Part shown: positions 1-64,000 of the stretch, piece after piece
Numbering within the stretch: the first letter of the stretch is position 1
Layout: every line of letters starts with the position of its first letter
Assembly: GCF_001613545.1 (NCBI RefSeq)
Contig: NZ_BDCO01000002.1
Location: 1,860,001 to 1,924,000 of the forward strand
Source: Terrimicrobium sacchariphilum
GTDB lineage: Bacteria > Verrucomicrobiota > Verrucomicrobiia > Chthoniobacterales > Terrimicrobiaceae
Direction of reading: 5' to 3'
DNA: 64,000 bases
Program-made: the position numbers and the translations under genes
Notes under the pieces: model-generated
Database searches by the model: none
The model's input: the letters and a program-made list of their open reading frames with translations, nothing else
What the model was told of the DNA's origin: nothing

Positions 1-1463
1 ACAGTGCAGAGATCCTGCGAATCTCTCAATCGGAAGTCTCGCCGATAGTAAGGTTCGGTCAGTTTCGATCGCACGGTATCGGCTCGACTCGCCTCCACGA
101 CCACGACATCGGCGTCGTGGGTTTCCGGGGAGTTATTTTTGTTGTAGTAGCCGAACTGCGGGAAGTCCCCGAGCATCCAGGGCAGGGGGTAGTAGCTGTC
201 GATGAGGATCTGGCCCGTCACGCCGTAGTAGCGAGGGTCTTCCTTGGCGAGATCGAGCAGGGGTTTTGTGAGCGTCTCCACCTGGCGGTAGGTCTGCACG
301 TAAACGTACGGCTCTTTTGCGTCGGTGAAGTGGTAGAAATTCAGGCGTAGTGACTGGTAAAGACTTGCGCCGAGCACGATCGCCGACATCGAGACGGTCG
401 CGAGGAAGTGGCGCTTGGAAAGCCATGCGATAGCGGCGCCGAAAAGCAGGAGAAACGGCCATTGAATCGAGATGATGCACCAGGGTGTTTTGTAGGGGAC
501 GAGCGAGTAGGCGACCAGTGCACCTGCTCCGTAGATGGCGATGAAGCGCAGCCGGGCATCGGAAGGAAACGCCAGTATCACCGCCATGACAAAGCCGATC
601 AGGGCGGGCCACTCGTAACGAGCAAACAGCATGAGCCAGTAGGCGTTGATGACCTTGTGGCCGAAGATGGAGACATCGTAGAGGGGTTTGTCGTGGCCCG
701 CTGCGTCAACGCCAGTGTGTGTCCAGGCGGCGAATGTCTGATAAAGCCCCTTCAGCCCAGGGAAATCGAGGAAGTTCCCCGAGTAGAAAAAGACAATGGC
801 CAGGACAGCGAGCCCCACGCTGGCCCCCAGATCGCGCTGGGTCCAGCTTTGCCTTGCGATGGGATAAGCCGGTCGGGAGGGAGAGATGTATTGCCAGCCC
901 CAAAGGGTGAGCGCCGCAAGGCCAAAGGCGGCGACGTGCATGACATAGGTTTCCTTGGTCAGGATCATGCCGCAGATACCGGCGACGAGGGCAAAGAGGT
1001 ATTGTCGTGTGCCATCCCTCCAGAGGCCCAGGATGCCCCAGCAGGTCAGCAGAAGGAAAAGGACCAGCCACGACTCATGGATGGTGTAGCGGCCATAAAA
1101 CACATAGGCAGGGGAAATCGCCATCGCCAGAGCGGCCCAGCGGGTGGCAGGAGCGCCGAGGAATCGCGAGAAACGAAGAGTCATCCATACGCAGGCAATG
1201 CTGACCAGGATGATCGGAAGCCGGATGGCCCAGATTTCCCGGCCAAACAGCGTCTGGGCTGCAAAGACAGCGTAAAAATGCAGAGGACCATGGTAATTTG
1301 TCGGGTCGTAGTGGTAATACCCGAACTTCGCCATCTGATCGGCGAACCAGCCATTGACTCCTTCATCGAAATGAGGCGGCTTGATGTCGAGCAAAACGAA
1401 CCGTAGAAGAGCGGCCAACACCAATATGCCAATCTCAACCCAGGGAATTTTCCGTTCGTTCAC
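1..1463 (-). CDS. Agl23-like membrane glycosyltransferase (TIGR03663-type), 3' end cut by window edge
   Basis: An uninterrupted reading frame of 487 codons runs from a GTG at 1463 to the left edge with no stop, so the C-terminus lies outside the window. The product is strongly hydrophobic with many membrane segments. Near the N-terminus it has the acidic motif PHFDEGVNGWF, followed by a YDPTNYHGPLHFY segment. This matches the flippase-activity-associated Agl23 family (TIGR03663), distant relatives of GT39/PMT enzymes that use lipid-linked sugars. The acidic DE pair in the first outer loop is the usual catalytic site of that fold. The gene is divergent from a GT2 gene with only 23 bp between the starts, which suggests a shared control region and a shared pathway. 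Start choice (GTG) is moderately certain; the acceptor is unknown. Confidence 0.8.
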   Translation of the reverse strand, partial: MNERKIPWVEIGILVLAALLRFVLLDIKPPHFDEGVNGWFADQMAKFGYYHYDPTNYHGPLHFYAVFAAQTLFGREIWAIRLPIILVSIACVWMTLRFSRFLGAPATRWAALAMAISPAYVFYGRYTIHESWLVLFLLLTCWGILGLWRDGTRQYLFALVAGICGMILTKETYVMHVAAFGLAALTLWGWQYISPSRPAYPIARQSWTQRDLGASVGLAVLAIVFFYSGNFLDFPGLKGLYQTFAAWTHTGVDAAGHDKPLYDVSIFGHKVINAYWLMLFARYEWPALIGFVMAVILAFPSDARLRFIAIYGAGALVAYSLVPYKTPWCIISIQWPFLLLFGAAIAWLSKRHFLATVSMSAIVLGASLYQSLRLNFYHFTDAKEPYVYVQTYRQVETLTKPLLDLAKEDPRYYGVTGQILIDSYYPLPWMLGDFPQFGYYNKNNSPETHDADVVVVEASRADTVRSKLTEPYYRRDFRLRDSQDLCT

Positions 1464-1486
1464 GCGATTGGGATAATGTCGTTAGG

Positions 1487-2215
1487 ATGACTGTTCAAGC
1501 TCAGCGAGTTTCGATCGTCATTCCGTGTCGGAATGAGGAGTCCCGCCTGCCTCGGACCCTTGCGGCTTTAGGCCAGTTTATCGCCCGGGTCAGCTATCCT
1601 GTCGAGGTCCTGATCGTGGTCGAGCCGGGTCAGGACGGGACGGCGGATCTGGCCCGTTGGATGGAGGAGCAGAATCCTGCCTTCCGGGCCGTCATCCAGC
1701 CCGTTCAGCGCGGGAAGGGATTCGCCGTGAAAACCGGGATGCTTGCTGCCTCGGGCGACATCGTTTTCTTCATGGATGCCGACCTCAGTGTACCTCTGCG
1801 GTGTGTGGAGGAGTTTTTACCCTGTTTTAATCAGGCAGACGTCGTTTTTGGCAGCCGTCGGCATCCGCAGAGTGTGATTGGGCAAAGTCAGCCTTTCTTC
1901 CGGGTTGCCTCGGGGCGGGCGTTCAATCTCGCCCTGCGCATCTGCGGTGTGACCCGGTTCCGCGATACACAATGCGGGTTCAAGGCTTTCCGGGCCGAGG
2001 CGGCCCAGGCTGTTTTTTCCCGGCTGACAGTCGATGGCTTCGGCTTCGACGTCGAGGCGCTGGCCTGGGCCGATGGCCTCGGATACCGCCTGCTGGAACG
2101 ACCCGTCGAGTGGAACGATGCCCCGGGCACAAAGGTTCGGGCGCTTTCCGACGGGTCCCGTGCCTTTTTTGAAGCCGTGCTTGCCGCGAGGCGGGCTCGG
2201 GCGGAGAATATCTGA
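1487..2215 (+). CDS. GT2 glycosyltransferase, dolichyl-phosphate glucose synthase (ALG5)-like
   Basis: This 242-residue protein has the GT-A fold signatures of family 2. It shows an N-terminal VSIVIPCRNEE strand, the nucleotide-sugar/metal motif FFMDADLSVP around residue 95, and the conserved TQCGFKAFR segment of the ALG5/DPG-synthase branch. Such enzymes transfer a sugar from UDP- or GDP-sugar to a polyprenyl phosphate on the cytoplasmic face of the membrane. No C-terminal membrane helices are seen, so it probably acts peripherally. It is divergent from the Agl23-like gene and ends 6 bp before pdxJ. A plausible reading is that it makes the lipid-linked sugar used by the neighbouring membrane transferase, but the sugar cannot be read from sequence. 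Confidence 0.85.
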   Translation: MTVQAQRVSIVIPCRNEESRLPRTLAALGQFIARVSYPVEVLIVVEPGQDGTADLARWMEEQNPAFRAVIQPVQRGKGFAVKTGMLAASGDIVFFMDADLSVPLRCVEEFLPCFNQADVVFGSRRHPQSVIGQSQPFFRVASGRAFNLALRICGVTRFRDTQCGFKAFRAEAAQAVFSRLTVDGFGFDVEALAWADGLGYRLLERPVEWNDAPGTKVRALSDGSRAFFEAVLAARRARAENI

Positions 2216-2221
2216 TTCCCC

Positions 2222-2959
2222 ATGATAAAGCTCGGAGTAAACATCGATCATGTCGCCACCCTGCGGCAGGCGCGGTATCGCGACACGCACGCTTCTCCTC
2301 TGGCCGAACCCAACCCCATCGATGCCGCGGAGATCGCCGAGGCAGCCGGCGCACATGGCATCACTGCCCACCTGCGCCTGGATCGTCGGCACATTCAGGA
2401 CAGTGACATTTTTGAACTGCGCCGCCGCATTTCCACGAAACTCAACCTCGAGATGGGAAACTCCCCGGAAATTCTCGAAATCGCTCTCAAGGTAAAGCCC
2501 GCCGACGTGTGTCTGGTACCGGAGAATCGCAGGGAGGTCACCACCGAGGGAGGGCTGGACTGTGCGGGGCAGAAAAGCTCGTTGCGCCCGACCATCCAGC
2601 GCCTCCACGAGGCGGGGATCGTTGTGAGTCTTTTCATCGATCCCGACGAGGAGCAGATCGATGCGGCGGCGGACCTGGGTGCGGAGTTTATTGAACTTCA
2701 CACCGGAGCCTTTTCCAACTCGCAGGGCGCAGAACGCGATATGGAAATCGTGCGCCTGATCCACGGAGCGGAGCGTGCTCATGCCGCCGGACTCAAGGTC
2801 AACGCGGGACATGGCATCAACTACGAGAACATCTTTGAAGTGTTACGCATCCCGCATCTCCACGAGCTGAACATCGGCCATTCGATTATCTCGCGAGCGG
2901 TCTTCACGGGCCTTAGTCAGGCGGTGAAGGACATGCTCAGCCTGATGAAGGGAGCGTGA
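2222..2959 (+). CDS. pdxJ: pyridoxine 5'-phosphate synthase
   Basis: The 245-residue product matches PdxJ over its full length. It starts with the family hallmark KLGVNIDHVATLRQAR and carries the later ITAHLRLDRRHIQDSD and NAGHGINYEN segments, which supply phosphate and substrate contacts. PdxJ condenses 1-deoxy-D-xylulose 5-phosphate with 3-amino-2-oxopropyl phosphate to make pyridoxine 5'-phosphate, the last ring-forming step of DXP-dependent vitamin B6 synthesis. The length is normal for the family. The ATG start follows CCCC with no Shine-Dalgarno motif. The stop codon overlaps the GTG start of the next gene, a PLP enzyme, so the cofactor gene and a cofactor user are translationally coupled. 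Confidence 0.97.
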   Translation: MIKLGVNIDHVATLRQARYRDTHASPLAEPNPIDAAEIAEAAGAHGITAHLRLDRRHIQDSDIFELRRRISTKLNLEMGNSPEILEIALKVKPADVCLVPENRREVTTEGGLDCAGQKSSLRPTIQRLHEAGIVVSLFIDPDEEQIDAAADLGAEFIELHTGAFSNSQGAERDMEIVRLIHGAERAHAAGLKVNAGHGINYENIFEVLRIPHLHELNIGHSIISRAVFTGLSQAVKDMLSLMKGA

Positions 2960-4113
2960 GCGAGTTTGACGCATACCTCTTCCAGAAACTGGAGGAGGTT
3001 GAGCAGGCCGGCCTGCGCCGGTCGCTGCGCGTCCTGGAATCCGCCCAGGGCGCGGAGGTGAAGATCGACGGTCGGTCGCTGTTGAACTTCTCCTCGAATG
3101 ATTATCTCGGCCTTGCCAATCATCCTGCGCTGGCCAAGGCCGCGGGAGAGGCCCTGGCGACCTTCGGTACAGGGGCCGGAGCCTCGCGATTGATCTGCGG
3201 CACCTCCCGGCTGCATGAGGATCTGGAGAGTGCGATCGCCCGCTTCAAGAAGACCGAGGCGGCGCTGAGCTTCTCGACAGGCTACGCTGCCGCCGTGGGA
3301 GCCATCCCGGCCATCGTTTCTTCCGAGGATGTAGTGATCCTCGATAAACTCTGCCACGCCTCGCTGGTCGACGGCGCCCGTCTGAGCGGTGCGACGATCC
3401 GCGTCTTTCCTCATAACAATCTCGAGAAACTGCGGAGCCACCTGGAGTGGGCACGCCGCGAGCATCCCCAAGGCAGGGTGCTGGTCGTCGTGGAATCCGT
3501 CTACAGCATGGATGGCGATCTCGCTCCTCTGGCCGACATCGTCAGCCTCAAGGAACACCATGGAGCTTGGCTCATGGTGGATGAGGCCCATGGGGTCGGG
3601 GTGCTGGGGGCAAAGGGGCAGGGATTGGTCGATCTGCTGGGCTTGACCGACCGTGTTGAGATCCAGATGGGGACTCTGGGCAAAGCGCTTGGTTCCGCCG
3701 GAGCATACCTCTGTGGCAGTGCCATCTTGCGCGATTATCTGATCAATCGCTCGCGCAGCTTCATCTACTCCACCGCACCTCCGCCTTACGTGGCAGCTGC
3801 TGCTCAGGCTGCGGTGGAGCTTCTTGAGACCGAGACAGGACAAGGCCTGGTCACACGCCTGCGCGACAATATCCATCGGTTTGCCGAGGAGGCCGGGTGT
3901 GAAAGTCCTACTGCCATCTTCCCGATCGTGATCGGAGATGAGCGTGAGGCGATGGCCGCGGCGGGCGCGCTGCTGGAAGCGGGGTTCCTTGTCCCCGCGA
4001 TTCGATACCCTACGGTCTCTCGCGGCTCCGCGAGATTGAGGATCGTGGTTACCGCAACTCATTCTGCGGAGCAGATTTCCTTTCTCGCAAAGACTCTGCG
4101 CGAGCTGGACTAG
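2956..4113 (+). CDS. bioF: 8-amino-7-oxononanoate synthase-type PLP enzyme
   Basis: The 385-residue protein is an alpha-oxoamine synthase (fold type I PLP enzyme). It shows LLNFSSNDYLGLANHP near the N-terminus, the Asp/His pair in VDEAHGVGVLG, and the PLP-binding lysine at residue 243 in GTLGKALGSAG. BioF condenses pimeloyl-ACP or -CoA with alanine in biotin synthesis. Close paralogues (Kbl, serine palmitoyltransferase) share the motifs, but the LSFSTGYAAAVGAI region fits BioF best. No other bio gene is nearby, so the assignment rests on sequence alone. The GTG start overlaps the pdxJ stop as GTGA, and no other start fits as well. Confidence 0.88.
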   Translation: MSEFDAYLFQKLEEVEQAGLRRSLRVLESAQGAEVKIDGRSLLNFSSNDYLGLANHPALAKAAGEALATFGTGAGASRLICGTSRLHEDLESAIARFKKTEAALSFSTGYAAAVGAIPAIVSSEDVVILDKLCHASLVDGARLSGATIRVFPHNNLEKLRSHLEWARREHPQGRVLVVVESVYSMDGDLAPLADIVSLKEHHGAWLMVDEAHGVGVLGAKGQGLVDLLGLTDRVEIQMGTLGKALGSAGAYLCGSAILRDYLINRSRSFIYSTAPPPYVAAAAQAAVELLETETGQGLVTRLRDNIHRFAEEAGCESPTAIFPIVIGDEREAMAAAGALLEAGFLVPAIRYPTVSRGSARLRIVVTATHSAEQISFLAKTLRELD

Positions 4114-4228
4114 GTTCCCGCGATCGGCGGGTATTTCCGGTCCGGATGGAGATGTTGACAGGGAGAAATGGGGTGCGCTTCTGGCGGCGAGAACGGGAAA
4201 AAGCCTGCCTGGCGTTTTGGGAAAAAAC
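4114..4228. other. non-coding gap between bioF and tRNA-Ser
   Basis: I see no gene here. A TTGACA hexamer sits at 4155-4160 on the plus strand, but no -10-like hexamer lies at the right distance, so I do not call a promoter. Short open frames through this stretch overlap the tRNA and are not credible. Confidence 0.5.
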
Positions 4229-4319
4229 TGGCGGTGAGGGGGGGATTCGAACCCCCGGAGCCCTTTTGGAGCTCGGAGCTTTAGCAAAGCTCTGCTTTCG
4301 ACCACTCAGCCACCTCACC
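4229..4319 (-). tRNA. tRNA-Ser (anticodon GCU), CCA encoded
   Basis: Read on the minus strand, the acceptor arm GGTGAGG (4319-4313) pairs with CCTCACC, followed by a G discriminator and an encoded CCA at 4231-4229. The anticodon loop TTGCTAA carries GCT, reading AGC/AGU serine codons. A long variable arm (GAGCTCC...GGGCTC region) typical of class II tRNA-Ser is present. The T arm GGGGG-TTCGAAT-CCCCC is perfect. Total length is 91 nt including CCA. It is a stand-alone gene between bioF and thrB. Confidence 0.96.
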
Positions 4320-4337
4320 GTGGTCAGCGAGTGGGGG

Positions 4338-4366
4338 AGTATCCGGGGAAGTTGGCGAAACGTCAA
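4338..4366 (-). promoter_or_regulatory. sigma70-like promoter of tRNA-Ser
   Basis: On the minus strand, TTGACG (4366-4361, 5 of 6 to consensus) and GATACT (4343-4338, 4 of 6) are separated by exactly 17 bp. The tRNA 5' end lies 19 nt below the -10 box, giving a leader of roughly a dozen bases. Position and spacing both fit a housekeeping tRNA promoter. Confidence 0.65.
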
Positions 4367-4460
4367 ATGCGGATTTTCATGAAGTGCGATTTCCTTGCGG
4401 CCCGGCGAGCTTCTCCCTTTCCTTCGAGGGGCTTGCCCTTTTATGGTGATTCGCTCATTC

Positions 4461-5306
4461 ATGAAAGAAGTCCGCACGAAAGTACCTGCTACGACGGCCA
4501 ACCTCGGTCCGGGATTTGACTGCCTGGGAATAGCCCTCCGTATTTACAACGAGGTGATCGTGCGCGCTGCGCCGGGACATCCGGATGGGATGGCGGATCA
4601 GGCGGCCGAGGCCTTCTTTACCCGAGCGGACATCGCTCCCTTTGATTTCGACTGGTCGGTGAAGGGGCAGGTGCCGCGTTCGCGCGGGATGGGCAGCAGC
4701 GTCACAGTGAGGCTTGGTTTGCTTCATGGGCTCAACGAACTCGCGGACGGCCCTCTGAGTGATGTGGCGCTCTACCAGCTGTGTTGTGATCTCGAGGGCC
4801 ATCCCGACAACGCCGCGCCAGCGGCTTTCGGCGGGTTTACGGTCGCTCGGAAGGATGCTTCCTTTCAGCGCTACAAGGTTTCCAAGAAGCTGCGCTTCGT
4901 ACTCCTGGTTCCCGACTTTGAGGTGGAAACCCCGGCCGCGCGGAAGGCCCTGCCCGAGAGGATTCCTTTCAAGGACGCCGTCGTATCCGCCTCCAACGCT
5001 GCGGCGATCTCCGCGGCCTTTGCCAGTGAGGAATATGAGAACTTGCGAGGGACCTTTACGGACTATCTGCATCAACCCTACCGCCTTCCCCTGATCCCCT
5101 GCCTGAATGATGTCATCGCCGCGGGCGAAAAGGCCGGAGCCATCGGCGGTTGGCTCAGCGGCTCGGGCTCCACAATTGCCTGTGTCACGCTGGCCGATCC
5201 TGAGAAGGTGGCCAGAGCCATGCAGGAGGCGAGCGGATTAAAAAACACGAAAGTGTTCATCACCCAGGCGGATAACAAGGGCGCGCGGGTCAAGGTGCGT
5301 TCCTGA
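4461..5306 (+). CDS. thrB: homoserine kinase
   Basis: This is a GHMP-superfamily kinase of about 281 residues. It opens with KVPATTANLGPGFDCLG, the ThrB N-terminal signature. It then has the ATP-binding motif in PRSRGMGSSV, the GHPDNAAPAAFGG segment, and the C-terminal GGWLSGSGSTI glycine motif. ThrB phosphorylates homoserine in threonine synthesis. I chose ATG 4461 because the conserved sequence begins a few residues later. An in-frame ATG at 4443 has a GAGGGG 11 nt upstream and is a real alternative, and a longer frame starts at 4395. The lpxK start follows the stop after one base, implying a two-gene operon. Confidence 0.9.
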   Translation: MKEVRTKVPATTANLGPGFDCLGIALRIYNEVIVRAAPGHPDGMADQAAEAFFTRADIAPFDFDWSVKGQVPRSRGMGSSVTVRLGLLHGLNELADGPLSDVALYQLCCDLEGHPDNAAPAAFGGFTVARKDASFQRYKVSKKLRFVLLVPDFEVETPAARKALPERIPFKDAVVSASNAAAISAAFASEEYENLRGTFTDYLHQPYRLPLIPCLNDVIAAGEKAGAIGGWLSGSGSTIACVTLADPEKVARAMQEASGLKNTKVFITQADNKGARVKVRS

Positions 5307-5307
5307 T

Positions 5308-6501
5308 ATGCGGCGCTGGCTGGAAGGTCTCGAAACCTTTGCCATCGACGTCATCCTTGAGCGTCGCTACGGGCGGCGTGCGGATATCCTGCGGTGGTTC
5401 CTCTATGGATTGTCGCGGATTTATCTCTCGATCGTCCAGTCGCGCCTGTCACTTTATCGCAGCAGAGTGATGCGTCCGCGCACGGTCGGATGTCTCGTGA
5501 TCAGTGTCGGCAATCTGAGTGTCGGCGGCACTGGCAAGACGCCGGTGGTTGAGATGCTGGCCCGGGCATTGCACGCCGGGGGGCGCAAGGTGGCCATCCT
5601 GAGCCGTGGTTACAAGAGTGTGCCGCGTCCCTTGTTGCTGCGTCTTTGGGACAAACTCGCGAAAAAGAAAGCCGTGTTTGTTCCCCGAGTGGTTTCCGAC
5701 GGCCAGACTCTGCTGCTGGATTCCCGCACGGCGGGTGACGAACCTTTCATGCTCGCAAACAACCTGCGTGGTGTCGTCGTGCTCGTCGACCGCGACCGCG
5801 TGAAGAGCGGTCAATACGCCGTGGAGCATTTCGGTACGGACACGCTTCTGCTGGATGATGGATACCAGTATGTGAGGATGAAGCGGGGGATCGAGGTCGC
5901 GTTGGTGGACCGACAGGCTCCGTTCGGCAATGAATACCTGCTTCCGCGTGGTACGCTCCGCGAGCCTCCGGAGAATCTCCGACGTGCCACCCATATCTTT
6001 ATCACAAAGTGCACCGGCGCTGATAATGCCGACCTCATCGATCGCATCCGGAGTTACAACCGGACGGCGGATATTATCGAGTGTTCGCACCGGCCGACCC
6101 ATGTGACCAATGTCTTCACCGGGGAGAATGAACCGCTGGATTTTCTCAAGGGCATGACCGTTGGATCGATCTGCGGCATTGCGATGCCGACGAGCTTCGA
6201 GGACGCCTTGCGAAAGCTCGGCGCGAAGATCGAAATCGCCAAATCCTTTACGGATCACCACCGCTATACCAAGAGGGAGATCGAACAGTTCATTCGTCGC
6301 TGTGCGCGCCGCGACATCCAGGCCATCCTGACGACGGAAAAGGATGCCGTACGTATTCCCCGTATCATCGACCCCGAGGTGCCGATGTATTACCTGCGCG
6401 TCGAGATCGAGATATTGGCCGGGCAGGCAAACTGGGAGCGATTCGTCAACCGGCTCACCACGCAGCAGCCGGTGATGGCTCCGCAGCGGTTCTTTGCCTA
6501 G
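5308..6501 (+). CDS. lpxK: tetraacyldisaccharide 4'-kinase
   Basis: The 397-residue inner-membrane P-loop kinase carries [16 protein letters not shown], with the Walker A GGTGKT at residues 73-78, and later LLDDGYQY and VDRQAPFGN motifs specific to LpxK. It phosphorylates the 4' position of the lipid A disaccharide precursor, so the organism makes lipid A. An N-terminal stretch near residues 25-50 could anchor it to the membrane. The gene lies one base after thrB. Its stop codon TAG shares bases CTAG (6498-6501) with the stop of the convergent LolA-like gene. Confidence 0.95.
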
Positions 6502-7202
6502 GAGTCGGCGGCCTTCCCGAGCACCTCGAGGTAGGTGCGGTCGGTGACTTTCCTCGTGTCCGGGTTGAGAGCCTCAAAACGCATCTGCTTGAGCATCCAC
6601 TGGCCGTCGATTTTCTGGGCGGATACGACTTCAAACCGGCGGATCATTTTGCCCGACATATCGTAGCCTTCCACACGGACGAGGGCACCGGAGTCCTTGT
6701 CGATCCACATGCGGGCGACGCCGTACTGTGAGGCTCCACGCGGAGCCTGCGCCTCGATTTTCCACGCTGGACGGGCGTTGATCCGGTCTTCCCCGATCAG
6801 TTTGGGGTTCTTCCAGTAGAGAAACTGGAGGGAGAGATCCTCATAGGTCACTCCCGAGCCACGGATCTTCTCGTCGAATCGAGCGGGTTTGACTGCCGCT
6901 GCCTTGCCTCCAATGCGCTCTGTGAGCTTCGGGGCATCATCCCCGAGCTGCAGGATGATCTCCTGGTCGGGGGCCTTGAATTGAAAACGGACCGCGCCAT
7001 CGACAACGATGGTGAATGGGGTGGACTTTGACTCACGGCGGAGTTGGGCGTCCAAGGCGATCTGGTTGCCCAGGGGATTCACCCGGGCCGCCTCGAGGAT
7101 TTCCTGGGCGGTGGGATCGGCCGCGCTGGCGGTCCCGATGAGGCAAAGAATCCCCAATCCTGCAGCAACTAGCTTGCGTAAATGGCCCGAACGGAAAATC
7201 AT
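6498..7202 (-). CDS. LolA-like outer-membrane lipoprotein-sorting protein
   Basis: A 234-residue exported protein. It has an N-terminal signal (residues 1-27, cleavage near GTASA-AD) and a body rich in beta-strand patterns, including FLYWKNPKLIGEDRI and the paired VARMWIDKDSGALVRVEGYD and RFEVVSAQKIDGQW. These match the uncharacterised LolA/LolB-like 'outer membrane lipoprotein-sorting' domain of periplasmic proteins, which bind acyl chains. The ATG at 7202 precedes a clean signal peptide; upstream in-frame sequence is not plausible. It is convergent with lpxK with a 4-bp overlap and divergent from the PAP2 gene with 24 bp between starts. Client lipoproteins are unknown. Confidence 0.75.
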   Translation of the reverse strand: MIFRSGHLRKLVAAGLGILCLIGTASAADPTAQEILEAARVNPLGNQIALDAQLRRESKSTPFTIVVDGAVRFQFKAPDQEIILQLGDDAPKLTERIGGKAAAVKPARFDEKIRGSGVTYEDLSLQFLYWKNPKLIGEDRINARPAWKIEAQAPRGASQYGVARMWIDKDSGALVRVEGYDMSGKMIRRFEVVSAQKIDGQWMLKQMRFEALNPDTRKVTDRTYLEVLGKAADS

Positions 7203-7226
7203 ACGCCACGCTACTTGCCTTTCAGG

Positions 7227-7874
7227 ATGGATCAACAGCTTCTTTTTCTCATCAATCGCAGCTGGACGCATCCTGTCCTCGACCGGGTGATGACCATCGC
7301 TTCCAGTTTTGATTTCTGGCTGCCATTTCTTGTGGCGGGAGGGATTCTGGCAGCGATCTTCGGGGGATGGCGGGCGAGGGCGATGCTGTTGGCCATTGGG
7401 CTGGCAGTCGGCGTTACCGATGCGCTTGTGGTGGATACGATCAAAGGCCTGGTAGGCCGCCCCCGGCCTCATGATATGGTGGCAGGTGTGCGCACTCTCG
7501 ACCTGGCCAGAGCCAAGCCGCGCTTCCTTGCCGCCGTACAACCCTTGCAGGAGGAGATTTCCGTCGCAAAAATTCGCGGGTCTTCCGGGAACTCATTTCC
7601 GTCCGGGCATTCCTCGAATAACTTTGCCGTGGCGGTGGTGATTTTCTGCTTTTACCGGCGATGGGGCTGGGTCGCATTTCTCCCGGCGGCCTTGGTTTCC
7701 TACAGTCGTATCTATGTCGGGGCGCATTGGCCGCTTGATGTCATCACATCGTGCCTCATTGGAGCGGGAATCGGTTTTCTCACAGTGGCATTGCTGGAAG
7801 CGATCTGGCGGCGCTGGTCCGGAAGGTTCCTGCCCCGTTTTTCTGCGCAACACCCCTCTCTGCTCACCGCATGA
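7227..7874 (+). CDS. PAP2-family membrane phosphatase
   Basis: The 215-residue protein carries the three PAP2 phosphatase motifs in order: KGLVGRPRP, FPSGHSS and SRIYVGAHWPLD, with several membrane helices. Members dephosphorylate undecaprenyl pyrophosphate, phosphatidic acid or lipid A. I start at ATG 7227 (MDQQLLFL), because the upstream ATG at 7182 would overlap the divergent gene and adds unconserved residues. The stop codon overlaps the start of the GT39-like gene as ATGA, and that gene overlaps a GT2 gene. The context therefore points to a polyprenyl-phosphate carrier, with recycling or lipid-phosphate modification, as the likely job. Confidence 0.88.
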   Translation: MDQQLLFLINRSWTHPVLDRVMTIASSFDFWLPFLVAGGILAAIFGGWRARAMLLAIGLAVGVTDALVVDTIKGLVGRPRPHDMVAGVRTLDLARAKPRFLAAVQPLQEEISVAKIRGSSGNSFPSGHSSNNFAVAVVIFCFYRRWGWVAFLPAALVSYSRIYVGAHWPLDVITSCLIGAGIGFLTVALLEAIWRRWSGRFLPRFSAQHPSLLTA

Positions 7875-9361
7875 AATCTGCACGGCTCGTCCTTTTTTTT
7901 GTCATCGCGTTGACGCTCGTGCGAGTAGCGATGGTTTGGCTGCAAAACCCATCGCCTGATGAGGCTTATTACTACCTTTGTGCGCAACACCCGGCGCCAG
8001 CCTACTTTGACGGGCCACCGGCCACGGCATTTCAGGTCGGTCTGATCAATGGCGTGAGCGCGGGGGATTTCCTCTGGAGGGCGGCTGCGCCGGCTTGGGC
8101 GATGGCCGCGTCGATTCTTTGTTTTCTCTTCGTGCGTCGGCTCTCCAATGAGTCCGTTGCCTCCATTTCGGTGGTGGTGCTCAATCTGCTGCCGGGATTC
8201 AATGTGCAGGCCTTGCGTGTCGGCCCGCAACTTCCGGCCCTGGCACTGTTGATTCTATGCCTGCTCTGGGTCTGGATGGCTTTTGAAGCAGAAAAAAACT
8301 CGCTTCTCTGGTGGGCGCTCTCGGGTATCGCGCTGGGTGGGGCGTGCCTGTATTCCTATGCGGCGGTTTTTGTGATTCCGCTGGTGATCATCTTTGTCCT
8401 GTCGAGCGCCAGGCACCGCCGGGGTCGGGATTTTGGCGGGCTGGTGATCTGGATCGTCCTGCCCGCAGCATTTCTGTTCCCTGCTTTGATCTGGAACGCC
8501 AGACAGGAATGGATTCCCATGATGCCCGGCACCCTTCGCAGTCTGTGGCATTTCGATAGTGGAGGCTTCCTGGCGTCGCTCGTATCGCTGCTTTACTTCA
8601 TTTCTCCACTCGTGGCCGTCACATTGCTCGGGACGTGGGCGATGCTGGCCGGGGGAGCGCACTCCCACATCCGCGCCCGATTCCTGTTTCTCGCGGCCAT
8701 GCCGTTTGTGTTACTGAGCTTTTACATGCTGTATCATGGTGGCGACGCCGCGTTTTTCTTCCTGCTTGCGGTGCCACTCCTTTTGGTGAGAGCTCGGGAC
8801 TTTCTCGATCTCATCCCGGCAGGTCGCTGGGCGGGAGGCACGGCGATTGCCCTGGCTCTCGGGTTTTCCCTCCACGCGGCAGCGGCATCGATGGACGACG
8901 GCCGGGCTTGGGACGCGGCGGCGGCTCATGCTCGGAATGTCTTCACGGAGGAGTTGAAGAAGGGAAATGAAAGCCTCTTCCTCGTGGCCGAGAATCCCGC
9001 TCTCGCCTCGGTGCTCGGCTACTATCTCAAGGACAGCCTCATCCCACCATCCGGCCATCCCGTGGTCTACGTGGGAGAGTCGCAGGATATTTCCAGTCAA
9101 TACGCACTCTGGCCGACGTATGCCGACTTCGTCGACAGCACGCGTGTCGCTGACGAGTACTATACCGAGCAGAAGGGGGAGAATCCCTTCATTGGTCGGA
9201 GCGCCCTGTACATCACCGAGGAAAAAGCCGACGAGGTGCCGCAAACGATCAAGGCGGCGTTTGAGTCGGTGACCCTTCTTGAGGAGTACCCCTTGCGTGG
9301 CGCCCACCGAAACCCGCTATACATCTATCTTTGCAAGAACTACCAGACGTTGCCTTTGTGA
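7871..9361 (+). CDS. GT39-family (ArnT/PMT-like) membrane glycosyltransferase
   Basis: This 496-residue polytopic protein has the GT39 signature SPDEAYYY in its first outer loop (acidic pair as candidate catalytic site) and about ten membrane helices to near residue 335. A soluble C-terminal domain of roughly 150 residues follows. Relatives transfer a sugar from an undecaprenyl- or dolichyl-phosphate donor to lipid A or protein in the periplasm. ATG 7871 overlaps the PAP2 stop, which decides the start against a longer frame. The downstream GT2 gene overlaps by GTGA and could make the donor lipid. Acceptor and sugar cannot be read from sequence. Confidence 0.82.
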   Translation: MKSARLVLFFVIALTLVRVAMVWLQNPSPDEAYYYLCAQHPAPAYFDGPPATAFQVGLINGVSAGDFLWRAAAPAWAMAASILCFLFVRRLSNESVASISVVVLNLLPGFNVQALRVGPQLPALALLILCLLWVWMAFEAEKNSLLWWALSGIALGGACLYSYAAVFVIPLVIIFVLSSARHRRGRDFGGLVIWIVLPAAFLFPALIWNARQEWIPMMPGTLRSLWHFDSGGFLASLVSLLYFISPLVAVTLLGTWAMLAGGAHSHIRARFLFLAAMPFVLLSFYMLYHGGDAAFFFLLAVPLLLVRARDFLDLIPAGRWAGGTAIALALGFSLHAAAASMDDGRAWDAAAAHARNVFTEELKKGNESLFLVAENPALASVLGYYLKDSLIPPSGHPVVYVGESQDISSQYALWPTYADFVDSTRVADEYYTEQKGENPFIGRSALYITEEKADEVPQTIKAAFESVTLLEEYPLRGAHRNPLYIYLCKNYQTLPL

Positions 9362-10056
9362 ATACCCCTGACTTTTCCGTGGTTATCCCGCTTTTCAACG
9401 AGGAGGATAACGTCGCCATCCTCCAGCGGGAGATCGGCGAGGCCCTGGCCGGGCGCAATTACGAACTCATTCTCGTCGATGATGGGTCTTCGGACGCCAC
9501 CGTGGCGCGTATCAATCGCAAGCCCGAGGTGAGGGTGCTGGAGTTTGAAAAGAATGCCGGTCAAAGCGCCGCGATGATCGCAGGGATAACGGCGGTGCGG
9601 GGGAGCGTGATCGTTCTCCTCGATGGCGATCTGCAAAATGACCCGAAGGACATTCCCCGCTTGCTCGATGAGATCACAAAGGGGGCCGACCTCGTATGCG
9701 GTTACCGGGCCAAGCGTCGAGATACCGTGGTGAAAAAGATCACGAGCCGGGTGGCAAATTTCGTCCGTAGCCGCTTCGTCGGAGACGGTGTTCGCGATAC
9801 GGGCTGTACGCTCAAAGCCATGCGGCGCGAGTGCGCTACAGCGCTTGTCCCCTTCAAGGGCGTCCACCGGTTCATTCCCGCGCTCGTGAAGAACGCAGGC
9901 TTTCGGATTGTGGAGATTCCCGTCAACCATCGCGCCCGCCAATACGGCGTGAGCAAATACGGGTTGGGGAATCGCGCCATCAAGGCGACCACCGACATGC
10001 TCGGGGTGCGCTGGCTGCAATCCCGCTATATCGATTACCGCGTCAAGCAGGGCTAG
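9358..10056 (+). CDS. GT2 polyprenyl-phosphate glycosyltransferase (DPM1/ArnC-like)
   Basis: A 232-residue family 2 glycosyltransferase: FSVVIPLFNEEDNV at the N-terminus, the DxD-type motif VLLDGDLQNDP, and the DTGCTLKAMRR and NHRARQYGVSKYG segments typical of DPM1/ArnC-like polyprenyl-phosphate sugar synthases. It lacks the two C-terminal membrane helices of ArnC, so it resembles the soluble DPM1 type. I use GTG 9358, which overlaps the upstream stop as GTGA; an ATG at 9331 would overlap 31 bases. The end overlaps the convergent AI-2E-type gene by 14 bp. It probably makes the lipid-linked sugar used by the GT39 protein. Confidence 0.88.
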   Translation: MNTPDFSVVIPLFNEEDNVAILQREIGEALAGRNYELILVDDGSSDATVARINRKPEVRVLEFEKNAGQSAAMIAGITAVRGSVIVLLDGDLQNDPKDIPRLLDEITKGADLVCGYRAKRRDTVVKKITSRVANFVRSRFVGDGVRDTGCTLKAMRRECATALVPFKGVHRFIPALVKNAGFRIVEIPVNHRARQYGVSKYGLGNRAIKATTDMLGVRWLQSRYIDYRVKQG

Positions 10057-11263
10057 CCGGAGGCGCTTCAGGAGTCTCGGGCTCAAGCTGCCAGGTCTCA
10101 GGCGCGGCCGGGCGATCCCAGAAGTAACGCTTCAGCAGCACCTTGATCGAGGCAGTCAGAGGTACCGCGAGCAGAGCGCCGAGCAAGCCGCCGAGAATCA
10201 AGCTCCAGGCCAGCACGGAGATGATGACCGTGAGCGGGTGAAGCCCCACGGATTCGCCGACGATCTTCGGGGCGATAAACAGGCCATCCAGCTGATTCAC
10301 CGTGATGAAAATGATCGTCACGGCGAGCGGATGCCCCCAATCGCCAAACTGGGCCGCGGCGATGATGACGGCAGGAATCCAGCAAATGATCACCCCGAGA
10401 TACGGGATGAGCCCGAGGATTCCCACGAAAAGGCCGATGACCAGGGCAAACTCCAGCCGAACCACCAGCAGGCAAATCGCAATGAGCGCTCCATCGATCA
10501 GACTGACGAGCAACTGGCCTCGGAAGAAGTTGATGAGATAGCGGTTGATCTCGGTGAAAAGAGAAACGATCTCGCTCTTCAGTGGCGATGCGCGGAGGGG
10601 AAGGTAATTGCTCCAGTTTTTTGAAATGGCGCGGCCCTCCTTGAGGAAGAAAAAGAGGAATATCGGCACCAGCACAAGGCTGAGGAGGAATCCGAAGACG
10701 CCGAGAAATCCGCCCACGCTGCGATGGAGGAATCCTCCCGTCGCCACCGCCATGTTGGGAACCTCCTTTTGTAGCCAGCCGATGCCATTGTCGACGGTGG
10801 TCGAGATGTAGCTGGTGATCGGGTCCACCGGCGTTTCGGGATCCGTCTGTTTTTGCAGCCAGGGTTTTTCGCTAAGGCGCTTGACCTGCTCGAGCGTCTG
10901 GTTGAAGAGCGCCTGGGCTTTCGCCGTATAGGCAGGCATGTTTTTCGCCAGGACCCCGGCCTGGTGCGATACCGTGGGAACGATGCCGAGAATAACGGTG
11001 GCGCCGATAAGGACAAAGGCGAAGAAAACCGTCAATACCGCCCAGGTGCGTGAGAAGCGCCACTTCTCCAGCAACCGTACCACCGGATCGAGGAGAAAGG
11101 CCAGGATTGCCGAGATGGCGATCGGAATCAACACAGGCTGCAGATAGGAGATGGCACTGACGATCAGCCATCCGGCAAAGGCGATGACCGCAAAGATCAC
11201 TACGCAGGAAAATGCGGTGATGGCAGCCCACAGGGTTTTTTTCTGAAACAGGGACGGAACCAC
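10043..11263 (-). CDS. AI-2E family (PerM-type) transporter
   Basis: The 406-residue inner-membrane protein follows the PF01594 pattern. Two N-terminal helix pairs are followed by a soluble loop (about residues 110-190), then a block of helices that includes GLIPYLGVIICWIPAVI and the signature LDGLFIAPKIVGESVGLHP. The C-terminus is a Pro/Glu-rich tail. Family members range from autoinducer-2 exporters to sodium/proton antiporters, so the substrate is open. The gene stands alone and runs convergently into the GT2 gene, with 14 bp of coding overlap and no room for a terminator. Confidence 0.87.
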   Translation of the reverse strand: MVPSLFQKKTLWAAITAFSCVVIFAVIAFAGWLIVSAISYLQPVLIPIAISAILAFLLDPVVRLLEKWRFSRTWAVLTVFFAFVLIGATVILGIVPTVSHQAGVLAKNMPAYTAKAQALFNQTLEQVKRLSEKPWLQKQTDPETPVDPITSYISTTVDNGIGWLQKEVPNMAVATGGFLHRSVGGFLGVFGFLLSLVLVPIFLFFFLKEGRAISKNWSNYLPLRASPLKSEIVSLFTEINRYLINFFRGQLLVSLIDGALIAICLLVVRLEFALVIGLFVGILGLIPYLGVIICWIPAVIIAAAQFGDWGHPLAVTIIFITVNQLDGLFIAPKIVGESVGLHPLTVIISVLAWSLILGGLLGALLAVPLTASIKVLLKRYFWDRPAAPETWQLEPETPEAPPASPA

Positions 11264-11370
11264 GGCTCATTCCTAGTGAGGGACTCCCAGTCTGGAAAGG
11301 CCAAACAGAGTGAATCCTTCAGGCGAATTCGACTTTGCGATTCGACAGCTCACGCGTACGGTGTGCGAGG

Positions 11371-11625
11371 ATGTCGAGCGCGATCATCGATTTCTTCCGC
11401 AGCAAGTTTGGTGCACCTCCCCCTGTGGCTCCCATCGAGCGAATGATGGCCAAGCGCTGGGTAAAGGAGCGCCTGAAGCATATGTATCCCGAGCTGAGGC
11501 ACGACCCAAAGGCGCTGGAGGAGGTTTATCAATCCTTGAGCCTGGAGCCTCGTCCGGGTCTGGGCAAAGGCGGCGAGATGATGTTTGAAGTCGTTCTTCC
11601 CGGCCGACTGGATTCCGACTCCTAG
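11371..11625 (+). CDS. small conserved-looking protein of unknown function
   Basis: An 84-residue basic protein with no signal peptide or membrane segment. Visible features are an amphipathic N-terminus, a central helical run rich in Arg/Lys (MMAKRWVKERLKHMYPELR) and a C-terminal strand-like FEVVLPGRL. I do not recognise the family. I prefer ATG 11371 because GCGAGG lies directly upstream and the reading looks protein-like from there; the frame is open further upstream. It shares CTAG (11622-11625) with the stop of the convergent membrane protein. Coding is supported by composition and codon usage only. Confidence 0.55.
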   Translation: MSSAIIDFFRSKFGAPPPVAPIERMMAKRWVKERLKHMYPELRHDPKALEEVYQSLSLEPRPGLGKGGEMMFEVVLPGRLDSDS

Positions 11626-12002
11626 TAGGCCACGTAGCTCATTCCCATCGGCTGGATCAGATGGTAGACCGAGAAAACCGTCACCGATAGCCCGAGGGAG
11701 ACATAGGCGCTCGGTAGGGAGTTTCGCCGAACCGCATGGACTGCGAGCACGATGGCCGCGACGAGCATGGCTATGGGGATCACGCAAAAAGCATGGCCGA
11801 TCAAAGGCTGGCGAAACATGGCGGTGACCAGCCAATGGTTGAAGGGATCGGGGAGTAGCCTCACATAGATCAGCGGAGAGAGCATCCAGGTGCCGAAACT
11901 CTCAAAAGCAAACCGTTCCGGCCCGATGAACAGGATGTAGATACCGATGAGGGCTGCAGTAAATACAACGACTCGCCGAGCAGTGACGAAGCCGGGGGAC
12001 AT
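11622..12002 (-). CDS. small membrane protein of unknown function
   Basis: A 126-residue protein with four predicted membrane helices: residues about 10-27, 35-50, 66-88 and 98-118. It begins MSPGFVTARRVVVF and has few charged residues. No catalytic motif is seen and I do not recognise the family. It is convergent with the 84-residue protein through a shared CTAG and divergent from the acid phosphatase gene. Confidence 0.6.
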   Translation of the reverse strand: MSPGFVTARRVVVFTAALIGIYILFIGPERFAFESFGTWMLSPLIYVRLLPDPFNHWLVTAMFRQPLIGHAFCVIPIAMLVAAIVLAVHAVRRNSLPSAYVSLGLSVTVFSVYHLIQPMGMSYVAY

Positions 12003-12104
12003 GCTTCAAGAGTCGTTCTTTGGCGATGATTTGGCAAGGCGTAATCAGGAGTGTCCCCCAGCTTGACCTGTCATGCGGGATGCTGTTAGCAGGGCGGGAG
12101 CCAT

Positions 12105-12830
12105 ATGTCTGGTTTTACCCCCCTCCATGCATTTCTTTGTTGTCTGGCGCTGACCACGGCCTCGTCCATTGGCGCTCCGCCCTCGGCTACTCCGTCTCCC
12201 ACACCCCAGTGGCATTTGCCTGCGCTCGAGTATTTCATTGAGAAACTGCCGGCTCCGCCCCGTGAGGGATCGTTCCGCGACCGGCTCGACCTGCAGGATG
12301 CCCGTGCCCGGCAGGCAAGTATGTCGCCAGAGCAGCTGGCTCATGCCCGGGTGACCTTTCGGCTGACGGTCTTTACCTTTTCCGAGGCCATGGGAGATGG
12401 GTTCAATCCGACGAACTATCCCCAGACCGCCGCCTTTTTTGCCAGGGTGGCAAACGATGCCAATCTCATCATTACCGGCCTGAAAAACCACTATAAACGG
12501 GTCCGTCCCTTCCAGGCTCATCCCGGCAAGGTCTCGATCTATGTCCCAGCCGAGGCGGGATACTCTTACCCCAGCGGGCACAGCACACGGAGCCGACTTT
12601 ACGCGATGCTGTTGGCCGAGCTGGACCCATCGAAGAAACGAGAGATCTCCCTCTGCGCCCAGAAAGTGGCTACCGACCGCATCCTGGCTGGAGAGCATTA
12701 CCTGACCGACCTGGAGGCAGGTCGCAAGCTGGGTAAGTTGATCTTTCAAAGCCTCATGCGAGACCCCAGTTTCCATGCGTCTCTGGAGGCGGTTCGTCAG
12801 GCGGAATGGACGAATAGTCCGCAAAAATAG
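12105..12830 (+). CDS. class A (PhoN-like) acid phosphatase, PAP2 superfamily
   Basis: A 241-residue exported protein with an N-terminal signal (about 1-23). The soluble vanadium-haloperoxidase/PAP2 active site appears as KNHYKRVRPF, then YPSGHSTRSR, then DRILAGEHYLTDLEAG. This order and spacing match bacterial class A non-specific acid phosphatases, which release phosphate from organic esters in the periplasm. The SYPSGHS signature is the family's diagnostic motif. GGGAG lies 4-5 nt before the ATG, one of the few genes here with a purine-rich leader. It differs from the membrane PAP2 protein at 7.2-7.9 kb in being soluble and secreted. Confidence 0.9.
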   Translation: MSGFTPLHAFLCCLALTTASSIGAPPSATPSPTPQWHLPALEYFIEKLPAPPREGSFRDRLDLQDARARQASMSPEQLAHARVTFRLTVFTFSEAMGDGFNPTNYPQTAAFFARVANDANLIITGLKNHYKRVRPFQAHPGKVSIYVPAEAGYSYPSGHSTRSRLYAMLLAELDPSKKREISLCAQKVATDRILAGEHYLTDLEAGRKLGKLIFQSLMRDPSFHASLEAVRQAEWTNSPQK

Positions 12831-12872
12831 ACCCCGTACAGCCGTCAGCATCGGATTTGTCAACGTTCCGAT

Positions 12873-12885
12873 CTTGTGGCACAAG
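12873..12885. promoter_or_regulatory. palindrome in front of the MntR-like gene, candidate operator
   Basis: CTTGTG-G-CACAAG is a perfect 6-bp inverted repeat ending 8 bp before the regulator's start codon. DtxR/MntR proteins often control their own genes through such sites, but it does not match the E. coli MntR box, so this is only a candidate. Confidence 0.25.
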
Positions 12886-12892
12886 AAGAAGG

Positions 12893-13351
12893 ATGCCCGT
12901 GCAGAAAACGAAGTCCTCGACCGCGCTGGTTCCTCAGAGCGACGAGAGCGCCCTCCATCAACGCCGCACTCGTCAGCAGCACGCCCAGGAACGAGCGCAG
13001 GACTACGTGGAAGCCATTGCCGATCTGCTCGCGACTCGGGGAGAGGCGAGGGCGACCGACCTGGCTCGTAATCTCGGGGTGACCCATGTCACCGTCATTC
13101 GCACGGTACAGCGGTTGCAACGTGACGGTTTGGTGACGACCCAGCCTTACCGTTCGATTTTTCTTACGGATGCAGGGAAGCGGCTTGCCATCAAGGCCAA
13201 GGCGCGGCATCAGACCGTGGTTGCGTTTCTGGAAGCGCTGGGTGTGTCTTCCGCCACGGCGCGAGCGGATGCCGAAGGCATCGAGCACCATGTGAGCGCG
13301 GAAACATTGGCTGCCTTTGAGCGATTCGTCGCGGAGCGGACGGGCAGGTAG
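12893..13351 (+). CDS. mntR: MntR-like DtxR-family metal-dependent repressor
   Basis: The 152-residue protein has a winged helix (DYVEAIADLLATRGEARATD, then LGVTHVTVIRTVQRLQRDG) and a short metal-binding and dimerisation region ending in DAEGIEHHVSAETLAAFERF. The E-x-x-H-H pattern is the MntR metal site. It resembles E. coli MntR, which represses manganese uptake when Mn(II) is abundant. No mntH, mntS or mntP gene is adjacent, so targets lie elsewhere. ATG 12893 sits directly on AAGAAGG. A GTG at 12899 would have that motif at better spacing (6 nt) and may be the true start. The stop abuts the stop of the convergent NlpC/P60 gene with no gap. Confidence 0.85.
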   Translation: MPVQKTKSSTALVPQSDESALHQRRTRQQHAQERAQDYVEAIADLLATRGEARATDLARNLGVTHVTVIRTVQRLQRDGLVTTQPYRSIFLTDAGKRLAIKAKARHQTVVAFLEALGVSSATARADAEGIEHHVSAETLAAFERFVAERTGR

Positions 13352-14065
13352 CTAGAAGCCGACTCGTCGCGCGATGATGCATGGAGTCGATAACCACACA
13401 TCCGGCTGGCGTTTATTCAGGACGAGGACCTTGTCTTGAGCTGGATCGGCTTCGATCCAATCTCCGTCCCCCAGATAAACCAGGCAGTGAACGCCGGAAC
13501 TCGTCACTGCGAGATCGCCTGGTTGCAGTTGTTCATAAGGCAGCTTGGCGAGCGGGCCTTTGATGTCCAGTCGACAGTAGTCTGCCGAAATCGGCAGGTC
13601 TCGCGCTGCCGCGTCATTCCACCAAGAGAGAAAGGATTGCCGGATCAATGCCGGATTCATCGTGCGTAGCCCCTCCTCGAAGAGTGTTTTCCTCCAGGCT
13701 GTTCGTGGAAGCCCAGAGCAGTCGATGCCCAGGCGACCTTCTCCTCCCCAGACGTAGGGGGTACCCTCAAATGTTCTTAAATTGGCGACGTAAGCGGCAC
13801 GCAAGTTTTCCGGCGAAGCCGGAGACCAGAGAGCGATCGCTGTAATGAGGATCAGCCCCATGCCAATTACGCACTGGAACCAGCGGCGGCGCCAGAAAAT
13901 CGCGGCACCGGAGATCAGAGAAAGCAGGACGAAGGCGCAGGCGGCATAACGCACCAGACCAGAGTTGATCGGCTGTATCAGCAGCCCGATCAACATCGCC
14001 AAGGAGAAAAGAAAGAGCGACGTGAAGCTCAGCGGAATGAGCCGCCGGAGGTTCAGTCGCTCCAT
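13352..14065 (-). CDS. NlpC/P60-like membrane protein
   Basis: A 237-residue protein with three N-terminal membrane helices (about residues 10-28, 38-58, 64-82). A domain with the NlpC/P60 layout follows: FEGTPYVWGGEGRLGIDCSG (candidate nucleophile Cys), GVHCLVYLGDGDWIEADP (candidate His and the third polar residue). NlpC/P60 peptidases cut gamma-D-Glu-diaminopimelate or related peptidoglycan links. The four-residue insert before IDCSG resembles the common YVWGG...DCSG spacing. It is the last gene of the minus-strand operon, 7 bp after folD. The substrate is not known, and the membrane anchor is less usual for the family. Confidence 0.75.
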   Translation of the reverse strand: MERLNLRRLIPLSFTSLFLFSLAMLIGLLIQPINSGLVRYAACAFVLLSLISGAAIFWRRRWFQCVIGMGLILITAIALWSPASPENLRAAYVANLRTFEGTPYVWGGEGRLGIDCSGLPRTAWRKTLFEEGLRTMNPALIRQSFLSWWNDAAARDLPISADYCRLDIKGPLAKLPYEQLQPGDLAVTSSGVHCLVYLGDGDWIEADPAQDKVLVLNKRQPDVWLSTPCIIARRVGF

Positions 14066-14072
14066 AAACGAG

Positions 14073-14951
14073 CTACTTCGTAAGCTGCTCGCAGGCCTGC
14101 ACGGTATTGGCCATGAGCATGGCGATCGTCATCGGGCCTACGCCTCCGGGGACGGGCGTGATGGCGGCGCATCTTTCTGCCACCGCGTCATAATCCACAT
14201 CGCCGACGAGGCGGGTGCCCTTGGGGGAGGTGGGGTCGTCAATACGGTTGATGCCCACGTCAATAACGACGGCGCCGTCGCCGATGTGTTCGGCTCCGAG
14301 AAAATGCGGGCGGCCCACGGCGGCAATCACGATTTCTGCCTGGCGCGTGATGGCGGCAAGGTTCTTCGAGCGTGAGTGCGCCACGGTGACCGTGGCGTCG
14401 CCGCCCTTGCCGCGACGCATGAGGAGCAGCGCCATGGGTTTGCCCACGATCATGCTGCGGCCCACGACGACGGCATTGGCTCCAGCGGTGGAGACTCCGG
14501 CTTCCTCCAGCAGGCGGATGCAGCCCAGTGGGGTGCAGGGCACAAAGCCCGTCGGATCTTCCAATGCGAGCTTGGCGACATTTACGGGATGAAAGCCGTC
14601 GACGTCCTTGTTGGGATCGATGGCGCGCACAATGGCGGCCTCGTCGATTTGTTTTGGCGGAGGAGACTGGACGAGGATGCCGTGAATAGCCGGGTCATGG
14701 TTCAGTTCACGGACCACCGCGAGGAGCTCCTCCTGGGATGTCGTGGCGGGCAGCTCTCTTTTGACCGAGTGAAAGCCGAGTTCTGCGGCGCGCTTGTCCT
14801 TGGAACGAACGTAGGCGCGGGAGGCCGGGTCATCCCCAACCAGCACGACGGCGAGGCCCGGCTGGATGCCGCGGGCGGCAAGCGCCTCAATGCGCTGGCG
14901 CGTTTCCTGATGAACCTTCTGGGCTACGGCTGCTCCGTCAATCTGCTTCAT
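14073..14951 (-). CDS. folD: methylenetetrahydrofolate dehydrogenase/cyclohydrolase
   Basis: The 292-residue bifunctional enzyme matches FolD throughout: the substrate motif [16 protein letters not shown] with catalytic Lys, [22 protein letters not shown], the Rossmann [14 protein letters not shown] and the C-terminal [15 protein letters not shown]. It interconverts 5,10-methylene-THF, methenyl-THF and 10-formyl-THF. The variant QSPPP replaces the more common QLPLP, a difference seen among divergent FolD proteins. The start overlaps the end of the acyltransferase gene by 14 bp, so it sits inside the overlapping minus-strand operon. Confidence 0.97.
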
Positions 14952-15570
14952 TTTTTAAAGTGTTTTCCAAATCAAGGCGTACCTTCTCGAACTCCTCGGC
15001 GGTGAGTTCGGAGGGCACGGAAATCGGTTCGCCTACTTTGATCGAGATGGTCGAGAAGGGCAATGGGATGATGAAGCGATCCCAGCTTTTCAGCCGGACG
15101 CATCGGGAAAACTTTGCATGCAGTGGCAGGATGCGCGTTCCGGTGGTCTGCGCGAGGAAGACGACGCCAGGGCCGAGTTTGTAGCACGGGCCTCGCGGTC
15201 CATCGGGCGTGACCGCAATGTCAATGCCCTGCTCGACAGCGCGAACGAGTTCGCGCATGGCCTGGGAACCTCGACGCGAACTGGAACCGCGGATGGCTCC
15301 CATGCGAAATCCTGCCATGATCTGGGCAAGAATCTCGCCATCCTTGCTCGGGCTGGTGAGTACAGTGACGCCCTTGCGCTGTTTGGGATATCGCCGCAGA
15401 AACGAAACCGTGATGCCCAGGATGCGATTGTGCCAAAAGCACAGAATGATCGATTTTCCCGACATGTCGTTCTTGATGATCGAGTCATCGTCCACCTTGA
15501 GTCGGATGGTGCAGAAAAGGAGGCGGAGTATGGCTACGGCGATGCCGGCCAGCAGGGATTCCCGGGTCAT
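14938..15570 (-). CDS. DUF374 lysophospholipid acyltransferase-like protein
   Basis: The 210-residue protein belongs to the DUF374 branch of the LPLAT/AGPAT superfamily. It shows [10 protein letters not shown] (the H-x4-D-like region, here WHNR), [28 protein letters not shown] and [15 protein letters not shown]. These proteins are usually linked to acylation of lipid A or phospholipid and are common in bacteria with outer membranes. A hydrophobic N-terminus (residues 5-20) may anchor it. The ATG overlaps the phosphatase stop as ATGA, and the end overlaps folD. Substrate is inferred only from family and operon context. Confidence 0.85.
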
Positions 15571-16568
15571 GCGAGGAATTGATTCAGGAGCTTTTGCAGC
15601 ACGGGCCTGGCCTTGGCGGCTATGGTGGGATTGGCGTAGATCACCCAGGCCATCGGGTGCGTCGTGTTCAATGGCGCATCCGGGAATCCACCGAGGGGGT
15701 GCTCGTAGATGATTCCGGCCTCGGAAAGGACCAGCGCGGCGGAAACATCGTAGGGATGACAGACGAGGGCGGCATCGAGCCCGAGTCGAGCGAAGACCAG
15801 CGGGCGGATGTCGCCGCCAAACCGGTCATGCCCGGAGAGCATTTCATAAAACGCCCCTCCGGTGCTGATGTATTGGTCGTCAAAAACCTGGAGGGGAGCG
15901 GTGCCCTTGTAATCCGTCAACTCCTCCCAGAGGGCCTCCTCGATCTGCGCGGTGAGTGTACGGCCCTCAGGCAGGTACTTTGCCAGCCAGGAGAAGCCGT
16001 GTTCAAACTGCGTGGCTTGCGATGCCTGGAGAAAAAGCGGAGCAGTGCTCCCGTCGAGCACATTGCGGGAGGTGAAGACGCAGCCGCCTCCCCGGGTCGC
16101 GCTGATTTGATCTGCCCGCCATTGTTTGGTGACGGGTAGCTCAGTCATCGCGGCGGCGATGATGCCGGAGAGACGAGTATCGTCTCCTCTCTGTGGAGCG
16201 ACGCCTGCGAGCGTCCATGCGCTACGCTTGTCATGCATGATTCCCCGTGTTCCATCAATCGGGTCGATGATGCACTTCCAGCGGGTGGCGGAAACGTCGG
16301 TACCTGCTGGAAAGCACAGGGGATGGTCGTCCTCGATGCCTTCCATCACGACCTGCACAGGTTCGTCGTGAGGCCAATGTGCGGAGAACCACTCTGAGAT
16401 GGCGTCTTCGCTCAGGCGGTCGATCTGATAGATCGTGTCCGCCGCAGTCTCGGCAGCGATGCCCGAGAGATCCTCGATCGATCTGGATGCTCTTCCGCTC
16501 AGGAAACGCGACTGGATGTGGTCACCCAGCGCGCAAAGAAGCTGGCGGATATCTTCGGGTGCGATCAC
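15567..16568 (-). CDS. inositol monophosphatase-family phosphatase
   Basis: A 333-residue IMPase/FBPase-superfamily member. The metal-binding motif reads WKCIIDPIDGTRGI, matching the DPxDGT signature. The second site appears as HPYDVSAALVLSEAGIIYE, a variant of the usual WDxAAG/EAG element with Tyr in place of Trp. The protein is longer than typical IMPases (about 260 residues), with additions between the two motifs. It starts with GTG overlapping the upstream stop (GTGA) and ends overlapping the acyltransferase start (ATGA). The sugar phosphate it hydrolyses cannot be deduced. Confidence 0.83.
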   Translation of the reverse strand: MIAPEDIRQLLCALGDHIQSRFLSGRASRSIEDLSGIAAETAADTIYQIDRLSEDAISEWFSAHWPHDEPVQVVMEGIEDDHPLCFPAGTDVSATRWKCIIDPIDGTRGIMHDKRSAWTLAGVAPQRGDDTRLSGIIAAAMTELPVTKQWRADQISATRGGGCVFTSRNVLDGSTAPLFLQASQATQFEHGFSWLAKYLPEGRTLTAQIEEALWEELTDYKGTAPLQVFDDQYISTGGAFYEMLSGHDRFGGDIRPLVFARLGLDAALVCHPYDVSAALVLSEAGIIYEHPLGGFPDAPLNTTHPMAWVIYANPTIAAKARPVLQKLLNQFLA

Positions 16569-18070
16569 GGATTTGAGGGGGGCGCCGACGCGTCGGCGGG
16601 CGTAATAACGGCTGGCTGCGGAGCGGTTGGACTCGGGCTGGGCGATGCCGCAGGAGTCGGCGAGCCTGACGGCATGGGAGTCGCGGAGGGTTGGGGAGTT
16701 TCGATGATAAAGTTGGGATTAACCGTTGCTGCCGGGGATGCTCCCGCAGCCGGAGAACCTTCCGGTGATGAACTCGGAGCGGGGCTTGGCGAAGGTTCGG
16801 GCGTGGGGGTAGGCGTAGGTGTCGGGGTGGGAGTTGGCCATGGAGGCACGATGTCCGGCCAGGAGAAAAGCTCCGGTGCGGTGCCGCCGATTTCGTCGAG
16901 ATACTTTTTACACTTGGCCCGCCAATCCGCCAGATTCGGCTGCGTGGCGGGATCCGCCGTTCCTGGGAACACAAGATATGCCACCTTGATGTTGCTGACC
17001 GGGCGCGCGATGGAGGAAGCCTTTGGATTGATCTCCCTGGCCAGGCGGATCGATGCCTCACCGATTTTGGCGGAAGGCCCTGCATCTCCGACGATAGCAG
17101 GGTAGACCACACCGTTGTAGATCACGGCCGCGTAGTCTCCGACCTTGGGGGCAAACGGATCTTCCTTGTCATTAATCATGAATGTCGGGATCACGATCGA
17201 GGGGTCGGTGGACGAGATCAGAAAACTGTAGGTCTTGAGATCGTTGATCGTCCGGGTGGTCTGGTCGATGGCCTGCTGGAGTTCCTTGTTGCGGGCGGCG
17301 GTGAGGCCGGGTACGGCATACTCACGCTTGAAATCCGCCAGCTTTTGCTGATAGCGCGGCAGCAGAGGATTGATCCGGTCGGTGGTGCGTTTCCAGCGAT
17401 AGCTCGTTTGTGGCTGAAAGAACCGACCGGAGTCATCGACCGGGACGTTGCGATCGCCGTCAGTGCCATCGACATTGACGTCCATGTCACCAATGAGAAG
17501 CAGGGCTTTCCGTCCTGTATCGGGCGACGTGAGCTCCAGCATTGTCTCGCAGTCGTAGAAGTTGTGGCGTGAGAGCACTTCGTCCAGCTGGAAGAGCTGG
17601 CTGCGGATTGACTCAATCTTGTTGCTATAGAGCTTCTCGAAGAACGGGGATACCTTCGCATTTTCGACCAGCGACGGCATCTGATTCAGCACATGAGGGA
17701 GCTTGGGGTCATTTTTCGCCAGATCTTCCAGGCTCTTGCTAGCCCGTGGGAGCCTGGCTGTGAAGGTAACCTGTACCTCGTAGGCGTTGTCCTGGGTGCG
17801 TTCGATGGAGGCGAGTTCGTCGCTGGCGGGAGTGGCGAATTTTGTCTGGAAGGTGATGCCGTTGAACATCCGGCCGAGTTCCACCGGTTTGCGAGGCAGC
17901 GCGGGCACGGGGATCGGCGTAGGGGATGGAGTCGATGTCGCGACTACTGGGGTGACCTCCGGGGTCGGAGCAGGAGTCTCCTTTGGAAGGACAGGCTTGG
18001 TGCTCGGTGGTTGGCATCCAGCCAGGACAGCCATCGCACCGGCTCCGGCCAGTAGTCGGACTCGCTTCAT
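16565..18070 (-). CDS. lipoprotein with GH75 chitosanase-like domain and Pro/Thr-rich linkers
   Basis: The 501-residue protein has a lipoprotein signal with lipobox LAGC near residue 19. A Pro/Thr linker runs to about residue 55, and the globular region spans about residues 60-400. The segments LLIGDMDVNVDGTDGDRN, PKVGDYAAVIYNGVVYPAIV and AKIGEASIRLAREIN resemble fungal-type chitosanases of glycoside hydrolase family 75, which cut partially deacetylated chitin. The C-terminal 90 residues are low-complexity Pro/Thr/Ser/Ala, including a (PT)n run encoded at about 16800-16840. Catalytic residues are not confirmed. It lies 2 bp after the transporter-thioesterase gene and overlaps the phosphatase gene. 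Confidence 0.68.
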   Translation of the reverse strand: MKRVRLLAGAGAMAVLAGCQPPSTKPVLPKETPAPTPEVTPVVATSTPSPTPIPVPALPRKPVELGRMFNGITFQTKFATPASDELASIERTQDNAYEVQVTFTARLPRASKSLEDLAKNDPKLPHVLNQMPSLVENAKVSPFFEKLYSNKIESIRSQLFQLDEVLSRHNFYDCETMLELTSPDTGRKALLLIGDMDVNVDGTDGDRNVPVDDSGRFFQPQTSYRWKRTTDRINPLLPRYQQKLADFKREYAVPGLTAARNKELQQAIDQTTRTINDLKTYSFLISSTDPSIVIPTFMINDKEDPFAPKVGDYAAVIYNGVVYPAIVGDAGPSAKIGEASIRLAREINPKASSIARPVSNIKVAYLVFPGTADPATQPNLADWRAKCKKYLDEIGGTAPELFSWPDIVPPWPTPTPTPTPTPTPEPSPSPAPSSSPEGSPAAGASPAATVNPNFIIETPQPSATPMPSGSPTPAASPSPSPTAPQPAVITPADASAPPSNP

Positions 18071-18072
18071 TC

Positions 18073-19920
18073 CTATGTGTAGACCATGAAGGCCGCTGTC
18101 ACCTCGGCCGGGAGATCAATGAGCTTGTAGTCGGTGGAGGCTACGAAAAGCAGCGACTGTTTGCCGTGTCCGAGGAGCTTCTGGGCGGAGTCGTAGATCT
18201 CGTGCTCGAGGATCACGAACTTGCGATTGTAACTCGCAATGCGAATGCGAACGCTCACCGTCTCGAACTCGCGCGTCTCGCGTACGAACTTGTGCTCGAA
18301 CGAACGGGTGAGAATGTAGAACGGCGTGTTCTTCAGGTCGAACTTTGGCATGACCTGGTTGAAGAACAGTTCGCGGGTCTTGCCGACCCACATGGCGTAC
18401 ATGCCGAAGTAGACGTTACCCACCGAGTTCGTATCCGCGTAGGTCGCGACGAAGGAGTGGATGAACCACTTGCCCTCGAAATGTCCGCCGACCGGATAGC
18501 CGCCGGTGACGGGAGCGGCTCCTGTGGCGGCAGGCATCACCGCAGCCGTGGCGGGGCCGATATCCTGCGACGGCGCAGCGAGTTCCTCGGAGTCGCTGAC
18601 AAACTCCTGCGGGGAGCCCGGCTTCAGCAGCAGCCATACGACATAGGCCAGAGGCAGAAGTGATCCAATGATCTGGAAAAGCGGGAGGCGCAGGAAATAC
18701 CCGTAAGCAAAGATGACCACGGCGAGGCTGCCGATACAGAACATCTTGACCTGCGGAATGGCATTGGCCGGGGTGATGACGTAGCAGCGGGCGATCGAGA
18801 GGACGGAATACCCGACGAAGAACGTCGCATAGAAGATCATGAAGTACTCGAGCTCCAGCCTGAGCACAGCCGCGATGAGGGCGATCACACCGGCAAAGAT
18901 GAAGATCGGGATGGGCGATGTGATGAGCCGCTTCGGGATGAGTGCAAAGAGCGGATTGTTTGACAGCGCGGCATTGTCCTGAAGGAACCAGCGGAGCGAG
19001 ATGTAGCCACTATCCAGCGTCGTCAGGATGCAGACACAGATCCACACCGCGTAAGCGCCAAACACCCATGGCGAGGCGTGCTCGAAGAACTGGAGAACCA
19101 GCGTCTCGTGCCCGTAGGTGTAATGTCCTATACCCTGGCGCAGGTAGTGGCTGGCTCCATGGCTCAGCGCCCACAATGTCATCGTCCCATGGAAAATCAG
19201 CATCAGGGTGAACTGGATCGATCCCACCCAATATGCCGCAGCGATGGAAACCCGCTCGCGATGCATCTGGATGGCTCGCTGCCACTGCTGGAGGTCGAGC
19301 CATGGGCCGACGAGGAAGCCGATGATGATGGGGATGACATAGCCCCAGAAATCCCAGTCGGGAGCAAGCATCTTGGGCTCGCCCTGGGCGGTGGCTGGTC
19401 CCGATTGGATCGCGTTGACGATTAGCACTGCGACCGCAGCAGCGAGGATGAGGCCCAGTACGCCGTGGCTGTACTTGATCCTTTTGATGTCAAACTCCTC
19501 GCCAAACAGGATTGCCGCTGCCAGCACGATCAGAAGGGTGAGGGGGAGGTAAAGCAGCCACGGCTGCATGCCGAGCGAGAGCCATCCGTACCGAATAAAG
19601 GCAAAAATCGTAAGGGTGATCGCCAGGAGTTGATACAGGAAGAAGACCAGTCGAAACGGTCTGGACCACGTCGTAAAGAAACGGGCGAGCGATTCCGACC
19701 CCGGCTCACGACGCGCGATATGATGCGTGACCAAGCCAAAACACAACAGCCCGAGGCCGTTGGTGATGGCGAAAATCAGGAGACCAAACAGCCCAAACTG
19801 GGTGGAAAATTGGACGGAAAAGAACAAACCGAGGCCCCACATCCAGGAGAGCGCCACGGAGTTGCCCCAGAGGAGAGTTGGAAACCAGCGAGTCGGAGTC
19901 GAATTCGGGGATGAGGCCAT
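18073..19920 (-). CDS. 12-TM transporter fused to a C-terminal hotdog thioesterase domain
   Basis: The 615-residue product has two parts. Residues about 15-440 contain 12 hydrophobic helices, with GPWLDLQQWQRA in the middle and a TTLDSGY helix start that recall LeuT-fold (SSS/APC-like) transporters. After a 40-residue Ala/Pro linker, residues about 483-612 form a hotdog domain. Its opening TYADTNSVGNVYFGMYAMW aligns with the active-site helix of 4-hydroxybenzoyl-CoA and enediyne-type thioesterases (TNxVGNVYF), with Asp at residue 496. Both parts are in one uninterrupted frame. ATG 19920 is preferred; a TTG two codons upstream is possible. It heads the six-gene overlapping operon. Substrate unknown; a link between lipid-acyl hydrolysis and transport is inference. 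Confidence 0.8.
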   Translation of the reverse strand: MASSPNSTPTRWFPTLLWGNSVALSWMWGLGLFFSVQFSTQFGLFGLLIFAITNGLGLLCFGLVTHHIARREPGSESLARFFTTWSRPFRLVFFLYQLLAITLTIFAFIRYGWLSLGMQPWLLYLPLTLLIVLAAAILFGEEFDIKRIKYSHGVLGLILAAAVAVLIVNAIQSGPATAQGEPKMLAPDWDFWGYVIPIIIGFLVGPWLDLQQWQRAIQMHRERVSIAAAYWVGSIQFTLMLIFHGTMTLWALSHGASHYLRQGIGHYTYGHETLVLQFFEHASPWVFGAYAVWICVCILTTLDSGYISLRWFLQDNAALSNNPLFALIPKRLITSPIPIFIFAGVIALIAAVLRLELEYFMIFYATFFVGYSVLSIARCYVITPANAIPQVKMFCIGSLAVVIFAYGYFLRLPLFQIIGSLLPLAYVVWLLLKPGSPQEFVSDSEELAAPSQDIGPATAAVMPAATGAAPVTGGYPVGGHFEGKWFIHSFVATYADTNSVGNVYFGMYAMWVGKTRELFFNQVMPKFDLKNTPFYILTRSFEHKFVRETREFETVSVRIRIASYNRKFVILEHEIYDSAQKLLGHGKQSLLFVASTDYKLIDLPAEVTAAFMVYT

Positions 19921-20045
19921 GAACAAATAGTGAAGATAAACTTTTCAGATTTTCGCGCAATGTGCAACGCCAGCGCAACCATCCGACAAATCATGTCGCG
20001 CCCTTGCTTTTGCGCAGGAAGTCCTGTTGATTGTGATCCTCTCTC

Positions 20046-21266
20046 ATGGACAGACGTCCGCTGCAATACCTCGCGATCTTTTTTACCGTATTTATCGACA
20101 TTCTCGGCTTCGGGATTGTCATTCCGGTATTGCCTCTCTACGCCGAGCACTTCGGCGCCACCCCGTGGCAGATTGGCTGGCTGGTAGGGGTTTTTTCCCT
20201 GGCCCAGTTCTTCTTTGCGCCTATCTGGGGCAAAGTGTCCGACCGTATCGGGCGCAAGCCCGTCCTGTTGCTTGGAGTCATCGGGACGATTGCGGGATAT
20301 CTTCTCATGGGCATGGCTGGATCGGTCCTCATGCTATTTGTGGCCCGGTTAATCGACGGAATTGCTGGAGCCAATATCGGCGCGGCGCAGGCATACCTGG
20401 CCGATATATCGTCGCCGGAGAATCGGGCAAAGGCGATGGGTCTCCTTGGCGCTGCTTTTGGACTGGGGTTTGTTTTTGGGCCAGCCCTGGGCGGATGGGC
20501 CGGGGTGAAGTTTAACTATTCCGCTCCCATGTTCATCGCGGCCGGGCTCGCTGCCGTAAATTTCCTCTTTATCGTCTTTTTCCTGCCCGAGTCCCGCAAA
20601 ACCGGGGCTGCCGCTCCGGAGGCAAAGCGTATTTTTCCTGATCTCTTCCAGCATGTGCGGGTCCAGCAGTATGTCGCGAGCCTCGTGTGCTACTTTCTGG
20701 TGATTGCGGGTTTTTCGATGATGACGGCGCTCTTTGCGCTCTACCTGAAACACCGCTTCGACCTCGACGCCCTCCATACCGGCTACATCCTGGCGGGAAT
20801 CGGTATCCTCGGAGTGATCATTCAGGGAGGACTCATCGGACGACTGGTAAAGCGATTTGGAGAGGGCCTGCTCGCGGTTGCCGGGAGTTCTCTGGTATTC
20901 GTCGGTTTGGTGGCGCTGGCGTTTGCCGGTACGTTTGGATTGATGCTCGCGGCCTCGGCCCTGGTTGGCATCGGTAATAGCCTGCTCATGCCCACGCTTT
21001 CTGCGCTGGCGTCCCGCAGTGCGTCGGCGGAGTGGCAGGGGAGGGCTCTGGGGGTCGTCCAATCTGCCGGCAGCCTGGCGCGCTTTGCCGGTCCGCTGAC
21101 TGCGGGATGGTTGCTCGGGATGTCCGAGGCGGGCCACCGTTGGCCGTATGCCGCTCTACCCTTTGCCGTGGCGGCGGGATTCCTTGCCGTCGCGACGATT
21201 GCCGCAGTTGCCCTGGAGATACGGCGGGAGCGTCCGGAAGAAACTGCGTTGGGGCAAAACGCTTGA
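20046..21266 (+). CDS. MFS exporter (DHA1, TetA-like)
   Basis: A 406-residue major facilitator with 12 membrane helices. It carries the loop 2-3 motif GKVSDRIGRKPVLLLGV and the antiporter motif C-like GLGFVFGPALGGWAG in helix 5, both typical of drug:H+ antiporters of the DHA1 family (TetA/Bcr type). The N-terminus LAIFFTVFIDILGFGIVIPVLPLY is the TetA-like first helix. The substrate is unknown and tetracycline resistance should not be assumed. The gene is divergent from the transporter-thioesterase operon (125 bp between starts) and is followed by a terminator-like element. Confidence 0.9.
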   Translation: MDRRPLQYLAIFFTVFIDILGFGIVIPVLPLYAEHFGATPWQIGWLVGVFSLAQFFFAPIWGKVSDRIGRKPVLLLGVIGTIAGYLLMGMAGSVLMLFVARLIDGIAGANIGAAQAYLADISSPENRAKAMGLLGAAFGLGFVFGPALGGWAGVKFNYSAPMFIAAGLAAVNFLFIVFFLPESRKTGAAAPEAKRIFPDLFQHVRVQQYVASLVCYFLVIAGFSMMTALFALYLKHRFDLDALHTGYILAGIGILGVIIQGGLIGRLVKRFGEGLLAVAGSSLVFVGLVALAFAGTFGLMLAASALVGIGNSLLMPTLSALASRSASAEWQGRALGVVQSAGSLARFAGPLTAGWLLGMSEAGHRWPYAALPFAVAAGFLAVATIAAVALEIRRERPEETALGQNA

Positions 21267-21301
21267 TCGTACATGCCTCATCGCCTATTTGAAGGGATTC
21301 A

Positions 21302-21338
21302 CCCCGCGCCCGGGCTTCCGCTCGTGCAGGGGCTTTTT
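21302..21338 (+). terminator. probable intrinsic terminator after the MFS gene
   Basis: CCCCGCGC (21302-21309) pairs with GTGC-A-GGGG (21324-21332) with one bulged A and one G-T pair, and is followed by CTTTTT (21333-21338). It ends six bases before the lptF/G start, so it would insulate the LptF/G gene from the exporter. Confidence 0.4.
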
Positions 21339-21343
21339 AGTTC

Positions 21344-22453
21344 ATGAAGATTATTGATCGTTATGTCGGGATGAGCGTGGTGGCGACCGCCTTTTTTGGC
21401 GTCGTGGTGCTCAGTCTGGTGCTTGTTCTCGGCAACCTGTTCAAGGAACTCCTGGATGTCATCATCAACAACCCGGATGTCCCCATTCTCACTGTCGTGT
21501 CCTTCATGGCGCTGGTGCTGCCGTTTTCCATGACTTTCACCATTCCGTGGGGATTCCTTACAGCGCTCCTCCTGGTTTTTGGTCGTATTTCTGCAGATAA
21601 TGAACTAATCGCCCTGCGCGCCAACGGCGTGAGCGTTCCCCGCCTTTGTATTCCGGTTTTCCTCCTCGCCATCGTCCTGACGGCGATTTGCTTCTGGATC
21701 AATGTTGATGTTGCTCCGCGCGCGGAGCAAAAAATGAGCAAGGCGATCGTCGAAATCGCAACGAGCAATCCGGCCGCAGTGTTCCGGGCCGACGAGGTGG
21801 TCGACCAGTTTCCCGACCGACGCATTTACGTGGGCGGCAAGAACGGCGACAAGCTCGAGAATCTTATCGTTTTTGAGATCAATGACGATGGGGAGCCGAC
21901 CAAGATGGTCTATGCCAGCGAGGGCATCCTCACCCCGGACATTCCCAACAAGCAGCTGATCCTGAAGCTTTTCGACGCCCGATTTGAACAGCGCGACGAA
22001 AAAGCTCCCCGGGATATTTCGAAAATTCACCAGGGCATCGTCGTGGCAGAGGGAGACTTTCCCATCTCTCTGCAGCAATTTTACGATGAATTTCTCACCG
22101 GCCGCCGCTTGAGCTCGTACACGTTGCCGGAGTTGCTCAACTTCATGTCCCAAGGGGCTGATGGCAAGATGCTTGAGGCGTCGGTGGAACTGAACAAGCG
22201 CTTTTCGGCCTCCTTGGCCTGCCTGGCATTTGCCCTTATTGCGGTGCCACTCGGTATCACCACACACCGCAAGGAAACGTCGGTCGGTTTCGGGCTGAGT
22301 CTGGTCGTTGCGTTTACCTACTTTTTCTTCATTATCATGGCCGACACCTTCCGGGGAAATGCCGGAGCGCATCCCGCCTTGTTAATCTGGATCCCGAACA
22401 TCCTTTTCATCACTCTGGGGGCGGTGCTCTTCTACAGGCTCTCCAAAAAGTAA
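21344..22453 (+). CDS. LptF/LptG-family lipopolysaccharide export permease
   Basis: The 369-residue protein follows the YjgP/YjgQ (PF03739) plan. It opens with MKIIDRYVG, followed by three N-terminal helices (residues about 10-35, 50-75, 97-118). The periplasmic beta-jellyroll-like region runs to about residue 265, and three more helices follow, with FALIAVPLGI and FIIMADTFRG near the end. LptF and LptG form the permease of the LptB2FG complex that drives lipopolysaccharide to the outer membrane. Only one of the pair is here, and F versus G cannot be decided. It lies 76 bp upstream of rplK. Confidence 0.9.
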   Translation: MKIIDRYVGMSVVATAFFGVVVLSLVLVLGNLFKELLDVIINNPDVPILTVVSFMALVLPFSMTFTIPWGFLTALLLVFGRISADNELIALRANGVSVPRLCIPVFLLAIVLTAICFWINVDVAPRAEQKMSKAIVEIATSNPAAVFRADEVVDQFPDRRIYVGGKNGDKLENLIVFEINDDGEPTKMVYASEGILTPDIPNKQLILKLFDARFEQRDEKAPRDISKIHQGIVVAEGDFPISLQQFYDEFLTGRRLSSYTLPELLNFMSQGADGKMLEASVELNKRFSASLACLAFALIAVPLGITTHRKETSVGFGLSLVVAFTYFFFIIMADTFRGNAGAHPALLIWIPNILFITLGAVLFYRLSKK

Positions 22454-22462
22454 AGTTTCTTC

Positions 22463-22478
22463 TTGCCCGATTGGGCAA
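22463..22478 (+). other. small hairpin between lptF/G and rplK
   Basis: TTGCCC (22463-22468) and GGGCAA (22473-22478) form a perfect 6-bp stem with a GATT loop, 10 bases after the permease stop. The downstream sequence has scattered T but no run. It could be a weak terminator or part of the rplK leader. I see no convincing promoter in the 76-bp gap. Confidence 0.3.
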
Positions 22479-22529
22479 TTCGTGGTTGCTTCTTGACCCT
22501 TTCCGCCCGAGCGGCGGCTCTCTCATTTT

Positions 22530-22955
22530 ATGGCAAAAGAAATCGTCGGACAGATCAAATTGCAGATTCCCGCCGGGCAAGCGAATCCCGCGCCTCCGGT
22601 CGGTCCTGCCCTCGGCCAGCAGGGTGTCAACATCATGGCCTTCTGCAAGGAATTCAACGCCGCCACGCAGAAGCAGGCGGGTGATATCCTTCCCGTAGTC
22701 ATCACCGTCTACAAGGACAAGAGCTTCACCTTCATCACGAAGTCGCCCCCGGCCTCGATCCTCCTCAAGAAAGCTGCTGGTCTCGCCGCTGGTTCCAAGG
22801 AGCCGAACAAGACCAAGGTCGCCAAGCTCACGAAGAAGCAGGTCCTCGACATCGTCAAGATCAAGATCAAGGACATGAATGCGCGCACCGAAGAAGCCGC
22901 ATACCGCTCGATCTGTGGTACCGCCCGTCAGATGGGCATCGAAATCACCGAATAA
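22530..22955 (+). CDS. rplK: 50S ribosomal protein L11
   Basis: The 141-residue protein matches L11: [35 protein letters not shown] in the N-terminal domain and the rRNA-binding C-terminal domain ending [15 protein letters not shown]11 binds the GTPase-associated region of 23S rRNA. No secE or nusG precedes it, unlike the common secE-nusG-rplK order; instead an LptF/G gene is upstream. No Shine-Dalgarno sequence is present before the ATG (leader ends in CTCTCTCATTTT). Confidence 0.98.
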
Positions 22956-23010
22956 ACCCAAACCGCAGGAGATTTGCCGTGAGGCGGATCGTCTGTACTG
23001 CAAACCCTAA

Positions 23011-23712
23011 ATGGCTAACAAACGCAGCAAACGTTATCGTGCCGCCGCCGAGCAGGTGGATGGCAATCGCAAGTATCCGCTTTCCGAAGCGATCAAGACT
23101 CTCAAGGGTCTTCCTGCCCCGAAGTTTGACCAGACGGTCACGCTTTCCTTCAAGCTGGGTGTGGATCCCAAGCAGAGCGACCAGATGGTTCGCGGCACCT
23201 GCCCGCTCCCGCACGGCAGCGGCAAAAATGTCCGAGTCCTCGTTTTCGCGACCGGCGCAGCCGCTGAGGCCGCCCGCGAGGCTGGTGCGGAATTCGTTGG
23301 TTATGACGACCTCCTCAAGAAGGTCACCGGCGGTTTCTCCGACTTCGATGTCGCCATCGCCACTCCGGCCGCCATGGCTGAGGTCAAGAAGCTTGGTAAG
23401 GTCCTCGGACCGCGCGGCCTCATGCCGAACCCCAAGACAGGCACCGTCACCGACGACACCGCCAAGGCTGTCAAGGAAGTGAAGGCAGGCCGCGTGGAGT
23501 TCAAGCTCGACAAGAACGCCAACATCGCCGTCCCGGTCGGCAAGTTCTCTTTCGACGAGACTGCTCTCGTGGAGAATGGCAGCGCCGTCATCGACGCCGT
23601 CGTCAAAGCCCGCCCGGCAACCGCCAAGGGCGCGTTTGTTGAAAACATCACCCTCAGCGCCACCATGAGCCCTGGTGTTACGGTGGACGCTGCTCCGTTC
23701 CTTAAAAACTAA
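23011..23712 (+). CDS. rplA: 50S ribosomal protein L1
   Basis: The 233-residue product matches L1, with NVRVLVFATG, the GPRGLMPNPKTGTV signature and a VGKFSF segment. L1 forms the mobile L1 stalk at the ribosomal E site. In many bacteria it is also a translational repressor of the rplK-rplA unit; no clear L1 mimic site was identified here. A purine-rich AGGAG lies about 40 nt upstream of the ATG, too far to act as Shine-Dalgarno. Confidence 0.98.
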   Translation: MANKRSKRYRAAAEQVDGNRKYPLSEAIKTLKGLPAPKFDQTVTLSFKLGVDPKQSDQMVRGTCPLPHGSGKNVRVLVFATGAAAEAAREAGAEFVGYDDLLKKVTGGFSDFDVAIATPAAMAEVKKLGKVLGPRGLMPNPKTGTVTDDTAKAVKEVKAGRVEFKLDKNANIAVPVGKFSFDETALVENGSAVIDAVVKARPATAKGAFVENITLSATMSPGVTVDAAPFLKN

Positions 23713-23724
23713 CCTGCACCTGCA

Positions 23725-24246
23725 ATGAGACCCGAAAAAACCACTATCGTCGCCGACATCGAAGCCAAGCTTCAGAAGTCGCCGTTTCTCCTCGTTGCCG
23801 ACTACTCCGGCATGCAGGTCAAGCATTTCGAGGAACTCCGCACCCGCCTCGCTGGCGTGGGCGCGACCTTCCAGGTCGTCAAAAACTCCTTCGTCAAGCG
23901 CGCCATCAAGGATCTCGGTCTTCCCGAGCTCAATGGTGCCCTCAGTGGCCAGACCGCGATCGTCACAGGCGAGAGCGACATCTGCGCTGCTGCCAAGGTC
24001 CTCAAGACCTTCGTTTCCGAGTTTGAGCGTCCTCCGGTCAAGGTTGGTATCCTCGATAACGCCCTTCTGACCGCCGATCAGGTCAAGGCCCTCGCTGACC
24101 TTCCTTCCAAGGAAGTTCTCCAGGCCAAGCTCCTCGGTCTGCTCCAGACCCCGGCCAGCCAGTTTGTCCGCATCCTCAACGAGCCCGGCGCCAGCCTGGC
24201 CCGCCTCCTCAAGGCCAAGGCCGAGAAGGACGAACAGGGAGCCTAA
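23725..24246 (+). CDS. rplJ: 50S ribosomal protein L10
   Basis: The 173-residue protein matches L10. The N-terminal rRNA-binding domain reads LVADYSGMQVKHFEELRTRLAGVGATFQVVKNSF, and a C-terminal helix (residues about 135-170, LARLLKAKAEKDEQ) binds L7/L12 dimers at the stalk base. It lies 12 bp after rplA and is separated from rplL by 138 bp. The leader before the ATG (CCTGCACCTGCA) has no Shine-Dalgarno motif. Confidence 0.97.
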   Translation: MRPEKTTIVADIEAKLQKSPFLLVADYSGMQVKHFEELRTRLAGVGATFQVVKNSFVKRAIKDLGLPELNGALSGQTAIVTGESDICAAAKVLKTFVSEFERPPVKVGILDNALLTADQVKALADLPSKEVLQAKLLGLLQTPASQFVRILNEPGASLARLLKAKAEKDEQGA

Positions 24247-24384
24247 AGAAAAAAGACTTTCCCAAGGCGTTAGAAGCCGCGCCATGGGATACCCAAAAAC
24301 ACAACGGTTCCTCGTCGGGTCGACGGCTGTCGGCCTCAAATGCCCTGAGGCTTCTGGGCGCGACGACACCAAAAAATACATACC
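24247..24384 (+). other. rplJ-rplL intergenic region with competing RNA pairings
   Basis: The 138-nt gap is unusually long for two stalk-protein genes. AGAAGCC (near 24269) can pair with GGCTTCT (near 24349), while GCCTCA and TGAGGC (near 24334-24352) form an alternative 6-bp hairpin using part of the same bases. CGTCG-GGT-CGACG forms another small stem. Whether this is regulatory is unknown; no reading frame here looks coding. Confidence 0.3.
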
Positions 24385-24762
24385 ATGGCAGATACACAAG
24401 CATTGGTCGATCAGCTCAGCGGACTCACTGTCCTCGAAATCGCTGATCTCGTTAAGCAGCTCGAAGACAAGTGGGGCGTGAGCGCCGCTGCTCCGGTGGC
24501 AGTCGCCGCCGCAGGCCCGGCTGTCGCTGCAGCTCCGGTTGAGGAAAAGACCTCGTTCGACGTCATCCTCGCTGACGCTGGCGGCAACAAGATCGCCGTC
24601 ATTAAGGAAGTGCGCGCCGCTGTTGCCGGCCTCGGCCTCGCCGAAGCCAAGGCCCTCGTCGAGAGCGCTCCGAAGGCCCTCAAGGAAGGTGTCACCAAGG
24701 AAGAAGCCGAAGAGATCAAGAAGAAGATCGAAGCGGCTGGCGCCAAAGTCGAGATCAAGTAG
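24385..24762 (+). CDS. rplL: 50S ribosomal protein L7/L12
   Basis: The 125-residue acidic stalk protein has the N-terminal dimerisation helices ([21 protein letters not shown]). An Ala/Pro/Val hinge at about residues 35-50 follows, then the C-terminal domain with [20 protein letters not shown] and [15 protein letters not shown]. Multiple copies per ribosome recruit translational GTPases. Such copy number requires higher expression than the downstream RNA polymerase genes, which fits the strong hairpin that follows. No Shine-Dalgarno motif precedes the ATG. Confidence 0.98.
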
Positions 24763-24770
24763 TTCCTTTC

Positions 24771-24835
24771 CCCGCCAAGTGCGGGAACGCGGCCAAAAGT
24801 TTACCAAAACTTTTGGCTTGCGTTCCCGGGGCGGG
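24771..24835 (+). promoter_or_regulatory. long imperfect hairpin between rplL and rpoB (attenuator or processing site)
   Basis: Three nested stems line up. CCCGCC (24771-24776) pairs with GGCGGG (24830-24835), CGGGAACGC (24782-24790) with GCGTTCCCG (24820-24828), and GCCAAAAGTTT (24792-24802) with AAACTTTTGGC (24807-24817) around an ACCA loop. That is 26 base pairs with two small internal loops. No T-run follows, so it is not a classic terminator. In E. coli the same intergenic position carries an attenuator and an RNase III cleavage site. The remaining 190 bp up to rpoB hold no gene. Confidence 0.7.
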
Positions 24836-25025
24836 CGATCAAAATTAAAAATTCCGCCGAATTTCGTCCCACTTATCTGCGTCGACTGGAAAAGCTTTAA
24901 CATTTTGCGTCCCCGCACGAGCCAAGAGATGACTCTTGCCTCGCGTGAGGGCGTTTTGCTTTTCCCGTATCTCGCCGCAGGAGCTGGACGTTAACTCGGC
25001 TCCCCATACTGAATCTATAACCGCC

Positions 25026-28000
25026 ATGTCTGAACGCATTCACTTCGGCAAACTCAAGGAGGCCATCGAGCCGCCAAATCTCATCGAACTCCAGATCAAC
25101 TCGTACAACGAGTTCTTCCAAAAGGACGTAGATCCGTCGAAGCGTAAGAATGTCGGCCTCCAGGCGGTCTTTCGCGAGTTTTTCCCGATCTTCGGTTTCG
25201 AGGAGAAATCCAGCCTCGATTTCGTCAGCTACGAGCTGGGCGATCCGAAGATGTCTGCGATGGAGTGCCAGCGTGAAGGGCAGACCTTCAGCGCGCCGCT
25301 CTATGTGACCTTCCGTTACAAGGACGAGAAGAGCACCAAGGAAGAAAAGGTGTACATGGGCGAAATCCCGCTCATGACCCCGCAAGGCACGTTTGTCATC
25401 AACGGTGCCGAGCGCGTCGTCGTCAGCCAGCTGCATCGTTCGCCTGGCATCTGCTTTGAGACGAGCGTTCACCTCAATGGCAAGCTTCTCCACGGCTTCC
25501 GCATCATCCCGGATCGCGGTTCCTGGATCGAAGTTCAGTTCGACACCAGTGATCTGCTTTACGTCTACCTCGATCGTCGCAAGCGCCGCCGCAAGTTCCT
25601 TGCCACCACGTTCCTGCGTGCTCTCGGCTATCCGTCCGACGAGGACATCATCAAGCTTTTCTACAATATCGTTGACCTCAAGCTCGCCGAAAACCTCGAC
25701 GAGGAGGAGATCGCGACCAAGGTTCTCATCGAGGACATCCGCGATGGCGAAATCACTGTGGCACGCGCATTCGAGCCGTTGAACGCCGCCACCATCCGCC
25801 AGCTCATTTCCCTCGGCCACAAGACCGTCAAGGTGGTCGACACGAAGGACGACGACACGATCATCAAGTCCCTCAAGAAGGACCCTGCCCACGACGAGGA
25901 GGAGGCCCTCAAGGACATCTACCGCAAGCTGCGCCCTGGCGATCCGCCGACCGTTCAGAACGCCCGCAGCATGCTCAAGCGTCTGTTCTTCGATCCCAAG
26001 CGCTACGATCTCGGTCGTGTGGGTCGTCACAAGATCAACCAGAAGCTCAACCTCGGCGTCAACGACGAGGAGCGTATCCTGACCAAGGACGACTTCATCG
26101 CCGCGATGAAGTACCTCGTGGAACTCCGCCGCGGGGAGGGGATGACCGACGATATCGATCACCTCGGCAGCCGCCGTGTCCGTACCGTGGGCGAACTTCT
26201 CGCCAACCAGTGCCGTGTGGGCCTGGCTCGCACGGAGCGTCTCGTCCGCGAGCGCATGACGCTGTTTGATGCCGGTGTCGACCAGATCACGCCGCAGAAG
26301 CTCATCAACCCGAAATCGCTGAGCGCGGTTGTGCGCGACTTCTTTGGTCGTTCACAGCTGAGCCAGTTCATGGATCAGACGAACCCGCTTTCCGAGCTCA
26401 CCCACAAGCGCCGTCTCTCGGCCCTTGGGCCTGGAGGTCTGAGCCGTGATCGCGCTGGATTCGAGGTTCGTGACGTGCATCCTTCGCACTACGGTCGTAT
26501 CTGCCCGATTGAGACGCCGGAAGGTCCGAACATCGGTCTGATCAGCTCGCTGAGCACCTTTGCCCGCGTCAACGAATTCGGTTTCATCGAAACCCCGTAT
26601 CGCAAGGTCGTCGACGGTCGCGTGACCGATATCGTCGAGTACCTCAGCGGTGATCGCGACGAGAACTTCTGGATCGCCCAGGCGAATTCGCCGGTCGATG
26701 CCAATGGCGCCTTCACTGGCGAGAAGGTTTCCTCCCGCTATCGCGGTGACTTCGTGGAAGTCGAGCCCGAGAAGGTCCAGTACATGGACGTCTCGCCGAA
26801 GCAGCTCGTCTCCGTGGCCGCTGGCCTCATCCCGTTCCTCGAGCATGACGACGCAAACCGTGCGCTCATGGGCTCGAACATGCAACGCCAGGGTGTGCCG
26901 CTCCTCGTTTCCGACGCTCCGCTCGTCGGCACCGGCCTGGAAGGCCGCGTCGCCCGCGATTCGCGCGCTGTGATTTGCTCGGAGTCCGAAGGCGTCGTCG
27001 CCTCCGTGACCGGCAGCCACATCATCATCACGAATGATGGTGAGCTTCCCGAAGGCAAGAAGAAGATCAAGACCGACTCCGCCAATGGCGTGTGGGTGTA
27101 CGAACTGCGCAAGTTCATGCGCTCGAATGCGAGCACCTGCATCAACCAAAAGCCCATCGTCAAGAAGGGGCAGGCGATCAAGAAGGGCGACGTCATCGCT
27201 GACGGCCCGAACACCGAAAAGGGCGAACTCGCTCTCGGCCGCAACGTGCTCGTCGCGTTCATGCCGTGGAACGGTTACAACTTCGAGGACGCCATCCTGA
27301 TCTCCGAGCGCGTTGTGAAGGAGGACATCTACACCTCCATCCACATCGATGAGTTCGAAATCGGCGCCCGCGACACGAAGCTCGGCCCGGAAGAAATCAC
27401 CCGCGATATTCCCAACGTCTCCGAGGAGGCTCTGCAGAACCTCGGACCCGACGGCGTCATCCGCATCGGTGCGGAGGTCAAGCCCGGCGACATCCTCGTC
27501 GGCAAGATCACGCCGAAGAGCGAGACGGAACTCGCCCCTGAAGAGCGCCTCCTGCGCGCCATCTTCGGTGAGAAGGCCGCCGACGTTAAAGACACCTCGC
27601 TCACCGTGCCCTCCGGCACCTACGGCATCGTCATGGATGTGAAGGTCTCCTCCAAGAAGGAAGTGACCCGCAACAAGATGACGCCGACCGAGTCGAAGCG
27701 TCAGCAGAAGATGATCCTCGAGGATTACAAGAAGCGCAAAGACGACCTGCACGAGCAGCTCACCGCCGCGCTCTCCAACATCCTCCTCAACGAGAAGATC
27801 CCGCTCGACGTGGTGAACGCCCAGACCGGTGAGATCATCATCCCGGCGAACCGCAAGATCACCAAGCAGCTCCTGCGCAAGCTGGCTGCCGTGTACGATC
27901 ACGTCGAAATCGACCCGAGCCCGATCCGCAACAAGATCCGCGAGATCATCGGCCAGTACGAGCATCGCTTCGAAGACCTCGAGCGCGAGAAGGAGCAGAA

Positions 28001-28820
28001 CCTCGGCCGCATCGAGAGCGGTGATGACGTCGATCCCGGCATCATCAAGCAGGTGAAGGTCTACATCGCCAGCAAGCGCAAGCTTTCCGTCGGTGACAAG
28101 ATGGCCGGACGCCACGGTAACAAGGGCGTCGTCGCCAAGATCGTGCCTGAGGAAGACATGCCGTTCCTTTCGGACGGTACCCCGGTGGACATCGTGCTCA
28201 ACCCGCTCGGCGTGCCGAGCCGAATGAACGTGGGTCAGGTGCTTGAGACGCACCTTGGCGTTGCCGCCAAGGCGCTCGGCTTCAAGGTTGCCACCCCGGT
28301 CTTCGACGGTATCCCGGAAGAGAAAATCAAAGAGTATCTCCGCGACGCCAAGAGCCAGGAGAATTTCACCTGGGTCACCGAGACGGGCAAGTCGACCGTT
28401 TACGACGGACGCACCGGTGATGCCTTCGATCAACAGGTCGTGGTGGGTTACATTTACATGCTCAAGCTCGGCCACCTGGTTGCCGACAAGATCCACGCTC
28501 GTGCGGTCGGACCATACAGCCTGGTCACCCAACAGCCACTGGGCGGCAAAGCCCAGTACGGTGGTCAGCGCTTCGGAGAAATGGAAGTGTGGGCGCTCGA
28601 AGCTTACGGCGCCGCCTACACGCTCCAGGAGCTCCTCACGGTCAAGTCCGACGACGTGCAAGGCCGCACCCGTATTTACGAGTCCATCGTCAAGGGCGAC
28701 AATTCGCTCGAGGCGGGGACCCCGGAATCCTTCAACGTTCTTATCAAGGAAATGAAGGGCCTGGGCCTCGATGTACGAGTCGGTGGAAGCGAACCTTCCC
28801 TCGAAGAATCCGCTGCCTAA
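25026..28820 (+). CDS. rpoB: DNA-directed RNA polymerase subunit beta
   Basis: The 1264-residue protein is RpoB, recognisable from [14 protein letters not shown] at the N-terminus and [21 protein letters not shown]. The rifampicin-pocket region [27 protein letters not shown] is intact, as are the [17 protein letters not shown] lysine/glycine region and the C-terminal [19 protein letters not shown]. It forms the catalytic core with RpoC. I start at ATG 25026; the frame is open about 90 bases upstream but is unconserved. It lies 40 bp before rpoC. The leader lacks a Shine-Dalgarno motif and ends CCGCC before ATG. Confidence 0.99.
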
Positions 28821-28860
28821 GAGACAGCTGAAGTAACGTAGAAAGAATACGAAAGTTACT

Positions 28861-31800
28861 ATGAAAGAAGTCAATATCGGTGAAATCTTCGGCGAGCAGA
28901 GGGAGCTTGGGTTCGACGAAGTCGGTATTACCGTCGCCTCTCCGGAAAGCGTTCGCAGCTGGAGCAAGGGCGAGGTCAAGAACCCGGAGACGATCAACTA
29001 TCGTACGTTCAAGCCGGAAAAAGGCGGCTTGTTCTGCGAGCGTATCTTTGGCCCGACCCGCGACTGGGAGTGCTCGTGCGGCAAGTACAAGCGCATCAAG
29101 CACAAGGGCGTGGTCTGCGATCGTTGCGGCGTTGAGGTCACCCTGAGCCGCGTGCGCCGCGAGCGCATGGGCCATATCGATCTCGCCGTGCCGGTTTCGC
29201 ACATCTGGTTCTACAAGTGCATGCCTTCGCGCATCGGCCTCATGCTCGACATGACCAGCCGCCAGCTCGAGCGCGTCATCTATTACGAGGATTACATCGT
29301 CATCGACCCGGGCAGCACGCCGCTCCAGCGTTGCCAGCTGCTCACCGAGGGAGAATTCCGCGAGGCTGAGGACCAGTACGGTGACGACTTCGTCGCCGGC
29401 ATGGGTGCCGAGGCCATCCAGAAGCTCCTCGAGCAGACCGATCTGCAGAATCTCCACGACGAGATCGAGCAGCAGATGACGGCCACGCGCAGCAAGCAGC
29501 TCCGCAAGAAGCTCGCCAAGCGCCTGAAGCTCGTTCAGGGCTTCATGAACTCGAAGACCCGTCCCGAGTGGATGATCCTGAACGTGCTCCCGGTGATCCC
29601 TCCGGATCTCCGCCCGCTCGTTCCGCTCGAGGGTGGTCGCTTCGCCACATCCGATCTCAACGATCTTTATCGCCGCGTCATCAACCGCAACAACCGTCTC
29701 AAGACCCTGTTGCAGCTCAAGACACCCGAGGTCATCATCCGCAACGAAAAGCGCATGCTCCAGGAGGCCGTCGACGCTCTGTTCGACAATGGCCGCCATG
29801 GTCGCGCCGTCACCGGTGCGGCGAACCGTCCGCTCAAGTCCCTCAGCGACATGCTCAAGGGCAAGGGTGGCCGTTTCCGCCAGAACCTCCTCGGCAAGCG
29901 TGTCGACTACTCCGGTCGTTCGGTCATCGTCATCGGTCCTGAGCTCAAGCTCAACCAGTGCGGTCTGCCGAAGAAGATGGCGCTCGTTCTTTTCGAGCCT
30001 TTCATCATTCGTCGCCTCAAGGAGCAGGGACACGTCCATACGGTCCGCAGCGCCAAGAAGCTCATCGAGCGCCAGACACCGGAAGTGTGGGACATCCTCG
30101 AAGAGGTGACCAAGGGACACCCGGTGCTCCTGAACCGCGCTCCGACCCTGCACCGTCTTTCGATCCAGGCTTTCGAGCCGCAGCTCATCGAAGGAGAAGC
30201 CATCCGTATTCACCCGCTCGTTTGTACCGCCTACAACGCGGACTTCGACGGTGACCAGATGGCCGTGCACGTTCCGCTCTCGGTTGAGGCCCAGATGGAA
30301 GCGCGCATGCTCATGCTTGCGCCGAACAACATCTTTTCGCCGTCCAGCGGCAAGCCGATCACGACGCCTTCGCAGGACATTCCGCTCGGCTGCTACTACC
30401 TCACGCAGAATCCGCGTGGTGAGAAGGGTGACAAGCGTCTCCCGCTCTTTGCCAGCGCTGCCGAGGTGGAACTCGCCCTCGCCGAGGGTGCAGTCGTCAC
30501 CCATACCCGCATCCGCTACAAGAACCCGAACTTCGGTGGCAAGCCGACCGTTTACGGTAACACGGAGACCAAGGTTCTGGAAACCACCGCTGGCCGCGTG
30601 ATCTTCAACGAGATCTGGCCGCCGGAACTCGGTTTCTACAACAAGGTCTGCGGCAAGAAGCAGCTTTCCGACATCATCTGGCGTTGCTACAAGGCCGTGG
30701 GCCAGCAGCGCACGGTCGAGACTCTCGATCGCCTGAAGGAGATGGGCTTCCGCTCCGCCACGAAGGCCGGTATCTCGATCGGTATCACCGACATGATCAT
30801 CCCGAAGGAAAAGTCTGCTCAGCTTGAGAAGGCTTACCGGGAAATCGCCGAGGTCGAGAAGCAGTACCGCCGCGGTATCATCACCGACGGTGAGCGAAAG
30901 AACAAGGTGCAGGATATCTGGACCCACACGGGTGAAGAGTTGGCCAACGCCCTCTTCCGCACGCTGGAGTTCAACGACGGCCGCAAGGACATGAACCCCG
31001 TCTTCATGATGGTGGATTCCGGCGCTCGTGGTAACCGCACCCAGGTCAAGCAACTCGCCGGTATGCGCGGTCTCATGGCCAAGCCCTCGGGCGAAATCAT
31101 CGAGACGCCGATTATCTCGAACTTCCGTGAAGGTCTCTCCGTGCTCGAGTACTTCATCTCGACCCACGGCGCCCGCAAGGGTCTGGCCGATACGGCACTC
31201 AAGACGGCTGACTCGGGTTACCTGACCCGCAAGCTCGTTGACGCCGCTCAGGATGTGATCATCACCCAGGATGATTGCGGTACCATCAATGGTATCATCG
31301 TCCGCCCGATCTACGAGGGTGACGAAGAGGTGGTCAGCCTGTCCACTCGCATCATCGGACGCACCAGCTGCGAAACCGTCAAGGACCCCGTCTCCGGCCA
31401 GTCGATTCTCAAGTCGGGCCAGATCATCGACGAAGAAACTGCGGCCGCTCTGGAAAAGATCGGTCTCGAGCAGCTCAAGATCCGCTCGGCCCTGACCTGC
31501 GAATCCCGTCGCGGTATCTGCGCAAAGTGCTACGGCCGCAATCTGGCCACTGGCAACATCGTCAAGCTCGGCGAGGCTGTCGGCATCATTGCCGCCCAGT
31601 CGATCGGCGAGCCCGGCACCCAGCTCACGATGCGTACGTTCCACGTCGGTGGTACGGCCAGCCAGACCTTCAAGCAGCCCATCATCAAGGCGAAGAACGA
31701 CGGTACGGTTCGCTTCAACGAACTCAAGGTCGTGGAAACGACCGAGAACAACTACGTCGTTCTCAACAAGAACGGTACGGTCAGCGTGCACAGCAAGGAC

Positions 31801-32964
31801 GGTCGGGAACTCGAGAGCTACAACATCGTTGTCGGTTCCGTGATCGCCATCGCCGACGGCGCCTCGGTCAAGAAGGGCGAGACCTTCATCCAGTGGGATC
31901 CGTACAACGTGCCGATCATCACCGAGAAGGGTGGCAAGGTGGAATTCCGCGACATGATCCCGGGCGTCACCGTCCGCAAGGAGGTCGACGAAGCCACCGG
32001 CGTCATGGGCACCGTGGTCATCGAACACAAGGAAGACCTGCACCCGCAGATCGTCATCGTGGACGATGCCAAGGAAGTCCTGGCCAGCTACTCGATCCCG
32101 GCCGGCGCTCACATCGAAGTGAAGGAGAGCAGCAAAATCTCCGCCGGTACCCGTCTTGCGCGTACTCCGCGTAAGATCGCCAAGACCAAAGACATTACGG
32201 GTGGTCTCCCGCGCGTGGCCGAGCTATTCGAGGCCCGCCGTCCGAAGGACGCAGCGGAGATCGCCAAGATTGACGGTATCGTCGACATCGGCGGCACCGT
32301 CCGCGGCAAGCGCCGCCTGCTCGTTCGCGATCAGGCGACTGGCGCCGAAGAGGAACATCTGATTCCTCTCGCCAAGCACATCATCGTCTTCAAGGGCGAT
32401 TTTGTGAAGAAAGGCCAGCAGCTTACCGAGGGGCCTGTCGTGCCCCACGAAATCCTCGAGGTCTGTGGACCCCAGGAACTCCAGGAGCATCTGCTCAACG
32501 AGGTCCAGGAGGTTTACCGTCTCCAGGGTGTCGAAATTAACGACAAACACATCGAAATCATCGTTCGCCAGATGCTTCGCAAGGTGAAGATCACCGATCC
32601 CGGTGATACCAGCCTGCTGTGGGGCGATCAGGTCGACCGCCTTGAGTTCGATGCTGAGAACGAGCGCGTCGTCGAGAAGGGCGGTAAACCCGCCGAAGCC
32701 AGCCCGGTGCTCCTTGGTATCACCAAGGCCTCGCTGGAGACCGACAGCTTCATCTCGGCAGCCTCCTTCCAGGATACGACCCGGGTACTCACCGAAGCCG
32801 CTACACTCGGCAAGGTGGACCGTCTGCGCGGGTTCAAAGAAAATGTCATCATGGGCCATCTCATTCCGGCTGGTACGGGCTTCCCAACCAACCGCGAAAT
32901 CGATATCGTCCATCTCGGGGATGCTCTGCAGACAGACCCCGAACCGCAGCAAGCCGCGAGCTAA
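28861..32964 (+). CDS. rpoC: DNA-directed RNA polymerase subunit beta'
   Basis: The 1367-residue RpoC has the N-terminal zinc cysteines CSCGKYK...CDRCG, the clamp region, and [16 protein letters not shown] with the three catalytic Asp residues binding Mg. It also has the trigger-loop region [22 protein letters not shown] and the second zinc site [14 protein letters not shown]. Length is close to the proteobacterial form. It begins 40 bp after rpoB and ends 9 bp before rpsB, so rpsB-tsf look like part of the same transcript. A 6-bp inverted repeat AGTAAC/GTTACT flanks the rpoB-rpoC gap. Confidence 0.99.
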
Positions 32965-32973
32965 CCCAAAACC

Positions 32974-33723
32974 ATGCCCTCTCCTAACGTCGAATCAATG
33001 ACCGAACTCCTGGAAGCCGGGGTCCATTACGGACACCAGACCAAACGATGGAATCCCAAAATGAAGGATTTCATCCTCGAAGAGAAAAACTCCATTTACA
33101 TCATCGACCTGTCGATCACGGTGGATCAGCTCGCGAAAGCGGCTACCTTCCTCGGCGACATCGTGAAGGGAAATGGCAAGGTCCTCTTCGTCGGAACCAA
33201 GAAGCAGGCCCAGGAAGCTGTCAAGGAAGCCGCTGAGGCGACCGGTCAGTTCTTCGTCAACCAGCGCTGGCTGGGTGGCACGCTCACCAACCTGCAGACC
33301 ATCCGTCGCAGCGTCGGCCGTCTCCGCGAGTTCCAGGAACTCGAGAAGACCCAGACCTTTGCCCGCATGAACAAGGCAGAGGCCTCCGCCCTCCGTCGCG
33401 AAGCCACCAAGCTTCATCGCAACCTCGAAGGCGTGCTCAACATGGAGCGCCTCCCGGACGCGATCGTCATCATCGACACCAACCGCGAAAGCATCGCCGT
33501 GGCCGAGGCCGCGCGCCTGAAGATCCCGGTGGTGGCCATCGTTGATACGAACTGCGACCCCGAGAAGATCGACTACCCGATCGCTGGCAACGACGACGCC
33601 ATCCGCTCGATCCGCGTGATCCTGCAGAAGCTCGTGGACGCCATCGTCCAGGCCAAGGGTGTTCGTGGCAAGGTTGCCGCTCCGGCAGCTCCGGCCGCCG
33701 AGCTCGAAGCCGTCTCGGAATAA
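32974..33723 (+). CDS. rpsB: 30S ribosomal protein S2
   Basis: The 249-residue protein matches S2: [22 protein letters not shown] near the start, [28 protein letters not shown] and [26 protein letters not shown]2 is assembled late on the small subunit and helps recruit S1. The gene follows rpoC after 9 bp rather than standing in a separate operon. I keep ATG 32974 although a second in-frame ATG at 32998 lies just before the conserved start. A hairpin follows the stop. Confidence 0.98.
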
Positions 33724-33750
33724 TCCAGGTTCCAACTCCGATTTCACGCA

Positions 33751-33777
33751 GGGCCGGAAAAAGAACTTTTCCGGCCC
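33751..33777 (+). promoter_or_regulatory. hairpin between rpsB and tsf (possible attenuator)
   Basis: GGGCCGGAAAA (33751-33761) pairs perfectly with TTTTCCGGCCC (33767-33777) around AGAAC. The 3' flank TCTTGATTTC is only moderately T-rich, so termination may be partial. It lies 27 bp after rpsB and 51 bp before tsf. In E. coli a terminator-like attenuator also separates rpsB from tsf. Confidence 0.6.
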
Positions 33778-33828
33778 TCTTGATTTCGGCACTCTCTCCG
33801 TTCCTCTTTATACATACATTTTTGACTC

Positions 33829-34461
33829 ATGGCTGATATATCTCCCGCACTCGTAAAAGAACTCCGCGAAAAGACCAACGCGGGGATGATGGATTGTAAG
33901 AAAGCGCTCACCGAGACGGCGGGCGATCTGGTCAAGGCTGAGGAATACCTCCGCAAAAAGGGCATCGCCAGCGCCGGCAAGAAGGCCTCGCGCGTGGCCA
34001 AGGAAGGCATCGTCGCCTCCTACATCCACCTTCAGGGCAAGGTCGGCGTGCTCGTCGAGATCAACTGCGAAACCGACTTTGTCGCCAAGAACGAGATCTT
34101 CCGCGAGTTCGTGAAGGACATCACGCTGCACATCGCTGCCGCCAGCCCGCTTTACGTCTCCCGTGACCAGGTCCCTGGCACCCTCATCGAGACCGAGCGT
34201 CGCATCTATGCCGCGCAGGTGGTTGGCAAGCCCGAGAACATCGTGGAGAAGATCGTCGACGGCAAGATCGACAAGTTCTACGGCACGCTTTGCCTCCTCG
34301 AGCAGGCTTTCATCAAGAACCCCGACCTCACGATCAAGGACTATGTGAACTCCAAGATCGCCGAGCTCGGCGAGAACATCGTCATCCGCCGCTTCACCCG
34401 TTACATGGTGGGCGAGGAACTCTCGGGCGAGGCTCAGGCCGAAACTCCGGCAGAAGCCTAA
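33829..34461 (+). CDS. tsf: translation elongation factor Ts
   Basis: The 210-residue protein is EF-Ts: LVKELREKTNAGMMDCKKALTE (TDVGFP-like N-terminal module), the core INCETDFVAKNEIFREFVKDI, and LLEQAFIKNPDLTIKDYV. It recycles EF-Tu from the GDP form. It is shorter than E. coli EF-Ts (about 280 residues) and lacks part of the second core subdomain, similar to short forms in several phyla. The ATG leader TTTTTGACTC has no Shine-Dalgarno motif. Confidence 0.97.
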   Translation: MADISPALVKELREKTNAGMMDCKKALTETAGDLVKAEEYLRKKGIASAGKKASRVAKEGIVASYIHLQGKVGVLVEINCETDFVAKNEIFREFVKDITLHIAAASPLYVSRDQVPGTLIETERRIYAAQVVGKPENIVEKIVDGKIDKFYGTLCLLEQAFIKNPDLTIKDYVNSKIAELGENIVIRRFTRYMVGEELSGEAQAETPAEA

Positions 34462-34480
34462 GACTCGAAGTTGTCTTTCA

Positions 34481-34520
34481 AAAGCGCTTCCTGATTCGTC
34501 GGGAAGCGCTTTTTGTTTTT
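34481..34520 (+). terminator. intrinsic terminator after tsf
   Basis: AAAGCGCTTCC (34481-34491) pairs with GGAAGCGCTTT (34502-34512) across a 10-nt loop and is followed by TTGTTTTT (34513-34520). It ends the ribosomal/RNA-polymerase operon. The 5' flank also contains A-rich sequence, so it may act in both directions for the convergent NYN gene, whose stop begins at 34522. Confidence 0.85.
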
Positions 34521-34957
34521 CAGGATCGGCGCAACTTTTTCAGGCGCTGGTCTAGCTCGCGCCCGGCGAAGTCAATTTCTTCGCGCAGTTGATGGGCGGA
34601 CATGGAAATCGCGCCGAAGCTCTCGACGGTTGTTCGCTCGAGGATGTCGTCGGTGGCTACCGTGACGTCGTATTGCTGCGCGTACTTGGCCGTGAGACGC
34701 TCGATGATGGAGTCAGCCGTCTGGTCGGCCTTGGAGTAAAAGACCTGGATGCCATCGCCCTTGGATTCCTCGGAAGCTTTGACGCCTGTTCCGTCGAAGA
34801 CAACGGCGACGTGCCAGTCGCTATTGTCCTGCAGGCCTGTCAGCATCTTTACCAGCGTCTCCCGCGCGACGACGCCGCGCTTGGCATGCTGGAGAGTCAG
34901 GTCAGGCCATTGAAAAATCATGCTATGACCGTCGACAATGAGGACACGCGGTTTCAT
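34520..34957 (-). CDS. NYN-domain protein (YacP/Rae1-like putative RNase)
   Basis: The 145-residue protein matches the YacP-like NYN family (PIN-like fold). It starts MKPRVLIVDGHSMI, has VVFDGTG, SKADQTADSIIERL and the DD pair in VTVATDDILERTTVES, giving the acidic residues of a metal-dependent nuclease site. B. subtilis YacP (Rae1) is a ribosome-associated mRNA endonuclease. Here it sits convergent to tsf, sharing its terminator. I use ATG 34957; the longer frame to 35101 adds an unconserved, Phe/Arg-rich stretch. Confidence 0.85.
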   Translation of the reverse strand: MKPRVLIVDGHSMIFQWPDLTLQHAKRGVVARETLVKMLTGLQDNSDWHVAVVFDGTGVKASEESKGDGIQVFYSKADQTADSIIERLTAKYAQQYDVTVATDDILERTTVESFGAISMSAHQLREEIDFAGRELDQRLKKLRRS

Positions 34958-35051
34958 AGGAGGAAAAGGGTTCAGGGAGAACCTACCTTCAAATGATTCG
35001 AGGCGAAAGGCCTGAGCGTCAAAAAATCTCGCCGTTGCAAAAGATGCCGGG

Positions 35052-35492
35052 GTGGGGTACAAAAGAAAGGTGAACGCAATCCGACAGTCGCGGCTGATCA
35101 AGCTGACGGCGTTTTGTTGTCTCGGATTGGCGTGGCTCGTGGCGAGTAATCACTGCGCCTGGGCGGCAATCATCGATTCTGCCGCCAAGCATCATGAACA
35201 GCGCGTTTGCTGCTCGCATAATACCGGCTCCAAGAAGACTCCTGTTCAAGAATCGACCGCCTGCTGCACGGCGCTGATCGCGCCGGTTCCTGGCTCCGTA
35301 CACGCTACGGATGCACTTTTGCTCGCGGGCCCCGTGGACTTTGGGCCGACGATTTCCTTTGTCCATGCGGAGATCGTCACGGCTCCTACTGCGCTCGAGT
35401 ATTCCTCTGGTCCGCCTGGCCTGTCTCTCTGGACCAGTCTGGTTTTTAAACGGAGCATGCCTGCGCATGCGCCGCCTCATGTCGTTGCCTGA
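35052..35492 (+). CDS. small exported Cys/His-containing protein, first gene of the copper operon
   Basis: A frame of up to 146 residues with a hydrophobic signal-like segment (LTAFCCLGLAWLVA) and a likely cleavage near CAWA-AI. The mature part carries CCSH and ACCTAL Cys pairs, suggestive of metal contact, and a Pro/His-rich tail. I do not recognise the family. Start is uncertain between GTG 35052 and GTG 35070. It lies 75 bp upstream of the next small secreted protein and in line with the P1B ATPase operon, so a role in metal handling is inferred from position. Confidence 0.55.
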   Translation: MGYKRKVNAIRQSRLIKLTAFCCLGLAWLVASNHCAWAAIIDSAAKHHEQRVCCSHNTGSKKTPVQESTACCTALIAPVPGSVHATDALLLAGPVDFGPTISFVHAEIVTAPTALEYSSGPPGLSLWTSLVFKRSMPAHAPPHVVA

Positions 35493-35567
35493 AGCGATCC
35501 CTCGCAGAACGCAACTGTATCCAACCGGCAAGACCGGTTTTTCCAAACACATACACAAGACAACGAC

Positions 35568-35816
35568 ATGAAATTTCTGACTTTACTCGCAACGATCCTC
35601 GCTCCGCTCGGCCTCAAGGCCGCAGACGCCAAGCCTGCCTATCCCCTGACGACCTGCGTCGTCTCGGGCGAAAAGCTCGGCGGCATGGGAGACGCCTATG
35701 TCTTCACCTACGAAGGCAGGGAAATCCAGCTTTGCTGCCAGCACTGCAAAGCCATGTTCGACAAGGACCCGGCGAAGTACCTGAAGGTGCTCGATAACGC
35801 GGGAAAGACGCACTAG
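35568..35816 (+). CDS. small periplasmic YHS/TRASH-like metal-binding protein
   Basis: The 82-residue protein has a signal peptide (residues 1-19, cleavage near LKAA-DA). It is followed by a domain with YPLTTCVVSGEKLGGMG, FTYEGREIQLCCQHC and a KAMFDKDPAKYLKVLD tail. This layout matches YHS/TRASH heavy-metal binding domains, with Cys residues at CxxS and CCQHC as likely ligands. It probably binds copper or silver in the periplasm and may deliver it to the pump encoded downstream. Confidence 0.78.
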   Translation: MKFLTLLATILAPLGLKAADAKPAYPLTTCVVSGEKLGGMGDAYVFTYEGREIQLCCQHCKAMFDKDPAKYLKVLDNAGKTH

Positions 35817-35850
35817 CACGTCGTCCGACGGCAATCTGTATCATTGCGTA

Positions 35851-35874
35851 CCCGGCGTGTAATGACGCGCCGGG
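35851..35874 (+). other. hairpin upstream of the copper ATPase gene
   Basis: CCCGGCG (35851-35857) pairs with CGCCGGG (35868-35874) around a 10-nt loop in the 82-bp gap before the ATPase start. There is no T-run. It could limit read-through or be a leader element for the ATPase. Confidence 0.3.
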
Positions 35875-35898
35875 ACGCCTACTTACGAGGATTTGAGG

Positions 35899-38289
35899 AT
35901 GAGCGATCACCAGCATCATTGCTGCGGTCACAAGGAATCGTCGCGCCCGGCGCAGACCGAACCTTCCCACGCAGCACCCGACAGAAAGAACGAGCACGAG
36001 CCAGAGCACAAAGAGGCGCATAGTTGCTGTGGCGCGCACAAGGCACACCATGCTCCCGTGCAGTCGTCGACTGCGGCATACATCTGCCCGATGTGCCCGG
36101 GCGTGGAATCAGACAAGCCCGGAGCCTGTCCGAAATGCGGAATGGCCCTGGAGCGAAACCTGGCTGTTCCGCTTCCCGGAGCGAAGGCGGGATATACCTG
36201 TCCCATGCACCCCGAGGTGCATAGCGATACGCCGGGCAGTTGCCCCATCTGCGGGATGGCTCTGGAGCCTGTGGCGGCGTCTGCGGCGGAAGAGGAGGAC
36301 CCGGAGCTACGCGATATGCGTCGCAGATTCTGGTTCGGCCTGCCGCTGGCGGCGATCGTTTTCCTGCTGGCGATGAGCGAGCATATCCCGGGTTTTCATC
36401 CTCTATCCGGGACGGTGTCCGCGTGGGTGCAATTCATCCTCAGCACCCCGGTCGTGCTCTGGTGTGGCTGGCCGTTCTTTGAACGCGGTGCGAGGTCGCT
36501 GGTTTCGCGGCATTTCAACATGTTCACCCTTATTGCCCTGGGAACCGGAGCCGCGTGGATCTTTAGCGTGGCTTCCTTGCTTCTGCCGGGATTGTTGCCC
36601 GGTCATGCGGGACATGGCGGCGCGCCGATCGTGTATTTCGAGGCGGCGGCGGTGATCATCATCCTGGTGCTGCTCGGGCAGGTGCTGGAACTGCGCGCGC
36701 GGGCGGGGACAGGCGAGGCGATCCGGGCCTTGCTCAAGCTCGCTCCCAAGACGGCCCATCGCGTGACTGAAGAGGGGGAGGAGGATATTGACTTGTCCCT
36801 CGTTCATGCCGGAGACCGCTTGCGGGTGAGGCCTGGCGAAAGTGTCCCGGTTGATGGTGTTGTCCTTGAGGGTTCTTCTTCGGTGGACGAGTCCATGATT
36901 ACCGGCGAGTCGCTGCCGGTAGAGAAATCCGCAGGGGCATCCGTAACCGGCGGTACGATCAACGGCAGCGGCAGTCTGCTGATGGAGGCAAAGCATGTCG
37001 GTAATGAAACCGTGCTCGCCCGCATCGTGCAGATGGTGGCGGAGGCGCAGCGCAGCCGCGCACCGATCCAGCGTCTGGCCGACCAGGTGGCGGGCTGGTT
37101 TGTTCCCGCAGTTCTCGCGGTTTCCGCGGTGACGTTTCTCGTCTGGTGGCTCCTGGGGCCAGCTCCCGCGCTGGCCTTTGCCGTGGTGAATGCGGTCGCT
37201 GTGCTGATCATCGCCTGCCCATGCGCGCTTGGACTCGCCACGCCCATGTCGATCATGGTCGCGGTGGGGCGAGGAGCCGGGATGGGCGTGCTCATCAAGG
37301 ATGCCGAGGCTCTGGAGACCTTGAGCAAGGTGGACTACCTCGTCCTCGACAAGACCGGAACGATTACCGAAGGAAAGCCCGCGGTGGTCGCTGTAAGGGC
37401 GGTGCCAGGGCAATCGGAGGAAGACGTCCTGAAACTGGCGGCGATCTTGGAGGGCCGGAGCGAACATCCCCTGGGACGAGCGGTGGTCGACGCGGCCAGG
37501 AGTCGCAAACTGATTATCGGAGAGCCGGAAGATTTCTCGGCCATTACGGGAGGAGGCGTAAAGGGGCGATGGAACAGCCAGGAGGTCGCCGTGGGCTCTC
37601 GCGAGTTCATGGAATCCGTTGGGGCGAAATTCGACGCTACTCTCGATCCGGAAGCTGCCTCTTTGCGTAAGACAGGCAGCACCGTGGTCTGGGTGGCATT
37701 AGGAGACCAGATTCTCGGTTTCCTCGCCATCGCGGACCAGGTAAAGGCCACCAGTGCCGAAGCCATCGCCCGGCTGCACGAGCTTGGCCTGAAGATCGTC
37801 ATGTTGACCGGCGACCATGCCGATACGGCCAGCCATATCGCTGGTCAGGTCAGGATCGACACGGTCATTGCCGAGGTCACGCCGGAGAAAAAGCGCGATG
37901 CGATCTCGAAGCTCCAGGCTGAAGGCCATCGCGTGGCCATGGCTGGTGACGGCGTCAACGATGCGCCGGGTCTGGCTGCGGCCGATGTGGGCATCGCCAT
38001 GGGCACAGGCGCCGATGTGGCGATCGCCAGTGCGGGAATTACCCTGGTGAAGGGCGACCTCCTCGGAATCGTCAATGCCATCTCGCTAAGCAAGGCGACT
38101 CTGTCGAACATCCGGCAGAATCTCGCATTTGCCTTCCTTTACAACACACTGGGCGTGCCGATCGCTGCGGGCGTGCTTTATCCCGTCTTCGGCCTGCTGC
38201 TGAGTCCCATTGTGGCCAGTGCGGCGATGTCCCTCAGCAGCGTGTCTGTCATCACCAACGCCCTGCGTTTGCGGAGGGTCAAACTATGA
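35899..38289 (+). CDS. copA: Cu(I)/Ag(I)-type P1B ATPase with two HMBD domains
   Basis: The 796-residue ATPase starts with a His/Cys-rich tail, then two heavy-metal-binding modules of the CPM(C/H)P...GxCPxCGMALE type at about residues 56-80 and 94-118. Six to eight membrane helices follow, with the metal-site [10 protein letters not shown] in helix 6. The catalytic sequence is [12 protein letters not shown] with the phosphorylated Asp at residue 484, then the HP motif SEHPLGRAV and [18 protein letters not shown]. This is the SilP/CopA type that exports monovalent copper or silver from the cytoplasm. A TTG two codons upstream is less likely than ATG 35899. Its stop overlaps the cusB start (ATGA). 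Confidence 0.93.
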
Positions 38290-39923
38290 GAACGCTTGCT
38301 CTTCTTTTATGCGCCGTACTGCTGGCCGCCTGCAACAAGGCTCCTCAGGAGACGCGCAAGATCAAGATGTATCAGAGTCCTATGCATCCGTGGATCACCT
38401 CGGACAAGCCCGGCAATTGCACGATCTGTGGCATGAAGCTCGTTCCTGTCTACGAGGGCGACGAGGTGATGAGCGGCGATAAAAACCTGATCAGCCTGCA
38501 TGATTCCTCGGTGGCGGCCCTGAGTGTTGCCACTGCGCCGGTACAGCGGGAGATGATGACGAAGAACCTGCGGTTCACCGGCATCCTGGAGGACGATGAG
38601 AATATCCACCGTGTCATTGCCGCTTTCTATGACGGCCGCATCGATCGCGTGTATGTCCACCATGTCGGCGAGTACATCGAGAAGGGCCAACCTCTGGCAG
38701 CCATCTACAGCCCGGAGCTGCTCTACATCGTCCGGGAATACCAGACCGCCATGCGGGGAGGAGATCAGGCCGTAGCCAGAAACTCCGCCCAGCGCCTTGT
38801 GCAGTATGGACTCAGCCCAGAACAGCTGGCCGGTCTGGCCAAGACACCCGAGGCCGTCTACACGATTGACCTCCTCGCCCCGATCAGCGGCACGGTAGTG
38901 ACGAAAAAAGCCTACCTGGGACAGTTCATCAAGACCGGCGAGCCATTGTTTGAAATGGGCGACCTTTCCAAGCTCTGGTTCCACGCCGAGGTCTATGAAC
39001 GCGATCTGCCGGATATCCGGATCGGCGAAAAGGCGATCATTCGCACGCCGACCGTGCCGGGGAGGGAATTCCCGGGTGTGGTGACATTCATCGATCCGAA
39101 TTTTGATGCCGCGACGCGCAGCACCAAGGTGCGCATCGAGGTGGAGAATCCGCTGGCCGATGGCGATCAGAAGGGACTGCGCCGCTTGCTCCCGCATCGA
39201 GCCTATGCCGAGGCCGACCTGATCGCGGATCTTGGCGAACGTCTCGTGGTGCCGCGATCTGCGGTGCTGCGGGATGGACGCCGGGAGGTCGTCTATGTGG
39301 AGGAGGCTCCCGGCAAATACATTCAACGATCCGTGAAAACCGGGCGCGTGGCTGGAGATCGGGTGGAGATCCTCGCGGGCGTGAATGCTGGCGACAAGGT
39401 CGTCTCCAATGGCAACCTCATGATTGACGCCGAGGCGCAACTGCGCGGTGGAGACACTCCGCCGGTCGCGGTGCCGAAGAGCGCATTGCAGGCTGCGCCA
39501 GCCGAGATTACGGCTTTTCTACAAGGGCTGGCGAAGGTCTCCGATGCGCTCGCAGCAGATAATCCGACGCAGGCTGTCGCGGCGGGGCAGGCACTGCCTG
39601 AGCTGGCGAAAGCGCTACCCGTCGAGCATGCCATGATGGCGGAAATCCAGGCGGTTCAGTCGGTGCCGACGGCACTGGCTGGCACGACTCTGGATGAGGC
39701 GCGGAAAACCTTTCTCCCATGGAGCCAGGCAGGTTCGGCACTCGCGCTGGCGGTGGCCAAAGCGGGCTTGGACCCGGGCGTGCAGGTGCTGGAATGCCCA
39801 ATGACGGGGGGCAGCTTCCCCGGAGCGCCGAACAAGGCGCAGTGGGTGCAGTCTGGTGCGGATACGCGCAACCCTTATCTCGGAGCGGCGATGCTAAGTT
39901 GCGGCGTTCCGGCCAAGCCATGA
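38286..39923 (+). CDS. cusB: CusB-like RND periplasmic adaptor lipoprotein with HMBD and DUF3347 domains
   Basis: The 545-residue adaptor has a lipobox LLAAC, then a metal-binding MYQSPMHP...CTICGMKL module. The membrane-fusion core (lipoyl/beta-barrel segments, [18 protein letters not shown] region) follows. After about residue 400 comes a C-terminal DUF3347-like domain ending with [19 protein letters not shown] and [13 protein letters not shown]. The Cys and Met there may bind metal, as CusF does in E. coli. The start overlaps the ATPase stop (ATGA) and the end overlaps cusA (ATGA), so all three are translationally coupled. Confidence 0.92.
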
Positions 39924-42900
39924 GCACGCACGAATCTCGCGGCGGTATTGGCTGGCTCATTGACTGGTCGCTGAACAATCGCTTCATCGTCGCCTGCGCC
40001 GTGCTCATCGTGGTCGCGCTGGGCTTTCGCGCGTTGCGCACCACACCTGTCGACGCCATCCCCGACCTGAGCGAAAACCAGGTCATCGTCACGGCGGACT
40101 GGGCGGGACGCAGTCCGCAGGAGGTCGAGGATCAGGTGACTTATCCGCTCTCGACAAACCTCCAGGGGCTGGCCGGAGTCAAGGAGGTACGGGCGCAGTC
40201 GATGTTTGGCTTTTCGCTGCTCACCGTCGTCTTCGAGGATGGGGTGGATAATTACTTTGCCCGCACCCGTGTGCTGGAGCGACTGAGTTTTCTTCAGGAA
40301 CTTCTGCCTCCGGGTGTAACGCCGCGGCTCGGCCCCGACGCAACCGGGCTGGGGTGGGTGTATCAGTATTATCTGAAGGTCGATCCCGCCAAGGCTCCCG
40401 ACGGGGGCTACGATCTCGGTGCCCTCCGCGCGGTACAGGATTTCTTTGTCCGTTATCAACTCGCTGCCGTCGATGGCGTGGCCGAGGTGGCGAGCGTGGG
40501 CGGGTTCGTGCGCCAGTATCAGGTCACTGCGGATTCCGGGAAGATGCGTGCGGCGGGCGTGAGTCTGCGGGAAGTGATGGATGCGTTGACGAACAGCAAC
40601 CTCAATGTCGGTGGCAAGGTCGTGGAGGAGAACGGCATGGAGTTTGTCGTGCGTGGCATCGGGCTCGTGCATTCCGTCGATGACCTGAAGCAGATCGCCG
40701 TGCGTACGGTAAACAGGCTGCCGATCACACTCCAGGACATTGCCGAGGTTTCGCTCGGGGGAGATTTCCGCCGGGGCGCTCTCGATGTCGATGGAAAGGA
40801 GGTCGTCGGCGGCATTGTCATCATGCGTACGGGCGAGAATGCGATGCGAGTCATCGAGCGCGTAAAGGAGAAGATCGCGCAGATATCTCCGTCGCTTCCA
40901 AAGGGCGTCAGCATTGTGCCGTTTTACGATCGCAGTGGATTGATCGAGCGCACCATCGACACGCTGAAGCATGCGCTCGTGGAGGAGATCATCCTGGTCA
41001 CGCTGGCGCATATCATCTTCCTCTGGCACTTCCGCAGCATCCTGATCGTCACTCTGCCGCTGCCGATTTCGATCCTGATCTCGTTTATCCTGATGAAGGA
41101 ATTTGGGATCAGCTCAAACATCATGTCGCTGGCAGGCATCGCCATCGCCATCGGCGTGCTGGTCGATGCGGGCATCGTGATGACTGAAAACGTCCTGCGC
41201 CATTGCGAGGAGGCGGAGCGCAAGAAAGGCTCTCGTTTGACGGCGCTGGAAACGCTGGAGGTCACGCGCACTGCAGCGCACCAGGTGGGCCGCCCCATCT
41301 TCTTTGCCATGGCGGTGATCATTCTCGCGTTCCTTCCGGTCTTTGCGCTGACCGGACAGGAGGGAAAGCTCTTCCATCCGCTGGCGTTCACGAAAACCTT
41401 CGCCATGGTTGGCGCGACCATCCTGGGTGTGACGCTCGTGCCGGTGCTCTGTACGTGGCTGGTCAGGGGGCCATTCCATGCCGAGAAGGAAAATATCGTT
41501 ATGCGGTTCCTGATGGGGCTGTATCGCCCTGTGCTCGGGTGGGCGCTCCATCATGGGAAAACCGTGATGATGCTGGCCTTTGCACTGTTGGTCGGGGCGC
41601 TGTTTCTCGCTTCGCGCATCGGCAGCGAATTCATGCCTCCGCTCAAGGAGGGCAGTCTGCTATTCATGCCCGTCCTGCTGCCGAGCACTTCGCTGACCGA
41701 GGTGAAGCGCGTGATGTCGTGGCAGGATCGCGTGATCAAGTCTGTTCCCGAGGTGGAATCCGCCGCAGGCAAGCTGGGCCGCGCCGAATCGGCGACCGAT
41801 CCCGCGCCGGTGGAAATGATCGAGACAACCATCATCCTCAAGCCGCAGGAGCAATGGCGGCCGGGAATGACAAAGGACAAAATCGTCGCCGAGCTTAGTG
41901 AAAAACTCAGCGTCATTCCTGGCTATGTTCCCGGCTTTCTCCAACCCATTGAAAATCGCATCCTGATGCTCAGCACGGGCATCAGGGCTCAGGTCGGAAT
42001 CAAGATTCTCGGCTCCGATCTCGATGTGTTGCAACGCACTGCCTTCCAGGTGGAGGAGCTTGTGCGAAAAATTCCGGGCGCGGTTGGAGTGGCGGCGTCG
42101 CGGGTGCAAGGCAAACCGTACGTCGAGGTCATTCCCGACCGCTTCGCCATGGCGCGATATGGACTCAATATTCGCGAGGTGATGGATGTGGTCGAGATCG
42201 GCATCGGCGGTCTCAATGTCAGTACGACCATTGAAGGTCGCGAGCGGTATCCGATTCAGCTCCGGCTGGATCGCGGAGAGCGCGACGATATTGAGAATCT
42301 CGGCAACATCCTCGTTCCTCGCCCCGGTGGAGGCAGCGTGCCATTGGGGCAGGTGGCGCAGATTGTGCGCGCCTCAGGTCCGAGCGAAATCGCCAGCGAA
42401 GACGGTCTGCTGCGGGTCTTTGTGCAGACCAACGTGCAGGGGCGCGACCTGGGCGGATTCGTCAAGGAGGTGCAGCAACGGATCGCGGAGAAGATCCAAC
42501 TCCCGCCGGGAGTGACGATTAAATGGAGCGGGCAATACGAAAATCAGCTCAGCGCCCAGCGTACGCTGATCATGATCGTCCCGGTCGTCCTGCTAATCAT
42601 CTTCATGCTCCTCACGGTCGTGTTTCGTTCAGCGTTGGAAGCCTCGCACGTATTGCTCGCCGTGCCATTCGCTCTCACGGGTGGCGTGTTACTCCAGTAC
42701 CTGCTGGGCTATAACTTCAGCGTGGCTGTGTGGATCGGTTACATTGCGCTTTTTGGCACGGCGATTCAGACCGGCGTGGTGATGGTCGTTTACCTGGAAG
42801 AGGCTTTGAAGCGCCGCATGGAGGAGAGGGGAGCTAGCTTCTCGCTCCGCGATCTCAAGGAGTCCGTGCTGGAAGGCGCGATGCTGCGCCTGCGTCCCAA

Positions 42901-43102
42901 GGTGATGACTGTTGCGACGGTGGTGGCGAGTCTGCTGCCCATCATGTGGAGCGCGAAGACGGGAGCCGAGGTGATGAAGCCGCTGGCTACGCCCGTGATC
43001 GGCGGCATGGTGAGCAGCCTGCTCCACGTGCTCGTGGTTACGCCGGTGATCTTCTATTGGATTCGCCGACGGGAACTGAAAGGCCGGATGATCGAGGATT
43101 AA
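39920..43102 (+). CDS. cusA: CusA-like heavy-metal RND efflux pump
   Basis: The 1060-residue protein is an HME-RND pump. It has helix 1 (IVACAVLIVVALGFRALR), the DAIPDLSENQVIVTADW N-terminal signature, and GIAIAIGVLVDAGIVMTEN in helix 4 with the proton-relay Asp. Porter-domain segments LLFMPVLLPSTSL and ENRILMLSTGIRAQVGI retain Met residues at positions like those used for Cu(I) binding in E. coli CusA. With CusB it would export Cu/Ag across the outer membrane, but no TolC/CusC gene is present here. The stop shares TTAA with the convergent nadA stop. Confidence 0.93.
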   Translation: MSTHESRGGIGWLIDWSLNNRFIVACAVLIVVALGFRALRTTPVDAIPDLSENQVIVTADWAGRSPQEVEDQVTYPLSTNLQGLAGVKEVRAQSMFGFSLLTVVFEDGVDNYFARTRVLERLSFLQELLPPGVTPRLGPDATGLGWVYQYYLKVDPAKAPDGGYDLGALRAVQDFFVRYQLAAVDGVAEVASVGGFVRQYQVTADSGKMRAAGVSLREVMDALTNSNLNVGGKVVEENGMEFVVRGIGLVHSVDDLKQIAVRTVNRLPITLQDIAEVSLGGDFRRGALDVDGKEVVGGIVIMRTGENAMRVIERVKEKIAQISPSLPKGVSIVPFYDRSGLIERTIDTLKHALVEEIILVTLAHIIFLWHFRSILIVTLPLPISILISFILMKEFGISSNIMSLAGIAIAIGVLVDAGIVMTENVLRHCEEAERKKGSRLTALETLEVTRTAAHQVGRPIFFAMAVIILAFLPVFALTGQEGKLFHPLAFTKTFAMVGATILGVTLVPVLCTWLVRGPFHAEKENIVMRFLMGLYRPVLGWALHHGKTVMMLAFALLVGALFLASRIGSEFMPPLKEGSLLFMPVLLPSTSLTEVKRVMSWQDRVIKSVPEVESAAGKLGRAESATDPAPVEMIETTIILKPQEQWRPGMTKDKIVAELSEKLSVIPGYVPGFLQPIENRILMLSTGIRAQVGIKILGSDLDVLQRTAFQVEELVRKIPGAVGVAASRVQGKPYVEVIPDRFAMARYGLNIREVMDVVEIGIGGLNVSTTIEGRERYPIQLRLDRGERDDIENLGNILVPRPGGGSVPLGQVAQIVRASGPSEIASEDGLLRVFVQTNVQGRDLGGFVKEVQQRIAEKIQLPPGVTIKWSGQYENQLSAQRTLIMIVPVVLLIIFMLLTVVFRSALEASHVLLAVPFALTGGVLLQYLLGYNFSVAVWIGYIALFGTAIQTGVVMVVYLEEALKRRMEERGASFSLRDLKESVLEGAMLRLRPKVMTVATVVASLLPIMWSAKTGAEVMKPLATPVIGGMVSSLLHVLVVTPVIFYWIRRRELKGRMIED

Positions 43103-44037
43103 CAACTCAGCTCCAGCATGCGCCGCACGGAGCGCTCCGCCTTTACGCGGATGTCTTCCGGGATGATGATCTCCGGCGAGCGGTAGTCGAGGCAATCCCT
43201 CAGCTTCTCGAGAGTGTTGAGCTTCATGTACCGGCAGTCGTTGCAGGCGCAGAGTTCGGTAGGGCCGGGGATGAAGGTCTTGCCCGGCACCTCGCGCCGC
43301 AGGCGGTGCAGCATGCCGCTCTCAGTGACGATGATGAAGCTGTCTGCCTTGCTGTCGCGGCAGTAAGAGAGCATCTTCTCCGTCGAGCAGACCTCGTCGG
43401 CGAGCATGCGCACGGCGTAGGTGCATTCCGGATGCGCCACGACTTCGGCTCCGGGATACTCCGCGCGGATCTTGTTGATGCTGTCGCGGGTGAACTCGAC
43501 ATGGACGTAGCAGTTACCCTGCCAGAGATCCATTTTGCGGCCCGTCTTTTCCATCACCCACGCGCCGAGGTTTTGATCGGGGACGAAGAGAATATTGCGG
43601 TCCTTGGGCGCGCTCTCGACGATCTTGAGCGCGTTGCCGCTGGTGACGATCACGTCGGCCAGGGCCTTCACGCCCGCGCTGCAGTTGATGTACGCGATGA
43701 CGTAGTAGTTCTTCTCCCGATGCTCCTGGAGGAAGGCGTCGAGCTTGTCGGCGGGGCAGGAGTCCGAGAGCGAACATCCTGCCTCCATATCGGGAATGAC
43801 CACGGTCTTCGTGGGATTGACGATCTTGGCCGTCTCTCCCATGAAGTGGACGCCGCAGAAGACGATCAGCTCGGCATCCGTCTCCGCCGCGTGGTAGCTC
43901 AATCCCAGCGAGTCCCCGACATAGTCGGCCAGATCCTGGATTTCACCCACCTGGTAGTTGTGGGCCAGGATGACGGCGTTGCGCTCTTTTTTGAGGGCAA
44001 GGATCTCTTCAACGATGTCGGTCGCGACAGTAACCAT
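43099..44037 (-). CDS. nadA: quinolinate synthase
   Basis: The 312-residue NadA shows AVILAHNYQVGEIQDLADYVGDSLGLS, FCGVHFMGETAKIVNP, the Cys of DMEAGCSLSDSC, VAHPECTYAVRMLADEVCST and the C-terminal GPTELCACNDCRYMKLNTLE. Three conserved Cys residues ligate the [4Fe-4S] cluster. It condenses iminoaspartate with dihydroxyacetone phosphate in NAD synthesis. No nadB or nadC is nearby. The gene ends 4 bp inside the convergent cusA gene. Confidence 0.97.
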   Translation of the reverse strand: MVTVATDIVEEILALKKERNAVILAHNYQVGEIQDLADYVGDSLGLSYHAAETDAELIVFCGVHFMGETAKIVNPTKTVVIPDMEAGCSLSDSCPADKLDAFLQEHREKNYYVIAYINCSAGVKALADVIVTSGNALKIVESAPKDRNILFVPDQNLGAWVMEKTGRKMDLWQGNCYVHVEFTRDSINKIRAEYPGAEVVAHPECTYAVRMLADEVCSTEKMLSYCRDSKADSFIIVTESGMLHRLRREVPGKTFIPGPTELCACNDCRYMKLNTLEKLRDCLDYRSPEIIIPEDIRVKAERSVRRMLELSC

Positions 44038-44080
44038 CGGTAAACAATCGGTGGAACGCTGGGATTTGGCAAGCGGACGC

Positions 44081-45016
44081 CTAGGCCGAAAGGGCGGCCA
44101 CCGCGTCGTTGAGCGAGGCGGCGTTGGAGATCGAAATCACCGGAGTGCCCTTGCGGATGCGGCCCACGAGACCAGCGAGAACGCCGCCGGGTCCGAGTTC
44201 GATGAACTGCGTGATGTGCAGATGGTCGATCATGTACTCGATGCTCTGCGTCCAGAGCACGCTGCCCGTCACCTGGTCGGCGAGGGAACGGCGGATCGTG
44301 TCGGCATCGGAAACCGTGCAGGCATCGACGTTGCAAACCACCGGAACGGCGGGTTGCTTGATCTCGGTCTCGGCGAGCGCGATCGAGAGCTTTTCGTAGG
44401 CGCTCTCCATCAGGCGGGAATGAAATGCTCCGGCGACCTGAAGCTCCACGGCCTTGCGCGCGCCGTATTCCTTGGCGAGGGAGACTGAGAGGGCGATCTT
44501 GGCGGCTTCGCCGGAGAGAACGATCTGGCCGGGGCTGTTGAGGTTCGCCACGTCCACATCGGCGGCGGCGGCGAGCTGGCGGATGTCGTTTTCCTCACCG
44601 CCGATGATGGCAGCCATGCCACCCTCCGTGCTTTCACAGGCTTCCTGCATGGCCTGGGAGCGCTTGGCGACGAGACGCAGGCCGGTTTCAAAGTCAAACG
44701 TGCCCGCTGCGGCGTGCGCGGTGAATTCACCAAGCGACAAACCCGCCGTGGCATGGAACACCAGACCCGGAACGCGTTCCTTGAGCGCGCCGAGCAGGGC
44801 GAGGCCATGCACGTAGAGCGCGGGCTGGCAGACTGATGTCTTGGTCAACTCCTCCGCCGGGCCATTGAAGGCGACATTGGAAAGGGAAAAGCCCAGAATC
44901 TCATCCGCCTTCTGAAACAGGCTGGAGGCGGAGGGATATTCAGCGGCCAAATCATGGCCCATGCCGACGGCTTGAGCTCCCTGACCGGAAAACAACAGTG
45001 CGATTTTTTTACTCAT
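44081..45016 (-). CDS. fabD: malonyl-CoA:ACP transacylase
   Basis: The 311-residue protein matches FabD: IALLFSGQGAQAVGMG at the N-terminus, the nucleophile elbow AGLSLGEFTA (Leu replaces the usual His in GHSLGE), RSQAM, and GAFHSRLME with the catalytic His. It loads malonyl groups onto acyl carrier protein for fatty-acid synthesis. The substitution in the elbow is also seen in some FabD homologues. The start overlaps the glycerate kinase stop as ATGA. No other fab gene is adjacent. Confidence 0.95.
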   Translation of the reverse strand: MSKKIALLFSGQGAQAVGMGHDLAAEYPSASSLFQKADEILGFSLSNVAFNGPAEELTKTSVCQPALYVHGLALLGALKERVPGLVFHATAGLSLGEFTAHAAAGTFDFETGLRLVAKRSQAMQEACESTEGGMAAIIGGEENDIRQLAAAADVDVANLNSPGQIVLSGEAAKIALSVSLAKEYGARKAVELQVAGAFHSRLMESAYEKLSIALAETEIKQPAVPVVCNVDACTVSDADTIRRSLADQVTGSVLWTQSIEYMIDHLHITQFIELGPGGVLAGLVGRIRKGTPVISISNAASLNDAVAALSA

Positions 45017-46119
45017 AGGGAAATGTGTATCAGGCGGGCTGCCCGGGCAGCCGCGGATTCCAGTAGTTGTGACGCACGGGACCGGCTTTCATCAAGCGTC
45101 AATGGCCGGTCGGCGATCGGAATGCATGCGGTAAATACCTCCGACTCGTCTTCGAGGCAACCGGTAAAGGCGAGGATGGGCTTCCCCTGGCTCCGGGCGA
45201 GTTCGGCAAGGGCGGCTGGGCCTTTGCCATGGGCGGTCTGGGTATCGAGGCGACCCTCGCCAGTAACGACCAGATCGGCTGAAGCGACACGCTCGCCGAG
45301 TTTCAGCATCCGGGCGATGGTGGCGAAACCGGGTTCCAGCCGACCGCCTGCAAAGGTGAGCAGGCCGAATCCGAGCCCGCCTGCCGCGCCTGCGCCGGGA
45401 TGCTCGCGATGGTCGACACCGAGGGTTCGCGCACAAACATCCGCGAGATGGCGCAAGGAAGCTTCCATGAGGGGCTGCAATTCCCCGGTCACCCCCTTTT
45501 GCGGGCCGTAAACAGCCGTTGCGCCTTCGCGTCCCAGCAAGGGATTACGCACGTCGCAAAGCCCGGAAATTTCCGGAATAGATGTGTCGGGGGGGCGAAT
45601 CTCGGAAATCTCCCGGAATTTCCCGGGAAGGGCCACGATTGGGTTGCCGCTCTCATCGAGGAACTGCCAGCCCAGGGCGCTCGCCATACCCGCCCCCCCG
45701 TCGTTTGTCGCACTGCCGCCGAGTCCGACGATGATCTTTTCCGCGCCCCGGTGGATGGCGTCACGCATCAGCTCGCCTGTGCCGAACGTCGAGGCGCTGG
45801 CCGGGGACAACTCGCTCTCTGCGATACGCCACAATCCGGAGGCTGAACTCATGTCGATCACAGCGGTGCGGGTTTCGGGCAGCCAGGTGTAGGCGGCCGA
45901 AATCGGGCGTCCGAGAGCATCGTGGGCTGGCGCGGTGATTTCGTCGCCCGCGAAATCGTGACGAAACACCTCGGCGGTTCCTTCGCCGCCATCGGCGATG
46001 GGAGCGGAGTCGAAGGTGGCGGTTGGCCAGACCTTGAGGAATCCTCTCTGAAGCGACTCAGACACCTCGGCGGCAGAAAGAGAGCCTTTGAATTTATCAG
46101 GAGCCAGGAGGATGCGCAT
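45013..46119 (-). CDS. glycerate kinase (GarK/GlxK type)
   Basis: A 368-residue glycerate 2-kinase family protein. It shows MRILLAPDKFKGSLSAAEV, DSAPIADGGEGTAEVF, the glycine-rich VGLGGSATNDGGAGMA and the C-terminal VTGEGRLDTQTAHGKGPAALA. It phosphorylates glycerate to 2-phosphoglycerate. I chose ATG 46119, directly before the family's N-terminal strand; the upstream frame to 46161 is unconserved. It overlaps fabD by 4 bp, an unusual pairing of central metabolism and fatty-acid synthesis. Confidence 0.93.
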   Translation of the reverse strand: MRILLAPDKFKGSLSAAEVSESLQRGFLKVWPTATFDSAPIADGGEGTAEVFRHDFAGDEITAPAHDALGRPISAAYTWLPETRTAVIDMSSASGLWRIAESELSPASASTFGTGELMRDAIHRGAEKIIVGLGGSATNDGGAGMASALGWQFLDESGNPIVALPGKFREISEIRPPDTSIPEISGLCDVRNPLLGREGATAVYGPQKGVTGELQPLMEASLRHLADVCARTLGVDHREHPGAGAAGGLGFGLLTFAGGRLEPGFATIARMLKLGERVASADLVVTGEGRLDTQTAHGKGPAALAELARSQGKPILAFTGCLEDESEVFTACIPIADRPLTLDESRSRASQLLESAAARAARLIHISL

Positions 46120-46221
46120 CAGGGGATGCGCGAGCATGGCAGAACCCGGGGTGCATCGCAATGGCGGCGCGGGGGGACAGGCAACCTCCGCAACGGTTTC
46201 TTACGTTGTTTTTATATATAT

Positions 46222-46605
46222 ATGAAAAAGTCCCTCCTGCTTTCCCTCGGCGTGGCTCTCGGCCTCGTCGGGTGCACAGACCAGTACGGCAATTTCGTTC
46301 CTCCCGATCCGATCGGACAAGCCTTGTTCGGGCGGACGAGTTCTCCGCCGCCGAGTTATTCTTCCCAGCAATACTACGTCACCCGTGACATGCCGCCGCA
46401 AAGGTATAACCAGCGTCGGCCTCCTTCTCCGCGCCGATACGCCGACCCGGTGTGGGTCGACGGCTACTGGGCGTGGAGCCGAGGCGACTGGGTCTGGGTG
46501 CCGGGACGCTGGGTCGAGCGGCCGCGGCAGAATGCGTATTGGATGAACAGCCAGTACTACACCACGCCGCAGGGTCGGGTGTGGAACTCCGGCTACTGGC
46601 GGTAA
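46222..46605 (+). CDS. small lipoprotein with YxWxxGxW-like repeats
   Basis: The 127-residue protein has a lipoprotein signal with lipobox GLVGC (Cys at about residue 18), a Pro/Ser/Tyr-rich spacer, then tandem aromatic repeats VWVDGYWAWSRGDWVWVPGRW and a C-terminal WNSGYW. This pattern matches YXWGXW/WXXGXW repeat proteins of the outer membrane, whose function is not known. I start at ATG 46222; the long upstream frame (45922 on) lies inside the glycerate kinase gene and is not real. TATATATAT directly precedes the ATG, possibly promoter-like with a very short leader. Confidence 0.78.
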   Translation: MKKSLLLSLGVALGLVGCTDQYGNFVPPDPIGQALFGRTSSPPPSYSSQQYYVTRDMPPQRYNQRRPPSPRRYADPVWVDGYWAWSRGDWVWVPGRWVERPRQNAYWMNSQYYTTPQGRVWNSGYWR

Positions 46606-46612
46606 CTCCTGC

Positions 46613-47779
46613 TCAACGCACCTCCACCTGGGTGCCTTTCTCGATCATTTGACTCAAGAGGAAGGCATCCCAGTTGGCGGTGCGAATGCAGCCGTGGCTT
46701 TCGTTACGTCCAATCTGGTCGGGCGAGGTGGTGCCATGGATGCCGACGCTTGGGCGATTGATCCCCATCCAGACGATGCCGACCGGGTTGTTCGGTCCCG
46801 GCGGCAGGTTGAAGGAATTGTCGCTGCGCTTGCCGCTTTCCAGGACGGATTTGTCCCAACGGTAGTAGGGCATCAGGATATTGGAGGTCACCTTCCATGT
46901 TCCGGTCGGCACCGGAACGTCTTTTGAACCCGGAGTGCAGGGGACGCAGGCAACCATCTTGTCGCCTTCGTACACCTCAATCAGCCGTTCGGGGCGGAGG
47001 AGGATCAGGTGATAACGCGGCGGAGCCGGAGTGGGAGTCGGACTCGGAACGGGCGTTGGTGTGGCCGAAGCATCCGGGGAGGCCGACGGCGAAGCGGAAG
47101 CTGCAGCTGCATCTTTGGCGGCCTGTTCCTTTTGCTTCTTCTCGTCGCGGCGCTGCTTTTCCAAGGCCACGACATCCGCCATGGCAAACTCGGGCGCATC
47201 CGGCACCTTGACCGTGTCGCCGACCTTCAGATCCGAAGGCTGCGGGTTCAGCTCGTGAAGGAAATTCAGACTGCAATGGAACTTCTCCGCGACCAACTCC
47301 CAGAGATCTGAGTACGGCAGAGCCTTGAGCTTTTCCTGCTCGGCGGGAGATTTCGCCAGGGGACCGACCCATTTGGCGTCCTCCTCGGTAATGACATACT
47401 CGCGATAGGCATTCGCAACGCTCGCGAGATCCGGGAGTTCACCCTGCGGCTTACCGTTGACCTGGTTGTACCGGTCGAGCGCCTTTTGGGTAAACTCACC
47501 GCCGAGGCCATCGATCTTGCCCGGACGGAAGTTCGCACGATCCAGAAAGATCTGGAGACGCGTCATCGTCGTGCGCTCTGCGGAATCCGGCGGACCTTTA
47601 TCCGGCGGTACGGCGTTGACCTCCCTCGGCTGGGCACAGACGAGGGAGCAGGAGACGAGAAGTGATGCCAGGGCGAGAAGCCCCCGGCCTGGATTATTTG
47701 AACGACGCGGTGTCGTCAGCTTCGAGATAATCAAAAAGAGTCGTTGTTGCGGGATCGAGTCCCAGCTTCCTGCATTCAC
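46613..47779 (-). CDS. L,D-transpeptidase (YkuD) with peptidoglycan-binding-like and LysM-like regions
   Basis: A protein of about 388 residues. After a signal-like hydrophobic stretch it has TRLQIFLDRANFRPGKIDGL, a PG-binding-like segment. A LysM-like segment (LWELVAEKFHCSLNFLHELN) follows, then an Ala/Pro/Ser/Thr linker and the YkuD domain with GIHGTTSPDQIGRNESHGC, where the HxxxxxxxxxxxSHGC pattern supplies the catalytic His and Cys. Such enzymes make 3-3 crosslinks or attach lipoproteins to peptidoglycan. Start is uncertain: GTG 47779 and TTG 47734 both precede the signal; the frame extends to 47809. All overlap the DUF5069 gene end. Confidence 0.87.
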   Translation of the reverse strand: MNAGSWDSIPQQRLFLIISKLTTPRRSNNPGRGLLALASLLVSCSLVCAQPREVNAVPPDKGPPDSAERTTMTRLQIFLDRANFRPGKIDGLGGEFTQKALDRYNQVNGKPQGELPDLASVANAYREYVITEEDAKWVGPLAKSPAEQEKLKALPYSDLWELVAEKFHCSLNFLHELNPQPSDLKVGDTVKVPDAPEFAMADVVALEKQRRDEKKQKEQAAKDAAAASASPSASPDASATPTPVPSPTPTPAPPRYHLILLRPERLIEVYEGDKMVACVPCTPGSKDVPVPTGTWKVTSNILMPYYRWDKSVLESGKRSDNSFNLPPGPNNPVGIVWMGINRPSVGIHGTTSPDQIGRNESHGCIRTANWDAFLLSQMIEKGTQVEVR

Positions 47780-48125
47780 CCTCAAACCATTCCTTTCTAT
47801 CGGCGTCAAGGGAGGGATTGTATTCTTCTAGGTCATTGCTCCAGTCGGCAATTTCGTGCGGAGTGCGATGGATGCCAGCCTGGTCGACCCAGAGCGCGAT
47901 CGGATCATCCGTGTCGTTGGAGGAAACCGTCAGCTTGAAATCTTCCGGATCGATGCCCTTGAAGGAAAAGAGCTCCTGATCCAGCGGGCAGTTGAAATGA
48001 TACTCGCCTTCCGTGCCCGCCAGATGCGCACGGCATTTGTCGATGGCACGAGCCAGAATGGCGTAGTCGCGAAGACGAACGCGAGGGCTGCGTGGGGGCT
48101 CCTTGGAGAGGTCGTAGGTTTTCAT
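47694..48125 (-). CDS. DUF5069 protein
   Basis: The 143-residue protein matches the DUF5069 family, common in Verrucomicrobiota and Planctomycetes. It begins KTYDLSKEPPRSPRVRLRDY, then LARAIDKCRAHLAGTEGEYHFNCPLDQELFSF, and ends with an acidic tail. No function is known. I use ATG 48125; the longer frame to 48329 crosses a hairpin and is not conserved. Its 3' end overlaps the L,D-transpeptidase start region, suggesting coupled expression. Confidence 0.85.
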   Translation of the reverse strand: MKTYDLSKEPPRSPRVRLRDYAILARAIDKCRAHLAGTEGEYHFNCPLDQELFSFKGIDPEDFKLTVSSNDTDDPIALWVDQAGIHRTPHEIADWSNDLEEYNPSLDADRKEWFEGECRKLGLDPATTTLFDYLEADDTASFK

Positions 48126-48428
48126 TGGAGATATTCGTGGAGGTAACGAACTGATGGTCCAGTTCGGTTGCATCACAAGATAAACCCACCTGGGACGGAA
48201 GCCAAATTCGGCGAAAAGCGAAGAATCATTCATCCCGGAAATGATGCAGGCCACCGCGACGAGTGCCACGGTGGCCTGCTGTTCCCCCCAGAACAGTTTC
48301 AACATTGCCATATCTCTCTGGCTTGGCAACAGAAATCTGCGTTTTTTTTGAAAAATGTCGGATTCCCCCTCTGTTTTCCCTCTGGAGGAGAGGGTTGCCC
48401 GGGCGGAAGCTGCCGTCTAGAAGGAGGT
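48126..48428. other. 303-bp intergenic region between DUF5069 and the glyoxalase-like gene
   Basis: This divergent gap holds no credible gene. Visible features are a strong hairpin at 48246-48279, a T8 run near 48343-48350 and a pyrimidine-rich stretch before the glyoxalase start. Promoters for both flanking genes probably lie here, but no clear -35/-10 pair stands out. Confidence 0.5.
48246..48279. other. perfect 11-bp inverted repeat
   Basis: GCAGGCCACCG (48246-48256) pairs exactly with CGGTGGCCTGC (48269-48279) across a 12-nt loop, within the 303-bp divergent gap. Neither flank has a T-run, so it is unlikely to be an intrinsic terminator. It could be a protein-binding site or structured leader. 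Confidence 0.5.
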
Positions 48429-48830
48429 ATGTTTGCCGGAACTCATCACGTGGCCGTGATCTGCTCGGACTATCCACGTTCAAAGAGATTTTACACGGAA
48501 GTCCTTGGCTTCAAAATTGTTGCAGAAACATATCGCGAGGAGAGACGCTCGTATAAACTCGATCTTGCAATTCCGGGAGGCGTGCAGATCGAACTGTTTT
48601 CGTTTCCGGATACTCCGGCTAGACCGAGCAGGCCGGAGGCTTGCGGTTTGCGTCATCTGGCTTTTGCTTCCGATGATTTCGATGCGGATGTCGCCCGTTT
48701 ATTGGCGGCGGGCATCGCGGTGGAGCCCGTGCGGATCGACCCGGTTACCGGGCGGAAGTACACATTTTTCCAAGACCCCGACGGGTTACCCCTGGAAATC
48801 TGCGAGGGCTTTCCGGTTCAGGCCGCGTAG
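48429..48830 (+). CDS. gloA2: VOC-family glyoxalase-like protein (YaeR/GloA2 type)
   Basis: The 133-residue single-domain VOC protein closely follows E. coli YaeR. It has HHVAVICSDYPRSKRFYTEVLGFKI, YREERRSYKLDLA, IELFSFPDTPARPSRPEACGLRHLAF and FFQDPDGLPLEI. Conserved His, Glu and Glu residues would bind the metal. YaeR-type proteins are assigned to glyoxalase-like chemistry, but the physiological substrate is unsettled. AAGGAGG sits only 1-2 nt before the ATG, far closer than normal Shine-Dalgarno spacing; no other in-frame start is available nearby. Confidence 0.9.
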   Translation: MFAGTHHVAVICSDYPRSKRFYTEVLGFKIVAETYREERRSYKLDLAIPGGVQIELFSFPDTPARPSRPEACGLRHLAFASDDFDADVARLLAAGIAVEPVRIDPVTGRKYTFFQDPDGLPLEICEGFPVQAA

Positions 48831-49117
48831 GCCTTGCAGCGGAACCCAGTGGGCCGCTTGCGGATCCATGCGATAAACCGGCTGAGTTCCGGATGGGACC
48901 GGAGTTTCTCAATGGTGTTCCATTCGCGTTCGAGTTCCTTCTCGGTGAGAAGGGCATGGACCTGCTTGTGGCAGGGCGGGCAGAGGCCGATGGTCTCGTA
49001 GGCTTGTTCGCGAGGAACATCGCGTTTGTTGCGGCGATTATGGTGCCGGCAACGGGGAATGAGGTGATGACGAGTCAATACCTCCTCGCGTTCGCACAGA
49101 CTGCACCGGCCTTGCAT
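48818..49117 (-). CDS. small HNH-motif protein
   Basis: The 99-residue protein has CSLCERE, LTRHHLIPR and CPPCHKQVHALL, giving a Cys-Cys zinc pair around an HNH-type nuclease core (RHH...CH..VH). Family members range from homing and restriction nucleases to uncharacterised housekeeping proteins. I chose ATG 49117; a TTG at 49153 is possible. It follows opgG by 44 bp on the same strand and overlaps the convergent glyoxalase-like gene by 13 bp. No methylase or other defence gene is adjacent. Confidence 0.75.
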   Translation of the reverse strand: MQGRCSLCEREEVLTRHHLIPRCRHHNRRNKRDVPREQAYETIGLCPPCHKQVHALLTEKELEREWNTIEKLRSHPELSRFIAWIRKRPTGFRCKAYAA

Positions 49118-49161
49118 GGGCTGGAATATCTTCCAGCCCGTTCCGATGTGCAATAGCCCCG

Positions 49162-50748
49162 CTACTTGCTCCCGACGAACTCGGGGAAGAACTGATAGAG
49201 CCAGGTCTCGGAGATTTGCTTGCCGTCCTTTTGCAGGGTCAGGCGCAGCTCCGTGGGCTGATCCTTCGGGAAATCCTCCAGCGTGAACTGGACGCGGTAC
49301 CAGTTCTTCCCGGCGGCGGGCAGCGGCAGGATCGATGTGCCGAAGATCTTGCCCTTGGATGACCAGACGTCGACCTGCGGAAGCTCGCCTGCCTTTAGGT
49401 CAGCCAGCGGACCACCTTGGAACTCCACGATGAAGCGCTGCTGATTCTCGGGCCAGCGTTTTTGCGGTTCGCGGACGAGGCGGGTCGCGACGCAGCGGGC
49501 GAGGTTGGGGTGATTCGGCTCCTCGGCCGCCCAGGTGAGGCGGTACTTGAGGTCAAATTCCGCGCCGGGTTCGGCGGGTTGTTCCGGCACCCAGAAGGCG
49601 ACGATGTTGTCTTCGTCCTCGGCATCGGTCGGGAGTTCCAGCAACTGCACGGCGCCCTTGCCCCAGTTGCCATCGATGTCGACCCACAGGCTCGGTCGGC
49701 GTTCGTAGGCTCCGTCTTCCAGGTAGTTGTGGAAGTTGCGGTCGCGCTGGAGCAGGCCGAAGCCCTTCGGGTTTTCGTCGATGAAAGCGGAGATCGCGAG
49801 GCGCGGGGGATTGTTGAGCGGACGCCAGATGAATTCGCCATTGCTCTTCTCGATGGCGAGGCCGTCGGAATCGTGGACCTCCGGCCGCCAGTCCGTGATC
49901 GGGAGGCGGGCGGTTTCCGAATACCAGAACATCGAGGTGAGGGGAGCGAGGCCGAGGCGGGCGATGCTCTTGCGTACGAAAATCTTCGCCTGCACGTTCA
50001 TGATGACGGCCTTTTGACGGGAGACGTCGAAGCGGAATGCTCCGGTCACGCTGGGGCCTTCCATCAGGGCGTAGATCGTTACCGACGTGGAGGGATCGGT
50101 GGGCGACTCAAACCAGAACGAGGTGAACATGGGGAACTCCTCGTTGAAGGGCGGATTCGGGTTCGCCGTGTTGACGGCGATACCACGGGCGGAAAGGCCG
50201 TACTGGTAAAGCTCGCCGATGCTCCGGAAGTACGATACGCCGAGAAAGGCGAGCCAGTCGTTCGAGCGCCAGTCGAGCTTGCCGTTCTTATCCTCCTGGA
50301 TCTTGAAGCCCGCAATGCGTCGCTGCCCCTTCATCTGGGCGGCGGGAGAATCGGATGGAATCTCAAAGGCGTTTGGCCCGGCGAACATCTCGCGCGCCTG
50401 CCCCTTTTCCACCACGTTCATGCGCACGGGGACGCGGAAGAAGCGGCCGACGTGGAAGAACGAAACGGCGAACTGCTTGTTCGGTCCCAGCCAGAGGTCA
50501 TCTTCCTGCTTGAACCGGATGCGGCCGTGCTGCAGGTAGTCGATGGCGTGGACGAGATCCTCCTCGGGGATCTCCGGGGTCTGGTATTCGCTCTTGGCCA
50601 GCGTGCGAGCGTTATCGACGAGCGTGTCGAAGCTAAACGGCACGGGATCGCTATACGTCAGATCCGAATCCGCCGCACGCAGGTCCATGAGCAGAAACGC
50701 CCCCACGCTTAAGGCGAGGAGGCGCTTGAGATTCCGCAAGGGTGTCAC
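49162..50748 (-). CDS. periplasmic glucan biosynthesis protein (OpgG/OpgD type)
   Basis: The 528-residue exported protein has a signal peptide (about residues 1-25). It matches MdoG/OpgG over its length, including PFSFDTLVDNARTLAKSEY, FAGPNAFEIPSDSP, AGFKIQ, LAFLGVSYFRSIG and QYGLSARGIAVNT. OpgG and OpgD act in making osmoregulated periplasmic beta-glucans; they form a beta-sandwich and were recently linked to glucan hydrolase activity. No opgH synthase gene is nearby. GTG 50748 overlaps the serA stop. Confidence 0.92.
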   Translation of the reverse strand: MTPLRNLKRLLALSVGAFLLMDLRAADSDLTYSDPVPFSFDTLVDNARTLAKSEYQTPEIPEEDLVHAIDYLQHGRIRFKQEDDLWLGPNKQFAVSFFHVGRFFRVPVRMNVVEKGQAREMFAGPNAFEIPSDSPAAQMKGQRRIAGFKIQEDKNGKLDWRSNDWLAFLGVSYFRSIGELYQYGLSARGIAVNTANPNPPFNEEFPMFTSFWFESPTDPSTSVTIYALMEGPSVTGAFRFDVSRQKAVIMNVQAKIFVRKSIARLGLAPLTSMFWYSETARLPITDWRPEVHDSDGLAIEKSNGEFIWRPLNNPPRLAISAFIDENPKGFGLLQRDRNFHNYLEDGAYERRPSLWVDIDGNWGKGAVQLLELPTDAEDEDNIVAFWVPEQPAEPGAEFDLKYRLTWAAEEPNHPNLARCVATRLVREPQKRWPENQQRFIVEFQGGPLADLKAGELPQVDVWSSKGKIFGTSILPLPAAGKNWYRVQFTLEDFPKDQPTELRLTLQKDGKQISETWLYQFFPEFVGSK

Positions 50749-52343
50749 AATTGTATGATACGTGCCGCAGAGATTTCAGGATGGGAAAGAAGTTCCTGAA
50801 TCACTTCCGAGGCCGGTGCGCTGTCGAGGTTCAGCACGGTGAGCGCCTGGCCGCCCGCCTCATCGCGGGAGAGCGACATGGAGGCGATGTTGACCTTGTG
50901 CTTGCCGAGGATGGTGCCGACCTTGCCCACGATGCCGGGGACGTCGTTGTTTTCGAGCAGCAGGATCACGCCTTCCGGCTCGGCCTCGATCGAGCGGCCA
51001 TTGAGACGCACGATGCGGGGCTCGTTCTTCGCGCCGAAGAAGGTGCCGCCAAGCGAGACCTTCGAGTCGCCGCTCCACACAGCCACATGCAGCCATTCGT
51101 TGAAATCCGTCTGCTCCGTGGACTTCACTTCCTCGACGAGGAGGCCGAGGGTGGAAGCCATGGTGCGGACGTTGACGCTGTTGACCTCTTCTCCGCCGGC
51201 GGTCTTGAGGAAGCCGGTGAGGGCGGCGCGGGTGACGCCTTCCGTCGGGAGTTCCACGGCTTTGCCGCCGTAGGTGATGACGATGCGGTCATTGCGCTTC
51301 GGCGCGAGCTGCGCGGCAAAGCGACCGAGCTTGTCGGCGAGGGTGAGGAAGGGCTTCACGACCGCCGCCGTCTTGGCGTCGATGCTGGGCATGTTCACCG
51401 CATTGCGGATTTCGCCTTCGAGGAGGGCGGCGCGAATAGCCTGGGCGATTTCGATGCCGACGTTTTCCTGGGCTTCCGCCGTGCTGGCGCCGAGGTGCGG
51501 GGTGAAAACGATGTTCGGGAGGCTGCGCAGGGCAAAGTCGGCCGGAGGCGGCTCAACCTCGAAGACGTCGAGGGCGGCAGCGGCGACCTGGCCAGACTGG
51601 AGAGCCACGCCGAGAGCCGCCTCATCGATGAGACCGCCACGGGCGCAGTTGACGATGCGGACGCCCTTGCGGCAGAGGCCGAGACGGCGCTCGTCGAGGA
51701 TGTGATGCGTCTCGTCGGTGAGAGGCATGTGCATCGTGATGAAATCGCAATGGGGGAGCAGGTCGTCGACATTCTCGACGAGTTCGACCTGAAGGCTGCG
51801 GGCCTTGCTGGAAGAGAGATAAGGATCGTAGGCAAACACGCGCATGCCGAAGGCGATGGCGCGGCGGGCGATCTCGCTGCCGATGCGGCCCATGCCGAGG
51901 ATGCCGAGGCTCTTGTTATACAGCTCCACGCCTTCGTACTTCTTGCGGTCCCACTTGCCGGCTTTCACGCTGGCGTCGGCCTGCGGGATGCTGCGGGCGA
52001 TGCTGACGAGGAGGGAAAAGGCGTGCTCGGCGGTGGAGATGGTGTTGCCGCCGGGGGTGTTCATCACGATCACACCGCGCTTGGTGGCTGCGTCCACGTT
52101 GACGTTGTCGACGCCGACACCGGCGCGACCGATTACTTTCAGCTTGGAAGCTGCTTCGAGAACATTGGCCGTGACTTTCGTCTGGCTGCGGACCACGAGG
52201 GCGGAGAACTCCGGGATAATCTTGATGATTTCAGCCTCGGGGAGACCCGTCTTCACGACGACCTCCAGTGCGCCGCCGGCGGCGAGTTCATCCACGCCGC
52301 GTTGTGAAACTGGGTCGGCTACCAGGACTTTGGGAATTTCCAT
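50745..52343 (-). CDS. serA: D-3-phosphoglycerate dehydrogenase
   Basis: The 532-residue long-form SerA has an N-terminal substrate domain and a Rossmann domain with LGILGMGRIGSEIARRA, plus NCARGGLIDEAAL and HLGASTAEAQENVG, the last holding the catalytic His. An intervening domain and a C-terminal ACT domain (VILLLENNDVPGIVGKVGTI) follow. It makes 3-phosphohydroxypyruvate in serine synthesis, and the ACT domain usually gives serine feedback. The stop overlaps the opgG start as GTGA. Confidence 0.97.
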   Translation of the reverse strand: MEIPKVLVADPVSQRGVDELAAGGALEVVVKTGLPEAEIIKIIPEFSALVVRSQTKVTANVLEAASKLKVIGRAGVGVDNVNVDAATKRGVIVMNTPGGNTISTAEHAFSLLVSIARSIPQADASVKAGKWDRKKYEGVELYNKSLGILGMGRIGSEIARRAIAFGMRVFAYDPYLSSSKARSLQVELVENVDDLLPHCDFITMHMPLTDETHHILDERRLGLCRKGVRIVNCARGGLIDEAALGVALQSGQVAAAALDVFEVEPPPADFALRSLPNIVFTPHLGASTAEAQENVGIEIAQAIRAALLEGEIRNAVNMPSIDAKTAAVVKPFLTLADKLGRFAAQLAPKRNDRIVITYGGKAVELPTEGVTRAALTGFLKTAGGEEVNSVNVRTMASTLGLLVEEVKSTEQTDFNEWLHVAVWSGDSKVSLGGTFFGAKNEPRIVRLNGRSIEAEPEGVILLLENNDVPGIVGKVGTILGKHKVNIASMSLSRDEAGGQALTVLNLDSAPASEVIQELLSHPEISAARIIQL

Positions 52344-52451
52344 AGAGCCCTGCAGAATATCCGGGAACCCCTCGCGCTGTCAAAGCTGCTTGCGAGGGGG
52401 CGCACGGAATTGCCGTACGCCTTTCTCAGGGCAATATCGGATGTTGATTGG

Positions 52452-53408
52452 TTACTCTTGCGATCCTGCGATCTTGGCCTCGAGCTTGTCGAAGGAGCCG
52501 GTCCAGCCCTGGGTCATGCCGCCTCGAGCCTGCTTGAAGACCTCGATTTCCTCGGGTTTTACCTCCCCACACGGCTCCCAACGCACTGTTACGCGGGTCT
52601 CGTTCGGTCCTTCGGACGTAAAGAGCACCTCGGTGCGCATGGTCTCCGGCCAGACCGGAGCGAGGGGATGGCGCGAGACATTTCCCTGCTCGTCGCAGAA
52701 TTGCTGGGTGTAGACGATCCGGCTCGGTTTCTCGATTTCCTGGTACTCAGCCCGCCCGTACATGGTGAGCTGGCCGTTTGTCATGGAATAGAACGTCGAG
52801 CCTCCCGGGCGGATGTCGGCATCGTGGAACTCCATCGTGAAGCCCGCTGGAGCCAGCCACTGAGAAAAGTGCCCGGGCTCCGTCCACATGGCGAAAAGGA
52901 CGTCGATCGGCGCCCGGAAGCTGCGAGTGATAAAGAAGCTCTCGCGACCGGATTGCGTTTTGTCGATGTACTCGGCCAGACGATCCCACGTTCCATTGCC
53001 GCCTGCCTTCTTGATGAATTTGGCGGTCTCTGCGGCGGCTTCCGGGGAAGGGAGAGTCATGGTCATGTCCATGGTGGTCTTTCCATCGCTCTCGCTAAAC
53101 AGAACCGTCACCCGAAAAAGTGGCGGGCGGTCGTCGTTGCCACCGTGGTCGTAGACCAGTCTGGCGCATTCCTCGACCTCGTAATAAAGCGTCTTGTTCT
53201 CGTAATCCGTGCCGTCCGGACCGTGCATCGTGTAGCTCCAGTGGCCGCCGGGGCGGAGGTCCTTGCTGTGCGTCGTGATGGTAAAGCCGCGCGGTCCCCA
53301 CCATTGGGCAACCTGCGCGGGGTCGGTCCAGGCCTCCCACACGGCACGCACGGGGGCATCGTAGACTCGGGTGATCTTCAGTTCGTTGGCATTAGTTGCT
53401 GTGCTCAT
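52452..53408 (-). CDS. tandem AHSA1/SRPBCC-domain protein
   Basis: The 318-residue protein consists of two AHSA1-like SRPBCC domains, residues about 10-152 and 157-310. Each starts with the same ITRVYDAPVRAVWEAWTDP / ITRSFRAPIDVLFAMWTEP pattern, followed by QWWGPRGFT / QWLAPAGFT. Such START-like domains bind hydrophobic ligands; the family is often cotranscribed with ArsR regulators. It overlaps the ArsR gene by 17 bp, giving a two-gene unit. The duplication looks old, as the halves have diverged. Confidence 0.88.
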   Translation of the reverse strand: MSTATNANELKITRVYDAPVRAVWEAWTDPAQVAQWWGPRGFTITTHSKDLRPGGHWSYTMHGPDGTDYENKTLYYEVEECARLVYDHGGNDDRPPLFRVTVLFSESDGKTTMDMTMTLPSPEAAAETAKFIKKAGGNGTWDRLAEYIDKTQSGRESFFITRSFRAPIDVLFAMWTEPGHFSQWLAPAGFTMEFHDADIRPGGSTFYSMTNGQLTMYGRAEYQEIEKPSRIVYTQQFCDEQGNVSRHPLAPVWPETMRTEVLFTSEGPNETRVTVRWEPCGEVKPEEIEVFKQARGGMTQGWTGSFDKLEAKIAGSQE

Positions 53409-53763
53409 CGGTGTCTCCTGTTTTCGGTTCGTTGGTGTTGGCGGTTACGGTTTTCAGGTAGGCATCCAGCCGGTCAAAACTCTCCTCCCAGTATTGCCGA
53501 TACTGCTCCATCCAGTTCGCCACGTCCTTCAGCGCTTCCGGGTTAATCTTGCAGGGACGCTGCTGGGCGCGGCGGGCCTTGGTGATCAATCCGGCGCGCT
53601 CGAGGACTTTGACGTGCTTGGTAATGGCCGGAAGACTCATCCGTTTCCGGAAGGGCTTTCCGAGGTCCGAGATGCTGGCTTCACCCCGGGAAAGGTGGGC
53701 GAGCATGGCGCGACGGGTGGGATCGGCCAGCGCGGAAAAGGTCTGACTGAGGGTGTCTGGCAT
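53392..53763 (-). CDS. ArsR-family transcriptional regulator
   Basis: A 123-residue winged-helix regulator: FSALADPTRRAMLAHLSRGEASISDL, then the recognition helix in RMSLPAITKHVKVLERAGLI, then a wing (TKARRAQQRPCKINPEAL). No Cys metal box is present in the recognition helix, so it is probably of the non-metal type paired with SRPBCC proteins. It overlaps the AHSA1 gene by 17 bp. An inverted repeat lies just upstream, suitable for autoregulation. Confidence 0.9.
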   Translation of the reverse strand: MPDTLSQTFSALADPTRRAMLAHLSRGEASISDLGKPFRKRMSLPAITKHVKVLERAGLITKARRAQQRPCKINPEALKDVANWMEQYRQYWEESFDRLDAYLKTVTANTNEPKTGDTDEHSN

Positions 53764-53772
53764 GATGGAATA

Positions 53773-53800
53773 CCTATAGATTAATTAACTGATTGGTTAA
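53773..53800 (-). promoter_or_regulatory. candidate promoter and operator of the ArsR-AHSA1 unit
   Basis: On the minus strand TTAACC (53800-53795) and TATAGG (53778-53773) are 16 bp apart, a weak promoter-like pair. The inverted repeat TTAAC (53785-53789) / GTTAA (53796-53800) overlaps the -35 box and spacer. This is a typical place for an ArsR operator. The ATG is 9 bp below the -10 box, so the transcript would be almost leaderless. Confidence 0.4.
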
Positions 53801-53921
53801 ATAAAGCGCGAAAGTCTCTTTCGTCAAGCGGCGAAGAAGGGCGGGGTGCGCGGGGTGGCATTTCAGCGGGGTTGCGGCAATTCGGCTTGAGTGCCGGGGC
53901 TGATCAGCGAAGGTTCCCGGC

Positions 53922-55001
53922 GTGAAGTGGTCATTTCGCATAGCCAGCGTGGCGGGGATCGAGGTGAGGATTCATGTCACCTTTTTGCTGATCCTTGGCG
54001 TATTTGCGTTGCTCTTTGCCAATGATGGCGGTCTGGAGGCGGCTGTCTTTGGTACGCTCTTTTTTCTAGCGCTGTTTTTTTGCGTCGTCCTTCATGAGTT
54101 TGGCCATGCCTTTGCGGCCCGGGCCTATGGCATTCGTACTCCCGACATTACGCTCTATCCGATCGGCGGCGTTGCGCGGCTGGAGCGGATGCCGACCTCG
54201 CCGTGGCATGAGTTCGTGATTGCCCTGGCTGGTCCTGCGGTGAATGTAGCCATCGCAGGCGTTCTCTGGCTGGGAGTGGTGCGGGGTTACTCGATCAAAG
54301 ATCTCCTTTCTCCTCACCTGGACGGGGATTTCTGGTCAGCCCTATTGCGAATCAACATCGTGCTCGTGATGTTCAACATGATCCCGGCTTTCCCGATGGA
54401 TGGCGGGCGTGTGGTTCGTGCGCTCCTTGCCACGCGTCTTCCCTACGCGATGGCAACCCTGATCGCAGCCCGTATCGGTCAGGCCATCGCCATCGCTTTT
54501 GTGGTCGCTTCGTTCACGGACTTTGAGTTTGCATCCCCGATGCTCCTCGTCATCGGCATGTTTGTCTTCATGGGCGCTCAGCAGGAGCTCAACTTTGCCC
54601 GGTTAAGGCAATCGGCCCAGTCGGTGCGGGTGGCGGATGCGATGCTGGGTCGGTTTGAGGTGCTGCCGGACGATCTCAGGGTGGGGGAACTGGCGTCGCG
54701 GCTGCTCATCAGCAATCAGGAGGTTTTTATTTTTGCTGATGACGACATGCTCTACCGTGGCCTCGCTCTGCGCGAAGAGCTTGTCCAGGGCGTGCGCCAG
54801 CTTCCTGAGGGCGCATTTGCGCAATCGCTCAGTCGCAATGTGAGTCCGGTTCGGGCAAATGCCTCCATGCATGAGGTGCTCGAGGTGATGCAAAAGTCTC
54901 AGGAACCCTTTCTTCCGGTGATCAACGGCGCGGGGCAGGTGGTCGGGCTGGTCGGTATAGACCAGATGCAAGAGTTGGTCCGACTTGCTAAACGTCATTA
55001 A
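53922..55001 (+). CDS. site-2 protease family (M50) protein with C-terminal CBS-like region
   Basis: The 359-residue membrane metalloprotease carries HEFGH at residues 58-62 (zinc His and catalytic Glu) and NMIPAFPMDGGR at 152-163 with the third ligand Asp160, over about six membrane helices. Residues about 231-355 look like a CBS pair, ending with EPFLPVINGAGQVVGLVGID. Such proteins cut membrane substrates within the bilayer, with CBS domains sensing nucleotides. It starts with GTG. It lies 130 bp upstream of atpB; no functional link is established. Confidence 0.9.
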   Translation: MKWSFRIASVAGIEVRIHVTFLLILGVFALLFANDGGLEAAVFGTLFFLALFFCVVLHEFGHAFAARAYGIRTPDITLYPIGGVARLERMPTSPWHEFVIALAGPAVNVAIAGVLWLGVVRGYSIKDLLSPHLDGDFWSALLRINIVLVMFNMIPAFPMDGGRVVRALLATRLPYAMATLIAARIGQAIAIAFVVASFTDFEFASPMLLVIGMFVFMGAQQELNFARLRQSAQSVRVADAMLGRFEVLPDDLRVGELASRLLISNQEVFIFADDDMLYRGLALREELVQGVRQLPEGAFAQSLSRNVSPVRANASMHEVLEVMQKSQEPFLPVINGAGQVVGLVGIDQMQELVRLAKRH

Positions 55002-55131
55002 TATTTTCTTTTCCGATTTTTGCTTGCAGGCCTTCTAACGCCTGTTTACCACAAACCTTTCCGCCCCGTGAGGAGGCTGTACGCTATTTCCGTGGCGCAG
55101 TTTCCTCCCGGGGCCGAACACTTTCTCCCAC

Positions 55132-55998
55132 ATGCTATTGAATTTGATCATCGCCTCCTCGCTAACGCTGAATGCTCCGAACTTCAGCGAGTCCGAACTC
55201 GGCGTCGGATATTTTGAGTGGCTGACCAACTCCATCCTCGCCACGTTCCTTGTTGTCGCGGCGATCGTTTTTTGGGCCCGGCAGGCGACTCGCAACATGC
55301 AGATCGTTCCCGGTCCGACTCAGAATCTCTTCGAGGCAGTGGTTGAGTTTCTTTACGACATGCTCGAGGGCATCGTTGGCAAGCACATGGTCGGTCGCGT
55401 CTTCAGCCTGCTGGCGAGTCTCTTTATCTTTATTCTCATTGCCAACTGGTTTGGTCTGCTGCCGGGTGTGGGATCGATCGGCTGGGGGCATGCAGCCCAG
55501 AGTGGGCATGGGTTTGACATCACGGTCCCACTATTGCGCCCGACGACGGCGGATCTGAATATGACTCTGGGCATGGCCACTGTGTTCATGTTCTTTTGGA
55601 TCTACTGGACCCTGTCCGAGGTCGGATTGAAAAACTTTCTGGCTCACATCTTTGGGGTCAAGGGCGGTCTCAAGGGTATCGCGGCTCTCTTGCTCGCGCC
55701 CATTTTCTTCTTTGTCGGTATCATTGAGGTGATCTCGATCCTCTTCCGTCCGGTTTCTTTGTCCCTGCGACTCTATGGCAACGTCTTTGCAGGTGAGAAC
55801 CTCCTGACCTCGATGATTAATCTCGGTCGCGATCTCGGGCTGCCCGACCTGGTTTCCATGTGCATGAGTGTTCTCGTGCCGATTCCTTTCTATTTCCTCG
55901 AGTTGCTCGTCGGTGTTCTTCAGGCGCTGGTGTTCACGCTGCTTTGTGCGGTTTATATCCAGCTCTCCACCACCCACGACGAAGAAGAGGAACACTAA
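55132..55998 (+). CDS. atpB: ATP synthase Fo subunit a
   Basis: The 288-residue subunit a has an N-terminal periplasmic segment, five to six membrane helices and the conserved proton-channel helix ISILFRPVSLSLRLYGNVFAGENLL, with the essential Arg in SLRLYGN. The C-terminus is a short acidic tail (HDEEEEH). It forms the half-channels next to the c-ring. No atpI gene precedes it; the 130-bp upstream region follows the M50 gene and shows no convincing promoter. ATG 55132 has no Shine-Dalgarno motif. Confidence 0.96.
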   Translation: MLLNLIIASSLTLNAPNFSESELGVGYFEWLTNSILATFLVVAAIVFWARQATRNMQIVPGPTQNLFEAVVEFLYDMLEGIVGKHMVGRVFSLLASLFIFILIANWFGLLPGVGSIGWGHAAQSGHGFDITVPLLRPTTADLNMTLGMATVFMFFWIYWTLSEVGLKNFLAHIFGVKGGLKGIAALLLAPIFFFVGIIEVISILFRPVSLSLRLYGNVFAGENLLTSMINLGRDLGLPDLVSMCMSVLVPIPFYFLELLVGVLQALVFTLLCAVYIQLSTTHDEEEEH

Positions 55999-56070
55999 CC
56001 CTTTCCGGTCGGGACCGTACAAGTTTGCGGGCGGCCGAGGAAAACACAAACACCTAATAGAGAACCAAGT

Positions 56071-56319
56071 ATGACAAGCATGATCCTTCCCATCCTGGCA
56101 GCTGCTGCCGAGGCCGGCGGCCTCACCGGTAGCTTCACCCTCGGTATGGCGGGCGCTGGCGCCGGTATCGGCGTCGGTCTCGTCGGCGCGAAGGCGGCTG
56201 AAGCCGTCGGTCGCAATCCGGGAGCCTTCGGACGCGTGCTCACCGTGGCCATTCTCGGCATGGCGCTGGCGGAAGCCATCGCCATTTACGCCCTGATCCT
56301 GGCTTTCGGCGGTCGCTAA
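56071..56319 (+). CDS. atpE: ATP synthase Fo subunit c
   Basis: The 82-residue proteolipid has two helices joined by the polar loop AVGRNPGA. Helix 1 holds a long glycine-packing motif (GAGAGIGVGLVGAKA). The ion-binding Glu68 sits in GMALAEAIAIYALIL. Neighbouring residues lack the Gln and Ser/Thr signature of Na+-binding c subunits, so proton coupling is likely. About 10-15 copies form the rotor ring; the hairpin after the stop fits a need for extra expression. Confidence 0.97.
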   Translation: MTSMILPILAAAAEAGGLTGSFTLGMAGAGAGIGVGLVGAKAAEAVGRNPGAFGRVLTVAILGMALAEAIAIYALILAFGGR

Positions 56320-56329
56320 GAATCGCTTC

Positions 56330-56362
56330 TACGGCGTCGTCCGCAATACGGGCGACGCCGTA
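56330..56362 (+). terminator. hairpin with T-rich tail between atpE and atpF (partial terminator)
   Basis: TACGGCGTCG (56330-56339) pairs with CGACGCCGTA (56353-56362); TCCG and CGGG extend the stem by four pairs (one G-T) around a CAATA loop, 14 bp in total. AACTTTGTTTT follows, resembling a weak U-tract. It starts 11 bp after the atpE stop and ends 20 bp before atpF. It could reduce transcription into the rest of the operon or protect the atpE 3' end. Confidence 0.7.
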
Positions 56363-56382
56363 AACTTTGTTTTCCCGTTTTC

Positions 56383-56892
56383 ATGGATATTATCACCAAA
56401 CTTTTTCAGGATTTCGGCGTTACCTGGCCCAAGTTCATTGCCCAGGTCATCCTGTTTCTCATCGTTTACGGCGTTCTCAGCAAATTTGCCTTTGGGCCGA
56501 TCCTGAAGGTTCTTAACGAGCGCCGTCGCCGCATTGAGGAAGGACAGCACAATGCCGAGCGCATCAAGAAGCAGCTCGCTGAGGCGGAACTCCGCTATCA
56601 GGAGGTGCTCCGCAAGGCCAACGACGAAGCCAATCACCTCATCGAGGAAGCCCGCCGCAGCAGCGATGCCATTTCCCAGAAGCAGCTTCAGAAGGCCATC
56701 AGCGACGCGGAAAACATCATCGCCAAGGCCAACCAGTCCATCGAGCAGGAGCGCCACAAAATGATCTCCGAAGTGAAGCACGAGATGGTCGGTCTCGTCG
56801 TCAACACCACGTCCAAGGTCGTGGGCAAAGTGCTTACCCCCGAGGATCAGAAGCGACTCACTGAAGAAACCTCGAAGGAAATCGCAGCCTAA
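56383..56892 (+). CDS. atpF: ATP synthase Fo subunit b
   Basis: The 169-residue subunit b has one N-terminal membrane helix (residues about 12-32, WPKFIAQVILFLIVYGVLSKF). A long charged coiled coil follows (LNERRRRIEEGQHNAERIKKQLAEAELRYQ), forming the peripheral stalk dimer, and the C-terminal part binds the delta subunit. Only one b gene is present, so a homodimer is expected. The ATG follows CGTTTTC, with no Shine-Dalgarno motif. Confidence 0.95.
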   Translation: MDIITKLFQDFGVTWPKFIAQVILFLIVYGVLSKFAFGPILKVLNERRRRIEEGQHNAERIKKQLAEAELRYQEVLRKANDEANHLIEEARRSSDAISQKQLQKAISDAENIIAKANQSIEQERHKMISEVKHEMVGLVVNTTSKVVGKVLTPEDQKRLTEETSKEIAA

Positions 56893-56897
56893 CTGCC

Positions 56898-57290
56898 ATG
56901 AAAATCAGCCGGGAAGCTCGCCGCGCCGCCAGGGAAATGTTCCGTCTCAGCTTGGTAGACGGGCGTTTGGACAATGCACGGGTCAAGGACATCTCAGACC
57001 GTCTGGTCGCCGAGAAGCCGCGCAGCTTCCTGGAAATCCTCAAGGAATACACGCGACTCGTCCGCCTCGAACTCGCCAGCCGCCATGCGGTCGTCGAAAG
57101 CGCTGTGACCCTGCCCGATGAGCAGGCGAGCCGCCTCCTGGCAGATCTCCAGAGCCGCTTTGGCAACGACATCACCGCGGAATTCCGCGTACAACCCGGC
57201 CTTCTCGCGGGCATCCGCATCAAGGTCGGCAGCGACGTTTGGGACGGCAGCGTTCGCAATCGTCTCAACACCCTTTCTCAACAACTTTAA
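56898..57290 (+). CDS. atpH: ATP synthase F1 subunit delta, shortened N-terminal domain
   Basis: The 130-residue protein keeps the C-terminal OSCP/delta signature (PGLLAGIRIKVGSDVWDGSVRNRL) and the last part of the N-terminal helical domain (FLEILKEYTRLVRLELASRHAVVESA). It is about 45-55 residues shorter than usual delta subunits (175-185). The missing part corresponds to the first helices of the N-terminal bundle, which in E. coli bind the alpha-subunit N-termini. The gene starts 5 bp after atpF; no frameshifted extension was found upstream. Confidence 0.85.
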   Translation: MKISREARRAAREMFRLSLVDGRLDNARVKDISDRLVAEKPRSFLEILKEYTRLVRLELASRHAVVESAVTLPDEQASRLLADLQSRFGNDITAEFRVQPGLLAGIRIKVGSDVWDGSVRNRLNTLSQQL

Positions 57291-57302
57291 TTCGGTCACT
57301 CC

Positions 57303-58838
<1,536 letters not shown>

Positions 58839-58844
58839 TCCGCC

Positions 58845-61140
<2,296 letters not shown>

Positions 61141-61160
61141 GAAGCCGTGATGTGATGAGC

Positions 61161-61183
61161 CGGGCGGTCATGAAGGCCGCCCG
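61161..61183 (+). other. hairpin between atpD and atpC
   Basis: CGGGCGG (61161-61167) and CCGCCCG (61177-61183) form a perfect 7-bp stem around a 9-nt loop, 20 bp after the atpD stop and 30 bp before atpC. CTTGTCAGT follows, so termination would be weak. Epsilon is needed at one third of the level of beta, so partial attenuation here is plausible but unproven. Confidence 0.4.
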
Positions 61184-61213
61184 CTTGTCAGTCCCGAAAA
61201 AACAAGCGCAGCT

Positions 61214-61624
61214 ATGTCTACTCTCCGACTCGAAATCGTAACGCCCGAGGCAAAGACGTACTCCGACGACGTGGATTCCGTTGTGATTCCCGGCGTTGAA
61301 GGCGAATTTGGCGTCCTGCCGCAACACGTGCCTCTGCTCACGCAATTGAAGCCGGGCGAACTGCGAGTGATCAAGGGCGGCGAGGAGATCCGGCTTGCCG
61401 TGGGCGAGGGATTTGTCGAGGTGGCGGATGATATGGTAGCCGTCCTGACCGACATGGCGATCCGTGAGTCGGATATCGATGAAAGCGCTGCGGAGGAAGC
61501 GATGCGCCGCGCTGAGGAAGCCATGAAGGATAACACGCTCAGCGAAGAACAAAGTGCCGCCTTCCAGGCGACTCTGCAGAAATCCGTCGCGCAATTGCGC
61601 GTCAAGCGTCGCCGCTCTCTTTAG
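61214..61624 (+). CDS. atpC: ATP synthase F1 subunit epsilon
   Basis: The 136-residue subunit has the N-terminal beta-sandwich (LRLEIVTPEAKTYSDDVDSVVIPGVEGEFGVLPQH) and a C-terminal two-helix region (SAAEEAMRRAEEAMK and a basic end) that may inhibit ATP hydrolysis. It ends the atpBEFHAGDC operon. The 8-bp repeat at 61635-61653 after the stop has no T-run, so no clear terminator is seen before the next plus-strand gene. Confidence 0.95.
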   Translation: MSTLRLEIVTPEAKTYSDDVDSVVIPGVEGEFGVLPQHVPLLTQLKPGELRVIKGGEEIRLAVGEGFVEVADDMVAVLTDMAIRESDIDESAAEEAMRRAEEAMKDNTLSEEQSAAFQATLQKSVAQLRVKRRRSL

Positions 61625-61634
61625 TTGTCTCCGG

Positions 61635-61653
61635 GCGCTCTCGCCGAGAGCGC
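61635..61653. other. 8-bp inverted repeat after atpC
   Basis: GCGCTCTC (61635-61642) pairs with GAGAGCGC (61646-61653) around GCC. GAAAAGAAG follows rather than a T-run, so this would not work as a standard intrinsic terminator on the plus strand. It might stabilise the atp mRNA 3' end. Confidence 0.4.
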
Positions 61654-61724
61654 GAAAAGAAGATTGCGCCCGACGCAGGGCGGGCGACGTTCCTTGTGGT
61701 GTAGTATCACATTGATCCATTCCC

Positions 61725-62342
61725 GTGCCTGCTTCTTCTCATGCCCGATTCATTGACTCCCTGTTGGAAAAGGGAGTCCTTCAGATTGGCGAGATCCTGG
61801 TTTTCCAGGATCTTTCGCTTTGTCATCGGGATGATGCTTCGCGAGAGGACATTTCAATATCGACCGATCCCTGGCATGCTGTGGAGATTGCCAGATACGA
61901 CGACGCGGGGCGGTATCGCCCTTTGAAGACCGCTGGCAACCTGCGTCACGGCTGGCGATTGAAGCTTTCCAGTAGCGGGGAGGTATTGACTGCTCTTGAT
62001 TTTTTGTATCCCGGAGCCGTCGGCATGGCAAGTGCCCTTGCTCACGGGAGAATCGTCCCTGCGAATTTGCGTGCCACGCTGGAACGACAGACTGGCATGT
62101 ATGCTGTGGTCAAAAAAGTCACCGGAGACCAGGCCCGCCAGGTGGTTTCCGATTTGTGTTGCGGACCAACACCGTGCTTGCGGCGAAAACTATGGGGTAT
62201 CGAGCCGACTGATCCTTCGCTTGATGTCGTGAGCGGCGCTCCTTCTGAGGGGCTGCCGTTGCTTTGTCCTGAAGCGTGCAACCTCTTCGTGGCCGCGGGG
62301 CGCAAGATCGTTAAAGGTGAGCGGGGTGCGGCGGCGGAGTAA
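61725..62342 (+). CDS. Cys-rich protein resembling the DR2241 iron-sulfur family
   Basis: The 205-residue cytoplasmic protein has a C-terminal half with MYAVVKKVTGDQARQVVSDL, then DLCCGPTPCLRRKLWGI and LLCPEACNLFVAAGRKI. The spaced Cys residues suggest a [4Fe-4S] site, and the region resembles the iron-sulfur domain of Deinococcus DR2241, here without the CbiX-like part. The N-terminal half contains SLLEKGVLQIGEILVFQD and a strand-rich HAVEIARYDDAGRYRPL. GTG 61725 is the only good start. Its position after the ATP synthase may be incidental. Confidence 0.6.
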   Translation: MPASSHARFIDSLLEKGVLQIGEILVFQDLSLCHRDDASREDISISTDPWHAVEIARYDDAGRYRPLKTAGNLRHGWRLKLSSSGEVLTALDFLYPGAVGMASALAHGRIVPANLRATLERQTGMYAVVKKVTGDQARQVVSDLCCGPTPCLRRKLWGIEPTDPSLDVVSGAPSEGLPLLCPEACNLFVAAGRKIVKGERGAAAE

Positions 62343-62361
62343 CCTCCGGCCTGGCGGAATT

Positions 62362-64000
62362 TTAAGAACGTTTGGCGGCAAGCCGGATGATCGCTTCGGT
62401 AAGGATGCGATTCAGGCTTTCTCCTGTAAAGGGTTTGCCGAGGAACAAGTCCATGCCCGCCTCGGTGCAGCTCTGCCGGTCAGCCTCTGAGACTCCTGCC
62501 GTGAGGGCGACGATCACGGCTGGTGGGATCTGCCTCTCCCTTTCGAGCTGGCGAACATTGCGGGTCGCCTCCAGGCCATCCATCTCGGGCATGCTGACAT
62601 CCATGAAAATGATGTCCCGATGGACACTCTTTACCAATGCGACGCACTCGGCACCATTGTTAGCGACGCCGATGGTGGCTGCGGTCTTTTCAAGCATTCT
62701 GCGCAGGAGCTTTTGATTGAGCGGATTATCTTCTGTGATGAGGATTTGCATCCCTTTGGTCTGCTCCGCCATGTTGGAGTCAGAGTGCCGGGATGAATCG
62801 TCGGCATGAGGGTTTTCTTGGACCGTTTGCACTGAGATACGTGCGATGAAAGTTGACCCCTTGTTCTCTGCGCTTCGGACTTCGACGCTGCCACCCATCA
62901 GTTCGCAGAGGCTGCGTACGATGGTGAGCCCAAGTCCCGTGCCTCCATATTTGCGAGACAGGGAGGAGTCTGCCTGGGTGAATGGCTGAAAGAGCCTGCG
63001 CTGTTGGGCGAGGGATATGCCGATGCCAGTGTCGGTCACTGAGAAAACGAGCTCGCAGGTTCGCTGCGAAGGATTGTGAGAAGCATGGACACTGAGGCCG
63101 ACATGACCGTGATCGGTGAATTTCAACGCGTTTCCGATCAGGTTTCCCAGGATCTGGTTGATGCGCAGGGAGTCGGCGAGGACAGTCTCTGGCAACGACG
63201 TGTCAATGTCGCTGTGAAAATCCAGCCCGTGCTGTCTGGCCTCTAGCTCCGCTCCTCGGCAGATGCTCTCGAGGTGCCGGCGTAGATTGATCGGACGGAT
63301 CTCCAGGATCAGTCGACCCGCCTCGATACGAGACACATCGAGGACATCTGAGACCAATGCCAGGAGAAGACGGCTGCTCTGCTCCACGCTTCCAACGATT
63401 TCCTTTTGATCGGTTGAAAGATTCGTCTGCTTGAGGAGTGAGATGAAGCCGATCACGCCATGGAGTGGGGTGCGGATTTCATGGCTCATCGTGGCGAGGA
63501 AATCGCTCTTGGCTTTGTTGGCGCGTTCAGCCGCCTCTTTGGAGGCACGGAGCTGGGCATCTATCGCCTTGCGCAGAACGAGCGAACGGGCGACCGAGAT
63601 GCACACTTTCTTGCCGGAAAGAGAGGCGAGACTCGCATGCATCTCTACGGGGATCTTGGACGCATCCACCGACACGAGTTGAGTTTCATAAGTTGCGGAG
63701 CCTGTGGTCAGCACCTCGGCAGAGATCTGGCTGCTGCGATAGGAGGGCGAGTCTTCGAGGCTGCTTATCCGTCGTTGGAGCAACTGATCTCGCGATAAGC
63801 CGAGCAGGCGGCAGGCAGCAGAGTTTACATAGGAAAGATAGCCGGGCTGCCCGTCCTCGTCGAAGCCATGGACAAAAATCGGATCCCCGATCGCTTCAAA
63901 GATCGATCGATCATTGGCCTGCGCTTCGCTCAGGATACGAGCGGTCCGTTTGCTCTCGTCGATGTCCAGTACCTGGGACACGAAGTATTTTGGCCGTCTG
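62362..64000 (-). CDS. hybrid histidine kinase (PAS-HisKA-HATPase-REC), 5' end cut by window edge
   Basis: At least 546 residues are visible and the frame stays open to the right edge. The sequence entering the window (YFVSQVLDIDESKR) is the end of a PAS/PAC domain, so the GTG at 63981 is not the true start. The domains in order are: PAS end; a further PAS (residues about 25-140 of the visible part); HisKA with FLATMSHEIRTPLHGV; HATPase_c with GTGLGLTI; and a C-terminal REC domain with ILITEDNPLNQKLL and IIFMDVSMPEMDG, the phospho-acceptor Asp. No HPt or output domain is visible. Sensor input is unknown. Confidence 0.92.
   Translation of the reverse strand, partial: RRPKYFVSQVLDIDESKRTARILSEAQANDRSIFEAIGDPIFVHGFDEDGQPGYLSYVNSAACRLLGLSRDQLLQRRISSLEDSPSYRSSQISAEVLTTGSATYETQLVSVDASKIPVEMHASLASLSGKKVCISVARSLVLRKAIDAQLRASKEAAERANKAKSDFLATMSHEIRTPLHGVIGFISLLKQTNLSTDQKEIVGSVEQSSRLLLALVSDVLDVSRIEAGRLILEIRPINLRRHLESICRGAELEARQHGLDFHSDIDTSLPETVLADSLRINQILGNLIGNALKFTDHGHVGLSVHASHNPSQRTCELVFSVTDTGIGISLAQQRRLFQPFTQADSSLSRKYGGTGLGLTIVRSLCELMGGSVEVRSAENKGSTFIARISVQTVQENPHADDSSRHSDSNMAEQTKGMQILITEDNPLNQKLLRRMLEKTAATIGVANNGAECVALVKSVHRDIIFMDVSMPEMDGLEATRNVRQLERERQIPPAVIVALTAGVSEADRQSCTEAGMDLFLGKPFTGESLNRILTEAIIRLAAKRS

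What the first reader, a model, noticed from the sequence alone, without database searches (positions are those of the whole stretch)
18073..19920. A 12-helix transporter fused in frame to a hotdog thioesterase
Seen: one uninterrupted frame joins about 440 residues of 12 hydrophobic helices to a 130-residue domain opening with TYADTNSVGNVYFGMYAMW. Known: that opening is the active-site helix pattern of 4-hydroxybenzoyl-CoA and enediyne-type (TNxVGNVYF) thioesterases, which are normally small soluble tetramers or dimers. Inference: the membrane part may import or export an acylated molecule, or its product, that the thioesterase releases on one face. I do not know a described system with this architecture. 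The neighbours (acyltransferase, phosphatase, chitosanase-like lipoprotein) make a lipid- or glycan-linked substrate attractive.
Basis: partly seen in the sequence, partly recalled or inferred. Interest (0 to 1): 0.75.

Follow-up and report, generated by a model that had tools for sequence, protein, structure and literature searches.

The report
Transporter-like protein fused to a thioesterase
One bacterial gene makes a single protein that joins a 12-helix membrane transporter-like part to an enzyme part of the kind that cuts fatty or polyketide chains off their carrier; this undescribed combination is conserved in many Verrucomicrobiota and also occurs in Methylorubrum extorquens, so it is a real and testable new protein design whose substrate is still unknown.

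Summary
On the minus strand, 18073-19920, one 615-residue frame joins a 12-TM half (about residues 10-434), a disordered linker (435-478) and a hotdog domain (479-615). The hotdog half matches enediyne-type thioesterases (5VPJ, EspE7, DynE7, CalE7) by sequence and predicted fold and keeps the residues aligned with CalE7 N19 and R37. The membrane half misses every Pfam model but is a diverged, shortened relative of the sodium:solute symporter (SSS) family. Loop charges place the hotdog in the cytosol. The fusion is unbroken in all 110 loci examined, nearly all Verrucomicrobiota, is under purifying selection, and recurs in Methylorubrum extorquens AM1 (32% over 612 residues). In another verrucomicrobial lineage an unfused relative of the membrane half is encoded directly after a probable hotdog protein of another family. 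Neighbours do not identify the substrate: context changes between orders, and the adjacent GH75-like lipoprotein is common without the fusion. Best mechanism: a membrane-bound cytosolic acyl-thioesterase whose carrier half moves the released acid; a sensor role for the membrane half is a close rival. Substrate, ion and direction are inferred. I found no description of this architecture in the searchable papers.

The parts
18073..19920 (-). Whole gene: 615-aa SSS-like membrane half fused in frame to a hotdog thioesterase half
   Evidence: one open frame, ATG at 19920, stop 18075-18073; same architecture in relatives
18619..19920 (-). Residues 1-434: 12-TM half, SSS-type core without the first helix of SSS proteins, N and C ends predicted cytosolic
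   Evidence: helices; 26% over 305 aa to SSF protein L123, E 1e-15; hhalign to SSS, E 1e-6; positive-inside count
19006..19026 (-). Residues 299-305 LTTLDSG in TM8; T300/T301 align with a Ser/Thr pair of an SSF protein in the Na2-site region; T301, D303 and S304 invariant
   Evidence: invariant columns; aligns with MSTLDSG of L123
18487..18618 (-). Residues 435-478: variable, disordered linker
   Evidence: pLDDT below 50 for 436-476; 27% mean pairwise identity; dN/dS 0.18-0.53
18076..18486 (-). Residues 479-615: hotdog domain, enediyne-thioesterase type, predicted cytosolic
   Evidence: 77% mean pairwise identity in the family
18427..18429 (-). N498, aligned with CalE7 N19, invariant
18373..18375 (-). 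R516, aligned with CalE7 R37 and with the Arg mutated in EspE7 R35A (9CCR), invariant
16565..18070 (-). Neighbour only: GH75 chitosanase-like lipoprotein starting 2 bases downstream; linked in about 32 Chthoniobacterales loci, not in other orders
   Evidence: present in 54 of 58 relatives with or without the fusion

Best explanation
A membrane-embedded acyl-thioesterase. The cytosolic hotdog half, working as a dimer as hotdog enzymes do, hydrolyses an activated acyl-ACP or acyl-CoA thioester at the inner face of the membrane using the N498/R516 pair. The SSS-like carrier half, coupled to Na+ or H+, moves the acid that is released (most likely outward) or a closely related carboxylate. The fusion hands the product to the carrier and frees tied-up ACP or CoA. 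Shown here: the fusion and its conservation, the two fold families, cytosolic placement by charge, the conserved active-site residues, and the second, unfused pairing with a probable hotdog protein. Inferred: catalysis, dimerisation, the transported substrate, the ion and the direction.
For: Unbroken fusion in 110 loci and in M. extorquens AM1. Enediyne-type active-site residues N498 and R516 invariant. Both halves under purifying selection and diverging together (distance correlation 0.86). The TM8 Thr pair is kept in the fused family. Positive-inside count: K+R 15.1 per 109 residues in predicted cytosolic loops without the linker, 4.3 per 65 outside. An unfused relative of the membrane half (hhalign E 8e-9) directly follows a gene of about 200 aa in 7 of 7 genomes, with a 4-base overlap in six and abutting in one; the model of that protein, though poor, matched only hotdog proteins among the top 50 PDB hits. 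The fusion is kept in genomes as small as 1.7 Mb and in many genomes without the type I polyketide synthase of this genome, which suggests a substrate from core acyl metabolism.
Against: No transport or hydrolysis has been measured. The membrane half fails every Pfam model and lacks the first SSS helix. It diverges faster than the enzyme half (58% against 77% mean identity), and the unfused relatives have lost the TM8 motif, so the carrier half may no longer transport. SSS carriers normally import, which fits product export poorly.
Confidence: 0.4

Rival explanations
1. Sensor model: the SSS-like half is a receptor, as in the SSS-histidine kinases CbrA and MxtR; ligand or ion binding in the membrane switches the cytosolic thioesterase on or off, with little net transport.
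For: SSS domains are known as input domains fused to cytosolic output domains; CbrA lacks the Na2 residues of PutP (PMC7918813). Here the output half is the more conserved one, and unfused relatives lose the TM8 motif but keep the probable hotdog partner.
Against: The fused family keeps the TM8 Thr pair and many invariant polar residues in the helices; no STAC, PAS or kinase domain is present. CbrA itself does transport histidine.
Confidence: 0.27
2. Anchor model: the membrane half only holds a thioesterase next to membrane-bound acyl substrates.
For: The membrane half diverges faster and has lost one helix relative to SSS.
Against: Twelve helices with invariant polar residues are more than an anchor needs, and dN/dS of the membrane half is about 0.02.
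Confidence: 0.15
3. The hotdog half is not an enzyme but a ligand-binding regulatory domain (an acyl-CoA sensor) that gates the carrier.
For: Hotdog folds can serve as acyl-CoA-binding regulatory domains (own knowledge: FapR).
Against: The N498/R516 pair aligned with the enediyne thioesterase active site is invariant across the 43 aligned sequences and kept in AM1.
Confidence: 0.12
4. Artefact: a lost stop codon or an assembly error fused two unrelated neighbouring genes.
For: None found.
Against: 110 loci, two phyla, strong purifying selection.
Confidence: 0.01

Closest known systems
Sodium:solute symporter family (SSS, PF00474, TC 2.A.21; PutP, vSGLT, SiaT)
   Same: Membrane half homologous to SSF protein L123 (26% over 305 aa, E 1e-15) and to an SSS profile over residues 17-406; TM8 Ser/Thr pair kept
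   Different: No Pfam match, first SSS helix missing, 12 TM instead of 13, carries an enzyme domain
Enediyne-type hotdog thioesterases (CalE7, DynE7, SgcE10, EspE7)
   Same: Fold, DTNxVGNVYF pattern, N498/R516 equivalents, best PDB hits
   Different: Known members are separate soluble proteins working with enediyne polyketide synthases; this one is tethered to a membrane carrier and shows no linkage to a polyketide synthase
SSS domain-containing sensor proteins (CbrA, MxtR/CrbS)
   Same: SSS-like domain at the N terminus fused to a cytosolic output domain
   Different: Output is a histidine kinase with STAC and PAS domains there, a hotdog thioesterase here
Hotdog fusion proteins catalogued by Dillon and Bateman 2004 (for example LpxC-FabZ, YiiD acetyltransferase-hotdog)
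   Same: Hotdog domain fused to a functionally linked protein
   Different: That paper's 18 architectures are described without the words transporter, symporter or transmembrane in the main text (its figure was not readable)

Membership tests
SSS family (PF00474) | Match to Pfam SSF above the curated cut-off | tested here: not met
   no SSF match in the window protein or in 27 family members
SSS family (PF00474) | Homology to accepted SSF proteins over the core | tested here: met
   BLASTP E 1e-15 to L123, itself SSF at 3e-28; hhalign probability 91, E 1e-6, residues 17-406
SSS family (PF00474) | 13-TM topology with the extra N-terminal helix | tested here: not met
   12 helices; homology starts at residue 45 of L123
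SSS family (PF00474) | Na2-site Ser/Thr in TM8 | tested here: inconclusive
   T300 nearly invariant and T301 invariant, aligned with MSTLDSG of L123; residue equivalence only by alignment
SSS family (PF00474) | Na+-coupled solute transport | not testable with these tools
   Needs a transport assay
Enediyne-type hotdog thioesterase | Hotdog fold with closest similarity to CalE7/DynE7/EspE7/5VPJ | tested here: met
Enediyne-type hotdog thioesterase | Asn and Arg active-site pair (CalE7 N19, R37) | tested here: met
   N498 and R516 invariant
Enediyne-type hotdog thioesterase | Stand-alone protein encoded with an iterative polyketide synthase | tested here: not met
   Fused; no PKS among the conserved neighbours; the own-genome PKS does not co-occur with the fusion
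Enediyne-type hotdog thioesterase | Hydrolysis of a polyene or beta-ketoacyl thioester | not testable with these tools
   Needs an enzyme assay
4-hydroxybenzoyl-CoA / YbgC-type thioesterase | Catalytic Asp near the start of the domain (DxD/GHV pattern) | tested here: not met
   Asn (N498) at that place in all sequences aligned; position equivalence from the motif
SSS-dependent sensor kinases (CbrA type) | STAC, PAS and histidine kinase domains after the SSS domain | tested here: not met
   only 4HBT-type domains after the membrane half

The most novel reading that the evidence does not exclude
The two halves work as one machine: thioester hydrolysis by the hotdog dimer drives or gates the carrier, so that an acyl group is moved across the membrane as it is released (vectorial deacylation). 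Fused and operon-encoded hotdog partners would then define a class of thioesterase-coupled carriers.
Probability: 0.12. Interest if true: 0.85.

Novelty: new variant of a known kind. Interest (0 to 1): 0.55.

Why it matters
SSS-type carriers are known fused to signalling domains but, in the papers I could search, not to a metabolic enzyme; hotdog thioesterases are known as soluble proteins or in other fusions, not joined to a carrier. A conserved carrier-thioesterase chain, together with a second lineage that pairs a relative of the carrier half with a probable hotdog protein of another family, predicts a direct link between acyl-thioester hydrolysis and membrane transport or sensing. A homologue on the megaplasmid of Methylorubrum extorquens AM1, a tractable laboratory strain, makes the question testable by simple gene removal.

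Tried and rejected
Frameshift or missed stop: rejected. Neighbours as a guide to the substrate: rejected as evidence, because context is not conserved between orders and the GH75-like lipoprotein occurs without the fusion. Polyketide synthase as substrate source: the genome has a 2093-aa KS-AT-DH-ER-KR-ACP synthase, but many fusion carriers lack a relative of it at E 1e-60 and several non-carriers have one. Direct Pfam or PDB assignment of the membrane half: nothing, resolved through L123 and profile comparison. Relatives in viral contigs: none. Sequence proof that the ~200-aa partner gene in L124/L125 is a hotdog: Pfam, NCBIfam, PDB profile and hhalign comparisons negative; only the Foldseek result of a low-confidence model supports it. 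Literature searches for the architecture: nothing; the CalE7 mechanism paper is not held.

Full report
Observation. The frame at 18073-19920 is on the minus strand. It reads 615 residues from ATG at 19920 to the stop at 18075-18073. The C-terminal part matches Pfam 4HBT_2 (8e-9, residues 495-611); the N-terminal part matches no Pfam or NCBIfam model. The gene is single-copy in its genome.

Fusion is real and old. A scan of one genome for each of 84,980 species found 157 loci encoding relatives, of which the best 80 were kept. A search of 58 relatives found 38 with a match; one of these (G050) is an SSS protein without the hotdog, the others are the fusion or fragments of it at contig ends. In all 110 loci read, one uninterrupted frame carries the fusion at 50-100% identity, a few cut by contig ends. 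Apparent splits are contig ends (G018, G021, G036) or one frame of 645-646 aa (G041, G048). By record titles the carriers are Chthoniobacterales, Methylacidiphilales, Verrucomicrobia subdivision 6 and Akkermansiaceae-type genomes. In an even phylum sample of 289 genomes only six carry it, so it is patchy. A search of plasmids found a full-length fused homologue on the megaplasmid of Methylorubrum extorquens AM1: thioesterase half 54% identical, membrane half 28%, whole protein 32% over 612 residues, E 2e-77. dN/dS to the two nearest relatives is about 0.02 for the membrane half, 0-0.007 for the hotdog half and 0.18-0.23 for the linker.

Hotdog half. Its closest solved relatives are 5VPJ (8e-12), EspE7, CalE7, DynE7 and SgcE10, and Foldseek of the AlphaFold2 model agrees. 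The alignment puts N498 on CalE7 N19 and R516 on CalE7 R37, and the Arg mutated in EspE7 R35A is the same one; both residues are invariant in the 43-sequence alignment. That N19 and R37 are catalytic in CalE7 is my own knowledge (Kotaka et al. 2009; the paper is not held). 4-hydroxybenzoyl-CoA thioesterases have Asp where Asn 498 stands, so the enediyne type is the better comparison.

Membrane half. Directly it matches nothing in Pfam or the PDB. It does match L123, a protein with a clear SSF domain (3e-28), at 26% over 305 residues, E 1e-15, and an SSS profile built mostly from the same genome (hhalign probability 91, E 1e-6, residues 17-406). The match starts at residue 45 of L123, so the first SSS helix is missing, leaving 12 helices. 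The TM8 motif LTTLDSG aligns with MSTLDSG of L123, the region of the Na2 site in SSS carriers (own knowledge of PutP); T301 is invariant. Predicted cytosolic loops (without the linker) hold 15.1 K+R per 109 residues against 4.3 per 65 outside, which places the N terminus, C terminus and hotdog in the cytosol.

A second pairing. Seven genomes of two other families of the phylum carry an unfused relative of the membrane half (about 390 aa; hhalign E 8e-9 to the fused family). In all seven it directly follows a gene for a protein of about 200 aa, with a 4-base overlap in six and abutting in one. The partner is better conserved than the membrane protein (about 73-84% against 55-66% identity), the same asymmetry as in the fusion (77% against 58%). 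Its AlphaFold2 model is poor (pLDDT 47), yet all 50 top Foldseek hits are hotdog-fold proteins (best E 2.7e-3, probability 1.0); sequence profiles do not confirm it. I treat it as a probable hotdog.

Context. In the window the fused gene is followed, 2 bases on, by a GH75-like lipoprotein, then an inositol-phosphatase-like gene, a DUF374 acyltransferase and a FolD-like gene. The lipoprotein link holds in about 32 Chthoniobacterales loci but not in other orders, and the lipoprotein is found in 54 of 58 relatives, including 17 of the 20 with no match to the fusion. A divergent LptF/LptG gene recurs in 18 loci, also only in part of the group. None of this names a substrate. Many fusion carriers, including small genomes, lack a close relative of this genome's polyketide synthase, which points to core acyl metabolism rather than a polyketide.

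Mechanism. Best supported: a cytosolic acyl-thioesterase built into a carrier, with the carrier half moving the released acid. The enzyme half is more conserved than the carrier half, so a sensor model like CbrA (PMC7918813) is a close rival; an anchor and a non-enzymatic hotdog are less likely. Steps shown: fusion, conservation, fold families, residues, orientation (by charge). Steps inferred: catalysis, dimerisation, substrate, ion, direction.

Novelty. The main text of the 2004 hotdog survey counts 18 architectures without any transporter or transmembrane partner being mentioned (PMC516016); the SSS review describes kinase and other signalling fusions (PMC7918813). Searches of open papers found no account of this architecture, within the limits of that library. 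I call it a new variant of a known kind (an SSS-type fusion protein) with a partner I could not find described.

Noticed in passing
L125:1437-3217 and L124:1471-3257, also L132-L138: Unfused two-gene version in other families of the phylum: ~200-aa probable hotdog protein directly before a ~390-aa SSS-like membrane protein that lacks the TM8 TLDSG motif; the small protein is unusually well conserved.
   Followed up: partly
L152:8403-10238 (NC_012811.1 about 658402-660237): Fused homologue on the Methylorubrum extorquens AM1 megaplasmid, unannotated in the PLSDB table; an unknown 554-aa membrane protein lies downstream and a LuxI/LuxR-type pair (L152:1410-2958) lies in the same region.
   Followed up: partly
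window 16565-18070 (-): GH75 chitosanase-like lipoprotein, nearly universal in the order (54 of 58 relatives); its D329 and E338 stand nine residues apart, as do D148 and E157 mutated in viral chitosanase V-Csn structures, in the aligned stretch, so it may be an active envelope enzyme.
   Followed up: partly
L167:8059-14340 (-), G000 contig 2 about 3198058-3204339: A 2093-aa type I polyketide synthase (KS-AT-DH-ER-KR-ACP) in the same genome, with close relatives in only some of the order.
   Followed up: partly
L078, L091, L107: Bins labelled Proteobacteria, Paceibacterota and Blastochloris carry verrucomicrobial-type fusions at 53-61% identity to the window protein; most likely mislabelled or mixed bins.
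   Followed up: no
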